Positions 1-49,466 of a stretch of DNA of 49,466 nt are shown here, piece after piece. The DNA comes from Fidelibacterota bacterium. GTDB taxonomy: Bacteria; Fidelibacterota; Marinisomatia; Marinisomatales; TCS56. The position numbers and the translations under genes are program-made. Position 1 is the first letter of the stretch. The number at the start of each line of letters is the position of its first letter. The notes under the pieces were generated by a model. It worked only from the letters and a program-made list of their open reading frames with translations, searched no databases and had not been told where the DNA came from. The stretch is taken from positions 1 through 49,466 of the forward strand of contig JABMQW010000090.1 of assembly GCA_013203115.1 (NCBI GenBank), given 5' to 3'.

Positions 1-1437
1 AAGCTGGCCAATAACAGTAATATTTCTCCTTCAAAGATATTAATTCCACTCTCATATGCCGCTATTTACGGCGGTACTTTAACACTTATTGGAACATCAA
101 CCAATCTACTTGTCAGCTCAATTGTCGAAGACCACAACCTGCAAGCGCTGGGAATGTTTGAGTTCCTTGGACTAGGCTGTGTTTTCCTAGTGGTTGGGAC
201 AACCTATAATTTCACAATTTTACCAAAATTATTACCAGCCCGAGCTGGAATAACCTCTTTAGTCGGCGAGTATAATTTGACAACCTACCTTACTGAGTTC
301 CAAATTAGTGAATCATCCCCGCTGATCAACTTAACCTGCTTATCCAGTCGTTTGAATGAGACCTATGACATAACCGTTTTATCAATAATTCGAGGTCGAC
401 GACGATTCAATACCAATATCCGAAATATAAAATTAAAAAAAGGCGATATTCTTATAACCCGAGGTACCCTTGAAAGATTCAAACGGTTCCGTAATAAGGA
501 AAAATTACTGTCTCTATCTGATACGAAAATTGATGAAAAAGAGTTACGTGAGGGAGAAAATATGTTAGTTGAGGGTTTAATAAACCAAGGATCCGGCTTG
601 ATTGGAAAGACCTTAAAGGAGGTTGACTTTCGGCGCAAGTATGGAGCCTTCGTTTTAGCAATCAACCGCTATAACTCCACCCTCAAGGAAAAAATTGCTC
701 ATGTTAAACTTAAATTTTCTGATACTTTATTAATCCTGGTGCCCCAATCACAATTTCCTATTCTACCCGAAAATAATGATCTGATAATACTCCAGAAACA
801 TGATATTCTGCTTCATAAACACCGGTTCTGGTGGCTGGCAACATTCATTATTCCCGCAATTATGATAACAGCAGCTTTAGGAATTATTGATATATTGGCC
901 GGCGCGTTAATCGGATTATTTCTCTTATTCATATCCCGCAATATTTCTACTCATGAAGCTTACCAGGCAATTAATTGGCAGGTTATTGTTTTTGTAGCTG
1001 CGTTTATTCCGTTTGGTATTGCGATGGAAAAATCAGGAGCGGCAACTTTAATAGGGTCAACTATATCAAGAATCGGTGATTTATTCCCTGCTGATATTGC
1101 TCCATATGCGATTCTTTCTTTTACTTATCTAATAACAAGCTTGATGACTGAAGTGCTATCTAATAACGCTGCTGCAATCGTGTTAACTCCAATTGCTATC
1201 GCTACTGCGAACAGTCTGGGAGTTGATCCCCGACCTTTTATTTTTGCGATTTGTTATGCTGCTTCAGCTAGTTTTATGACACCGATAGGGTATAAAACAA
1301 ATCTTATGGTTTACGGTCCGGGTAAGTATCGCTTTGCCGATTACCTAAAAGCCGGTATACCACTAAATTTAATATTTTGGATATTGGCTTCAATTTTAAT
1401 TCCAATTTTTTGGCCCTTTACTGTCAAACCATATTAA
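1..1437 (+). CDS. SLC13/DASS-type anion permease, C-terminal part (partial at window edge)
   Basis: The frame is open from base 1, so the start lies outside the window; the first Met in view (154) is internal. The opening residues include a conserved GGTLTLIGTSTNLLV segment typical of SLC13/ArsB-NhaD-like permeases, the re-entrant SNT ion-binding motif region. Two RCK_C (TrkA-C) regulatory domains follow, at about residues 80-160 and 175-255 counted from base 1. A second hydrophobic half ends with an SNNAAAIVLTPIA segment, again typical of these transporters. The protein probably moves an anion (dicarboxylate, sulfate or similar) with Na+ across the inner membrane; the substrate cannot be read from sequence. 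It appears intact at the 3' end and stands apart from the IS remnant downstream. Confidence 0.85.
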   Translation, partial: KLANNSNISPSKILIPLSYAAIYGGTLTLIGTSTNLLVSSIVEDHNLQALGMFEFLGLGCVFLVVGTTYNFTILPKLLPARAGITSLVGEYNLTTYLTEFQISESSPLINLTCLSSRLNETYDITVLSIIRGRRRFNTNIRNIKLKKGDILITRGTLERFKRFRNKEKLLSLSDTKIDEKELREGENMLVEGLINQGSGLIGKTLKEVDFRRKYGAFVLAINRYNSTLKEKIAHVKLKFSDTLLILVPQSQFPILPENNDLIILQKHDILLHKHRFWWLATFIIPAIMITAALGIIDILAGALIGLFLLFISRNISTHEAYQAINWQVIVFVAAFIPFGIAMEKSGAATLIGSTISRIGDLFPADIAPYAILSFTYLITSLMTEVLSNNAAAIVLTPIAIATANSLGVDPRPFIFAICYAASASFMTPIGYKTNLMVYGPGKYRFADYLKAGIPLNLIFWILASILIPIFWPFTVKPY

Positions 1438-1742
1438 AGATTAGACTAAGAAATCAATCAAGTGAAGGGTATTAACTAATCTTGGCACAATATACTGTTG
1501 TCCATGAATATTCAAGTTACCTGATGTAATTTTTAAGTGACATTTGACTAGGTTTGAAATGGAATCAGCAAAGCATAGTACAAAACATAATCCTACAAAT
1601 GATGGGGATAATAGATTTGATGCCTTCAGAATCTTATCATATAACTTGAATTCAACTCTTAAGTGCAACTCAAAGAAAGTTTGTAGATTAAGCAGAGCTG
1701 GTGTAGCATCTCTGCTCTCACAGACTAATATGAGGAGCACAA
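1438..1742. other. Non-coding stretch upstream of IS30 remnant
   Basis: No convincing gene is visible in these 305 bases; open frames on both strands are short and of unlikely composition. The stretch probably includes the leader of the degenerate IS30 element that follows. I could not identify a matching pair of terminal inverted repeats or a target duplication. Confidence 0.5.
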
Positions 1743-2039
1743 ATGAGACACTACAGCCAGCTCACGCTGGAACAAAGGTACGGAATTTATACTTTGCTTA
1801 AAACAGTACATAATCAATCAGAGATTGCCAATGTACTGGGAGTTCATAAATCTACTATATGCCGTGAGCTTAAGCGGAACCGCGGGAAACGTGGTTATAG
1901 ATATAAACAAGCTCAGAGTAAGGCCAAGAATCGTTGTCAGGGAAAAGTGAATCCTCGCATTGATAATAACACTTGGGGATTTATAAAAACGCTCATTGAA
2001 AATGATTGGTCGCAAATTACGCTTCACAATAGCAAGTGA
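1743..2039 (+). pseudogene. IS30-family transposase, N-terminal fragment
   Basis: The 98-residue product starts with the characteristic IS30 opening (HYSQLTLEQRYGIYTLLK) and a helix-turn-helix reading IANVLGVHKSTICRELKRN, the DNA-binding domain of IS30 transposases. Full-length IS30 transposases are usually above 300 residues. Here similarity fades near residue 92 and the frame ends soon after, so the DDE catalytic core is absent. This is a dead element truncated at its 3' side. It lies between the permease and the EEP lipoprotein gene and has no visible second half in the window. Confidence 0.8.
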
Positions 2040-2133
2040 AAACTAGCCGGCGACAATAATATTTATATTTGAGATATTGCTGTATTGTCATTACTATAGA
2101 GCATATTTTACAATGTTTAAAGGAGGAACAATT

Positions 2134-3222
2134 ATGGGATTACCAAAAATAGCAGCATTTCTGTGCATTATAATCTGTATTGGGTGCGATCCACTGGTTA
2201 CAGTATTTGAAGATGTTGAAGATCCGGTAAATTATACCGCCAAAACATTTGTCGAACCAGCGTCTGTCGATACGATCACTATCATGACCTGGAATATCCG
2301 CTTTGGCGCCGCCCGGCTACCCTGGTTTGGTGATTCCTGCGGCGATCGGGTTATGCTGACTGAAGCTGAAGTTTTCGACGGTCTGGAAAAATTGGCTGTT
2401 AGAATTAATGATATTGATCCCGATATAATATTTCTGCAGGAAGTCGATGTCGAATCCAAGCGTACTCAATATATCGATCAGGCTCAGTGGCTGCTGAATC
2501 AAACAGATTTAAACTATGGTGTTTATGCTTCGATGTGGCAAGCCCAGTTTATCCCCAGTGATGGATTGGGCCGAATGGATAATGGGAATGCAATATTGTC
2601 AAAATGGCCTATAACAGATGCTGAACGTATACAATTGCCGCTGCGTGGCGATATGGATGCCTTGACAAAATACTTCTATTTGCGAAGAAATGTAATCAAA
2701 GCACGGATAGAAATTCCGGGAACTGACAATGTTTATGCCGTAGGAATCCATTCATCGGCCTTTGCTACTGATGATACCAAACAGAAACAGATCAATAAAT
2801 ATATTGAGATACTGGATGATATTAACAGTAGCGGTGGTGTATTTATTTCCGGTGGTGATTTAAATGCAATCCCTCCTACAGCAACAAAAACCGATTATTG
2901 TATAGAAGATGCTTGCGATGATGAAGATTTTCATTCAGATGGTGATGATCATCGCGAGGGCAGCTATTTTACTCCTGAAAAAACCTGGCTGGAAGATTTG
3001 TATGAAAAGTATTCGCCTGCCGTTTCATTGACCGAATACAGTAAAATTCAACATGAAGCCCAGTATTTTACCCATACCCCCGATTGGAATGGAGACTGGG
3101 ATCGAAAGTTGGATTACCTGTGGACTAATACCGATTGGGTATCCGGATCGGACTCTACTTTGCAGGAGGCAGTGGAAGCTTCCGATCATGTAGCTGTAAT
3201 CGCACATTGGGAGGTGCCCTAA
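2134..3222 (+). CDS. Secreted endonuclease/exonuclease/phosphatase (EEP) family lipoprotein
   Basis: The start at 2134 is chosen because AAAGGAGG lies 8 bases upstream and the next residues form a lipoprotein signal: a hydrophobic stretch ending in the lipobox CIGC, acylated at about Cys17. A farther upstream in-frame start would put the signal peptide inside the protein. The mature part has EEP-fold landmarks in order: TIMTWNIRFG (Asn), DPDIIFLQEVD (metal-binding Glu), GGDLNAIPP (Asp/Asn), DYLWTN and a closing SDHVAV (Asp-His). The enzyme cleaves phosphodiester or phosphomonoester bonds; its substrate could be nucleic acid, inositol phosphate or sphingomyelin-like and is unresolved. Its stop codon overlaps the next start by one base, so the two genes are likely co-translated. 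Confidence 0.85.
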   Translation: MGLPKIAAFLCIIICIGCDPLVTVFEDVEDPVNYTAKTFVEPASVDTITIMTWNIRFGAARLPWFGDSCGDRVMLTEAEVFDGLEKLAVRINDIDPDIIFLQEVDVESKRTQYIDQAQWLLNQTDLNYGVYASMWQAQFIPSDGLGRMDNGNAILSKWPITDAERIQLPLRGDMDALTKYFYLRRNVIKARIEIPGTDNVYAVGIHSSAFATDDTKQKQINKYIEILDDINSSGGVFISGGDLNAIPPTATKTDYCIEDACDDEDFHSDGDDHREGSYFTPEKTWLEDLYEKYSPAVSLTEYSKIQHEAQYFTHTPDWNGDWDRKLDYLWTNTDWVSGSDSTLQEAVEASDHVAVIAHWEVP

Positions 3223-3995
3223 TGAAAATATTTCAATTCCTGCTAATCCTCCCTGTTACATTCAATATTCTAATTGCCGCTGATAATAACCAGTCGGCTA
3301 CCTGGGCTGACGGCTCAGCCTTAATCATTGAAAAGGGCCAATGGGAAATTGGATTGTTCAATCCATTATCCTATGGTTTTAGCGAGACTATTCAAATATC
3401 GACTCATCCCCTGGTGTTTTTACAAATGCCCAATGTAGCGGTTAAAAAACAGTGGATCACTCTCAATGGCTATTTACTATCGTCGAAACACTCGCTATAC
3501 TATCCGACACCGCTACTTAATTTGATTGCAAAAGAAGGTATCGGGGGTTTTATATCACCGGAATTTGAAATACCGGCCATGATTTCCACTATAAATGAAA
3601 TAATTGTCAGTAAACCATTAAATACCAGCGGAATATTATCATTAAAATTGGCCTTCGCTTTTTCTATAGGCAGTACTGATCTGGATCAGAGAACTTCAAT
3701 TGATTTACCGCTGCTGTATCAGCGTTTATCAGTATATCATAATGGTCATTACACAAAATTTGGGGCTGATTATCAAAGTGACTCGGGTAAGAAACTTGGG
3801 ATAGCTGTCGATATTGATTATTTCATATTATCAAATAGCAACAAGCATAGGGCTTTTGAACATAAAGGATTGATTTCATATTCAAAAAAGAAATCACGTC
3901 AGATACTGATAGGCTACAAATATATTAGTGCTGATTATCCATTTGGACAGCAACAACATTTATTTCCAATAATAGACCTTTGTTGGAAATGGTGA
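3222..3995 (+). CDS. Exported protein of unknown function, coupled to the EEP lipoprotein
   Basis: The start is placed at 3222, where TAATG joins the stop of the EEP gene to the ATG. An upstream extension would run inside the preceding gene. The 257-residue product starts with a cleavable signal peptide (hydrophobic residues 3-18, then AADN). The rest alternates short polar and hydrophobic/aromatic strands and ends in Trp-Lys-Trp, which could fit an outer-membrane or periplasmic beta-rich protein. I recognise no family. The tight overlap suggests it works with the upstream lipoprotein. Confidence 0.6.
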   Translation: MKIFQFLLILPVTFNILIAADNNQSATWADGSALIIEKGQWEIGLFNPLSYGFSETIQISTHPLVFLQMPNVAVKKQWITLNGYLLSSKHSLYYPTPLLNLIAKEGIGGFISPEFEIPAMISTINEIIVSKPLNTSGILSLKLAFAFSIGSTDLDQRTSIDLPLLYQRLSVYHNGHYTKFGADYQSDSGKKLGIAVDIDYFILSNSNKHRAFEHKGLISYSKKKSRQILIGYKYISADYPFGQQQHLFPIIDLCWKW

Positions 3996-4294
3996 TTAAC
4001 AAGCCTGAACGCAAAAATACAAGCTTCAATACAACAAATCTCACAAAAACCCGTTAAAATTCAAGCAATATTTTCAATTAATATTCCGCCTGGATTAAAG
4101 CAATTTTCTTTATTGCGCTTGCTGACATTACTCAATTGGATGGTTGTTTCAATCGATTGATCTGCTGTAACTTTTTATCAGTATTTGCTACAGTGGGCAT
4201 CTCCTGATCAATAGACCAATACTTATTTCTAATCATTTAACCAACGCGGTGCGCTGAAAGCGAAGCCGAGTCAAGATCATAATTTCACGCAGTA
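3996..4294. other. Intergenic stretch, no gene seen
   Basis: These 299 bases hold no frame with a ribosome binding site and plausible protein. No clear Shine-Dalgarno sequence precedes the next gene. Nothing resembling a terminator hairpin with a T-tract was found. Confidence 0.4.
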
Positions 4295-5266
4295 ATGGTA
4301 AAAACAGCATCAGATAAACAATTCCCAACCATCGTGCTGGCTGGTGGTCATAAAAATATCCGTTTGCACGATATTGCCAACTTTTTTACTGACATGTATC
4401 GCTATCGCGAGCATTACCTGCCGATGGGCAGTTATAAAACGATCCGTGAAATTGAGGGAACTATCAACGATCAACCCGGAAGATATCCCCTGATCCTGTT
4501 CCTGCTAAATACTTTGCGCCGCACGCCATCTATTGGTAAAGTGAAAATTATCGGTCCCAAGCCGGAGCTGGAAATCGCCCTTGCTAAAGCCAATTTTCCG
4601 ACCAGCCAGTTTGAAATTGTCGCACAGGGAAAATCTTTTGGTGAAAACATGATGCTCGGATACAATGCCTTTGGTGGTAAAGGACATGTCCTGCTGGTGA
4701 TGGGGGATTCTCCTTTGACAACCGTACAAAGTATTGAAAACTTTATCGAACTAAGCCAGGCCTACCTTGATTATGACATCATTATTCCGGTTGTAAAAGC
4801 TGCAGTTTTGGACGACCTGGCCCGGTTCATGCCGCGCCCGTACATGCGTATGCGCCCTGATGGAATGGAACCTCAAAACTATTGTCAACCGAAAGACCTG
4901 GACAAACGAGGACGGATCAGTGTCCGCTTAACCAGCCTGGCTCTGACCAACCTGGAAGGAACTACCGTCGAGCAGATCGATCATTTACGCTCATTACGTA
5001 AATTACTGCGTCCAGCCGTTCAGCGTCTGATTCGCGAAGACCTGGGGGCGAATATTCTGATTCAATACCGGCGTGGTATTCCATTCACCTGGCTCAGTAA
5101 AAAATTTGAGCAACTATATTACAAATCCATGCTGGTAGTTGGATTGTCCCATGCCGGTGCGGCCATCGACGTGGATTCCAGTGCCGACCTGCGAGTGATT
5201 GCCAAAATATTATATTATCAACGTCAACGAAAACAAGCCAGGATTTCTAAAAAATCAGCAACCTGA
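4295..5266 (+). CDS. MobA-like NTP transferase domain protein
   Basis: The product has the N-terminal nucleotide-binding signature TIVLAGG (residues 12-18) and a downstream LLVMGDSPLTT motif whose Asp normally binds the metal-nucleotide. Both are typical of the GT-A-like nucleotidyltransferase fold (MobA, IspD, sugar-phosphate nucleotidyltransferases). The usual G-x-G-T-R-M signature after LAGG is not present; the region reads AGGHKN, so the substrate class differs from true MobA. The C-terminal half is helical and ends with AAIDVDSSADLRVI, a closing motif common in this family. It probably transfers a nucleotidyl group to a cytoplasmic acceptor such as a sugar or polyol phosphate. It stands alone and converges on the histidine kinase gene. 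Confidence 0.7.
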   Translation: MVKTASDKQFPTIVLAGGHKNIRLHDIANFFTDMYRYREHYLPMGSYKTIREIEGTINDQPGRYPLILFLLNTLRRTPSIGKVKIIGPKPELEIALAKANFPTSQFEIVAQGKSFGENMMLGYNAFGGKGHVLLVMGDSPLTTVQSIENFIELSQAYLDYDIIIPVVKAAVLDDLARFMPRPYMRMRPDGMEPQNYCQPKDLDKRGRISVRLTSLALTNLEGTTVEQIDHLRSLRKLLRPAVQRLIREDLGANILIQYRRGIPFTWLSKKFEQLYYKSMLVVGLSHAGAAIDVDSSADLRVIAKILYYQRQRKQARISKKSAT

Positions 5267-5280
5267 TTTATTAAACTAAA

Positions 5281-6588
5281 TCAATCAAAGTAAATTATAA
5301 AATCGGTATAATCTGTAGCAGGTCGTTCCAAGGCAAACCTGAATCCGTGGTTCATTAGAATTTCTCTTACCAAAGTTAAACCAATTCCCTGACCATTTTT
5401 TTTGGTACTGAAAAAGGGCGTAAATAACTGTTTCCGGACTTCAAGCGTAAATCCGCCTCCCGTATCTCGAATAATTAAAGTCTTTACCGGCTCAGTAGTA
5501 GTAATGACCGTTATCGTTCCATCGGAGGTAATTGCATCGACTGCATTCTTAACCAGATTGACCAGTACATGTTCAAATTGCTGGACATCGATTATTACTT
5601 CAAAAGGGATCGAAGCCAATTGCCATACCCAGTCAATATTTTTCCGGTGGCACTGTACATGCATTAAAGTTTCTACCGTCTTCAACAGATGATGTAAATC
5701 ATGTTTTTCATAATTTGGTTTCGGCAAGCGAACCACTTCAGCATAATTTGTCATAAAACAATTTAAATGACGGTTCCGGGTAATAACCACGTCAATCGCA
5801 TGCTCAAAATCTGTCTGATCTTCAGCAGGTAGATAGCGCTTATAAGCTAAAAACGAATCGAGGACCGAATTGACTGCTCCGACTGAATTATTAATCTCAT
5901 GGGACATCAATCTAATAATTTTGCCGTAAGCCCGTTTTTCAGACTTGTATAACTCATCGGTCAACTCTTCAATCATAATAAAATGATGGTAAAAGCCTTG
6001 ATTGCGAAATTGCGATTTCCGGCATTTATAGGCCAGGATACCGTTGATTGGAACAATTCGCGCTTCACCGGGAGTTAACCGGCTTAAAACCGTGGCCAAT
6101 TCACTGTCACCTACATCTACTAAATTGAAACCAATACACTGCTTCGCAGAAACACTGATTGCTTTTACTGCTGCCGGATTCAGTTGAGTGATTTTATCAT
6201 CAAAATCTAAAACGATTATTCCCGTCGGCGATGCTTCTATGAGCCGTTCCAAGAAGAAATGCTGTTCCCGCTGCCGTATTCGCTCGGTGCGTAATTGATC
6301 GATCATCTGATTATAAACCTCAATCAATTGGTCCATTTCCACCTGACCCACTTTCACAAACCGGGTACTGAAATCCCGGTCTTTAAGTGTTTCGATGCCG
6401 GCGGTAATCAGATTCACCGGACGAATCAACGACCAGTATATCCCAACGGAAACAGCAATTGAAATTAGAATTAGAATTTCCGTCAATAAAAACCACCAGC
6501 GATGCTGAGCTAATAATTGAAGTGATAAAATAAAAAAGATACTATGCAACAGAATAATAAAGACAATGTACTTGGTTTTTAACCTCAT
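5281..6588 (-). CDS. Membrane sensor histidine kinase of the efflux operon
   Basis: Order of parts: transmembrane segments at about residues 7-27 and 33-54 with almost no periplasmic loop, a HAMP-like linker (55-105), a PAS domain (about 110-210), a HisKA helix with the phospho-acceptor in LMSHEINN (His230), and a HATPase domain with the N-box NLVKNAVDA and glycine motifs DTGGGF and GQGIGLTLV. The lack of a sensor loop suggests that it reads a signal in the membrane, or that its PAS domain senses a cytoplasmic ligand. It is the last gene of a leftward operon and overlaps the response regulator by ATGA. It is the likely partner kinase of that regulator and thereby of the ABC efflux genes. The architecture resembles NtrY-type kinases. 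Confidence 0.88.
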   Translation of the reverse strand: MRLKTKYIVFIILLHSIFFILSLQLLAQHRWWFLLTEILILISIAVSVGIYWSLIRPVNLITAGIETLKDRDFSTRFVKVGQVEMDQLIEVYNQMIDQLRTERIRQREQHFFLERLIEASPTGIIVLDFDDKITQLNPAAVKAISVSAKQCIGFNLVDVGDSELATVLSRLTPGEARIVPINGILAYKCRKSQFRNQGFYHHFIMIEELTDELYKSEKRAYGKIIRLMSHEINNSVGAVNSVLDSFLAYKRYLPAEDQTDFEHAIDVVITRNRHLNCFMTNYAEVVRLPKPNYEKHDLHHLLKTVETLMHVQCHRKNIDWVWQLASIPFEVIIDVQQFEHVLVNLVKNAVDAITSDGTITVITTTEPVKTLIIRDTGGGFTLEVRKQLFTPFFSTKKNGQGIGLTLVREILMNHGFRFALERPATDYTDFIIYFD

Positions 6589-7961
6589 ATATTCAAGCCA
6601 TATTTTTCCAAACGACGATAAAGGGCGGCCCGGCTGAGGCCCAGGGATTGCGCCACCTGCTTGATGTTTTTAGCATGAAATTCAAGCGCCTTTTTAATCA
6701 TGGAAATTTCCACTTCTTCCAAGGTCATTTCTCCTACCTGTGGTAAGGTCAATCCTGATTTTGATTTGGGAGATATTTCCAGTTGGTTGGCAAAATCCGT
6801 TCGCCTAAGTAAATCTTTACCCGTGATTAGTACCGTCCGCTCAACCAGGTTTTTCAATTCCCGGATATTACCTGACCAGGTCAGGCTCTTCAACCAAGCC
6901 ATCGCTTTAGGATCAACCTGTAATTCACTGCGACCATAAATCTTTTTAAGGTTATTAATAAAATGGCGTACCAGAATAGGTATATCGCCGGGATGCTCCC
7001 GTAAAGCTGGCAATTTAATGCTGATTAAATTAATCCGGTAAAAAAGGTCTTCCCGAAAATCACCTTCTGCTACCATCCGGTTCAGATCACGATTGGTAGC
7101 GCAGATCAAACGCACATCAACTTGTTGAGCCTGACTTGAGCCAAGTACTTCAAAGGACCTGTCTTGCAAAACCCGCAGCAGTTTAACCTGGCTAGTTCGA
7201 TCCAAGTCACCGATCTCGTCCAGAAATATGCTGCCCCGGTTGGCCTTCTGAAAACGGCCGATTCGGTCATGGCGGGCATCGGTGAAAGCACCTTTTTTAT
7301 GGCCGAACATTTCACTTTCAAACAAAGTGGTGGAAATTCCACCAAGATTGACTTTTACAAACGGTTGATTACAGCGCGGACTGTTTTGATGGATCGCCTC
7401 GGCGATCAATTCCTTGCCCGTACCGCTTTCACCAAGTATCAAAACCGACGCATCAGTCCCGCTGACCCGTCCGACTGTTTCCAGTACAGTCAGTAATTGA
7501 CGATCCTCGCCAATCAGCTTTTTAAAATCATATTTTCGGTCCAGTTCCTTCCGTGAGCGCGAGCGAATGTGCGCTTCCTGTCCTTCCGGCGATAATTCCA
7601 GGGCTGTCTTGATCGATCGCAGCAGGTGGTCATTCCGCCAGGGTTTGTTGATAAAATCGACCGCACCGGCCTTCATGCCCTGCACCGCCAAATCAATGGA
7701 ACCCCAGGCAGTAATCAGAATAATCGGCATTCCCGATCGCAATTCGTGTAATTCTCCTAAAAGTTCCAGACCTTCTTTACCACTGGTCTCACGTGAAAAA
7801 TTCATATCCAATAAAACCAGCTCGGGGCTATTCCCACGCATTACTTCCAAAGCGGTAACCCGGTCCGGAGCCAACAGTGGCTGGTGGCTAGCGTGTTTCA
7901 ATAACAGTTCGAGCGAGGCGCGGACCGCTGGATCATCATCGATTATCAGAATCTTAGACAT
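6585..7961 (-). CDS. Sigma-54-dependent response regulator (NtrC family)
   Basis: The 458-residue protein has a receiver domain (acidic pocket near residues 8-10, phospho-acceptor Asp52, Thr84, Lys106), an AAA+ central domain and a Fis-type helix-turn-helix (last 45 residues, ending LSRAALYRRLEKYG). The AAA+ domain shows Walker A GESGTGKE (177-184) and Walker B GSIFLDEIGDL. The sigma-54-contacting loop reads GAFTDA at 224-229 instead of GAFTGA. This variant loop still points to an enhancer-binding protein, but its contact with sigma-54 may differ. It most likely activates the operon in which it lies: a palindrome and a candidate -24/-12 promoter precede the adaptor gene. It overlaps the kinase gene by four bases. 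Confidence 0.9.
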   Translation of the reverse strand: MSKILIIDDDPAVRASLELLLKHASHQPLLAPDRVTALEVMRGNSPELVLLDMNFSRETSGKEGLELLGELHELRSGMPIILITAWGSIDLAVQGMKAGAVDFINKPWRNDHLLRSIKTALELSPEGQEAHIRSRSRKELDRKYDFKKLIGEDRQLLTVLETVGRVSGTDASVLILGESGTGKELIAEAIHQNSPRCNQPFVKVNLGGISTTLFESEMFGHKKGAFTDARHDRIGRFQKANRGSIFLDEIGDLDRTSQVKLLRVLQDRSFEVLGSSQAQQVDVRLICATNRDLNRMVAEGDFREDLFYRINLISIKLPALREHPGDIPILVRHFINNLKKIYGRSELQVDPKAMAWLKSLTWSGNIRELKNLVERTVLITGKDLLRRTDFANQLEISPKSKSGLTLPQVGEMTLEEVEISMIKKALEFHAKNIKQVAQSLGLSRAALYRRLEKYGLNI

Positions 7962-8002
7962 GGATTTCAGATCAATTTATCACTATTACATCGGTTATTC
8001 AA

Positions 8003-9220
8003 TCATTCATCGTGCAACGCAATGGCCGGTTGCAGGCTGGCGGCCAGATTGCTCGGGTACAGGGCGCAAACAATTGTGATCAGGTAAATCACCAGGATTG
8101 ATAACAGAATTGAAACCGCATAGGTCATTGTACTTATGAACGGTATCAATCCCAACAGTGGTAATTGCACCGCAAAGAATATCCCTGTAATCATTCCAAA
8201 AGTGGCCAATACCAGTGATTCCCCAACGATCTGAAAATAAATCTGCCGTTCGGTAGAACCCATGGCACGGCGTAACCCAATCTCAGCCTTACGGCGATTG
8301 GTATTGTACCAGATCATCCCGAATAAACCCAGCGCCACATTAATAATTAAAAAACCACAAATAATAGCCATGATTGTCGGAATGATCATTGATTGTTTAT
8401 TGGCTGATATTCGGGCACTATCTAATTGATCAATGTTTATCATCCAGTCCCGGGCCACATGTGTTACTTGTTTCATCAACCGTTCTTCAAAATCCATTGT
8501 TGTACCGGGCCTAACCCGAAACAGAATACGAATAAAGAAAGACTCTTTCAGGAAATCTCGGGTCAGATCATTTTCCAAGGAAGCCCGCCTTAACAGCACT
8601 TTCTTAGAACCGGTAAACTCACCCCCATTACGAAATTCATCGATTAGGCCGACCACTTTAAATTCTTCATTTTCGCCCTGAAAATCCTGATCTTTCCCAT
8701 AAATAATTTTTCCTATCGGATCAGCGCCGGCAAACAGGGCTTCAGCAGCGTATTTATTTAGCACTACCGGAATGTGATTGGCCGCATTATCCTGAAGTCC
8801 AAACCAGCGCCCCTTAACAATATCCAAATTCAACACATCCGGAAAATCATCACCAGTCTGAAACAGATGACAATTAACCGTTTTACCAGCATAATGATAA
8901 TCATCCATCGATGTTGCCGAAGGCATAAACAAATAACTGATTGAATAGGCATGTGAAATTATCTCAGGTTGCGAATCAAGGGTGTTCTCCAACTGGCGAA
9001 GTGTTGCGGCAACTGCTTCCGGGTCCTGTGTTTTCCAATCTATGGACAGATACCAGACATCATCATAATCAAACCCCAGTGGTTTTAAGTAATTCCCAAA
9101 ATTGTAGTTTATAGTTGTCATTACCAGGAATAAACTGAAAAATGAGATGAAAATCCCAATAATCATGAGCGAATTACGGCGTCTGCGATTCCAGATAAGT
9201 TTGAACATTTGTTTAATCAT
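8003..9220 (-). CDS. ABC transporter permease, MacB/FtsX type (second permease)
   Basis: The topology is one N-terminal transmembrane segment (about residues 15-37), a large periplasmic MacB core domain, and three C-terminal transmembrane segments with an FtsX domain, the classical layout of type VII ABC systems. The motif RRKAEIGLRRAMGSTERQIYFQIVGESL marks the FtsX cytoplasmic coupling helix. The family uses ATP hydrolysis in the cytoplasm to drive movements in the periplasm (mechanotransmission) for export of lipids, peptides or antibiotics. The start overlaps the end of the first permease by four bases, so the two are probably made together as a heterodimer. It diverges enough from its neighbour to be a distinct subunit. 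Confidence 0.88.
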   Translation of the reverse strand: MIKQMFKLIWNRRRRNSLMIIGIFISFFSLFLVMTTINYNFGNYLKPLGFDYDDVWYLSIDWKTQDPEAVAATLRQLENTLDSQPEIISHAYSISYLFMPSATSMDDYHYAGKTVNCHLFQTGDDFPDVLNLDIVKGRWFGLQDNAANHIPVVLNKYAAEALFAGADPIGKIIYGKDQDFQGENEEFKVVGLIDEFRNGGEFTGSKKVLLRRASLENDLTRDFLKESFFIRILFRVRPGTTMDFEERLMKQVTHVARDWMINIDQLDSARISANKQSMIIPTIMAIICGFLIINVALGLFGMIWYNTNRRKAEIGLRRAMGSTERQIYFQIVGESLVLATFGMITGIFFAVQLPLLGLIPFISTMTYAVSILLSILVIYLITIVCALYPSNLAASLQPAIALHDE

Positions 9221-10464
9221 TGCTGACCTCCTCTTAAAGCATCAACCGGATTCAGGCGAGACATTTTGTAGGCTGGGTATACTCCTGATAACAGGCCAAA
9301 GCACAGACAGATAACCAGACTGACCATAAAAACCCGGTAATTAAGTGTCAGGTGTAAATGGGGAATCATACCACTGTCATTGATTACCATCAGTACCAGA
9401 ATTGCCAGAAATAAACTTATAGCACCTCCAATCAATGTAATTATTACGTTCTCGGTGATGAATTGCCAAATTAATGTCATCGATGAAGCGCCAAAAGCTT
9501 TTCGCACACCAATTTCCGAGGAGCGCTCCAATATACGACTGATATTAATATTCACCAGGTTAACGGTCGGCAATAGCATGAACAAAAACATCAGAACAAA
9601 AATGAATATCAATAACGGACTTTTAGTGTCGCCCTCTTGCCTGAATAACGAACGGGTTATTGCTTCTGCATATGTATTAGCTCCGGTATTAACACTTACC
9701 CATCGGCCTTCTGGAAACTCCACTTCCTGCAAGTGTTTATTAAATTCACGTTGAATGATTGGCAAATCAGATTTATCACGCGCCAAAATCATGGCATACC
9801 ACCCGGGAAAACCACCCATTATGCAAATTTTATTCAGATCATCCTTAGTATACGTCAGCGGTACCCAGATATCAGAATAAGGCATGATTCGCAATAAAGA
9901 TACGTTTTCCACAATGCCAATAACTCGAAAATTCTGTCCATCAGCTTCGATTGTTTTTCCGAGCGCTGATTCACCCTCGAAATATTTATCCCGCGTTTCC
10001 CGACTGATTACGGCCACCGGATTTCTCATTTCCACATCTTCCGTTGAAAAACCCCGACCCTCTATAAATTCAAAGTCCAGGATTTGCCAGAATTCACCAT
10101 CTACAAATTTTAAAGCAAAATTAAACTTGCGATTATTTTTATAAGTGATGATTGGATTATGAAAAGATGATAACGAGACAAGTTCCGGCGTCTTTAAACT
10201 TTTAACATAGCGCTTCAAAAAATAAGGGCTGAACAATGGGCCAGCAGCCATGCCGCCGGACTTGGATCTCAATATTGACATTGTAACCGACAAGGTTCGG
10301 TCAAGTTTTTTCTCGGGCGTAACCGGACCAAATGTGTGATCCACAAATGATGCTATCACTATGAGAATGAGTAGGGTAAAACTGATTCCGAAAAGACTAA
10401 TGAAAGTAAACAATTTGTGGCGCCACAGAACCTTAATGGCAGTTTTGAAATAATTTTTTAGCAT
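9217..10464 (-). CDS. ABC transporter permease, MacB/FtsX type (first permease)
   Basis: The 415-residue product repeats the MacB layout: a transmembrane segment at about 18-40, a periplasmic MacB core with the recurrent VIGIVENVS strand, then three transmembrane segments. The coupling helix reads RSSEIGVRKAFGASSMTLIWQF and the C-terminal end is SRLNPVDALRGG, the family's usual closing motif. It lies 9 bases after the ATPase gene and overlaps the second permease. Such paired permeases with a separate ATPase and an HlyD adaptor are common in the Bacteroidota and relatives. The exported substrate is not evident. Confidence 0.9.
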   Translation of the reverse strand: MLKNYFKTAIKVLWRHKLFTFISLFGISFTLLILIVIASFVDHTFGPVTPEKKLDRTLSVTMSILRSKSGGMAAGPLFSPYFLKRYVKSLKTPELVSLSSFHNPIITYKNNRKFNFALKFVDGEFWQILDFEFIEGRGFSTEDVEMRNPVAVISRETRDKYFEGESALGKTIEADGQNFRVIGIVENVSLLRIMPYSDIWVPLTYTKDDLNKICIMGGFPGWYAMILARDKSDLPIIQREFNKHLQEVEFPEGRWVSVNTGANTYAEAITRSLFRQEGDTKSPLLIFIFVLMFLFMLLPTVNLVNINISRILERSSEIGVRKAFGASSMTLIWQFITENVIITLIGGAISLFLAILVLMVINDSGMIPHLHLTLNYRVFMVSLVICLCFGLLSGVYPAYKMSRLNPVDALRGGQQ

Positions 10465-10473
10465 CTGCGCCTC

Positions 10474-11139
10474 CTAATTGACCTGACTACCGTCAAATAA
10501 ACGGATTATCCGATCAGACTGATGAGCAATGCTATCATCATGGGTCACCATCACAATAGTCGTATTACTTTCCTTAACCAATTTGTTAAGGATATCCAGA
10601 ATTTCTCCACCCATTACACTATCCAGATTACCAGTCGGCTCATCTGCTAATAGAATTTCCGGTCCGCCTACAATAGCTCGGGCAATAGCCACGCGCTGAC
10701 GTTGACCGCCGGACAATTGACTTGGAAAATGCTTGGTACGAGCACTTAAGCCGACTTTCTCAAGAGCCTCCAAAGCCCGTTTCCGTCGTTTTGCGCTGGA
10801 CATCGTCCGGTATATCAGCGGTAATTCAACATTGTCGACTACTGACAAGTCATTTATCAGATGGTAACTTTGAAAAATAAAACCAATTTTGCGATTACGA
10901 ACATTAGCCCGCTTCCGGTCTTTAAAGGAAACCGTTGACTCACCGTCGATAAATACTTTGCCTTTGGTAGGCTCATCCAGAAGCCCCATAATATTTAATA
11001 GTGTACTTTTTCCGCAGCCGGAGGGGCCCATTACTGAGAGAAATTCACCTCTCTCGACTTCAAGATTAATATCGTACAAAGCGAGTGTTTCAATTTTCTC
11101 TGTTTGATAGACTTTTTCAATTCCATTTAATTTGATCAT
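10474..11139 (-). CDS. ABC transporter ATP-binding protein (MacB/LolD type)
   Basis: All nucleotide-binding motifs are intact in 221 residues: Walker A GPSGCGKST, Q-loop in FIFQSYHL, signature LSGGQRQRVAIARAI, Walker B ILLADEPTGNLDS and the H-switch in VMVTHDDS. The length and the LADEPTGNLDS wording place it with MacB/LolD/FtsE ATPases. It energises the two FtsX-type permeases encoded just downstream, and the HlyD-type adaptor is encoded upstream. The gene starts at ATG 11139. Confidence 0.93.
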   Translation of the reverse strand: MIKLNGIEKVYQTEKIETLALYDINLEVERGEFLSVMGPSGCGKSTLLNIMGLLDEPTKGKVFIDGESTVSFKDRKRANVRNRKIGFIFQSYHLINDLSVVDNVELPLIYRTMSSAKRRKRALEALEKVGLSARTKHFPSQLSGGQRQRVAIARAIVGGPEILLADEPTGNLDSVMGGEILDILNKLVKESNTTIVMVTHDDSIAHQSDRIIRLFDGSQVN

Positions 11140-11168
11140 TACTGACTCCTGCGATGTATATCGTTATT

Positions 11169-12416
11169 TTAATTACGGATTACAATCGTATCCAGATGTT
11201 TGTATTTCTCCATATCGGAAATAATAATTCTGTCCCCTGCCCCGATCTCGTTCTCGATCTCAACAAAATCAAGATTCGTCGCTCCAATCCGTACCGTTTT
11301 CCGAATTGCTTTATCACCAACAACGATAAAAATATTCTGTACACCGGGACCATTAACAAAGGGACCGTTTTTTACACGGATAATATTGTCTTTATAGGCC
11401 GTGATAACGAATACATCCACCCGTAGATTGGAACGCAAATTCGGATCTGTTTTCTCTGCCAACTCAATATAAAAGGTAATCGTACCACCTTTGATTGTTG
11501 GTTTGATACCTGTAATCGCTCCCGCAAGATCACGCTGGTTGACTCGAACCCGTACCGGGGCACCCAATTTCAGTCGGGAAATATGAATATCAGAAATCCG
11601 GCCCTCCACTTTATAGCTGGTCAAATCAGCAATTCGTGCTACAATTTCTCCCGGCTGAATAGTGGCGCCAATATTTTCATTCACCCAGGTGATCACGCCA
11701 TTTCGGTCAGCGCGGATATCCGCCAATTCCAGTTGCCGTTCAATTTCCTCTATTGATTTTTCCTGAATACCAATTTTCAGATCAATCTCCCTGATGTCAG
11801 CCTTAAGAGTTTTCTCTTCATTCTCAATCGTATTTTCCAGTAATACCAGTTCCCGGCGGGCAATTTCCAAATTCAAGCGCGCCTGGTCCAAATGGTCTTT
11901 GCTTCCAGCGCCAATTCCATATAAATGTTCCGCCTGATTCAATTTGGAAAGCAATAACTCCAAACTCAATTTTTTTATATCATGCTGTGCCTGCAATTCG
12001 GTGCGGTTACGCTCCAGGGCCAGGTTCAATTGAACCTTTGTATTTTGATGCAATTTCAATTCATCTTCCAGCCGTTCCAATTCCAAGTGGACGAATTCCT
12101 TGTTAAGTTTAAGAATTGCGGAACCAGCCGCTATTTTTTCTCCCGCTTGATGATATACTTCCACGACCGTGGATTTAATCGGACTGGTAATTACCTGCTC
12201 AAAGGCCGGAATTACCGTACCAGAAGCCGAGATTGCATCCTCGATCCGACTACGCTCGGCGATAGCAATTATTATTTTAGATTTCTCAAGGGAAGGTGTG
12301 AAAATGCTTCGTAAACTGAAAAATCCAATTATAATAATCAAAATTAGAATTATTGAACGGAGAATGGTTTTAAATCTCCGTTGCAATAGTTGTTTGGTTG
12401 TTAATTCGCGATCCAA
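11169..12416 (-). CDS. HlyD/MacA-type periplasmic adaptor protein
   Basis: I place the start at a TTG at 12416, giving a product beginning M-D-R-E-L, the usual opening of this adaptor group, with a weak GGAA ribosome site upstream. The frame stays open to another TTG at 12500, but that would put the candidate -24/-12 promoter inside the gene. One transmembrane anchor (about residues 17-36) is followed by a biotinyl-lipoyl half motif, a long alpha-helical hairpin (about 80-205, coiled coil), the second lipoyl half (ADIRADRNGVITWVNENIGATIQPGE) and a beta-barrel domain. It would link the inner-membrane ABC pump to an outer-membrane channel; no TolC-like gene is present here. It is the first gene of the six-gene leftward operon. 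Confidence 0.87.
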   Translation of the reverse strand: MDRELTTKQLLQRRFKTILRSIILILIIIIGFFSLRSIFTPSLEKSKIIIAIAERSRIEDAISASGTVIPAFEQVITSPIKSTVVEVYHQAGEKIAAGSAILKLNKEFVHLELERLEDELKLHQNTKVQLNLALERNRTELQAQHDIKKLSLELLLSKLNQAEHLYGIGAGSKDHLDQARLNLEIARRELVLLENTIENEEKTLKADIREIDLKIGIQEKSIEEIERQLELADIRADRNGVITWVNENIGATIQPGEIVARIADLTSYKVEGRISDIHISRLKLGAPVRVRVNQRDLAGAITGIKPTIKGGTITFYIELAEKTDPNLRSNLRVDVFVITAYKDNIIRVKNGPFVNGPGVQNIFIVVGDKAIRKTVRIGATNLDFVEIENEIGAGDRIIISDMEKYKHLDTIVIRN

Positions 12417-12443
12417 AATGATTTCCGGGTTTGTACATTGTGT

Positions 12444-12459
12444 GTCAACAACTGTGCCG
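12444..12459 (-). promoter_or_regulatory. Candidate sigma-54 (-24/-12) promoter of the efflux operon
   Basis: On the minus strand this stretch reads CGGCACAGTTGTTGAC. Compared with the sigma-54 consensus TGGCACG-N4-TTGCW it keeps GGCAC and TTG with the correct spacing, but has A in place of the usually invariant C of the -12 element. Transcription would begin near 12434, just before the TTG start at 12416. The presence of a sigma-54 activator in the same operon makes the match more meaningful. The match is imperfect and rests on inspection. Confidence 0.45.
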
Positions 12460-12523
12460 TCATATAAGTTGTTGATATATAAAATATTATCAATCAGCAA
12501 ATAAATCTAATTATGTTCAATAC

Positions 12524-12538
12524 CGGACACACTGTCCG
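12524..12538. promoter_or_regulatory. Palindrome CGGACA-CAC-TGTCCG, candidate activator binding site
   Basis: This is a perfect 6-bp inverted repeat with a 3-bp spacer. Its centre lies about 97 bases upstream of the predicted transcription start of the adaptor gene, the usual distance for an enhancer site of an NtrC-type protein. The Fis-type DNA-binding domain encoded in the operon would bind such a dyad. I found only one clear copy; many systems have two. Confidence 0.45.
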
Positions 12539-12601
12539 TTTATAGTTAAATTTGATTATATTGAATAATGTCTACTGGATTGAAGGTGCTTCCAATGCGA
12601 A

Positions 12602-12802
12602 TCAATGCAATAAATCGTGTACCTTTGCTACCAGATCGCTTTTCCTGAAAGGATTTGGTAGTGTTTCCACACCTGATTTTCGGAACTGCTTAACCAGCAT
12701 ACTTTCCGGACTATAACCAGTAATAAATAGGAATTTAACAGCAGAATCACAACAGATGATTTTGAGAGCAATAATTGAATAATTACTTAGAAAATGAATC
12801 AT
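12602..12802 (-). pseudogene. Response-regulator receiver domain, C-terminal remnant
   Basis: The 66-residue frame matches only the last part of a receiver domain: a strand and loop reading FLFITGYSPES, then a helix, then LPNPFRKSDLVAKVHDLL, the beta5-alpha5 end. The phospho-acceptor Asp and acidic pocket are missing, and the conserved Lys before Pro-Phe is Asn here. This is probably the eroded tail of a hybrid kinase or regulator. It overlaps the 3' end of the iron-sulfur protein gene by about 20 bases, so its start region is not real coding sequence. Confidence 0.6.
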
Positions 12803-13865
12803 TGTTATCCGTCCACTGCCCGTAAATCAAATCATCAAAAAAGAGGGCCAGGCGATGTGACCACTTGAAATTCCTGATCAGCCAGCGGATCAGGTTATGG
12901 AACCGGTTATTGCGGTGGGAAAACGGGCAAACGGCCATGCAGATACCGCAATCGGTACCCACCTGGCGCCAGTAGGCATAACAGCGCTCCACATTGGTCG
13001 GCCATTTATCGATACCGCAAACCATTGATTTCTCATCCATTTCAAGGGCGTGTGAAGGACAATTCTTGGCACATTTTTTACAGATCCGGCAAAATGTATC
13101 GGCACCAAGCGAAACCAGGGCGTCTGATTCCAGGTGCAAATCAGTAGTTACCGCACCGATCCGTACCCGGCTGCCATATTTATCGGCAATCAGAATATTA
13201 TTGCGTCCCAACTCTCCCAGGCCGGCCTTGATGGCCAAGGCTGGCAGGATCAGATTATAGTGAGCATCATAATGAGCCTTAGCAGCATAACCAGCCTGAA
13301 TCAATACTGCTACCAGCGTCTGTGAAATAACGGCAGCTCGATAATACTGACGAGCTGATTCCAGGATCGTTTCCGCCCTGGGAGCTTTTTGCATCCGGTC
13401 AAAATCCATCTCCACCAGAAATACAATTGCGGTGGGATGATCCAGATTAATCGGTTGCCCATAGTTCTCATCAAAGCGACCCTGGTGGCTGTAAATAAAA
13501 GCCTCAACCAGATCTGTGAATCCAACGGCAACCGCACCTAATTCATGGGCTAATTTTATGATTATCTTTTTCGGGTTTTTCCCAACTTTCAGTTCTTGCA
13601 CGCTGCGAGTGACAAATTCCTGGTTAATTTCAATATTATCAATTGCATCAAAATAATTCTGGGCTTGTTCGGATTTTTCCGGATCGTAATATTTCCCTTG
13701 CGGATTCATCAGGCGCGGCATCCCGCGCAAACGGTCATCAATTTGCTTTAATTCCGGTCGGCGGGTATAATACTCCTGATAGGCAGCGGTACTTTTACAC
13801 CGGGCCATCCGGGCGAACATGGTGTCCCGCTCATCAACTTGTCGATCAGGCAATTGAATTTTCAT
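12783..13865 (-). CDS. Reductive-dehalogenase-like / QueG-like 4Fe-4S protein
   Basis: The 360-residue product has a central corrinoid-type domain (about 95-245) with segments such as KIIIKLAHELGAVAVGF and LPALAIKAGLGELGRNNILI, as found in reductive dehalogenases and epoxyqueuosine reductase. Two ferredoxin-type clusters follow: CRICKKCAKNCP is a complete C-x2-C-x2-C-x3-CP motif, and CGICMAVCPF with Cys residues just upstream forms the second. There is no Tat signal and no membrane anchor gene, so it is cytoplasmic and not a respiratory dehalogenase of the known exported kind. It may reduce or dehalogenate a small molecule using cobalamin. It stands between a pseudogene and the glycosidase gene, all on the minus strand. 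Confidence 0.78.
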   Translation of the reverse strand: MKIQLPDRQVDERDTMFARMARCKSTAAYQEYYTRRPELKQIDDRLRGMPRLMNPQGKYYDPEKSEQAQNYFDAIDNIEINQEFVTRSVQELKVGKNPKKIIIKLAHELGAVAVGFTDLVEAFIYSHQGRFDENYGQPINLDHPTAIVFLVEMDFDRMQKAPRAETILESARQYYRAAVISQTLVAVLIQAGYAAKAHYDAHYNLILPALAIKAGLGELGRNNILIADKYGSRVRIGAVTTDLHLESDALVSLGADTFCRICKKCAKNCPSHALEMDEKSMVCGIDKWPTNVERCYAYWRQVGTDCGICMAVCPFSHRNNRFHNLIRWLIRNFKWSHRLALFFDDLIYGQWTDNNDSFSK

Positions 13866-13911
13866 TGGTTTTGGTAGCTCTGATTAAGGTAAACCGGAAT
13901 TTGTATATCAG

Positions 13912-16410
13912 CTATCGAATCAGCACCATTTTGCGAGTCTGGGAGTACTCCGGTGTCTGTATATGCGCCAAATATATACCGGCCGCAACTTGCTGATAAC
14001 TTGCATTGGTTCCATCCCAAACAACTGAATATTCTCCAACCGGTTTAGTTTCTTGTACCAATGTCTTTACATATTGCCCGAGCAGGTTATGCACCGTCAA
14101 TTTTACAGTTGTACGACGGGCTACCTGGTATTCCAGAACGGTCATCGGATTAAACGGATTGGGGTAATTCTGCTTAAGATTAAATTGCGTTAGTAGGTCA
14201 TTTTTCCCACCCTGATCGGTTGACATACTGATAAAAGTAACTTTAAAATCATCTAAATAAATTGTACCAGCATCTTTTTTTGCATCATCAGTTTCCACCA
14301 GATAAATTTTCTTCCAAGTGATTGGAAAACTCAGCACGGCATTGGGATTACCCCAGTGTATGATGGCGTCATCAAAAGGAATTTCCAGATAGCGCCAACA
14401 TCCGGTCCAGTCAATCCCCGGTGTTGCATCGGTAAAATCTACCAGAAATTTTTCACCATCCACATCCTGAAATTCACCTCGAAGCCAATGCTCCCGGCCA
14501 TCACCGTACACATAAATTCCAATTGCTTGTGGTGTGCCTGATATGGGTATCGAGCAATTAAGATATAAGGCGCTGGTTCCGCCAGTAGTAAGGCTGTAAT
14601 CCAATCGTCCGGCTGTGGGAATCGAAGTAGCAACCGAGTCATCCACCGTAAAATTGCAGCCCGCTAGATTTACCTTTACACCCGAAAGACTCCAGTTGGT
14701 AATAGTAGTGAAATCATCCACCACAACATCCATGGAAACCCCCACAGAAACAGCGCAACTACCGGCGATAGCATGATAAGCTGCCCAAACAAATCCGGTC
14801 CCGTGGTGGGTAGCGAGAAAAGTGCCGGAGTTGGAAATCTGTCCGATCGAATCGGTTGCTGACCAAGTATAATCAGTAACCGGCAATGTTATAAGATTGC
14901 CATAAGTATCCCGAGCGCGAGGCGTAATGAGTTGCTCCTGCCCCACTTCAAGAATTACAGGTGTTGGACTCAATTCTATTGTGGCAATATCGGTCACGTA
15001 CACATGGGATGAGTCGACGACCGAATCAATCGTAGCGAAAATATAGCCATCTACTTGAACCGCACCGGCAGTAAATCTACCGCTACTGTCAATCGTACCA
15101 ATTGCCGGACTACAGGTCCAGGTAACAAAGTCGCTAAATATGGGTACCGGATTGTAATGCTGATCAAATCCACTTACGCTGAATTGAGCCTGCAATCCAA
15201 CAATCACATAAGCTTCTTCCGGACTGGTGCTGAGGATTGCCAGAGGACCCATTGGTGCCGTACTTATTACCATCAGCGCATTGGCAACTGACCGTTCTCC
15301 ACCGCCATCAGAAGGACTATTTACTACATTCCCCCTCACAACCATCGTTGTCGATCCGCCACCATCCAGATTAATTCCCTGGGTTACACCCCACTCCAAC
15401 ATATAGTTCGCCAGTTCAAACAGCGACATACCCGTGCTGTAGCCTGCCTGACGTCCATCCACAGTGAAAAAATATACTTTGGTAGAATCCTGATTAAAGC
15501 CCACTGCCGTCCGGGGATGACGATCGTGGGCAAAACTATAACTTGTTCCTTCCGCATTCCACTCCACTGTAGCTACACTATCGCGGATCAAGCGCGGCAT
15601 GCCACCGATCATTTCCAGCAGGGGTGCCGTAATAGGTGGCATATTAAGGATATAAGCTAAAGTATCACCAATAAATACTTGTTCATTCAAAAAAGTGGCG
15701 GAAATTCCATGGCCGGATAACACAATCCCATTATTCGGAATAGTATTATTTCCATGTCCTTCGGCCATAATACTATCCTTATTGGTAACCACTACCAGCT
15801 TGGTACTATTAACAAACTGCTGATCATCAATATATAGAGCGATAACTTCCGTACCCCAATAATTGGTTTGGGAAGTAGCACCAAAATAGTCGTTGTAAAC
15901 AATAAGATTATCTGTCAACCGGCCAGCATTGACCTTCGTAATCCCGGCGCTGGAACTATTGGCTGCGATCAACTGACCAGTAAAACTGACAATGTCAATA
16001 TATGGTTTTTTGTCCAAGTCCATGGCAAATACAGAACGTGGATAGGGATCTTTCAGTACTTTACCCTGAATAATTTGTGTACCGATCGGAATACCTCCGG
16101 CAGCATAGAAATCACCATTGATTGCACCCACCACCCGGTGACCTTCAGCATCTTTACGGGCTGACATAGCCGAAGTACGCTCGTAACCACTGACATTATC
16201 ACCGGCTTTAACGGTTTCCAGATGGATCAGAGTATCGGTCAGATCAATTTCTAGGATTTGAAAATGCCAGGGTCCCGCTGCCCGATATTCATGATGATGA
16301 ATAATTCCTGGTCCCACCGGTTGACTATCAATGAAATTAGCCGGATTGGCGGTTAATCCCACATGACAGAATAAAATTATACTGGTTATCCAATTGGATT
16401 TAATATTCAT
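13912..16410 (-). CDS. Secreted phosphodiester glycosidase (NAGPA/DUF2233) with C-terminal sorting domain
   Basis: A signal peptide at residues 1-21 is followed by a phosphodiester-glycosidase domain (about 55-385). Its landmarks are VVGAINGDFY, RHPRTAVGFNQDSTKVYFFTVDGRQ (split here from a longer run), and GINLDGGGSTTM with its glycine-rich catalytic loop. Next come two Ig-like/BIG-type segments (about 395-565) and a beta-sandwich that resembles a carbohydrate-binding domain (about 570-735). The last 85 residues carry the NYPNPFNP motif and an AAGIYLAHI end typical of type IX-like sorting domains or FlgD-like Ig folds in FCB bacteria. The enzyme would remove sugar caps linked through phosphodiesters, outside the cell or on its surface. 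Confidence 0.88.
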   Translation of the reverse strand: MNIKSNWITSIILFCHVGLTANPANFIDSQPVGPGIIHHHEYRAAGPWHFQILEIDLTDTLIHLETVKAGDNVSGYERTSAMSARKDAEGHRVVGAINGDFYAAGGIPIGTQIIQGKVLKDPYPRSVFAMDLDKKPYIDIVSFTGQLIAANSSSAGITKVNAGRLTDNLIVYNDYFGATSQTNYWGTEVIALYIDDQQFVNSTKLVVVTNKDSIMAEGHGNNTIPNNGIVLSGHGISATFLNEQVFIGDTLAYILNMPPITAPLLEMIGGMPRLIRDSVATVEWNAEGTSYSFAHDRHPRTAVGFNQDSTKVYFFTVDGRQAGYSTGMSLFELANYMLEWGVTQGINLDGGGSTTMVVRGNVVNSPSDGGGERSVANALMVISTAPMGPLAILSTSPEEAYVIVGLQAQFSVSGFDQHYNPVPIFSDFVTWTCSPAIGTIDSSGRFTAGAVQVDGYIFATIDSVVDSSHVYVTDIATIELSPTPVILEVGQEQLITPRARDTYGNLITLPVTDYTWSATDSIGQISNSGTFLATHHGTGFVWAAYHAIAGSCAVSVGVSMDVVVDDFTTITNWSLSGVKVNLAGCNFTVDDSVATSIPTAGRLDYSLTTGGTSALYLNCSIPISGTPQAIGIYVYGDGREHWLRGEFQDVDGEKFLVDFTDATPGIDWTGCWRYLEIPFDDAIIHWGNPNAVLSFPITWKKIYLVETDDAKKDAGTIYLDDFKVTFISMSTDQGGKNDLLTQFNLKQNYPNPFNPMTVLEYQVARRTTVKLTVHNLLGQYVKTLVQETKPVGEYSVVWDGTNASYQQVAAGIYLAHIQTPEYSQTRKMVLIR

Positions 16411-16526
16411 TTCCGTAACCCATACAATATCTTTAACGGTTGCTAATGATTACCGGTGAATTTAGCTCAGCAATAGCAATAAACCGCAGTTACATCGTAC
16501 ATTAGCTACAATCTTCAACACATTTT

Positions 16527-18752
16527 ATGGATCAGGAAACGCACCAAACAATGGAACCCATCTATCTCGATTACAACGCCACAACACCGATTGACCCACG
16601 GGTAGCAGAAGTTATGCTGCCTTTTATCAATCAACATTTTGGAAATCCCTCCAGTAGTCATGCTTACGGAATTACCGCCCGCAAGGCTGTTAATATTGCC
16701 CGGCGGCAAATAGCTGATTTATTGGAATGTTCCTTAGATGAAATCATTTTCACCAGTGGTGGTTCGGAAGCCAACAATTATGCCATCAAGGGGGTTGCTG
16801 AAAATTATCGTGAGCACGGCAATCATATCATTACCTCAGCAATTGAGCATCCGGCCGTCACCGAAGTCTGCGACTATCTCGTGACCCGGGGCTATAAAAT
16901 CTCCCGTCTACCGGTTGACAAATATGGCCTTATCGACCCGGCGCAGGTGGAAGAAGCCCTTACACCGCAGACTATTCTGGTCACGATCATGCACGCCAAT
17001 AATGAAGTAGGTACAATCGAACCACTGGCCGAAATTGCAGAAATTGCTCATCGCCATGCTGTGCTGGTCCATAGTGACTGTGCCCAGTCATTGGGAAAAA
17101 TTCCGGTCACAGTGGCCGAACTGGGTGTCGATTTACTTTCGATCGCCGGCCACAAACTGTACGCGCCTAAAGGAATTGGAGCTTTATATGTCCGCAACGG
17201 CGTGCGGCTGGGAAAACAAATTCACGGTGCCGACCATGAAATGAACCGGCGGGCCGGAACCGAGAACGTGATTGAGATTGTCGGCTTGGGCAAAGCCTGC
17301 GAGCTGGCCGGTGACGACCTGGAAAAAGCAGCGGCTCATCTGCGCAAGCTGCGGGACCGGCTGGAAACGGGATTGAAAAATGAGTTCCCCCAAATTCGTA
17401 TTAACGGCCATCCGGAAAAACGCCTGCCGAATACCAGCAGTATCAGCTTCCCCGGAATGGAAGCCAACACCATCCTGGCAGAACTGGAAGGGGTGGCTGC
17501 CTCGGCCGGGGCGGCCTGCCACGCTGATCAAGTGGATGTATCCTCCGTACTGGAAGCAATGGACCTGCCCTTGGAATACGCCATGGGCACGATCCGTTTT
17601 TCGGTAGGGCGTTTCACCACCAGTGACGAGATCGACCAAGCAATTAACGAAATATCACGAGTCGTAAAACGACTCCAGCCGGCCGATTCCGTGATAATTG
17701 AAACCGATTCAACTGAAAAAATTCGCCTGACCAAATACACGCATGGTTTGGGCTGTGCCTGTAAACTGCGCCCGCAGTTGTTAGAAAAAGTACTACAGAA
17801 ACTGTCTGTGCCGGACGACGCTAATATTCTGGTGGGCACCGACACCGCCGATGACGCTGCCGTCTACCGCATTGATGATAACACGGCTATTATTCAAACG
17901 GTGGATTTTTTCACACCCATTGTTGATGACCCTTACCAATTCGGCGCTATTGCGGCTGCCAATTCATTAAGCGATGTATATGCGATGGGCGGCAAAGCCT
18001 TGTTTGCCCTGAATGTGGTCGGCTTTCCCAGCAATCGCCTGCCCATGTCAGTTTTGGAAGCAATCCTGCTGGGCGCCCAGGACAAGGCGGCTGAGGCGGG
18101 GATCGCAATTATCGGTGGCCACACTGTAGATGACACTGAACCGAAATTCGGCCTGGCCGTCACTGGCATTATCCACCCAAACAAAATCGTGGCCAATGTT
18201 GGCGCTCAACCAGGCGATGCCCTGATTCTTACCAAACCGATCGGAACAGGGATTTTATCCACTGCCCTGAAGCGCGGACTGCTGGAACCGGACCAGGCCG
18301 CGGTGCTTACCGAAACGATGGCGGCTTTGAACAAATTCGCGGCCGAGGCGATGCAGGCCGTTGGCGTTAATGCTTGTACAGATATCACCGGATTCGGTCT
18401 GCTGGGACATTTGCTGGAAATGATGAAGGGCTCTAAACTAAGCGCTGAAATTGATTCATCAGCAATCCCCTTTTTGCCGGGCGCGGTCGAACTGGCAACT
18501 TCTGGTATAATTCCTGGTGGCACCCGCGATAATCGTGACTATACTAATCCATTTGCCGAATATGCCGATGGCATTTCAGAAGTCCGACAATTATTACTCA
18601 ACGATGCCCAGACTTCCGGTGGACTATTGATCGCAGTAGCGCAGGAAAAAGTCAGGGAATTGCTAAAAAAACTTGAGAATAACGGAGTTTTAGCAACCTG
18701 TCAAATCGGAGAGACTGTCAGCCGCGACGCTAAAACATTAATCATCAAATAA
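16527..18752 (+). CDS. Cysteine desulfurase fused to selenide, water dikinase (NifS-SelD)
   Basis: Residues 10-385 form a class V aminotransferase: the PLP lysine is in SIAGHKLYAPKG (Lys210), His107 region reads SAIEHPAV, and the persulfide Cys lies in SAGAACHAD (Cys331). Residues 395-741 form SelD: THGLGCACK holds the catalytic Cys410 (Cys17 of the E. coli enzyme) and Lys413, followed by the glycine-rich ATP-binding segments DDAAVY, GGHTVDD and NDAQTSGGLL. The first domain would release selenium from selenocysteine or sulfur from cysteine, and the second would make selenophosphate. The active site residue is Cys, not selenocysteine. No selA, selB or tRNA-Sec is in the window. It is divergent from the glycosidase gene and appears to be a single-gene unit. 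Confidence 0.93.
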   Translation: MDQETHQTMEPIYLDYNATTPIDPRVAEVMLPFINQHFGNPSSSHAYGITARKAVNIARRQIADLLECSLDEIIFTSGGSEANNYAIKGVAENYREHGNHIITSAIEHPAVTEVCDYLVTRGYKISRLPVDKYGLIDPAQVEEALTPQTILVTIMHANNEVGTIEPLAEIAEIAHRHAVLVHSDCAQSLGKIPVTVAELGVDLLSIAGHKLYAPKGIGALYVRNGVRLGKQIHGADHEMNRRAGTENVIEIVGLGKACELAGDDLEKAAAHLRKLRDRLETGLKNEFPQIRINGHPEKRLPNTSSISFPGMEANTILAELEGVAASAGAACHADQVDVSSVLEAMDLPLEYAMGTIRFSVGRFTTSDEIDQAINEISRVVKRLQPADSVIIETDSTEKIRLTKYTHGLGCACKLRPQLLEKVLQKLSVPDDANILVGTDTADDAAVYRIDDNTAIIQTVDFFTPIVDDPYQFGAIAAANSLSDVYAMGGKALFALNVVGFPSNRLPMSVLEAILLGAQDKAAEAGIAIIGGHTVDDTEPKFGLAVTGIIHPNKIVANVGAQPGDALILTKPIGTGILSTALKRGLLEPDQAAVLTETMAALNKFAAEAMQAVGVNACTDITGFGLLGHLLEMMKGSKLSAEIDSSAIPFLPGAVELATSGIIPGGTRDNRDYTNPFAEYADGISEVRQLLLNDAQTSGGLLIAVAQEKVRELLKKLENNGVLATCQIGETVSRDAKTLIIK

Positions 18753-18938
18753 AATTTAATATTTCCACAGGAACGACTCTCCGGACTTGTTCCTGCCGGA
18801 ATAAAGGTACTATCGATCTTTTCAGATTAGTAATCTTTTAGATCAACTGGCCGCTGAACAGTGCTATATTTTTCATGGTATACGCTGTTTCTTTTATGGG
18901 AAATCAGCGCCAGCCATTAACCACTGAAAGGTATAAAC

Positions 18939-20633
18939 ATGGAAATAAGGATTTTTTCCAGACGCTCGCGTTTGGCGGGGCGAAGCAAGGTTTTGTTGGT
19001 TTTACTAATAATATTTTGTTGGAGTTGTAAAGATATGGATGTTAACGGAAAAGCTACTTTAATTGTAACCAATGCCAATATCTGGACGGGAAATCCGGAT
19101 CAACCACAAGCAGAAGCGCTGGCGGTTGTTGGAGCTAAAATATTGGCAGTTGGCAATAATAAGGAAATCACTAAGCTGGCAGCATCGGAAACCAAAATTA
19201 TTGATGCTCACGGACAGTTTATTACCCCCGGCTTTAATGATTCTCATCTGCATTTTCTGGCAGGTGGCTTCAATCTGGCTTCGGTTCAGTTACGGGACGC
19301 CAGGTCAAAGGAGGAATTTATACGACGTGTTGCCGAATATGCCAAAACGCTTGAGCCCGGCACCTGGATCTCTGGTGGCGACTGGGACCATACCCTCTGG
19401 GGCGGTGAACTGCCCACCAAAGACTGGATCGACGCAGTGACTCCGAAGAATCCAGTCTGGATTAACCGTCTGGATGGCCATATGGCCTTGGCCAACAGCC
19501 TGGCCCTGTCAGCGGCTGGGATCGATGCCAGTACACCTGATGTGGAGGGCGGCACAATTGTCCGCGATGCCATCGGAAATCCCACGGGAATTTTAAAGGA
19601 TAATGCCATGGACCCGGTTAACACCGTGGAACCGGAAGCGCCCGATTCACTGAAATTCCGCGCTCTGAATGCAGCCATGGATTATGTCGCCCGGCAGGGT
19701 GTCACTTCCGTTCAGCATATGGGTACCTGGGATGATCTGCGAATCTTCGAAACGGCCCGGAAAAAAGGGAATCTGCGTACGCGGATCAGTGCTAACGTAC
19801 CCTTAGCGACCTGGCAAAAACTAGTTGCTAAAATCGATCGGGAAGGTCCTGGCGATGAGTGGCTGCGCTGGGGCGGTCTGAAATCCTTCATGGATGGATC
19901 ACTGGGTTCCCACACGGCTGCTTTTTTCGAACCTTTCATCGATGATACAACCAATACAGGTCTCCTGGTAAATGATCCTGAAGAGTTGTACACTTTATAC
20001 CAGACGGCCGATGCCGCTGGTTTGCAGGTTGTGACCCACGCTATCGGCGATCGTGCCATCAGTATTTTACTGGATCTCTATGGCCGGGTGGTGGCCGTCA
20101 ACGGCAACCGTGATCGCCGGTTCCGGATCGAGCATTCCCAGCATATTCACCCCAAAGATTTTGTACGCTACCGTGACCTGGATGTGATCGCCAGCATGCA
20201 ACCCTATCACTGCATCGATGACGGCCGCTGGGCGGAAGGTTATATCGGCTATGAGCGCTGTAAAACCACCTACGCTTTCCGGACTCTGGCCGAACATGGA
20301 GTAACCATGTCTTTCGGCAGTGATTGGTATGTAGCACCACCAACCCCATTAGAAGGCATCTATGGCGCCGTTACCCGGCGCACCCTGGACGATAAAAATC
20401 CCAGTGGCTGGATTCCGGAAGAAAAGCTGACTGTTGAAGAGGCCTTACGGGCCTATACAATCGATGCTGCTTTCGCTTCATACGAAGAACAGATCAAGGG
20501 CAGCCTGGAACCGGGGAAACTGGCCGATTTTGTGATCATCGATCAGGATTTGACCGCGATCGCACCGGAGACCATCCGTGACGCTCAAGTGATAATGACG
20601 GTAGTTGGTGGAAAGGTGGTTTTTGAAAAATAA
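18939..20633 (+). CDS. Exported YtcJ-like amidohydrolase (lipoprotein)
   Basis: An N-terminal signal with basic residues and a hydrophobic stretch ends at the lipobox CWSC (Cys30), so the enzyme is predicted to be a periplasmic or surface lipoprotein. The rest is amidohydrolase family 3: the metal-binding HxH is in FNDSHLHF, later metal or substrate ligands lie in THAIGDRA, RIEHSQHI and FGSDWYVAP, and the end KGSLEPGKLADFVIID is the family's usual closing strand. Length (564) fits. AAAGG lies upstream of the ATG. The substrate is unknown; relatives hydrolyse amides and N-substituted compounds. Confidence 0.88.
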   Translation: MEIRIFSRRSRLAGRSKVLLVLLIIFCWSCKDMDVNGKATLIVTNANIWTGNPDQPQAEALAVVGAKILAVGNNKEITKLAASETKIIDAHGQFITPGFNDSHLHFLAGGFNLASVQLRDARSKEEFIRRVAEYAKTLEPGTWISGGDWDHTLWGGELPTKDWIDAVTPKNPVWINRLDGHMALANSLALSAAGIDASTPDVEGGTIVRDAIGNPTGILKDNAMDPVNTVEPEAPDSLKFRALNAAMDYVARQGVTSVQHMGTWDDLRIFETARKKGNLRTRISANVPLATWQKLVAKIDREGPGDEWLRWGGLKSFMDGSLGSHTAAFFEPFIDDTTNTGLLVNDPEELYTLYQTADAAGLQVVTHAIGDRAISILLDLYGRVVAVNGNRDRRFRIEHSQHIHPKDFVRYRDLDVIASMQPYHCIDDGRWAEGYIGYERCKTTYAFRTLAEHGVTMSFGSDWYVAPPTPLEGIYGAVTRRTLDDKNPSGWIPEEKLTVEEALRAYTIDAAFASYEEQIKGSLEPGKLADFVIIDQDLTAIAPETIRDAQVIMTVVGGKVVFEK

Positions 20634-20642
20634 TTAGCTAAA

Positions 20643-20674
20643 GGCTACCATCCACCAGCCAATGGATTGCAGCC
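20643..20674. repeat. Dispersed 32-nt imperfect palindrome, copy 1
   Basis: This stretch (GGCTACCATCCACCAGCCAA and onward) matches the copy at 32621 at 24 of 32 positions by eye. Both share CCATCC, CCAGCC and a closing GGAT-x-GCA-x-CC and can fold into a hairpin. The element lies directly after the amidohydrolase gene. It is probably a REP-like intergenic repeat. Confidence 0.5.
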
Positions 20675-20685
20675 CTGAAATCGAT

Positions 20686-20720
20686 AACCTTCCAGTTTGC
20701 AAGATGTAACCTGGAAGGTT
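20686..20720. repeat. Hairpin repeat AACCTTCCAG...CTGGAAGGTT, copy 1 (left of mazEF)
   Basis: A perfect 10-bp inverted repeat surrounds a 15-base loop that reads tttgcaagatgtaac. A closely related copy lies at 21360 on the other side of the toxin-antitoxin genes. The absence of a T-tract argues against a simple terminator, and the sequence similarity of the two copies indicates a repeat family. Confidence 0.65.
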
Positions 20721-20733
20721 GTTACTAATCCCT

Positions 20734-20749
20734 CAATGTAATTACATTG
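20734..20749. promoter_or_regulatory. Perfect 16-bp palindrome before mazE, candidate operator
   Basis: CAATGTAATTACATTG is its own reverse complement and ends 5 bases before the mazE start codon. MazE-type antitoxins bind palindromes in their own promoter, so this is the likely autoregulatory site. It covers the position where a ribosome binding site would be; no Shine-Dalgarno sequence is visible. Confidence 0.6.
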
Positions 20750-20754
20750 TAACT

Positions 20755-21009
20755 ATGAAAGCACAAATAATACGCATCGGAAACTCGCGTGGAATTCGCA
20801 TTCCCAAAGCCGTCATTGAGCAATGCCAATTCGATAATGAAGTGAATTTGAATATCAGCGATCAAAAATTGATTATCAGTTCTGCGGAACATCCCCGCGC
20901 GAATTGGGATAATCAGTTCCGGGCCCTGGCCGACAATCAGGATGATCGGTTGCTGATCAGTGATTCAAATTCAACCACAACCTGGGATGCAGAGGAATGG
21001 GAATGGTAG
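20755..21009 (+). CDS. mazE: AbrB/MazE-type antitoxin
   Basis: The start at 20755 gives MKAQIIRIGNSRGIRIPKAV, the standard opening of SpoVT/AbrB swapped-hairpin DNA-binding proteins; an upstream in-frame start would overlap the repeat and operator. The C-terminal part is acidic (DQEEWEW-like end, WDAEEWEW), as expected for the segment that wraps the toxin. At 84 residues it has the usual length. It would neutralise MazF and repress its own operon. The gene overlaps mazF by seven bases. Confidence 0.88.
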   Translation: MKAQIIRIGNSRGIRIPKAVIEQCQFDNEVNLNISDQKLIISSAEHPRANWDNQFRALADNQDDRLLISDSNSTTTWDAEEWEW

Positions 21010-21326
21010 CCAGCCGTTTTGACATTTTCCTGGTCAATCTGGATCCAACTATCGGCAGCGAGATTAAAAAAACACGGCCCTGTCTGATTATTTCACCAGA
21101 TGAAATGAACCGCTATATCAATACCGTGATAGTGGCCCCGATGACCACCAAAGGGAAATTATATCCCTCGCGGGTGCCCATCAAGTTTCAGGGCAAATCA
21201 GGGAAGATCGTGCTCGATCAAATACGTACCATCGATAAAACCCGGCTGATTCAAAAACTGGGACAGATTAACAAAACCACCCAGCAAAAAGTGCAGTCAA
21301 CTTTGAATAATATCTTTGCACCTTGA
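21003..21326 (+). CDS. mazF: MazF-type mRNA interferase toxin
   Basis: The 107-residue product has the PemK/MazF landmarks: FLVNLDPTIGSEIKKTRPCL (catalytic Arg in TRP, followed by a Cys/Val strand), then VIVAPMTTKG with Thr of the active site, and IVLDQIRTIDKTRL. This is a sequence-specific endoribonuclease that acts on mRNA when not bound by MazE. I start it at 21003, because family members begin M-V-x-S-R-F-D; an ATG two codons earlier (20997) is also possible. The overlap with mazE fits translational coupling, antitoxin first. Confidence 0.92.
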   Translation: MVASRFDIFLVNLDPTIGSEIKKTRPCLIISPDEMNRYINTVIVAPMTTKGKLYPSRVPIKFQGKSGKIVLDQIRTIDKTRLIQKLGQINKTTQQKVQSTLNNIFAP

Positions 21327-21359
21327 TTTGTTAAGGATGGCATTTTTCCAAATAACTGG

Positions 21360-21397
21360 TAGCCTTCCAGGTTGCAAAACGTAACCTGGAAGGTTAC
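21360..21397. repeat. Hairpin repeat, copy 2 (right of mazEF)
   Basis: The stem is CCTTCCAGGTT paired with AACCTGGAAGG (11 bp, perfect) around a 9-base loop. The 3' arm and loop match copy 1 at 20686 closely (gcaa..gtaacctggaaggtt). Copy 1 and copy 2 bracket the mazEF pair exactly. It ends 9 bases before the channel gene starts. Confidence 0.65.
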
Positions 21398-21406
21398 TAA
21401 TAAATC

Positions 21407-22108
21407 ATGTTAAATAAATTAAAAAATATAGTAGAACAAACAGACACAAGAGCAGGTCGTACATTTGATCTGATAGTACAAATTCTGATTCTTATTTCAT
21501 TAATCTCGTTTACAATAGAAACTTTACCTGATTTACCTGGATCTTTAAATGAAATTTTAGTAATCCTGGAAATAACGATCGTTTTATTATTTAGTGTAGA
21601 ATATCTACTCAGAATTATTGTTACTGAGGAAAAGTTTAAATACATTTTTAGTTTTTACGGTATACTGGATTTGCTTGCCATTCTGCCATTTTATATTACA
21701 TCTGGTATCGATTTGCGATCCGTACGAATATTCAGATTGTTTAGAATTTTCCGCGTTTTCAAATTATTCCGCTTTAGTACTGCAATCGCCAGGCTGCAAA
21801 GAGCTTTTACGAGCATTAAAGATGAAATATTGATTTTCATATTAGCAGCACTATTTCTTCTTTACTTGTCTGCAGTAGGCATATATTATTTTGAACATGT
21901 TGCGCAACCTGATGCCTTTAAGTCCATATTTCACTCTTTATGGTGGGCGGTTGCAACTCTTACAACTGTAGGCTATGGTGATATTTATCCAATAACTGTT
22001 GGCGGCAAAATATTTACATTTTTCATATTAATAATTGGAATGGGGATAATTGCGGTACCGGCAGGATTAATTGCATCCGCCTTTTCAAAAACGTTCAACG
22101 ATCAATGA
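21407..22108 (+). CDS. Voltage-gated potassium channel (Kv type)
   Basis: Six transmembrane segments are visible in 233 residues. S4 carries regularly spaced arginines (RSVRIFRLFRIFRVFKLFR), making it a voltage sensor, and the pore loop holds the selectivity filter TVGYGD (about residues 190-196), specific for K+. No cytoplasmic RCK or cyclic-nucleotide domain follows. The protein sits in the inner membrane as a tetramer. Its stop overlaps the reductase gene start by ATGA. Codon choice is more AT-rich than in its neighbours, so it may be recently acquired. Confidence 0.93.
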   Translation: MLNKLKNIVEQTDTRAGRTFDLIVQILILISLISFTIETLPDLPGSLNEILVILEITIVLLFSVEYLLRIIVTEEKFKYIFSFYGILDLLAILPFYITSGIDLRSVRIFRLFRIFRVFKLFRFSTAIARLQRAFTSIKDEILIFILAALFLLYLSAVGIYYFEHVAQPDAFKSIFHSLWWAVATLTTVGYGDIYPITVGGKIFTFFILIIGMGIIAVPAGLIASAFSKTFNDQ

Positions 22109-22632
22109 AATTCACCTACTACATCGCCACCAGCCTGGATGGCTTTATTGCCCGGAGCGATGGAAGTGTTGACTGGCTACCACAATCTAAGCAGGGTGGT
22201 GAGGATTACGGTTATTCGGATTTTTACAATTCAGTAGATGCTCTGGTCATGGGCCGTGTTACCTATGAGCAGGTCCTCGGTTTCGGCGACTGGCCCTATC
22301 CCAATAACCCAACCTTTGTACTGACCAGCAGTTCACTGGCAACCAATCGCAATGATGTAAAAATTGTTGCCGCCATCGATCAATTAATTGATGAATTAAA
22401 TCAATCCGGGTACAGACACATCTGGCTGGTAGGTGGTGGAACCACCGCCGGGAAATTCCTTGACAATCAGTTGATTGATCGGGTAATTCAGACAATCGTA
22501 CCCGTTGCCCTGGGGGAAGGTATTCCCCTGTTTATTGGTCATACTATCGAGCGGAAATTGCAAATTGAACACACCTGTCAATTTGCTGATGGATTTGTGC
22601 AAATATCTTATGAAATAAACACCGAAGTCTGA
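22105..22632 (+). CDS. RibD C-terminal/dihydrofolate-reductase-fold reductase
   Basis: The product starts with FTYYIATSLDGFIARSDGSVDWL, the signature of YwjB/RibD-C-type reductases, continues with ALVMGRVTYEQV (NADPH-binding Gly-Arg), and has a HIWLVGGGTTAGKFL nucleotide loop. At 175 residues it is a single-domain member. It probably reduces a small pteridine- or pyrimidine-like substrate with NADPH, but family members of this branch often lack a known substrate. It overlaps the channel gene by four bases and the methyltransferase gene by one, so the three are co-translated. Confidence 0.88.
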   Translation: MKFTYYIATSLDGFIARSDGSVDWLPQSKQGGEDYGYSDFYNSVDALVMGRVTYEQVLGFGDWPYPNNPTFVLTSSSLATNRNDVKIVAAIDQLIDELNQSGYRHIWLVGGGTTAGKFLDNQLIDRVIQTIVPVALGEGIPLFIGHTIERKLQIEHTCQFADGFVQISYEINTEV

Positions 22633-23255
22633 TGAATCCCGGATCTACTCTATCAGCGCTCCTGTACGATCCATTTCTGCACCTGGCCGTCAAATCTATC
22701 CGCCGCTCCGTCCAGGATGAATTGAAGAACTACCAGGATAAGGCACTGCTGGATCTGTGCTGTGGGACCGGAAATCAGATGAAAATCCTAGCCCGCAACG
22801 GATTCACCAATCTGCACTGTGTTGATTTTTCGCCAGCCATGCTGGAGGTAGCCCGTAAGGGTGATCACTCCATCAACCTGTATTTATACGATGCCACCGC
22901 CACACCGTTCGCTGATGATTCCTTCGATGGCGTAATAATCAGCTTTGCGATCCATGAAAAAGATCGGACAACACAGGAAAGTTTATTAGCAGAAGCCTAT
23001 CGTCTGCTAAAAAATGACGGTATTCTGTTAATCGTGGATTATATTTTTGACCAAGATACCAGTCGTCTGGGGAAGGCCGGGATCTGGGCTATTGAGCGAA
23101 TGGCCGGTGGTGATCACTATCGCAATTTTTCCAAATATATTAACCGAAATGGACTGCAGAGTTTAATTTCGGTCGATCAATTCAAGTTAATCAGATTCAG
23201 ACGCAAACTTTTTTCCGGGGTGATCCTGGCGATTTATCAGAAAAAGTCCTCATAG
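22632..23255 (+). CDS. Class I SAM-dependent methyltransferase
   Basis: Motif I reads LLDLCCGTGNQMKIL (residues about 38-52), followed by the acidic end of beta2 in LHCVDFSPAMLEVARKG and a post-motif LYDATATPFADDSFDGVI, the standard order of a Rossmann-type methyltransferase (Methyltransf_11). The C-terminal half keeps a YRLLKNDGILLIVDYIF strand pair. It is a small cytoplasmic enzyme; the methyl acceptor is unknown. Stop/start overlap TGATG couples it to the reductase. Confidence 0.88.
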   Translation: MNPGSTLSALLYDPFLHLAVKSIRRSVQDELKNYQDKALLDLCCGTGNQMKILARNGFTNLHCVDFSPAMLEVARKGDHSINLYLYDATATPFADDSFDGVIISFAIHEKDRTTQESLLAEAYRLLKNDGILLIVDYIFDQDTSRLGKAGIWAIERMAGGDHYRNFSKYINRNGLQSLISVDQFKLIRFRRKLFSGVILAIYQKKSS

Positions 23256-23384
23256 ACACCATATCCGGCACGTTTGCTGCGTATATGAAATGCTGTAATC
23301 CCGATCAGGGTAGAGCGGCATTTCAGGCCTGCCGCGACCAAATGCAAGACATGTTGAATAATCTACCGGAGTAATCAACACATT

Positions 23385-25250
23385 ATGAATGAAATAAAGA
23401 ACCAAATTTCAGCCTTAATCTTTTCTATCTTGATCGGCGGGCTAAGTGCTGGTGAACCGGAACCCATCCAATTTGCCTGGTTGACAGACACGCATATCGG
23501 CACCTCTACAGCCACGGAGGATCTGCGCCGGGCCGTGGCCGATATTAATTCACTGGATAATATCGCCTTTACCATCATCTCAGGTGATATTGCCGAACTA
23601 GATATCGATGGTTACCTGGATACAGCTAAGGTTATTCTCGATCAACTGGAAACACCGTATTATATCATACCCGGCAATCACGACACCAAATGGTCAGCGT
23701 CGGGGACACGAAAATTCATTGATCTCTGGGGCGATGATAAATTCAATTTCGAGTATGAAAATATCCGTTTCATTGGCATTCATCAAGGACCACTCCTGCG
23801 AATGGGCAACGGATATATTGTTCCCGAGGATCTGTACTGGCTGGATTCGGTACTAACGCAACTGTCTGATCCTTCTCAGAAATTATTGTTTATCACTCAT
23901 TATCCGATCGATTCATCGGTAAGTAACTGGTATCAGTTCCTCGATATCATCAAGCAGTATAATTCCCAGGCCATCCTACACGGACACGGTCACGCCAACC
24001 GGGCTGCCGTATACGAGGATGTTCCTGGTATAATGGGCCGGTCGACCCTGCGTCGCAACGATCCGGTTGGTGGATACAATATCGTGTCGATCTGGCCAGA
24101 CAGTGCCCAATTTAGGGAACGTATCCCAGGCCAGGAAACGTTACCAACCTGGCACCAATTATCGATTGAAGATCAGGAATACGATGTAACCGTAGAATAT
24201 GACCGGCCGGATTTCAGTTCTAATTCGGATTACCCTGAAATCAAAACCAGTTGGAAATATAATACCGGTTATGCCATCGCTTCCGCTCCATCTATCGCTG
24301 GTGATTATGCGATTGTGACGGATGGTGGTGGAAACATCACAGCACTCGATTTGGAAAGCGGATCGCTGGTCTGGGCCAAACAGATTGGTGCTCCAATTTA
24401 TTCTACTGCCGCCCTGGGGCATGAACGGGTCGTCTTCGGAGCTACCGATTCAACGATCTATTGTCTCTCAATTCACGACGGAACACCGATCTGGCAGGTT
24501 AAAACCAATACCCCGGTTGTTGCATCACCAGCTATTCACCAGGGTATTGTTTATTGCGGTGGCAGCGATCATCTGTTTCGGGCAATTGATTTATTGACCG
24601 GCCGGGTAATCTGGGAATTCAAGCAGGTAGAGGGATTTGTGGAATCGATACCGCTGATTCATCGAAAACTGGTTGTATTCGGTGCCTGGGATGGCAATCT
24701 CTATGCCTTGAATACCAGTTCCGGTAAACTAAAATGGAAATGGAATGATGGCCGGCCGGGTATATTGTATTCACCGGCTGTCTGCACCCCCGTTGCTTCC
24801 GGCAAAAAAATCTATATCGTCGCTCCGGACCGGGTCATGTCCTGTATTAATGCCCGAAGCGGAAAAACAATCTGGAGATCAGATCGCTATCAGGTGCGCG
24901 AAAGCATCGGGATTTCAGAGGATTTTAAAACCATCTTCGCCAAGACAATGTGGGACACGGTGGTGGCTTACTCAGCACGCCCTCTGAAAAACACACTGAA
25001 ATGGGCTGTGCATGCCGGTCACGATTATGATATAGATCCATCAGCACCGGTGGAATTCGGAGGCACTGTTTTCTACGGTACTAAGGATGGTTATGTTTTT
25101 GCTCTGAATGCCGATACCGGCTCCCTGAGATGGCGCTATCGCATCGGTGTCGGACTGGTAAACAATATCAATCCGATCAATGCTAATTCAATTCTGGCCA
25201 CTTCAATGGACGGAATCGTTACACGGATCGAAGAAAATAAACCTGATTAA
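23385..25250 (+). CDS. Exported metallophosphoesterase fused to a PQQ-like beta-propeller
   Basis: A short signal peptide (about residues 1-22, ending LSAG) precedes a calcineurin-like phosphoesterase domain (about 25-240). Its metal ligands appear in order: WLTDTHIG (Asp, His), ISGDIAELD (Asp), IPGNHDT (Asn-His), ITHYPID (His) and LHGHGHAN (His-x-His). From about 285 the chain is a propeller of repeated blades with the Trp-docking pattern, such as ITALDLESGSLVWAKQ, IYCLSIHDGTPIWQV, LYALNTSSGKLKWKW and VFALNADTGSLRWRYR. The propeller probably binds a partner or substrate; no PQQ ligand set can be confirmed. It is 18 bases before the CHAD gene. Confidence 0.87.
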   Translation: MNEIKNQISALIFSILIGGLSAGEPEPIQFAWLTDTHIGTSTATEDLRRAVADINSLDNIAFTIISGDIAELDIDGYLDTAKVILDQLETPYYIIPGNHDTKWSASGTRKFIDLWGDDKFNFEYENIRFIGIHQGPLLRMGNGYIVPEDLYWLDSVLTQLSDPSQKLLFITHYPIDSSVSNWYQFLDIIKQYNSQAILHGHGHANRAAVYEDVPGIMGRSTLRRNDPVGGYNIVSIWPDSAQFRERIPGQETLPTWHQLSIEDQEYDVTVEYDRPDFSSNSDYPEIKTSWKYNTGYAIASAPSIAGDYAIVTDGGGNITALDLESGSLVWAKQIGAPIYSTAALGHERVVFGATDSTIYCLSIHDGTPIWQVKTNTPVVASPAIHQGIVYCGGSDHLFRAIDLLTGRVIWEFKQVEGFVESIPLIHRKLVVFGAWDGNLYALNTSSGKLKWKWNDGRPGILYSPAVCTPVASGKKIYIVAPDRVMSCINARSGKTIWRSDRYQVRESIGISEDFKTIFAKTMWDTVVAYSARPLKNTLKWAVHAGHDYDIDPSAPVEFGGTVFYGTKDGYVFALNADTGSLRWRYRIGVGLVNNINPINANSILATSMDGIVTRIEENKPD

Positions 25251-25269
25251 GGTCTTCACGATCAGCACT

Positions 25270-26124
25270 ATGAATCTGGCCGATACTGATATCACTCAGA
25301 TCCTCTCCAAAGGAAACCGGTTGCGCGCTCGGAAAGTTATCAACTGCCTGAATGAAGTACTGACCGATCCCACACCTACGGCGACCCACGATTTAAGTAC
25401 ATCCTTAAGGCGATTACTGATGGGCCATCAAGTTACCAACCAGTTATACCGCTGGAAACTGTTCCGAAAAAAAGATCTCAGCCAAATCCAGATATTTCGA
25501 AGACAATTGGGAAATGTTCGCGATATCCAGGAAATAACTTTAAAAATACAGAACAGGACTCCTGTTACAAACACCGCAAAATGCTTTTTAAACAATCTCA
25601 TTGAAAAAGAAATTGATGTAACACAATCAATTGTAGCAGCAATACAGGCTTTAGATCACACCCCGATTGTCAGTTGCGCCGAAGTGACCTATTATCACAG
25701 CTTATTACAAGCAACTTTAAAAAAATCATTACCAGATTTGATAACCAATTCCTACACCAAGGTCGCTTCTCTGTTTGAGTCGGCTGTCATGGGCAGCGAT
25801 GATCAAGCCCTGCATCAAATGCGCGTGCGCTACAAGCGTTTGCGCTACAGCATTGAACTGCTGGCACCGGCTCTGGTTGATATTTCAAAGGCAAAGCTGG
25901 CCTACTTGCGATCCTTTCAGCAGATTTTGGGCGAGGCGCATGACTGGTTAATAATCGATGAAGCCATTAAGGAATATATTTTAAACACAGGGCAAACCGA
26001 AGTAGATCAATTAATGCTAAAAATCGAACAATTACGTTTTGACGCGCACCAAAAAGCACGCAAGTACTTCGCTGATGAACGGTCTAATTTGCAATTTTTT
26101 ATCAGTTCAATAACATCTAAATAA
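25270..26124 (+). CDS. CHAD domain protein
   Basis: The start at 25270 is chosen because a more upstream in-frame start would lie within the preceding gene. The 284-residue protein is all-helical with two CHAD halves: conserved basic/His motifs appear as ATHDLSTSLRRL, FRRQLGNVRDIQEI, LHQMRVRYKRLRYSIELL and FQQILGEAHDWLII. CHAD domains bind inorganic polyphosphate through such Lys/Arg patches. With a phosphoesterase gene just upstream, a role in polyphosphate or phosphate handling is possible, but this is inference. Confidence 0.87.
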   Translation: MNLADTDITQILSKGNRLRARKVINCLNEVLTDPTPTATHDLSTSLRRLLMGHQVTNQLYRWKLFRKKDLSQIQIFRRQLGNVRDIQEITLKIQNRTPVTNTAKCFLNNLIEKEIDVTQSIVAAIQALDHTPIVSCAEVTYYHSLLQATLKKSLPDLITNSYTKVASLFESAVMGSDDQALHQMRVRYKRLRYSIELLAPALVDISKAKLAYLRSFQQILGEAHDWLIIDEAIKEYILNTGQTEVDQLMLKIEQLRFDAHQKARKYFADERSNLQFFISSITSK

Positions 26125-26218
26125 TCCTCGGACCGTCAATCTCTGGCAGTTAGTACCGTAAATTCATCTCAATACTTTAATAATTATGTTTGGTTGTTTT
26201 AATTGCTCTTTTTAAATT

Positions 26219-26236
26219 ATTGAGTGACTACTCAAT
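26219..26236. promoter_or_regulatory. TetR-type operator 1, overlapping the regulator's start codon
   Basis: ATTGAGT-GACT-ACTCAAT is a perfect 7-bp inverted repeat with a 4-bp spacer. It recurs at 26823 with one change (17 of 18 bases). The GTG start of the TetR gene (26224) lies inside the left half. A repressor bound here could block both transcription and use of the start region. Confidence 0.7.
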
Positions 26237-26805
26237 CACATATTGAAAAAAGAGCCAAAATTTTAGACGCTGCTCTGCACCTGTTTGTGGATCAAGGCTT
26301 TCACGCCACGCCCACAGCAGCCATTTCCAAAGCGGCGGGCGTTTCAGCCGGGATACTTTTTCATTATTTCAAGACTAAGGAAGATTTGATCTACACCCTG
26401 TTCCTGGAGACCAAGCTGGAATTCTACCGGGTGATGATGACTGGCCTGGATAAGGTCAAATCCCCGGAAGGAAAATTCCGCCTGATCTGGTCCAATATGT
26501 GGAATTACGGTGTGGACCAGCCCCATAAATTCAAATTTGTTCAACAGATTCACAATTCACCTTTCGAAGATAAAATCAAAGAGGATAATGCTATTCTGGA
26601 TATGACCGATAAGATGACTCAGTCGATCCACGCTGCTATCGATGCCGGTATTCTAAAGAATGTGCCGATTGAACTGCACATGAACAATTTTTATTTTCTA
26701 ATCCTCGGACTGGTGGAACTGATCTGGCAGAAACCGGAATTACGTAATAACAATACTTTCATTGAACAAGCCTGGGAATGTTTTTGGGATTGCCATAAGA
26801 CTTAA
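26224..26805 (+). CDS. TetR-family transcriptional regulator
   Basis: The N-terminal domain is typical: AKILDAALHLFVDQGFHATPTAAISKAAGVSAGILFHYFKTKEDLIY, quoted here only by its landmarks ILDAALHLF, ISKAAGVS and LFHYFKTKEDL. The 193-residue length fits. The start is GTG at 26224, which gives the usual 9-10 residues before the first helix; no Shine-Dalgarno sequence is visible. Operators at 26219 and 26823 flank the gene, so it probably represses itself and the MBL hydrolase/SDR/phosphoesterase genes downstream. The ligand-binding half has no recognisable ligand specificity. Confidence 0.9.
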   Translation: MTTQSHIEKRAKILDAALHLFVDQGFHATPTAAISKAAGVSAGILFHYFKTKEDLIYTLFLETKLEFYRVMMTGLDKVKSPEGKFRLIWSNMWNYGVDQPHKFKFVQQIHNSPFEDKIKEDNAILDMTDKMTQSIHAAIDAGILKNVPIELHMNNFYFLILGLVELIWQKPELRNNNTFIEQAWECFWDCHKT

Positions 26806-26822
26806 AAAATTTTACTACTAAT

Positions 26823-26840
26823 ACTGAGTGACTACTCAAT
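26823..26840. promoter_or_regulatory. TetR-type operator 2, before the MBL hydrolase gene
   Basis: ACTGAGTGACTACTCAAT repeats operator 1 with a single base change in the left arm. It lies 13 bases before the start of the downstream hydrolase gene, where a bound repressor would block transcription initiation or elongation. Confidence 0.7.
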
Positions 26841-26853
26841 CAGATTTTATTTT

Positions 26854-27981
26854 ATGAATAGAAGGAAATTAATGCTACTGATTATCATGCTGCTCGCTGC
26901 AAGCTGGCTATCGGCCTTAGGAATCCGACAGTACCGGGCTCGAACGCTAGTATCGACAACAATGGCTGAAAACGCCGTTAACTACAAAGGGCGGAAGTTT
27001 TACAATCGCTTGCCCTCCGATAAACTAAATTTTACCAATATGCTAAAAACTACCATTAAATTTATTCGTGCCGGTATCCCCGATAAATATCCGGCCGAAC
27101 CATTGCCAGTAATCCCAATTACTGACCAGTTTGATCAAGCACCCTCACCTGACCTGCGCTTCGCCTGGCTAGGACATTCCTCTGTGATCCTCGAAATTGA
27201 AGGGCAACGGCTGCTCATCGATCCCATGCTGTCGGAACGGTCGTCAATGGTGCAGTGGGCCGGTCCCAAACGCTTCCAACCGGCGCCGATTAAAATCGAA
27301 AACCTGCCGGAGGCCAATGCAGTTTTAATCTCCCACGACCATTTTGACCACCTTGATAAAGTGGTCGTTAAAACTCTGGCAGATCGCGAATTATTATTTC
27401 TTGTACCGATTGGCATCGGTCGCAGGCTGCATGATTGGGGTATCCCGGCCGATAAAATTGTGGAACTGAACTGGTGGGATCGATACGACCTGGACGGACT
27501 GCAAATAGTTGCCATACCAGCCCGCCATTTTTCCGGCCGCGGCCTACTGGACAGGGACATGACTCTCTGGACATCCTGGTCAATAATCGGCAAAAACCAG
27601 CGTGTATTTTTCAGTGGTGATACGGGACTGACACCAGAAATGGCCGAAATCGGCCAGCAGTATGGTCCCTTCGATCTAACCTTTATCGAGATCGGCGCCT
27701 ACGACAAAGCCTGGAGTTCGATCCATGCCGGACCTGTAAATGCAGTTAAAATCCACCAACAACTGAAAGGTACCCGACTGGTACCAATCCATTGGGCCAC
27801 CTTCGATCTGGCCCTTCACAGTTGGTACACCCCAGCCGAAGAATTAGTAAAAGAAGCAGACGCAAATTCAGCTAACCTGATCACCCCCATGATCGGCGAA
27901 ATTGTAAATCCTGCCCAGTATGAAAATCAGTACTGGTGGCAGCAATACATGAATGATCCTCAATATTCACCTGGGAAATAG
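26854..27981 (+). CDS. MBL-fold metal-dependent hydrolase (NAPE-PLD/UlaG-like)
   Basis: After an N-terminal membrane segment (residues 5-24), the metallo-beta-lactamase core shows FAWLGHSSVILEIEG, then the metal motif SHDHFDHLD, PARHFSGRG, FFSGDTGLTPEM, and IHWATFDLALH at the end. This pattern and order is that of N-acyl-phosphatidylethanolamine phospholipase D-like enzymes, which act on phospholipid headgroups, anchored at the membrane. It follows the second TetR operator, so it is probably repressed by the upstream regulator. The SDR gene starts nine bases after its stop. Confidence 0.87.
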   Translation: MNRRKLMLLIIMLLAASWLSALGIRQYRARTLVSTTMAENAVNYKGRKFYNRLPSDKLNFTNMLKTTIKFIRAGIPDKYPAEPLPVIPITDQFDQAPSPDLRFAWLGHSSVILEIEGQRLLIDPMLSERSSMVQWAGPKRFQPAPIKIENLPEANAVLISHDHFDHLDKVVVKTLADRELLFLVPIGIGRRLHDWGIPADKIVELNWWDRYDLDGLQIVAIPARHFSGRGLLDRDMTLWTSWSIIGKNQRVFFSGDTGLTPEMAEIGQQYGPFDLTFIEIGAYDKAWSSIHAGPVNAVKIHQQLKGTRLVPIHWATFDLALHSWYTPAEELVKEADANSANLITPMIGEIVNPAQYENQYWWQQYMNDPQYSPGK

Positions 27982-27990
27982 GAGTTAATT

Positions 27991-28890
27991 ATGGAACTAA
28001 ATTTTGAAATACCGAATCTGACTGGAAAAATCACTATCGTTACCGGGGCCAACAGCGGAATCGGACTGGAAACCGCCCGCGCTTTTGCCGCCCATGGCGC
28101 CACTGTTGTAATGGCCTGCCGCAACCTGGAAAAAGCGCAATCGGCAGCAAGTGAAATCCGCAATACCAATCCCAAAGCCAAATTGGATTTGCTGGAACTG
28201 GATCTGGCCAGCCTGGAATCGGTCCGCAAATTTGCAGACGATTTCAGCGCCAAATACGATCGCCTGGACATCCTGGCCAATAACGCTGGCGTCATGGCCT
28301 TGCCTGAGCATTATAAAACAGCCGATGGCTTTGAGATGCAATTTGGCACCAATCACCTGGGACATTTTGCGCTTACCGGGTTTCTTTTACCGCTAATTAA
28401 AAAGACAGCAGCAGCTCGAGTCATTACTGTTGCTAGCATGGCACACAATATGGGAAAATTTGATCAGGACAACCTAAATGCTGAAAAAGGTTATAAGAAA
28501 TCCTCCGTCTATGGATTAACTAAATTGTCCAATCTGCTCTTCGCTTACGAGTTGCAACGTAAATTCGAAAACCATAATATTGATTCCATTGCTGTAGCTG
28601 CCCACCCGGGCTGGACCGCCACTAATCTACAACAGTACATGGGTGTCGCGAATTTTTTGAATAGATTTATTGCCCAGACACCTCCGATGGGTGCCTTACC
28701 AACAATTCGTGCCGCAGTTGCCAGCAACGTAAACGGTGGTGAATATTATGGTCCCAAAAACTGGGGCGGCTGGCGCGGCCCGGCTGTTAAAGTCCAATCC
28801 AATGCCTCTTCCCATAATGAAACTGATGCTGCCGCGCTGTGGGTTGCTTCGGAAAAACTGACCGGTGTCAACTTCAACTGGGAAACTTAA
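27991..28890 (+). CDS. Short-chain dehydrogenase/reductase (retinol-dehydrogenase-like)
   Basis: The NAD(P)-binding motif is TGANSGIG (about residues 18-25), followed by NNAGVM (about 96) and the catalytic Tyr-x3-Lys in SVYGLTKLSN, with a Ser in the ITVASMAH strand. The sequence from start to LNAEKGYKKSSVYG resembles eukaryote-like RDH/WWOX-type SDRs common in bacteria. A clear AGGAG lies before the ATG. It oxidises or reduces an alcohol or carbonyl group; the substrate is unknown, but membrane-lipid neighbours make a lipophilic one plausible. It is in the TetR-controlled gene set. Confidence 0.9.
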   Translation: MELNFEIPNLTGKITIVTGANSGIGLETARAFAAHGATVVMACRNLEKAQSAASEIRNTNPKAKLDLLELDLASLESVRKFADDFSAKYDRLDILANNAGVMALPEHYKTADGFEMQFGTNHLGHFALTGFLLPLIKKTAAARVITVASMAHNMGKFDQDNLNAEKGYKKSSVYGLTKLSNLLFAYELQRKFENHNIDSIAVAAHPGWTATNLQQYMGVANFLNRFIAQTPPMGALPTIRAAVASNVNGGEYYGPKNWGGWRGPAVKVQSNASSHNETDAAALWVASEKLTGVNFNWET

Positions 28891-28931
28891 TCCACTTCTT
28901 ATCATTAAATGCAACTTGAATTCAAAAATAA

Positions 28932-30146
28932 ATGCAAAGAATACCAATGATATTTCTGTTTGTGGTACTGGCAGTTCTAGGATTGATATACGGCTATGTG
29001 GGCTTGCGGATTATCCCGACCCTGGGACTTAACACACCCTGGGTTATAGCGCTCTGGGTACTTATTGCCGTCCTGGCCCTGCTTTCTTTGGCGGGACCAG
29101 TCTTGCGCTTTAATGGCGTTGAAAACCGTTTTACTGATTTCATGTCATGGATTGGTTATACCAGTCTGGGCTTTTTTATATTGACTCTGACGGTTGTTAT
29201 CACCCGCGATCTTGGCTGGGGGCTGTGGCTTGGCGGAACGAAAATCCTGGCCTGGATTACAAGTCTGACTGGCAATGAAACCGAAACAACCATCACCGAT
29301 CCTAGCAAACGCCAGTTTGTCGTCACCGCTATGAATCTGGGATTATTGACCCTGACGACCAGCTTGTCGGCCTATGGGTATTTCCAGGCCCGGCGCAAGC
29401 CGGACGTAATTGAAGTGGATGTGCCAATCACCAATTTACCGGAGGGTTTGGATGGTTTTAAAATCGTCCAGATCTCCGATATTCATGTGGGCCCGACCAT
29501 CAAGCGCGATTTTGTTCAGCAGGTGACCGACCAGGTGAATGCTCTAAAACCGGATCTGGTGGTTCTCACCGGCGACTTGGTCGACGGATCGGTCAGCCAT
29601 TTATCGAATGATGTGGCACCCCTAATAAATCTCAGGGCACCCTATGGAAAATTTTTTATTACTGGTAATCATGAATATTATTCCGGGGTCGAGCATTGGT
29701 TGCAAGAAACTGAACGAATTGGCTTTACCAATCTGGTCAATGAATATAGGCTGGTGGATGTAAAGGGAGCCAAGCTAACAGTGGCCGGAGTCACTGACCT
29801 GGAAGCAGGCCGCATCCTCCCCAAGCACGCGACTGATCCTCAGGCAGCCCTGAAGGGTGCACCAGCTGACTCAACCAAACTACTCTTAGCCCACCAGCCA
29901 AACAGCATTTATTCCGCTGAAGAATTGGGTGTGGATCTACAACTATCCGGTCATACCCATGGCGGACAGTTCAAACCTTTTAATCTGGTTGTAGCACGAG
30001 CTCATTCTTATCTGGCTGGTTTATACAACCATAAGGGAACCTGGGTTTATGTAAATCGTGGGACCGGTTACTGGGGTCCGCCTCTGCGAATTGGTATTCC
30101 AAATGAGATAACGGTTATACGGTTGACTAGAGCGAAAAAGAGTTAA
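28932..30146 (+). CDS. Membrane-bound metallophosphoesterase (YkuE-like)
   Basis: Four transmembrane helices are in the first 145 residues (about 5-27, 38-58, 73-95, 130-150). The catalytic domain then begins: VQISDIHVGPT (Asp, His), LTGDLVDGS (Asp), ITGNHEYYSG (Asn-His), LLAHQPN (His) and LSGHTHGGQF (His-x-His), giving the full ligand set. YkuE-type enzymes act on the outer side of the membrane, on UDP-sugar or lipid-linked phosphates. The gene lies 42 bases after the SDR gene and ends at the repeat tract 30145-30249. Confidence 0.88.
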   Translation: MQRIPMIFLFVVLAVLGLIYGYVGLRIIPTLGLNTPWVIALWVLIAVLALLSLAGPVLRFNGVENRFTDFMSWIGYTSLGFFILTLTVVITRDLGWGLWLGGTKILAWITSLTGNETETTITDPSKRQFVVTAMNLGLLTLTTSLSAYGYFQARRKPDVIEVDVPITNLPEGLDGFKIVQISDIHVGPTIKRDFVQQVTDQVNALKPDLVVLTGDLVDGSVSHLSNDVAPLINLRAPYGKFFITGNHEYYSGVEHWLQETERIGFTNLVNEYRLVDVKGAKLTVAGVTDLEAGRILPKHATDPQAALKGAPADSTKLLLAHQPNSIYSAEELGVDLQLSGHTHGGQFKPFNLVVARAHSYLAGLYNHKGTWVYVNRGTGYWGPPLRIGIPNEITVIRLTRAKKS

Positions 30147-30180
30147 CCACTGAGACACAGAGGCACAGAGATCACAAAGA
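30145..30180. repeat. Intergenic repeat unit of the ACCACTGAGACACAGAGG type
   Basis: AACCACTGAGACACAGAGGC and the following CACAGAG-rich bases match a repeat type I know to be scattered between genes in many environmental bacteria. It starts at the stop codon of the phosphoesterase gene. Only one copy was found here. Confidence 0.45.
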
Positions 30181-30219
30181 AAAATATTAAAGGATAAATG
30201 TTTAGTAAAAAGCTACCTG

Positions 30220-30249
30220 AACCACAGATTTCACGGATTACACAGATTA
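30220..30249. repeat. Intergenic repeat unit of the CCACAGATTTCACGGATTACACAG type
   Basis: The motif AACCACAGATTTCACGGATT followed by ACACAGATTA has internal three-fold CACAGATT-like periodicity. It belongs to the same class of short intergenic repeats as the unit at 30145, often found next to it. No gene is present in 30147-30342. Confidence 0.45.
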
Positions 30250-30342
30250 CTTATTACAAATCACTCATTGCTTCTTATTATTACTCATCACATCAGTTTT
30301 GATGAACCACAGTTGTTGCACCAAAATTGAACTTCAATATAC

Positions 30343-31692
30343 TTAATGCAGCTTCAGGATACTTCCCCCTATAAATTCCCGCAGCAGGCAATCCGGAGGC
30401 AAAATTGATTCATCATCATACTGCTCAATTTCGGATAATAAATTATTAATACGTTCAGCCCTAACATAAGCATCGCGGCGCGCTGAATCATCTTTCCAGG
30501 TTGCGACTAATTCCGGCAAATAATGAAACAGATGTTTTTTCAAATATGGCAACTCGTAGGGCAGAGAACCATTTAACACAAAATCCACATTGTGAATAAA
30601 CGGAATAATATGTTTCAATTCACTGCGGCGCACATAATGCCAGTGACCAACAGTCTTCATTGGATCATAGGCGCGCTGCGCTTTATCACGCACCATTCGT
30701 CGTAATAAACGGATATCAGCCCAACGAATCCACTGCCCGACATTATTGCGTAATTGGGTGATTGTCTCGATATAAACTTTATATTTCCGGTTATCAGGAA
30801 CACTGCGGGTCATAGGTTCATGCAGGCCGTGCAGGGTATCAAGCAAAATTACCTGATTTGGTTTGATTGATACGATTTCACCATCATTAAACCGCTTTCC
30901 CACGCCAAAATCATAGCGCGGTATCTGCACTGTTTCACCACTTATCAATTTTTCAAGATGTTCATTGATCAAGGCAATATCAAGCGCTACCGGCTGCTCA
31001 AAGTCGTAATCACCATGCTCATCTTTGGGGTGCATTTCCAGATCGAAGAAATAGTGGTCAAGATTCAAAGGAAAAGTATCAATGCCCAGTTTATTCAGAT
31101 TAGCCGATAATTTAGCCGTAGTGGTGGATTTCCCGGATGAGGACGGCCCGGCAACTATGATAAGGCGCAGGTCATCTTGCACTGTGGCAATTGATTCGGC
31201 CGCCAAAACAAGATTTTGATCATATAATTGATCAGCTTCGCGCACCAGGTCGGGAAAACTACCTTCATTAATACGCTGGTTTAATTTTCCGGTAGTTTCG
31301 CAACTATGATCAATATTCCAGATTAAAGTTTCCAGAATCATTTTGTAGGGCAGGGAAGTATCCTTGCCATGCCGTTCGGATCTGCGATGGCGTTCACGCC
31401 GGCGATAATCACGGTAAAGTATATATGCTTTCGCAGTTCTGGCATTACCGTTTTCGATCAATACTTTTTCGATAATATCCTGGATTTCCTCCACCAAAGG
31501 GATATGCGGCGGCGTATAATATTCATTTAACAGATTTACAACCTTCCGGGCAATCTCCTTGCTTAATTCCCGGTCATGCCCTCCCACTTCCAAAGCTGCC
31601 CGGTAAACGGCACTTACGATTTTTTCCGTTTCAAAGGGGACCGTACGTCCATCACGTTTAATTATCTTGCTGATTCTATTATCGATAGCCAT
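30343..31692 (-). CDS. ATP-cone domain fused to uridine kinase/phosphoribulokinase-like domain
   Basis: Residues 7-97 form an ATP-cone (KIIKRDGRTVPFETEKIVSA start, ENGNARTAKAYILYRDYR end), known as an allosteric nucleotide-sensing domain in ribonucleotide reductases and NrdR. After a helical linker the kinase domain has a P-loop GPSSSGKST (182-190), NLDHYFFD (substrate Asp), QIPRYDFGVGKR and VILLDTLHGLHEPM. This is the uridine-kinase-like family, here 449 residues. It would phosphorylate uridine/cytidine or a related compound and could be tuned by ATP/dATP levels. It is probably last of a leftward set with lgt and the acylase gene, with a 66-base gap to lgt. Confidence 0.85.
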   Translation of the reverse strand: MAIDNRISKIIKRDGRTVPFETEKIVSAVYRAALEVGGHDRELSKEIARKVVNLLNEYYTPPHIPLVEEIQDIIEKVLIENGNARTAKAYILYRDYRRRERHRRSERHGKDTSLPYKMILETLIWNIDHSCETTGKLNQRINEGSFPDLVREADQLYDQNLVLAAESIATVQDDLRLIIVAGPSSSGKSTTTAKLSANLNKLGIDTFPLNLDHYFFDLEMHPKDEHGDYDFEQPVALDIALINEHLEKLISGETVQIPRYDFGVGKRFNDGEIVSIKPNQVILLDTLHGLHEPMTRSVPDNRKYKVYIETITQLRNNVGQWIRWADIRLLRRMVRDKAQRAYDPMKTVGHWHYVRRSELKHIIPFIHNVDFVLNGSLPYELPYLKKHLFHYLPELVATWKDDSARRDAYVRAERINNLLSEIEQYDDESILPPDCLLREFIGGSILKLH

Positions 31693-31758
31693 TCCAATTC
31701 CTTTTAATTTTTTAAAGATAGTTAAAATTAGGTCAGATTAACTTCGGGCACAAGGAAC

Positions 31759-32607
31759 TTAGGATGATTGAATTTCCACCCGCTTCGCTAGATACCACAA
31801 CAGGCCGGCACCGATCATCATGGCAAGGCAGAGGACTTGTCCCATTGATAGGGGGCCCAACACAAATCCCAAATGGTCGTCCGGCTGTCGAAAGAATTCA
31901 ATGAAAAAGCGGAAAAAACCATATCCGAATATGTACAGCCCGGAGATAAAACCGGTGAACAGCTTTTTATTACGCAGCGGCCAGACGATGGCAAACAGAA
32001 TCAAACCTTCAAAAAGCGCTTCGTAAAGCTGTGATGGATGGCGTAACAGCCCGTTCATTGCAGAAGGGAAATACATTCCGATCGATGCATTGGTTACTCG
32101 ACCATAAAGTTCGCTATTTATAAAATTTCCTAGCCGTCCGAAAGTAAATCCCAGGGGAACGGCCGGGATAATAAAATCACCTATTTTGAATATGGAAATA
32201 CGGTGTTTCCGGGCGAAGACTATCCAGGCTATCAAAATCCCGATTACACCACCATGATAGGACATACCGGCGATACCGGTGAAATGTAATTGTCCGCCTT
32301 CCCTGCTAAATGGTGAAATAATACTCAATGGCTCAGAAAGAAATTGGTCCAAATTATAAAAAAGTACATACCCGAACCGCCCACCCAACAGCAACCCCAG
32401 GATAGCCCAGGTGATAACATTGCTCAGGAAATCTTTGTTAAAGGGCAAGTGCTCTTTTCTGATCCGGTAAGATGATAACAAATACACAACTGTGAAAGCG
32501 GCAATATACATTGTCCCATACCAGCGGATCGGGAAATTACCGATGGTGAAAATAGTCGGGTCCATTTGTGATGGCAGATGCTGCCACCAGTTTATAAATG
32601 CTGTCAT
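31759..32607 (-). CDS. lgt: Prolipoprotein diacylglyceryl transferase
   Basis: All Lgt landmarks are present: an N-terminal RWYGTMY segment, the catalytic HGG motif in MSYHGGVIG, the signature GRLGNFINSELYGRVT with Arg/Asn/Glu, HPSQLYEALFEG, and GYGFFRFFIEFFRQPD near the end. Seven hydrophobic segments fit an inner-membrane enzyme that transfers diacylglycerol to the lipobox Cys of prelipoproteins. Several lipoproteins in this window (EEP, amidohydrolase, TldD) would be its substrates. Confidence 0.95.
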   Translation of the reverse strand: MTAFINWWQHLPSQMDPTIFTIGNFPIRWYGTMYIAAFTVVYLLSSYRIRKEHLPFNKDFLSNVITWAILGLLLGGRFGYVLFYNLDQFLSEPLSIISPFSREGGQLHFTGIAGMSYHGGVIGILIAWIVFARKHRISIFKIGDFIIPAVPLGFTFGRLGNFINSELYGRVTNASIGMYFPSAMNGLLRHPSQLYEALFEGLILFAIVWPLRNKKLFTGFISGLYIFGYGFFRFFIEFFRQPDDHLGFVLGPLSMGQVLCLAMMIGAGLLWYLAKRVEIQSS

Positions 32608-32620
32608 AATTTTATGTGAC

Positions 32621-32652
32621 GGATGCCATCCGCCAGCCGGCGGATAGCATCC
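32621..32652. repeat. Dispersed 32-nt palindrome, copy 2 (strong hairpin)
   Basis: GGATGC-C-ATCCGCC pairs with GGCGGAT-A-GCATCC around a four-base loop: 13 paired bases with a single mismatch. It lies between the stop of the acylase gene and the start of lgt on the minus strand. It has no T-tract after it, so a repeat is favoured over a terminator, though it may slow transcription. Confidence 0.6.
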
Positions 32653-32667
32653 ATTTGGTAAAGTTTT

Positions 32668-35076
32668 CTAATTGCCTGTCAATATTAAAGTGTAACGAGC
32701 ATTTTGTTCCACCAAACTTCGTGAGCTATAATCGCTGTGGTACTCGTTGGCCAAATATAGTTCGGTCTGGTCGCAATAATGTGGACTGGCAGCTACACCA
32801 CAGACTCCGGTGGGAATTACCGACATTGATTTATCCCAGTCAGATAGATCATAGATATGGCGGTGGGAAGCTCCATGATTCACTTTATAGGGTTCGGCAA
32901 AGGAGTAGGCAAATGGTCCTACGGTATGGGATGATCCCTTCGCTTCATATGGTCCCCGGTTAAGATTAAACAGTCTGTCCAGAATTTTTACACCACCCAT
33001 GGGATGCTCTAATGTTAAAGTATGGGCAACTCCCCAGCGCCAGGCTGACGGAATGGTGCCATACTGCTGACTCAATTGATCCACGGCTTCGCGAAAACTT
33101 GTTTGTATGCAATCTGTAAATGTTTCGGTAACATCATTGGTACTGACATCATCCCACCAGCGTGATGTCGGATCACGACTAATATCATTCAGTGCAAATC
33201 GTGACAGGTAACTGGTGGAAATGTACTTGGTGAACAATTCCTCGCCCAGTTCATCGGCTAGGACATTGTGCAATAAGGCGTTATAAAACTGTTCAAATAT
33301 CAGGGCCGCCGAACTGTTGCGGGGGTAGGTTCCATCCCAGTCCCTGATTAAAAGTAAAGCTTCTTCCTCGATCTTTGACAGGTCCGCGATCAGTTCGAAA
33401 TTCTCCAAATACAATGGTTTCAATTCTTCTACCAGCTTAGATTTATTATCACCATGCATGCGGCGGAAATCATCCATTGTTAGGATATCCTTCTCATTCA
33501 GCATTTCGCGGATACGGTCGATTCGATAGTGCAAAGCCGGCCATTGGGGGATCACGGTAGCGGCACTATCGCTGACAGACTTATTATTGGCTGAAGAAAC
33601 ATATCCGCTGGGTGGATTGTATACGTAAGGCAGATTTTCAAAAGGCACCAGACCTTTCCAATCATATTGATCAGTCTCGCCCGATACTAGTTCGACTCCA
33701 TTCCAACCGTCCCGCACTGGAACACCGGCACAGCAGTACAGACCAATATTACCATTTACATCGGCATAGGCAATATTCTGGCTGACCGATATAAACGTGC
33801 TAACAGCATCCTTGAATTCTTCCCAGTTTTCAGCTTTACTCAGCAGGTAAAGGGTACGAACTTCATTGCTCATTTCATTACCAATCCAACGCATGGATAT
33901 TGGTTCATCTGTTTCCGATTTAAAGCCAGTGACGATCGGTCCCCGGTGAGTGAAACGGTTTTCACGGGTGACAGTTGTACCATCCTTTAATTTAATCTCT
34001 TCAACTCTAATTTCCATATCGCGCCATTCACCGTTGAATTTATATTGATTCGGATTATCTGGATTTATTTTTTCAAGGTAAAAATCCATGTCATCAACCA
34101 TTACATTGGTCATACCCCAGGCAATCTGATCATTGTGTCCGGCCACAATAAAAGGCTGGCCTGGCAGAGCCACACCGGTCACATTCAATTCGCCTTCAAT
34201 GACCTGGTGCATCTGGTACCAAATGCCCGGTGACCCAAAGCCAAGGTGCATATCGTTGGCAAACAGCGGGATTCCGGTCGCACTTTTTTCACCGTTTATT
34301 ACCCAGTTATTACTACCCCGGAACACAGTCAGTCCCAGCTTCTCCAGAGAGCGGGTTTGGGCGACCAGCAGATCATCAAAATCCAATTCAACCGGGATCA
34401 CAGAAAATTCCGGATAGGCCACGCTGGATTGGGCTTCCAGGTCGGGAAGTAATTGCTGGTATTTGGCCTCGCCAACTCTTTTACGGATATTATGAAAAAC
34501 AACTTCAATCGACCAGGGCATGGTCAGATCCCAGGCCATATAGCCCACCAGGTCGAGGGAATGTTCCGGCAGCCACATTTCAGGTTGATAACCAAGAATC
34601 GAAAATTCCAGCGGTAATTTGTCAACATGGGTTTCAATGAATTGATTCACGCCATCGCTGAAGGCTTGGGCACTGGCAAGTAACTTCTCATCCATTTCTG
34701 CTAAAACCAGTCGTGATTTATCGGGAATTCGCAGGGCTCGCAACATATGATCGGCATTGATCATATCCGCTCCAAAAATTTCTGATAACCGACCGGCAGT
34801 TGCACGGCGGATCAAATCCATTTGAAACAGTCGATCCTGCGCCATACAATAACCGGTAGCGCGGTACAAATCAGGCTCATTTTTAGCATATATATGTGGA
34901 ATGGCATACTCATCGCGGTATACGATGACTTCATCAGTCATATTCCGCAGGGTCACCGTACCATCGTAATCCGGGATGCCTTTAGTTGCCAGCGAACGGA
35001 GAAATAATCCGGCTCCAATTACTACAACTAAGATTACAACTGTGATCCCAATAAAAATCTTCCGACCTAATGACAT
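32668..35076 (-). CDS. Penicillin acylase family hydrolase
   Basis: An uncleaved or cleaved N-terminal transmembrane segment (about 7-28) directs the protein to the periplasm. The alpha-chain part is followed by the autoproteolysis site and nucleophile in FRGSNNWVI: after cleavage Ser255 becomes the N-terminal nucleophile of the beta chain. Other family parts are DEYAIPHIYA, MAQDRLFQMD, GHNDQIAWGMTN and TVGPFAYSFAEPY. The 802-residue length fits. It cleaves amide bonds, for example in acyl-homoserine lactones, beta-lactams or N-acyl amino acids; which of these cannot be told. The N-terminal nucleophile and binding motif look intact. Confidence 0.92.
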   Translation of the reverse strand: MSLGRKIFIGITVVILVVVIGAGLFLRSLATKGIPDYDGTVTLRNMTDEVIVYRDEYAIPHIYAKNEPDLYRATGYCMAQDRLFQMDLIRRATAGRLSEIFGADMINADHMLRALRIPDKSRLVLAEMDEKLLASAQAFSDGVNQFIETHVDKLPLEFSILGYQPEMWLPEHSLDLVGYMAWDLTMPWSIEVVFHNIRKRVGEAKYQQLLPDLEAQSSVAYPEFSVIPVELDFDDLLVAQTRSLEKLGLTVFRGSNNWVINGEKSATGIPLFANDMHLGFGSPGIWYQMHQVIEGELNVTGVALPGQPFIVAGHNDQIAWGMTNVMVDDMDFYLEKINPDNPNQYKFNGEWRDMEIRVEEIKLKDGTTVTRENRFTHRGPIVTGFKSETDEPISMRWIGNEMSNEVRTLYLLSKAENWEEFKDAVSTFISVSQNIAYADVNGNIGLYCCAGVPVRDGWNGVELVSGETDQYDWKGLVPFENLPYVYNPPSGYVSSANNKSVSDSAATVIPQWPALHYRIDRIREMLNEKDILTMDDFRRMHGDNKSKLVEELKPLYLENFELIADLSKIEEEALLLIRDWDGTYPRNSSAALIFEQFYNALLHNVLADELGEELFTKYISTSYLSRFALNDISRDPTSRWWDDVSTNDVTETFTDCIQTSFREAVDQLSQQYGTIPSAWRWGVAHTLTLEHPMGGVKILDRLFNLNRGPYEAKGSSHTVGPFAYSFAEPYKVNHGASHRHIYDLSDWDKSMSVIPTGVCGVAASPHYCDQTELYLANEYHSDYSSRSLVEQNARYTLILTGN

Positions 35077-35263
35077 GCTTTACCTCCGTAAATAATTTAT
35101 CTGTTTAAATTAGCTTGGAAACAGGTCTGCAAGACAGTAAAAAAACGATCAATTTCCTTTGTAAGTTCTACCATGATCATTGAACTCCCTGCCTTTTTTA
35201 TCAGTAAAAAAGGGCTGGTAAGCCTAACGTCCAAGATAATTTTAAAACCCGAGATCATTACAA

Positions 35264-38200
35264 TTGATATTTCAAATCGCTAAAAATATTTACATCCCCC
35301 TTTCCGACAACATACGATTAGACCAAGCTGTTCGACGGGAATTCCATATCGCACGGGACATCCGTGATAAATATGGTTTTAACGAATTGTTGTTCGCCTT
35401 AGATGGTAATGTAGTATTAACCAATTACGGCGCTTCACATGAAATCGTCCGGGAAATGAATGCTGACCGTAAGCTGAGTCAACATCCCGAGCAGGCTTTA
35501 CTGGCTTCTGATTTGAATGCACTGGGTTTGATTGACGAAATTCTGCACTACCTGTTCGGCCAATATCGTACCAGCGTCCAAGCCGATATCCTGGACACAA
35601 TCCTGGATTGGTTGGATACTAAATACAGTGTTGACAAGATCGATCGCATCCTGGAGTACTTTATTGCTCATTTCCCTCCGGTTGAGGTTTTCCGGAATAA
35701 CAGTGAACCGGCTATCTATCTAACGGGTACAACTGCCGGTGAATCCAACCGTGCTCACACTCTGGAAGAACTGATCCTGCACTGGCTGGCTAATATCAAT
35801 CCGGCTTTTGAGCCTTTCAGGGAATTATTCGACGATTCGGAATTGGAAAACCAAACCGGATACCGGCAGATCATGGCTGATCTAACCAACTTCTTTAATT
35901 CCCAAAAACCCTTTGGACCAAATCAGCTAAATCTGATCGACCTGTTACGTCAACCAGCGCTGGCAGTACCCAACTCCCTGGCTGACCAATTACGTTTTAT
36001 CCGCGATAACTGGGGCGATCTGCTGGGCAGATTCCTGTTGCGCATGCTGCGGGGATTGGATTTCAGCAGTGAGGAGCAAAAAGACCGCGGATTCGGTCCC
36101 GGTGAGGTATCTGTGCTGGAGTTCGGCCTGGGTGAAGATGAGTACGAGCGCTTCAGTCCCGACAGTGACTGGATGCCACGGGTGGTGATGATTGCCAAGA
36201 ATGCCCTGGTCTGGCTGGATCAACTTTCCAAAAACTACGGGTATTCCATCGAACGTTTAGACCAGATTCCGGATGCTGAACTTGATCGCCTAGCCCAGTA
36301 TGGTTTCACAGCCCTGTGGCTGATTGGCCTCTGGAAAAGGAGTCGAGTATCTCAGAAAATCAAACAATGGTGCGGCAATCCCGAGGCCGAATCATCGGCT
36401 TATTCCCTGAAGGAGTATATAATCGCCGACTCACTTGGTGGACCTGAGGCCTTCGAGAATCTGAAAGTACGCTGCCAACAACGGGGAATCCGTCTGGCCA
36501 GCGATATGGTTCCCAACCATACCGGCCTTGATGCTAACTGGATTATCGAACATCCCGAATGGTACGTTCAAACCCAGCACTCCCCATACCCAGCCTATAA
36601 ATTTGAATCGGACAACCTGACGGAAGATGACCGGATCAGTATCCAGATTGAGGATCATTATTACGATCAATCGGATGCAGCGGTAGTATTTCGCTATGTA
36701 AACCGGCAGACCGGTGAAGAACGTTTTATCTATCATGGCAACGACGGTACTTCGATGCCCTGGAATGACACCGCCCAGCTCAATTATCTACTGCCAGAGG
36801 TTCGAGAAGCTGTCATTCAGACTATTCTACACGTGGCTCGCCAGACACCAATCATCCGCTTCGACGCAGCGATGACTCTGGCCAAGCGCCATTTCCAGCG
36901 CCTGTGGTTCCCGGAACCGGGGAGTGGTGGGGATATCCCCTCCCGAGCGGAGCAGGGTTTGAGTAAAGAGGAATTTAACCAGCATTTTCCGCATGAGTTT
37001 TGGCGCGAGGTGGTAGATCGGGTGGCGGAGGAAGTGCCCCACACTCTGCTGTTGGCGGAGGCTTTCTGGATGATGGAGGGCTATTTCGTCCGCACCCTGG
37101 GCATGCACCGGGTTTATAACAGCGCCTTCATGAATATGCTCAAGATGGAGGATAATGCCAAATACCGCCAGACAATCAAGAATACCCTGGAATTCGATCC
37201 CCAGATCCTGAAGCGGTTCGTTAATTTCCTTAATAACCCTGACGAAGAAACGGCTGCGATTCAGTTTGGCACTGGGGATAAATATTTCGGCACCACCCTG
37301 TTGATGCTTACCATGCCGGGCCTGCCGATGTTCGGGCATGGGCAGATCGAAGGATTCCGGGAAAAATACGGCATGGAATTCCGGCAGGCTTACTGGGATG
37401 AACAACCGGACCAGGAACTGGTCCAGCGCCATGAATGGGATATTTTTCCGGTGTTACGCAAACGCTACCTGTTTGCCGAAGTAGCGGAATTTCGTTTATT
37501 CGATCTGTATAACCAGGATGGTTCGGTTAATGAGAACGTATTCGCCTATACCAACCGGGTTGGGAATGAAAGCGTACTGGTGCTCTATAATAACGCCTAT
37601 CAACAAGCCAACGGCTGGCTGCGAACATCGGCAGCTTTCAATGATAAATCCGTTAGTGACAAACCAAACTTGCGACAGGTTGATCTGGCTCAGGCACTGA
37701 ACCTTCCAAATGATCCCAATCGTTATCTTGTTCTACGTGAGCATACCTCTGGTCTGGAATATCTGAGACACTGTAGTACGATTCACGAACAGGGGTTGCC
37801 GGTGAGCCTGAATGGCTACCAGTACCAGGTTTTCTGGGAAATGCGGGAAGTCTGGGATGATCAATACGGGCGCTATGGCCAGTTGCACAATATGTTAAAT
37901 GGTCAGGGCGTAACCAGCATTGAGGAATCGATTAAGGATATATTTTTAAAACCAGTGCGTGATTCATTTACCGCCGTGTTCAATGAACCGGGACTGATAA
38001 CTGTCGAACTGTACATTAATGAAATAGTCAATCTGACAAACAGCCAGGTTAAGGTGGCTTTACTATCAGGTGAAATCACAGAATCAATCGCCGCAGTCGA
38101 TCAATTTATTAAAATGCCAATTGATGATAAAAATGGCGATTTTGATTATATAAAGACAGGATTGACAGAAGAAATCGCTAGCGCTACATTACGAATCTGG

Positions 38201-38668
38201 GGACTTCTTCGATTGATCGGTAAAGCCGTAAATACTACTGAATACCAGCGCTTCAGCCGGCGATTGATTAGTGAATTAGGTCTGGAGCAGTCCATAACGA
38301 ATATTCTATCAGCGGCCGGTTTACCGGCTGAGCAAATCGAACGCCAAATTTTACTAATTAAAATCCTGTGTCGTTACCAACATCATCTGGAAGCTGCCAC
38401 ATCAGAAAAAGCTCGCGAGCTATTCCGGGACCTGCTGGATGATAATGAAATCCACCGTTTTCTTGGTATTAATCGTTTCGAAGGCATTATTTATTTCAAC
38501 CAGGAAGCCATTGAGGACCTGACCTGGTGGCTGACTACTATCACCGTCGTAGATTTGACCATCTCCGATCGTCCTCTGGACGATCTGTTAAAGCTACTCC
38601 AGCGCTGGCAAGTAGCGGCTATAAAGTCAGAGTTTCAACTCGAAAAACTGCTGGAAGAATTGAAATAA
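35264..38668 (+). CDS. Large GH13 (alpha-amylase family) protein, atypical
   Basis: The TTG at 35264 is the best start because an in-frame stop lies 21 bases upstream; no clear ribosome site is visible. Residues 1-280 are a helical N-terminal domain with no known family. The GH13 barrel runs from about 300 to 740 with AYGFTALWLIGLW-like beta2, DMVPNHTGLD (region I), IRFDAAM with nucleophile Asp534 (region II), LLLAEAFW with acid/base Glu599 (region III), and NNPDEETA with Asp660 (region IV), in which the usual His is Pro. A C-terminal beta domain and a helical segment (about 930-1134) follow. No signal peptide, so probably cytoplasmic, acting on alpha-glucans. Product length 1134 is far above a usual amylase. 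Confidence 0.85.
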   Translation: MIFQIAKNIYIPLSDNIRLDQAVRREFHIARDIRDKYGFNELLFALDGNVVLTNYGASHEIVREMNADRKLSQHPEQALLASDLNALGLIDEILHYLFGQYRTSVQADILDTILDWLDTKYSVDKIDRILEYFIAHFPPVEVFRNNSEPAIYLTGTTAGESNRAHTLEELILHWLANINPAFEPFRELFDDSELENQTGYRQIMADLTNFFNSQKPFGPNQLNLIDLLRQPALAVPNSLADQLRFIRDNWGDLLGRFLLRMLRGLDFSSEEQKDRGFGPGEVSVLEFGLGEDEYERFSPDSDWMPRVVMIAKNALVWLDQLSKNYGYSIERLDQIPDAELDRLAQYGFTALWLIGLWKRSRVSQKIKQWCGNPEAESSAYSLKEYIIADSLGGPEAFENLKVRCQQRGIRLASDMVPNHTGLDANWIIEHPEWYVQTQHSPYPAYKFESDNLTEDDRISIQIEDHYYDQSDAAVVFRYVNRQTGEERFIYHGNDGTSMPWNDTAQLNYLLPEVREAVIQTILHVARQTPIIRFDAAMTLAKRHFQRLWFPEPGSGGDIPSRAEQGLSKEEFNQHFPHEFWREVVDRVAEEVPHTLLLAEAFWMMEGYFVRTLGMHRVYNSAFMNMLKMEDNAKYRQTIKNTLEFDPQILKRFVNFLNNPDEETAAIQFGTGDKYFGTTLLMLTMPGLPMFGHGQIEGFREKYGMEFRQAYWDEQPDQELVQRHEWDIFPVLRKRYLFAEVAEFRLFDLYNQDGSVNENVFAYTNRVGNESVLVLYNNAYQQANGWLRTSAAFNDKSVSDKPNLRQVDLAQALNLPNDPNRYLVLREHTSGLEYLRHCSTIHEQGLPVSLNGYQYQVFWEMREVWDDQYGRYGQLHNMLNGQGVTSIEESIKDIFLKPVRDSFTAVFNEPGLITVELYINEIVNLTNSQVKVALLSGEITESIAAVDQFIKMPIDDKNGDFDYIKTGLTEEIASATLRIWGLLRLIGKAVNTTEYQRFSRRLISELGLEQSITNILSAAGLPAEQIERQILLIKILCRYQHHLEAATSEKARELFRDLLDDNEIHRFLGINRFEGIIYFNQEAIEDLTWWLTTITVVDLTISDRPLDDLLKLLQRWQVAAIKSEFQLEKLLEELK

Positions 38669-38708
38669 GATCCAGCACAACCGGACAGAAACTAGATCAT
38701 TTTTTCAA

Positions 38709-39422
38709 TCAAGGCGCTGACCGGTAAGCATCCCGACGCGTTAGATAAACTTCACTCAATTTTTGAATCGTGGCCTCTTCGTAGGGTCGCAAACCACTGA
38801 GGATCAGTTTCTTTAATCCGGTTCCTATTGGTTGGTCATCCTCATATATCTGAAAATACAGTCGTGCTTCGGCGCGCTTGCCAGTGATTTCCAAGGTAGT
38901 TTCCGTCAGGTCCAGCCGGGGTTCGGTAACCGTTAGATGATCGAAAGCAAAAGACATGCTGTCGTATATTATCAGTGGACGGGCGGGATTGATCATAACC
39001 TGGTGCTCAGCCATTAAAGGGACCAGAATATGAGGGAAATTCTGGCCCGAAAAAGCCACATAATTTCGGGTAAGCTTCTCAATCAGGTGGGCATTTGAGC
39101 TGGTTTCCCCATTCCGTTCAACCTGCAGATAGGATTTGCCTTTCTGGTCAGTAATTGCAAACTGATCACCCGGCAGATCAGGGAATATCAGCTCAGCACC
39201 ATCACGCACCATCCCAGTGAAAGTGAACCGCATTCTCCGACTCAAACCATACTTGGTGAGAACCAGGGCAAACAATAAATCCCCCGGCACACAATAACTT
39301 CTATTGCCTGGGTCGTGGATCGAATTGAAGTCGCCGGAAATATCCTTGGCAAAATTACTGGCCTGATCAGCGCTGATACGTACCAGCCCGTTTTTCTCAG
39401 AATAAAATCTATTTAAAAACAT
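38709..39422 (-). CDS. DUF3581/MaoC-like hotdog family protein, full copy
   Basis: The N-terminal part holds AKDISGDFNSIHDPGN, close to the hydratase-2 motif G-D-x-N-P-[IVL]-H of MaoC-type hotdog enzymes but with Ser in place of Pro, followed by CVPGDLLFALVLTKYGLS. These match DUF3581 as I recall it from Gammaproteobacteria. Length (237) fits the family. It could bind a thioester or coenzyme-A-like ligand, but the function is unknown. A diverged, truncated second copy lies at 41629-41967, and the first 100 residues are about 83% identical to it. It converges with the GH13 gene. Confidence 0.75.
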   Translation of the reverse strand: MFLNRFYSEKNGLVRISADQASNFAKDISGDFNSIHDPGNRSYCVPGDLLFALVLTKYGLSRRMRFTFTGMVRDGAELIFPDLPGDQFAITDQKGKSYLQVERNGETSSNAHLIEKLTRNYVAFSGQNFPHILVPLMAEHQVMINPARPLIIYDSMSFAFDHLTVTEPRLDLTETTLEITGKRAEARLYFQIYEDDQPIGTGLKKLILSGLRPYEEATIQKLSEVYLTRRDAYRSAP

Positions 39423-39441
39423 AGGGAATATTAAGAACCGA

Positions 39442-39525
39442 TCAATAATATTGGCAGTTTTTCCGGAGCTGCCTTACTTCGTCAGTAGTGAGATATTTAT
39501 TTGGTGTGATTGTCCAATATGGCAT
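39442..39525 (-). pseudogene. Possible 5' stub of a tyrosine recombinase gene
   Basis: This minus-strand frame of 27 residues begins MPYWTITPNKYLTTDEVRQL and has a clear AGGAG at 5-6 bases before the ATG. The KYLTTDEVRQLRK piece resembles the N-terminal SAM-like part of tyrosine recombinases/integrases. After residue 22 the sequence joins the upstream DNA of the DUF3581 gene (homologous to the region before the second copy), and a stop follows at once. It reads like the intact start of an integrase cut off at a recombination point. The assignment rests on a short motif. Confidence 0.45.
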
Positions 39526-39621
39526 AAGAATCTCCTTTCGGATTTCTTATACTATATTTTACTGATAGCATTATTAACCGACCAATATTCTATATTAACA
39601 TAACAATTGCGCTTACCCGAA

Positions 39622-39709
39622 TCCAATATTTGCCAAAATTTTATTTTATTGGCATATTTTTGATTTCCAATATTTGCCAGAATTATGTATTTTTGGCATA
39701 ATTTTGAAT
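39622..39709. promoter_or_regulatory. Two 44-bp tandem repeats before abiEi, candidate operator
   Basis: Units at 39622-39665 and 39666-39709 match at 37 of 44 positions. Each opens TCCAATATTTGCCA and contains TGCCA...TGGCA as an inverted repeat. They end four bases before the antitoxin start, leaving no room for a Shine-Dalgarno site. AbiEi proteins are known to bind inverted repeats in their own promoter and repress it; this is the likely site. Confidence 0.65.
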
Positions 39710-39713
39710 TGCA

Positions 39714-40481
39714 ATGCTGAGGATATTCGAGAAAAAACTGATCGAGGAGTTTAAAGACAGGAAATCTTTTAGTCGGGATGAGCTATTTGATTTTTTCAGA
39801 GGTTTTGAGCCTAACCTAAAGGAGGGTACTTTTGGTTGTAGGATTTATACGCTCAAGCAAAACAACATTATTAAGCCTTTGAAACGAGGTGTTTATGCAA
39901 TTTCATATAAGTCAACGTACGAACCAACTATTTCACCTGAGCTCGATAAGCTTAGCAAAAAAATATCTAATCGATATGAAGATATAAAATATTGTCTCTG
40001 GTCTACAGACTGGCTGAATACATTTTCTCAACACCAATCTAATACACGAATCCTAATCTTCGATGTCGAAAAAGACTTTGTTGAATCTGTATATTATTAC
40101 CTGAAAGACAATTTCAATTATGATATTTTCCTGAATCCTGATGCTAATGCAATTAATTATTATATATCGGAAAGTAAAAGCCCTGTCGTTGTAAAAAGAC
40201 TTATCACCCGATCTCCAGTAGAAGAAATAACTATCCGTAAGGATAAAATTTTTGTGCCAATGTTAGAAAAAATTCTTGTGGATGTATTTGCTGATTCAAA
40301 ATTGTTTTATTTTTATCAGGGTTCTGAACTACGACATATTTTTGAAAATGCAGTAAAGTATTATGCAATCAATTTTACCAGTCTATTTAGCTATGCCAGA
40401 AGAAGAGGAAAGGAAAAGGAAATCAAATCTTATATGATGAATAATCTAAGCGATTTACTGAAAGAGATTATTAATGATTGA
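39714..40481 (+). CDS. AbiEi-type antitoxin/autorepressor (DUF6577-like)
   Basis: The 255-residue protein opens with a winged-helix-like domain: SFSRDELFDFF, then TFGCRIYTLKQNNIIKPLKRGVYAIS, the usual layout for AbiEi DNA-binding domains. The C-terminal half (about 80-255) has segments reading VVVKRLITRSPVEE and IFVPMLEKILVDVFAD, as in type IV antitoxins of AbiE systems. AbiEi does not bind the toxin directly in known systems but represses the operon and blocks toxicity by another route. It overlaps the toxin gene by eight bases. The family identification is by general layout and neighbour. Confidence 0.72.
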   Translation: MLRIFEKKLIEEFKDRKSFSRDELFDFFRGFEPNLKEGTFGCRIYTLKQNNIIKPLKRGVYAISYKSTYEPTISPELDKLSKKISNRYEDIKYCLWSTDWLNTFSQHQSNTRILIFDVEKDFVESVYYYLKDNFNYDIFLNPDANAINYYISESKSPVVVKRLITRSPVEEITIRKDKIFVPMLEKILVDVFADSKLFYFYQGSELRHIFENAVKYYAINFTSLFSYARRRGKEKEIKSYMMNNLSDLLKEIIND

Positions 40482-41586
40482 GGGAAAATGTTTTACTAAA
40501 GAATGGGTCGGCGCCTTTAGAAAACCAAAAGACCACAAGTCAATTCAGTTAGTAATTCTTGAGAAAATGATATATGCTCTGCATCTATTGGAGCAGCTTG
40601 TCTCACAAGGATTGGATTTTGTATTTAAGGGTGGGGCCAGCTTGGTATTACTACTTAATGAGGAAAATCGTTTCTCAGTTGATATTGATATAATATGCTC
40701 GGTCGAAAGGAAAAAGTTGGAAGCAACACTCGATAATATTGTAAAGAATTCCAATTTCGCCAGTGTTGCACTTGATGAAAAACGGAGTTATAAACCGGGC
40801 ATTCCAAAGGCTCATTATGTTTTTGAATTCGATTCAGTATTTGATTCAAGGGCGCCTGTTAAACTGCTGTTAGATATATTAATAGGAAAACATGTCTATC
40901 CAGAGATTATTAGTGTGCCAATAGCAACTAAATGGACTAGCACTGATTCTGGAACCAATGTCAGGGTGCCATCTATTGATTCGATAGTTGGAGACAAATT
41001 AACAGCGTTTGCGCCAAATACGATTGGTATCCCATACTATAAGGGTAAAGACAGTTTCTCGATGGAGATTTGTAAACAGCTTTTTGATTTAAGTAAGCTG
41101 TTTTCTCATATAAAAGACCTGGGAATGGTTAATCGTAGTTATAAGAATATTGCCGCGGATGAAATAGGTTTCCGAAGTAATGATTTGAGATTTAAACAAG
41201 GCAAGATTAACCCGGAAGTTGTACTTCGTGATACAATTGATACTTGTTTTATAATTGCTAAGAAAAGCGCTAATAAGGAAGAACCATACAAAACATATTT
41301 TATGGATTTATCTAATGGTATCCGCAGTTTGGGAGCTAACTTTTTAATGAGAGGGCAGTTTCGAATTGATGAAGCAGTGGTTGCTTCTGCTCAAGTTGCT
41401 TATTTAGCTGCTAAATTATTGAAAAATGATTTAAGTCCGATTGATTATTATCAAGGAGAAAACATAACAGGCCAAAATATTGAGAATCAGGATTGGAACT
41501 ATTTGAATAAGTTGAAGCGTCAGCCCGACAAATCCTCTTTCTATTATTGGTATAAAACAGTTGAACTACTAAAAGAATTATATTGA
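40474..41586 (+). CDS. AbiEii/AbiGii-type nucleotidyltransferase toxin
   Basis: The key motif of this DNA-polymerase-beta-like fold is FKGGASLVLL followed by NRFSVDIDII: Gly-Gly-x-Ser/Ala and R-x-S-x-D-x-D (Asp70 and Asp72 bind metal). A later conserved Lys is in SIVGDKLTAFAP. At 370 residues it is a usual size for this toxin type. Toxins of this family transfer nucleotides to tRNA or other targets and arrest growth, for example during phage infection. Here it is the second gene of the AbiE operon and ends 42 bases before the truncated DUF3581 copy. All catalytic motifs appear intact. Confidence 0.85.
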   Translation: MIEGKCFTKEWVGAFRKPKDHKSIQLVILEKMIYALHLLEQLVSQGLDFVFKGGASLVLLLNEENRFSVDIDIICSVERKKLEATLDNIVKNSNFASVALDEKRSYKPGIPKAHYVFEFDSVFDSRAPVKLLLDILIGKHVYPEIISVPIATKWTSTDSGTNVRVPSIDSIVGDKLTAFAPNTIGIPYYKGKDSFSMEICKQLFDLSKLFSHIKDLGMVNRSYKNIAADEIGFRSNDLRFKQGKINPEVVLRDTIDTCFIIAKKSANKEEPYKTYFMDLSNGIRSLGANFLMRGQFRIDEAVVASAQVAYLAAKLLKNDLSPIDYYQGENITGQNIENQDWNYLNKLKRQPDKSSFYYWYKTVELLKELY

Positions 41587-41628
41587 GTCGCTTATGATAA
41601 CCGGTGGTGTTTTTGCCTTTTACATGAA

Positions 41629-41967
41629 TTACGCCACCTTCATGATACCAACACCACGCCGCTCAACCCGCAGGCATGTTTTATCTTTCCGGTCAGTGAT
41701 TGCAAACTGATCGCCCGGCAGATCGGGGAATCGCAGCTCCGTACTATCACGCACCATCCCGGTGAAAGTGAACCGCATTCTCCGACTCAAGCCATATTTG
41801 GCCAGGACCAGGGCAAACAGTAAATCTCCCGGCACACAATAATGTTTATTACCCGGGTCATGGATCGGATTAAAGTCACCGGAAATATCCTTAGCAAAAC
41901 TGCTGGCCTGCTGAGCACTGATCTGTACCACCCCACTTTTCTCAGAATAAAATCGATTTAAAAACAT
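41629..41967 (-). pseudogene. DUF3581/MaoC-like protein, truncated second copy
   Basis: The first ~103 residues match the full copy at 38709-39422 (about 83% identity), and about 35 bases before the start codon also match. Unlike the full copy it has the canonical hydratase motif GDFNPIHD with Pro. After VERRG the similarity ends and the frame closes within ten residues, so the C-terminal half is lost. The break lies next to the right edge of the AbiE segment. Confidence 0.75.
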
Positions 41968-42263
41968 AGGGAATATTAATACACGATCATTAATATTAGC
42001 AGGGTATTGTTACTTACAGATTACTCATGTAACTTTTAGTGATTTAATCGCAGTAGGAGGATAATTCAATCGGCAGACTGTTATGAATATTAGATATTTC
42101 AATTGGCAAATTTCCTTTCTATAAAAATTCGTGATTAAATAAAAAACCTTTTAAGAGCCAAAGAGGATGTATTCATTAATATGGAATTTCCCTAAAGATG
42201 TTTTTCAGGAAAATAAGGAATATTGCCGCGATTAAAGCCTTCTCAGGATAGGAGGCGCTCAGA
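41968..42263. other. Intergenic region upstream of the sensor kinase unit
   Basis: No full gene is seen here. The left 40 bases are homologous to the region upstream of the other DUF3581 copy. Two tiny frames (22 and 17 codons) near 42174-42251 have no recognisable content; one reads out directly into the Shine-Dalgarno site of the next ORF. A good AGGAGG lies at 42250-42255. Confidence 0.4.
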
Positions 42264-42266
42264 TTG

Positions 42267-42416
42267 ATGAAGAACAAGTTAGTGGATTGTTTGCTTGTGT
42301 ATATTAATCTTGACAATGGGATATCCTGGATAGCATTGATCAAAGAATTCCCTATGGAAGTCAGGGGATACATTAAAGATTGTTTAACCATATCCAGAAC
42401 CGAGGAGAAAAAATGA
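42267..42416 (+). CDS. Small 49-residue ORF coupled to the sensor kinase gene
   Basis: The frame starts MKNKLVDCLLVYINLDNG and ends SRTEEKK. AGGAGG at 42250 lies 11 bases before the ATG, or 8 bases before an in-frame TTG at 42264, which might be the true start. The stop overlaps the kinase start as ATGA, the usual mark of translational coupling. The protein has a hydrophobic-polar pattern that could be helical but no membrane segment and no family I recognise. A second overlapping frame with one internal stop makes an older, frame-shifted gene possible. Confidence 0.45.
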   Translation: MKNKLVDCLLVYINLDNGISWIALIKEFPMEVRGYIKDCLTISRTEEKK

Positions 42417-44623
42417 TCAAACCTAAAATTCTTATCGTTGAGGATAATGATCCGGTTGCGAATTTAATTCAGAAACAATTAGAGGTTTCCGGCTATCTTA
42501 TCAGTGCTATTGTACATTCCGGAGCAGAAGCCATTGAAAAGGTTAAAAAAGAACCCCCGGATTTAGTATTAATGGATATTCTGTTGGAAGGAGATATGGA
42601 CGGAATACAAGCGGCGGAAATTTGCAATCAATATAATATCCCAGTCGTTTATATTACTGCTTTTGAGGATAAAAAATTATTCTACCAGGCTAAAGCGACA
42701 AAACCATTCGGGTATTTAATTAAACCGATTAAAACACAAGAGTTATTCACAGCTGTTGAGGTTGCTCTTGCCAAGTATAAAGACGAACAAGTTCTGAAAG
42801 AAAATGCGGAACAATACCGCCAGTTGATCGATCTTTCCCCGGATGCCATTATTTTAACGGATCTGAAGGGCGTAATCCTTATGGCAAATAAACAAATGGC
42901 GCAGGTTTCCGGTTGTAAGAAGGCTGATGATCTCATTAGTAAAAATATTTTAAAAATGATTATTCCGGAGGATCTTAACCGGGCTAAAAGAAACACTAAA
43001 AAAATATTGGATACTGGATTTATTAATGATATCGAGTACCGGTTATTTAAAACGGATAATTCCACCTATCCGGCGGAATATAATGCTTCGGTATTAAGAG
43101 ATAAAACCGGGCAACCAACGGCAATTATCATTGTGATTAAAGATATCACAGAAAGAAAACTAGCGGAAGAGGCGCTGAGAACGGCTCAAGAATACGCTCA
43201 AAATATAATTGACAGCTCTTTGGATATGATTATTGCTTGTGACAACGAGCGAAAAATTACCGAATTCAATAAAGCAGCGGAGGAGAGTTTTGGTTATACC
43301 CAGGACGAAGTGCTGGGAAAACATGTTGATATATTATATGCCGACAGGAAATATGGACAAACGATTCATAATAAAACCATTGAAAATGGCCGCTGTGTGG
43401 AAGAAATCCAAAATCGTCACAAAGACGGCACCCTTTTTCCCAGTATACTGAATGCTTCAATTTTAGTGAACTCAAAGGGTGAAAAAGTCGGTGTTATGGG
43501 TATTTCACAAGACATCACCGAACTCAAGAAAGCCCGGGAAGCGTTGAAGACATCGCTGGAATATTCAAAGATTATTATTGACAGTTCGATGGATATGATC
43601 ATTGCAGTGGACAGCAGGCGAAGAATTACAGAGTTTAATAAATCAGCCGAGGAGGCCTTTGGCTATACGCGCGATGAGGTGCTGGGAAAACATATAAATA
43701 TCATCTACGCCGATACGAAGTTAGGTTTGGATATTCATAAAACCACTTTGAAAGACGGAAAGGTTATCCGAGAGATTAACTCCAAGCGGAAGAACGGTGA
43801 AATCTTTCCCTGCTTTCTATCTGCATCTGTCCTTCAAAATGAACAGGGTGAGCAGATCGGTGTTATGGGTGTTTCCCGGGATATTACCGAACTCAAACGC
43901 GCCCAGGATAATTTAAAAAGGTCAGAAGAATTATATCACCTTCTTTCTGATCAGCTGGCTGAGTCAAACAATCTTAAGGAAGTATTACTGGATGTAATTA
44001 CCCATGATTTAAAGAACCCCGCCGGTGTTATCAGTGGTATGGTGGACCTGATGTTGGCGGAATTTCCAAACAACGAAATGGTGCAGATCATTAAAGAAAG
44101 TTGCGCTGATTTACTGCGGGTTGTCGACAATGCCGCTACCTTGTCTCAGCTTACAATAGGTGAGGAAATTGAAAAGGAAACAATCAATCTGGGAGAAGTT
44201 ATTCGCAATGTAGTAAAAGGGTTTTCATCACAACTGGAGAATGCAGGGATTGCTTTAGAACTGAAACTTCAGAAAAACCTGCTTACCAAAGCTAACCCGA
44301 TAATAGCCGAAGTATTTAATAATTATATCAGTAATGCAATCAAATATGCTGCTGATGGCAAGAAGATCATCATCGCTGGTAAAACTGTTAATGGTTTTGT
44401 TAATATTGATGTCCGGGATTTTGGGAAAACAATCCGCAAGGAAGATCGTGCGCTTATTTTTATCAGGAAGTATCGGATTGAAAGCGGTAATCAAAGGGGA
44501 CGTGGTTTAGGATTGGCAATCGTGAAACGGATCGCCGAGGCTCATAATGCGGAAGTTGGTATTATACCAAATAAGCCTAAAGGAAATATTTTTTATTTAA
44601 AAATTCTAAAAAATATTTTATAA
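42413..44623 (+). CDS. Receiver-PAS-PAS-PAS hybrid sensor histidine kinase
   Basis: I start at ATG 42413 (GAGGAG 6 bases upstream) rather than a further upstream in-frame start. The 736-residue soluble protein begins with a receiver domain (ILIVEDNDP, acceptor Asp in LVLMDILLEG, Lys in LIKPI). Three PAS domains follow (about 130-250, 255-380, 385-505). PAS2 and PAS3 are close copies of each other (SSLDMIIACDNERKITEFNK against SSMDMIIAVDSRRRITEFNK), a recent internal duplication. The kinase core has H-box VITHDLKNPAG and N-box NNYISNAIKYA; the first G-box is DFGKTI, lacking the second Gly, while GRGLGLAIV is intact. It has no membrane segment. A receiver at the N-terminus suggests a relay from another kinase. 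Confidence 0.87.
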   Translation: MIKPKILIVEDNDPVANLIQKQLEVSGYLISAIVHSGAEAIEKVKKEPPDLVLMDILLEGDMDGIQAAEICNQYNIPVVYITAFEDKKLFYQAKATKPFGYLIKPIKTQELFTAVEVALAKYKDEQVLKENAEQYRQLIDLSPDAIILTDLKGVILMANKQMAQVSGCKKADDLISKNILKMIIPEDLNRAKRNTKKILDTGFINDIEYRLFKTDNSTYPAEYNASVLRDKTGQPTAIIIVIKDITERKLAEEALRTAQEYAQNIIDSSLDMIIACDNERKITEFNKAAEESFGYTQDEVLGKHVDILYADRKYGQTIHNKTIENGRCVEEIQNRHKDGTLFPSILNASILVNSKGEKVGVMGISQDITELKKAREALKTSLEYSKIIIDSSMDMIIAVDSRRRITEFNKSAEEAFGYTRDEVLGKHINIIYADTKLGLDIHKTTLKDGKVIREINSKRKNGEIFPCFLSASVLQNEQGEQIGVMGVSRDITELKRAQDNLKRSEELYHLLSDQLAESNNLKEVLLDVITHDLKNPAGVISGMVDLMLAEFPNNEMVQIIKESCADLLRVVDNAATLSQLTIGEEIEKETINLGEVIRNVVKGFSSQLENAGIALELKLQKNLLTKANPIIAEVFNNYISNAIKYAADGKKIIIAGKTVNGFVNIDVRDFGKTIRKEDRALIFIRKYRIESGNQRGRGLGLAIVKRIAEAHNAEVGIIPNKPKGNIFYLKILKNIL

Positions 44624-44626
44624 GAA

Positions 44627-44661
44627 AAACTGCCAGGCACTTTCAAAGTGCCTGGCAGTTT
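44627..44661. terminator. Bidirectional terminator hairpin
   Basis: A perfect 17-bp inverted repeat (AAACTGCCAGGCACTTT and its complement with a one-base centre) lies just past the kinase stop. On the plus strand it is followed by TTTAATAA and on the minus strand by TTTTTCTTATAAAA. It sits between the convergent kinase and PmbA genes and can serve both. Related hairpins recur between genes in many genomes, so it may also be a repeat family member. Confidence 0.75.
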
Positions 44662-44682
44662 AATAACAAAACCCTTTACTAC

Positions 44683-45996
44683 TTACAGTCCAGCGAACTG
44701 AATCCCATCAAATACCATCGTTGGCGTACGCCAGGACGAGTACCGGTAAGGATCGTTGCCCACTTCTACCAGTTGATTCAAAACATCGGTAAAATTACCG
44801 GAAATATTCATCTCGTTGATCGGAGTGGTTCGTTGACCATTTTCTATTAGCCAACCGGATATACCGAGGGAGAAATCACCGGTGGTATTATTGGCATTGC
44901 CGCCCAAGAATCCGGTCACCAGGATGGCTTTATCCATATCCTGCTCAATCTCCAGTCCGGAGCGTTTACCAAGTTTGAAGGTAACATTGGAAGAACCACC
45001 AGCCGTGGGCGCCATTTCAAGCTTGCGGCCGTAATAGACACCGATGAAATAGTTTTTTAAAACACCAGTTTTTATAACTGGCATGATCTTGGCGGCAATT
45101 CCGTCACCATCGTAATAACGGCTGCCCATGCCACGAACAATAGTGGGATCATCAATCACGGTCAGCAGATCTGAGGCGATCTTCGTATCCAGCTTATCGA
45201 GCAGGAAGGAGTTTTTCTGCTGCAAACTGCCCCCGGATAGGGCACCCCACATCCGGCCCAGTAATCCGCGCACCTGGTTGTTCTGCAGGATCATCGGCAT
45301 GGCCGCCGATTCGATCTTGGTCTGTCCCACCGAGTCCTGGGTACGCTTCAACGCTTCGTCAGCGATCTGGTCCAGGTCTGGCAAGTCACCTAGGTGGCGG
45401 GCGCTGTAATATTGCCAGCTCTGGGGTTTTTTGCCGCTGCCGTCATCCAGAGATACTTCCGCACCAGCCCCGAAAGTGGAACTTTCGTAAGTCCCTTCGA
45501 AGCCGTTCGATTTTAGATGGACGTTCTCGTAATGGCTGTCGCTGAAATAGGATGTGACCGATATGATCCGGTCATCCTGGCCTTGGATTCGGTCGAAAAT
45601 CCGTTTGGCGATATCGACCCGCTTCTTGGTCTCAACCTGGTGGTAACCGCTGTCAAACAATTCCAGGTTGACATTATGGCGTCCTTTATAGAGCTCGGGA
45701 TCGGGCAGGGCCTGGAAAGGATCCTCTCCCAGGTACCCGGTCATGGCCAGAGCATTATTGATGAATTTTCCCAGGGCCGGTTTCCGCAAGTCGTTAGTCC
45801 GGTGGGAAGAGTATTTCCCATTGGCAAACAATTCGATTGACAGAGAATTCTCGGTGGATTCGGTCAGCTTATCGATATTCTTATCCCGGTATTCAATATC
45901 GATCGAACGGCGGTTGCTGATCACAACAGAGGTATCATCGGCACCCTGCTGTTTGGCGTATTTCTGCGTCCAGTTGGCTAAATCAAGCTTATTCAT
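44683..45996 (-). CDS. pmbA: TldD/PmbA family protein (TldE-like subunit)
   Basis: The 437-residue product has the PmbA layout: an N-terminal half with ADDTSVVISNRRSIDIEYRD, then PMILQNNQVRGLLGRMWGAL, and a C-terminal domain with GGNANNTTGDFSLGISGWLIENGQ, a marker of PmbA/TldE. It lacks the HExxxH metal motif, as expected for the non-catalytic partner. It probably forms a heterocomplex with TldD encoded upstream. I start it at ATG 45996; a GTG one codon earlier directly abuts the tldD stop. It carries no signal peptide, unlike its partner here. Confidence 0.85.
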   Translation of the reverse strand: MNKLDLANWTQKYAKQQGADDTSVVISNRRSIDIEYRDKNIDKLTESTENSLSIELFANGKYSSHRTNDLRKPALGKFINNALAMTGYLGEDPFQALPDPELYKGRHNVNLELFDSGYHQVETKKRVDIAKRIFDRIQGQDDRIISVTSYFSDSHYENVHLKSNGFEGTYESSTFGAGAEVSLDDGSGKKPQSWQYYSARHLGDLPDLDQIADEALKRTQDSVGQTKIESAAMPMILQNNQVRGLLGRMWGALSGGSLQQKNSFLLDKLDTKIASDLLTVIDDPTIVRGMGSRYYDGDGIAAKIMPVIKTGVLKNYFIGVYYGRKLEMAPTAGGSSNVTFKLGKRSGLEIEQDMDKAILVTGFLGGNANNTTGDFSLGISGWLIENGQRTTPINEMNISGNFTDVLNQLVEVGNDPYRYSSWRTPTMVFDGIQFAGL

Positions 45997-45999
45997 CAC

Positions 46000-47526
46000 T
46001 TACCCCTTTCCACCAACGGTTATCGATGAGACCAGCGCACTTGGCAGACCCATCGAGACAGGTACTGATTGGCCATTTTTACCACAGGTCCAACCCCCTT
46101 CGGTCATGGCAAAATCATTGCCTACCATGGTCACCCGTTTCAACACCTCGGGACCATTGCCGATAATATTAACGTCCTTAATCTGGGCAGTGATCTTTCC
46201 ATCCTCGATCAAGGAGCCGGATTTTACATAGAAGGTGAAATCACCGGGTCCGATATTGACTTGGCCATTAGTGAACTGATCCGCCAGGATACCGTATTTG
46301 ACACTGGCAATAATCTCCTCAAATGTATGGGGACCATTCAACATATAAGTGTTGCGCATGCGGGGCAAGGGATAATGTTTGAAAGATTCCCGGCGGCCGC
46401 TGCCGGTCGTTTCGATACCGTAATGTTTGGCGGAAATACGATCATGGAGATAAGTTCGCAAAATGCCGTTTTCCACTAGCAAAGTTTCTTCGGTATTACT
46501 GCATTCATCATCCACATTGATCGATCCGCGCACGTTGAGGTTCAGGCCACTATCGACAATGTTAACAAAATCCTGGGCAATCGGTTTATTAAGTTTATCG
46601 GAATAAATGGATGAGCCGATGCGATTGAAGTCCGCTTCCATTCCATGGCCGATCGCCTCATGCAATAGGATTCCGGAACTGCCGGCGGTTAATACTACCG
46701 GCAATTCTCCGGCCGGCGCCGGCTGCGCCTCGAACAAGCTGACGGTCCGTTTGACCGCCTCCCGGGGCATCCGTTCCAGTCGCTCAGGAGTCAGGAAATT
46801 GATATCATCCCGGGCGGCATAATCAAAATAATTCGACTCACGCTGATCACCCTGTTGGGCAGTACAATAAACGATAAGCCGCAGCATGGGCTGGTAATCA
46901 GTGCTAAGCTGCCCGTCTGAATTAGCGACCAGGATATATTTTTCGGTATCGTGTAAACCGACATAATTCTTGATGATCCGTTCATCCTGGTCAAAGGTTG
47001 CTTCATCCATTGCTTTAACGATTGCCACTCGTTTATCGATGCCCACATCTTCCCATGATACTTCCACCGGGTAGTAATTCGGCAGGTTCATCGGTTGGTA
47101 TTCCTGGGGTGGAACTATCTTTGATCCGGAAGCGATATTAGCCGCGGTGCGGGCGGCGGCTTGCATGCTGGCCAGATTCAGGTCTTCCGTGAAGGAATAG
47201 CCAGTCTGGTCACCTTTAAGGACACGGATTCCCACTCCTAACTGGACATTGGTGCTGGCGGAATTGACAATTCGATCTTCCAGGCGGATCGAATTACGGA
47301 TTGAATACTGGAAAAAAACATCGGCGTACTCGCCGCCATACACCAGTGCTTCCGACAGGACTTTGCGGATTGTTTCGGAATCAATTCCAAAACGGGAAAA
47401 ATAACCGGTCTGTGGATCCTTGCCACCGGCACATCCCGCTAATCCCGGCAACATGCCGGACAGCGATGCCAGGGCTATCCCGGATCCGGTCACTTTGACA
47501 AATTCTCGACGAGTAATATCTGACAT
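46000..47526 (-). CDS. tldD: TldD metalloprotease with Tat lipoprotein signal
   Basis: The first 32 residues are a twin-arginine signal: TRREFVKVTGSG, a hydrophobic stretch, and lipobox LAGC at Cys32, followed by GGK. TldD proteins usually are cytoplasmic and have no signal. The body matches TldD: the metal site is LLHEAIGHGMEAD (His289, Glu290, His294), with a later DDECSNTEETLLVENG, and the C-terminal TCGKNGQSVPVSMG with the third ligand Cys. The enzyme is a peptidase whose known roles are peptide degradation and antibiotic/toxin processing. The gene abuts pmbA. The Tat/Sec mismatch between the two subunits is unusual; see findings. Confidence 0.88.
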   Translation of the reverse strand: MSDITRREFVKVTGSGIALASLSGMLPGLAGCAGGKDPQTGYFSRFGIDSETIRKVLSEALVYGGEYADVFFQYSIRNSIRLEDRIVNSASTNVQLGVGIRVLKGDQTGYSFTEDLNLASMQAAARTAANIASGSKIVPPQEYQPMNLPNYYPVEVSWEDVGIDKRVAIVKAMDEATFDQDERIIKNYVGLHDTEKYILVANSDGQLSTDYQPMLRLIVYCTAQQGDQRESNYFDYAARDDINFLTPERLERMPREAVKRTVSLFEAQPAPAGELPVVLTAGSSGILLHEAIGHGMEADFNRIGSSIYSDKLNKPIAQDFVNIVDSGLNLNVRGSINVDDECSNTEETLLVENGILRTYLHDRISAKHYGIETTGSGRRESFKHYPLPRMRNTYMLNGPHTFEEIIASVKYGILADQFTNGQVNIGPGDFTFYVKSGSLIEDGKITAQIKDVNIIGNGPEVLKRVTMVGNDFAMTEGGWTCGKNGQSVPVSMGLPSALVSSITVGGKG

Positions 47527-47727
47527 AGGACTCTCAAAGTTTGATGTTAGTTAATTGGATAACTTAATGGAATAATTCAAGGTTAATTCCATCTGTGGTC
47601 TGTTGTAGTGTTGATAGAAATTATCTATATGATTCATTAGGCAACAAGTGTTAGACTAAAGAAAAGTGAAAAAGTTTCCAAAATAGTTAATGTGAATAAG
47701 GTATTAAGTTGTGGAGCCCCACGGCTT

Positions 47728-47759
47728 CAGCCTACTTCGCCAACTAACGGATTGCATCC
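47728..47759. repeat. Possible third copy of the 32-nt element (3' half)
   Basis: CGCCAACTAACGGATTGCATCC matches the second half of the copies at 20643 and 32621, while the first half does not match. It lies in the region between tldD and the Fn3-like gene. Confidence 0.35.
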
Positions 47760-47773
47760 TTAATATATCGGTA

Positions 47774-47797
47774 GGGACAACTCTTGAGAGTTGTCCC
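47774..47797. terminator. Hairpin GGGACAACTCT/AGAGTTGTCCC after the right-hand gene
   Basis: This is an 11-bp perfect inverted repeat with a two-base centre, 12 bases after the stop of the minus-strand gene. It has no T-tract in that direction, so it could be a weak terminator or one of the repeat-type hairpins typical of this genome. Nothing else of note is seen in 47527-47808. Confidence 0.4.
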
Positions 47798-47808
47798 CAC
47801 ACAAATAA

Positions 47809-49466
47809 TTATTTAATCAGAATAATCTTACGATTAACCGCTGAATGCTCCGTCTCGGCTCGCAAAATGTAGATACCACTGGCCATCAGGCTTCCAAATT
47901 CATCTTTACCTCGCCAGGTAAGAAAATGACGCCCCGGTTCCATAATACCGGAATGGAGGGTTGCCACCTGCCCGCCTAACAAGTCATAGACCCGCACGGT
48001 TACCCGCATCTGCTCGGGTATGTTAATCGGAACTGTCGTGCTGGGATTAAACGGGTTAGGGAAATTGGCCTCCAGGCTGAATTGACGCGGCAGCAGGTTT
48101 TCTAGCTGCTGGTCGACCTGTTCCTGCCTTCCGACAATTACCGCAAATTCAGCGCCACCATAGACCGGCCGGAAAGTGTAGGTATCCGATTCACGCAGAT
48201 TCACGGTCCGCAGGTGGGTTTTATCCAGCAATATTACTGAAAGGTTCCCCGGAATAGCATCGACACCAATCATTTGTAGTTCAGCGGACTTTCGCTCCTG
48301 AGCCGTGACCGTGAAGTCCCAAAATTGAATATCAGTAACCTGAGCACGGATATCACTAACAAAAGCCGGGTAATCGGTATCCCAGTGAAGCCGCTCAAAA
48401 ACCACCACTGGTAATTCGCCCACCGCCCGGGGCCGCCGGTAATCGTAACTGTCAATTCCATCTTTGGCAAGGTCAGATACACCAAGCCGGGCAGACGTGT
48501 CGCGGTACTCGCCACTCGCTAATTCAATATTAACCTGCCAACCGTCAGCAGATCCGGTGCTTAACTGTTTGGCACTGCCGCCAACCGGATAAGGGATCAC
48601 CAGTTCCGATAAACCATCAGCATTGGAATAATAATAACCGGAGAATGGATTTAATGTAGTAGACTCTGAAAAGCTGCCGCTAAATTTCCAAAGCGGCGTA
48701 CTAATACCGTTGGTAGCTTGAACGGCATTCCAGGATACTATCCGGTTAAAGGGATTTGTGATCATGTTCCAGCCGGAATGAAGTGGTATTTCGATTGCAT
48801 TATCCGCATTCAAGAGTGCTGAAGCAACCGCTGTATTTATTGCGATCTGCTCCTTACTGATCACCCAGAAAGCCCGACCGGTTTTAAAGTCAAAGTTCGC
48901 ACTCCCGTCGTACTCAACCAGATAATTCGCTGCAGCTCCGTTATCCCAGTAAACCTGCCAACCGGTAGCGTGATCGCCAGCTAAATATCCGGCAATATCG
49001 GTACCACTGTTGCCTGGTAATCCCAATAAACGATAATCGGCTGTGGTATAATCGGCAGGATTATCGTGCTGCGGAAAATTAAAACTGACATCCAGGTCCA
49101 TTGTAGCCTGATAATCGAGCAGGGTTGTGAAGTTTTTATCAGCGCTACTAGAAGAACCGATATCGTTGGTAGCAACAATGCGAAAATGATAAGTAGTATT
49201 CTCTACCAATCCGGTAAGATCAGCGCTGACGGATGTGCTGCTGCTACCCGTCAAAGGACTCTCGCTGGCAACTATCTCGCTCCCATAGGATGTTGTGGGA
49301 CCATATTCGAATACCACAGTGGTGCTCAAATCATTGGGATTGACAGTACCATTCAGTGTGGCTGAGTTTGTACCAATGCCTGTTGCGACTTCTGTTGTAG
49401 TGGTTGGCGCGCTTCCTGCTTGTAAGGTTGTAAATGTCTGATCCGAACCATAAGTCGTCCCAACAT
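47809..49466 (-). CDS. Secreted Fn3-like protein with C-terminal sorting domain (partial, 5' end outside)
   Basis: The frame is open to the right edge of the window, so the start is missing; the apparent start at 49329 is an internal TTG. The visible N-terminal part is a fibronectin-III-like repeat of the type SATLNGTVNPNDLSTTVVFEYG ... NTTYHFRIVATNDIG, and the preceding TTYGSDQTFTTLQAG shows that another such repeat lies just upstream. A middle domain has SGWNMITNPFNR and WDNGAAANYLVEYDG. The end carries ANFPNPFNPSTTVPINIP and SGIYILRAE, the FlgD-like C-terminal domain used for secretion or anchoring at the surface. It is probably a surface or extracellular protein of unknown role. Confidence 0.85.
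   Translation of the reverse strand, partial: VGTTYGSDQTFTTLQAGSAPTTTTEVATGIGTNSATLNGTVNPNDLSTTVVFEYGPTTSYGSEIVASESPLTGSSSTSVSADLTGLVENTTYHFRIVATNDIGSSSSADKNFTTLLDYQATMDLDVSFNFPQHDNPADYTTADYRLLGLPGNSGTDIAGYLAGDHATGWQVYWDNGAAANYLVEYDGSANFDFKTGRAFWVISKEQIAINTAVASALLNADNAIEIPLHSGWNMITNPFNRIVSWNAVQATNGISTPLWKFSGSFSESTTLNPFSGYYYSNADGLSELVIPYPVGGSAKQLSTGSADGWQVNIELASGEYRDTSARLGVSDLAKDGIDSYDYRRPRAVGELPVVVFERLHWDTDYPAFVSDIRAQVTDIQFWDFTVTAQERKSAELQMIGVDAIPGNLSVILLDKTHLRTVNLRESDTYTFRPVYGGAEFAVIVGRQEQVDQQLENLLPRQFSLEANFPNPFNPSTTVPINIPEQMRVTVRVYDLLGGQVATLHSGIMEPGRHFLTWRGKDEFGSLMASGIYILRAETEHSAVNRKIILIK

Follow-up and report, generated by a model that had tools for sequence, protein, structure and literature searches.

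Two-component systems of the NtrC family such as ZraSR and AtoSC combine a membrane kinase, a regulator built of receiver, AAA+ and Fis-type domains, upstream activating sites and a sigma-54 promoter, and autoregulation of ZraSR is mentioned in PMC12316311. The Bce-type modules of Firmicutes (BceRS-BceAB; PMC3023708) co-encode an ABC exporter and a two-component system, which induces itself and whose kinase has two transmembrane (TM) segments joined by a very short loop. MacAB-TolC is composed of an adaptor, an ATPase and permease with MacB periplasmic core and FtsX domains, and TolC. A survey published in 2025 reported that predicted sigma-54 promoters are enriched before FtsX/MacB-type permeases (COG0577) in Gammaproteobacteria, Opitutia and Bacteroidia, as well as before ATPases (COG1136) in Opitutia, and its accessible text terms sigma-54 control of ABC 'antimicrobial peptide' transporters a previously unrecognised regulatory axis (PMC12316311). 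In that text the case is made by promoter-matrix enrichment, with no activator or operator named for the transporters, and a search of it returned no mention of Marinimicrobia.

The locus described here lies in a window of 49,466 nucleotides (the whole stretch of DNA that was analysed) and resembles all of these systems while differing from each. It has the membrane kinase, regulator architecture, upstream sites and sigma-54 promoter of ZraSR and AtoSC, but its target is an ABC exporter inside the same operon, and the best NCBIfam matches, AtoC (388/714 bits) and AtoS (136/646), are far under the equivalog cut-offs. A HlyD adaptor, an ATPase and MacB_PCD/FtsX permeases place it among the MacAB-type exporters; unlike in MacAB-TolC, ATPase and permease are separate genes, the permease consists of two different halves, and there is no TolC in the window operon. 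As separate genes they fall outside both the MacB equivalog PRK10535 (222 and 85 bits vs 966) and ADOP TIGR03434, a duplicated protein of ~800 aa to which the two permeases align at 8-403 (149 bits) and at 448-803 (121 bits), the cut-off being 622. The permeases at 8003-10464 match the N- and C-terminal halves of ADOP as if ADOP had fused such a pair. With Bce-type modules the locus shares the co-encoded exporter and two-component system and a two-TM kinase with a short loop. The comparison, self-induction included, is an analogy only: here the regulator is of the NtrC type and sigma-54-dependent, the kinase has HAMP and PAS domains, a MacA adaptor is present, and two MacB_PCD-FtsX permeases are found instead of one 10-TM BceB with a ~200-residue loop between TM7 and TM8.

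Nothing specific on this module in Marinimicrobia or Bacteroides was found in the searchable open literature, whose coverage leaves out most subscription journals, and the accessible text of a paper on the Bacteroidetes iron stimulon (PMC10434189) does not describe it. Whereas the survey offers promoter statistics, we propose here an activator and an operator, with a fixed spacing and a predicted closed loop, in two phyla. NtrC-type sigma-54-dependent autoregulated operons are already known; the new part is the conservation of operator and regulator across phyla.

Results

Organization of the export operon

The window is assigned to Ca. Neomarinimicrobiota (Marinisomatota) by way of its nearest relative, genome G002 (contig JABMPO010000040.1). 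Six genes run on the minus strand from 12416 to 5281, separated by about 41 bp at most or overlapping slightly, in the order adaptor, ATPase, permease, permease, sigma-54 response regulator and kinase; the next ORF downstream of the kinase gene is on the opposite strand.

11169-12416, minus strand: MacA/HlyD-type periplasmic adaptor with TTG start (MDRELTTKQLLQRRFK); PF13437 and PF16576, N terminus conserved from the TTG codon
10474-11139, minus strand: ABC ATPase, MacB/LolD/DarD-like; PF00005, best NCBIfam matches under cut-off
9217-10464, minus strand: permease A, MacB-type (MacB_PCD and FtsX); resembles the N-terminal half of the ADOP duplicated permeases
8003-9220, minus strand: permease B, MacB-type (MacB_PCD and FtsX); resembles the C-terminal half of ADOP
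6585-7961, minus strand: NtrC-family response regulator with receiver, sigma-54 AAA+ domain and Fis-type helix-turn-helix (HTH), recognition helix SRAALYRRLEKYG; PF00072, PF00158 and PF02954, orthologs aligned
5281-6588, minus strand: sensor histidine kinase (TM, loop of about 8 residues, TM, HAMP, PAS, kinase); PF00672, PF00989 and PF02518, hydropathy and orthologs

The Pfam domains of the last two genes agree with the first-pass annotation, which had assigned a sigma-54 activator and a kinase to the operon. The GAFTGA-type loop of the AAA+ domain reads GAFTDA in the window regulator and GAFTDA or GSFTDA in its orthologs. TM segments of the kinase were placed at residues about 6-28 and about 32-52, a layout kept in orthologs, and the protein has no periplasmic sensor domain. 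The window genome has rpoN (Sigma54_DBD, E 4e-56, contig C208) and, besides the operon regulator, at least 7 further sigma-54 activators.

Upstream of the operon, a startless frame on the minus strand (12602-12760) resembles the C-terminal half of a receiver domain (FITGYSPES...LPNPFRKSDLVAKVHDLL); a Pfam search of this frame gave no match, and at the matching place genome G002 has a 1246-aa propeller hybrid kinase with a receiver at its end, so that the frame is possibly a remnant. Elsewhere in the window, at 16527-18752 on the plus strand, a class-V aminotransferase (NifS/IscS-like) is fused to an AIRS-type domain pair (SelD-like), a combination which suggests selenium delivery.

Control region and adaptor start codon

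The palindrome, the -24/-12-like element and the TTG codon described by the first-pass annotation were all located on the minus strand ahead of the adaptor, and the following features were defined.

12524-12538, minus strand: perfect palindrome CGGACA-GTG-TGTCCG, which shares its right half with the core operator (as the left half-site there) and contributes an accessory third half-site with its left half
12514-12529, minus strand: core operator TGTCC-GGTATT-GAACA, conserved predicted enhancer; TGTYC-N6-GRACA in 11/11 orthologous promoters and 8 Bacteroidota promoters
12445-12459, minus strand: sigma-54 -24/-12 element CGGCACAGTTGTTGA (CGGCAC-N5-TTGA); GGCAY-N5-TTG invariant in 11 orthologous promoters
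12433, minus strand: predicted +1 of the transcript, placed from the position of the -24/-12 element; the start codon follows about 17 nt later
12423-12426, minus strand: Shine-Dalgarno-like GGAA, 6 nt ahead of the TTG; seen in the sequence, with AGGA at the matching place in G002

The TTG codon (12416-12414) shares its reading frame with the first possible start (12500), which lies 84 nt further upstream. Conservation of the adaptor protein begins exactly at the TTG, with LDRELTTKQLLQRRFK in the window and VDRNLTSQQLLKRKF in G002, where the start is GTG; the remaining orthologs have an N terminus of the form [ML]DRE or MDRD and start with ATG, except for TTG in G210, and an MDR[ED] N terminus is common to orthologs as far as Bacteroidota. 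Because protein conservation begins at this codon, the proposal that the adaptor starts at TTG rather than 84 bases upstream is supported, and the GTG of G002 has no in-frame start upstream of it. The start at 12500 was rejected: it lies upstream of the -24 box, it is not conserved, and the corresponding frame of G002 contains a stop and no start codon.

Conservation within Ca. Neomarinimicrobiota

A search with permease A against 245 genomes of the phylum returned orthologs in ten other genomes with 54-69% identity, scoring at least 273 bits as compared with at most 107 for paralogs, and in these ten operons gene order was identical to that of the window wherever assembled. A search of the genome contigs with the adaptor alignment returned only the G002 ortholog. 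Upstream regions were compared for the window and nine of the ten other genomes, as the assembly of G208 breaks off within the adaptor gene. All ten (window included) contain TGTYC-N6-GRACA followed by GGCAY-N5-TTG, with start-to-start distances of 69, 69, 69, 69, 70, 70, 70, 71, 72 and 73 bp. The stretch separating promoter and start codon, by contrast, measures anywhere between 27 and 128 bp; such steady operator spacing next to a variable leader indicates that the spacing is held by selection, beyond shared descent of the stretch. Between families, identity was 73% for the dyad and 67% for the promoter, and 35% and 31% for the linker and the upstream flank, respectively.

The composite of operator and promoter was found in 0/4000 dinucleotide-shuffled regions. 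Scanned for the composite, the 245 genomes yielded 14 sites, of which 11 belong to the adaptor of this operon; the reversed pattern yielded none. One match, in G079, is inside a long ORF and was taken as chance. Since the scan pattern had been fixed on ten sites which the scan later recovered, its independent evidence consists of its specificity and of the eleventh site only, the same promoter ahead of the adaptor start VDRELSSSQIRKE in G212. These ten regions and G212 are the eleven promoters referred to throughout. Thus dyad and -24/-12 element, whose conservation in orthologous operons was the test set for the earlier proposal, are both kept at a fixed spacing (10/10 and G212), and the arrangement occurs as a spaced composite far beyond chance.

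The operator

The letters TGT.C......G.ACA do not vary among the eleven promoters, and the centre of the core operator is about 88 bp upstream of the predicted +1 in the window and 88-92 bp upstream across orthologs. The exact palindrome is present as a single copy in the 2.64-Mb assembly, a uniqueness to be read with its short length in mind. The suggestion that the palindrome is a regulatory site stands in part: its right half belongs to the conserved operator, but its left half is kept in only about 5/11 orthologous promoters, and the true dyad overlaps it, one helical turn downstream. The exact palindrome as operator was ruled out, since only about half of the orthologs retain the left half-site. 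As a third half-site, about one helical turn further upstream than the core, it is clear in G000, G180, G205 and G201, and GTACA is found there in G002; in its place, a further complete dyad lies 30 bp upstream in G224 and G227. Multiple half-sites are usual for bacterial enhancer-binding proteins (bEBPs), which assemble as oligomers.

Related sites were observed outside the orthologous operons. In G193:C17 (L103, about 1500-3000) a distantly related MacA adaptor and an NtrC-type regulator are divergent, and between them lies the operator GGACA-N5-TGTCC-N6-GGACA, whose three half-sites suggest an older, wider use of the operator. In G188:C244 (L102, about 1460-1590) four TGTCC/GGACA-like half-sites in succession are followed by a TGGCACAGCCATTGC box and the C-terminal part of an FtsX-type permease; the locus may be what is left of a related exporter module. 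A second adaptor type (MDRKIEKKRWTPKK...) exists in the same genomes at G000:C185:8981-10036 and G002:C20; the 300 bp read ahead of the G000 copy showed no TGTYC-type operator.

The -24/-12 element

Matches to the -24/-12 consensus with up to 2 mismatches are at chance level in the window (42 found, 44 expected), so the match carries no signal there by itself and it is conservation among relatives that rescues the element. Its -12 box is TTGA, the consensus being TTGC, and TTGA is found in 9/11 orthologous promoters. When the eleven promoter-bearing genomes were scanned for TTGGCACR-N4-TTGH, 50 sites were obtained vs 9 for the reversed control, the commonest last letters being A and T, which suggests that the lineage tolerates relaxed -12 boxes. 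TTGGCACR-N4-TTG[AT] exceeds its reversed control several-fold in G002, G180, G223, G224, G227 and G231, and identical copies of it recur in G223, G224, G227 and G231. Judging from these motifs, sigma-54 promoters of Ca. Neomarinimicrobiota may often be without the C of the -12 GC.

The same predicted switch in Bacteroidota

A protein search of plasmid records (PLSDB) with permease A led to Parabacteroides distasonis NZ_OY725812.1. In its MacAB cluster a perfect TGGCACG-N4-TTGC precedes the adaptor (MDREISKEVRQKE), the permease pair and the ATPase, and the same operator is found exactly 60 bp upstream of each of these three promoters. Scanning the entire 250-kb record for the composite gave 4 sites, all inside a cluster of about 24 kb (control 0); the fourth precedes TolC, the sigma-54 regulator and the kinase, so that TolC, as a further likeness to MacAB-TolC, adjoins the regulator in Bacteroidota. 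This regulator shares 57% identity with that of the window (other activators, compared over their full length, share about 43% or less), and no second sigma-54 activator is encoded in the record. The arrangement recurs in Phocaeicola massiliensis, whose four sites stand at 61 bp and bring the total for Bacteroidota to 8 composite sites at 60-61 bp, before adaptor, permease, ATPase and TolC-regulator-kinase operons, with regulator orthologs 55-57% identical to that of the window. Operator and promoter are closer together than in Ca. Neomarinimicrobiota, by about one helical turn.

The recognition helix SRAALYRRLEKYG is common to the window and Bacteroidota regulators and different in the other activators of the window genome; the helix of the G193 regulator is nearly SRAALYRRLEKYG. 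On these comparisons the exporter module appears to be a cross-phylum, autoregulated sigma-54 unit of Neomarinimicrobiota and Bacteroidota. Of the Bacteroidales records NZ_OY725812.1, OY725997.1 and OY725983.1, all entered as 'plasmid' in PLSDB, the first contains housekeeping genes, those for ribosomal protein L31 and aldolase, and looks like a piece of chromosome that was labelled wrongly.

Discussion

We consider it very probable that the six genes form a sigma-54-dependent, positively autoregulated export operon. At the level of sequence comparison, the sigma-54 promoter, the enhancer, their spacing, the operon order and the start codon are established as predicted features. In the mechanism we propose, the membrane kinase encoded by the last gene would phosphorylate the NtrC-type regulator encoded by the fifth, a step for which the adjacent, probably co-transcribed and conserved gene pair argues. 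Dimers of the regulator would then bind through their Fis-type HTH to TGTYC-N6-GRACA, whose centre lies 88-92 bp before the transcription start and which in many promoters is accompanied by a third half-site, one more helical turn away from the start, and the AAA+ ring would remodel a sigma-54 RNA polymerase waiting at GGCAY-N5-TTGA. A single transcript would run from near 12433 through adaptor (TTG 12416), ATPase, two permease halves, regulator and kinase, and since it would carry all six genes, activation would raise the pump together with its own regulator. That the operon's own regulator binds the predicted operator, and that the loop is positive, is strongly indicated by the joint occurrence of its orthologs and the operator in two phyla. 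The earlier view of pump, regulator and kinase as one autoregulated unit thus gains a conserved promoter and operator, an rpoN gene and an encoded activator; the autoregulation itself we infer from the comparison.

The identity of the binding protein is where another reading has most to offer. Promoter and enhancer could be real and yet be served by a different sigma-54 regulator of the cell, leaving the loop open at the operon's own regulator: the seven or more other activators of the window genome supply candidates, and bEBPs within one family can share related sites. We regard this as improbable, as the operator co-occurs with the regulator orthologs in all 10 assembled upstream regions, the Parabacteroides record has a single sigma-54 activator gene and four sites, all in its cluster, and helix SRAALYRRLEKYG is restricted to these orthologs and, in nearly the same form, to the G193 relative with the same dyad, whereas the other activators of the window genome differ. 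An additional, internal promoter may serve regulator and kinase, the gap before the regulator gene being 41-148 bp, although no composite site was seen in that gap.

Readings that dispense with sigma-54 altogether fare worse. If the operon had an ordinary sigma-70 promoter, the palindrome could bind a repressor or some different regulator and the -24/-12 match would be a coincidence; in favour of this are a weak CGGACA-17-CATAAT match overlapping the dyad and the chance-level count of -24/-12 matches in the window. However, sigma-70-like matches are themselves as frequent as in shuffles (3 found vs 3.0 expected), GGCAY-N5-TTG is invariant in 11 promoters at a fixed distance from the dyad, and Parabacteroides has its perfect TGGCACG-N4-TTGC at the corresponding place, making this explanation very improbable. 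Hardly credible, finally, is the view that the palindrome forms a terminator hairpin or arose as a chance repeat, the intergenic DNA being AT-rich. It does look terminator-like on the plus strand, where CGGACACACTGTCCG is followed by TTTATAGTTA, but the neighbouring genes are on the minus strand, on which no T-run comes after the palindrome; orthologs retain the half-sites and not the T-tract, and both the absence of the composite from the shuffled regions and the conserved half-sites and spacing speak against chance.

Returning to the autoregulated sigma-54 operon, the signal is probably a membrane- or envelope-acting compound, because the kinase lacks a periplasmic domain; with two TM segments joined by about 8 residues, it probably senses within the membrane, via the pump, or by its PAS domain. 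By analogy with Bce modules, the pump might take part in sensing. More tentatively, and with rather less than even confidence, we suggest a so far undescribed cross-phylum sigma-54 regulon, perhaps extending to the wider FCB group, in which one NtrC-type regulator family with a membrane-sensing kinase would control MacAB-TolC-type exporters and itself through TGTYC-N6-GRACA on one helix face, at 60-61 or 69-73 bp from the promoter. Such a regulon might be the Gram-negative equivalent, under sigma-54 control, of the Bce-type detoxification modules.

The proposed switch ties an activator family and an operator to a class of ABC exporters whose sigma-54 control rested only on promoter statistics. 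The fixed spacing, with its offset of one helical turn between phyla, offers a natural case in which the positional constraint on enhancer-dependent promoters is cleanly visible, and as Parabacteroides and Phocaeicola are culturable gut relatives, the exported substrate and the kinase signal are directly testable.
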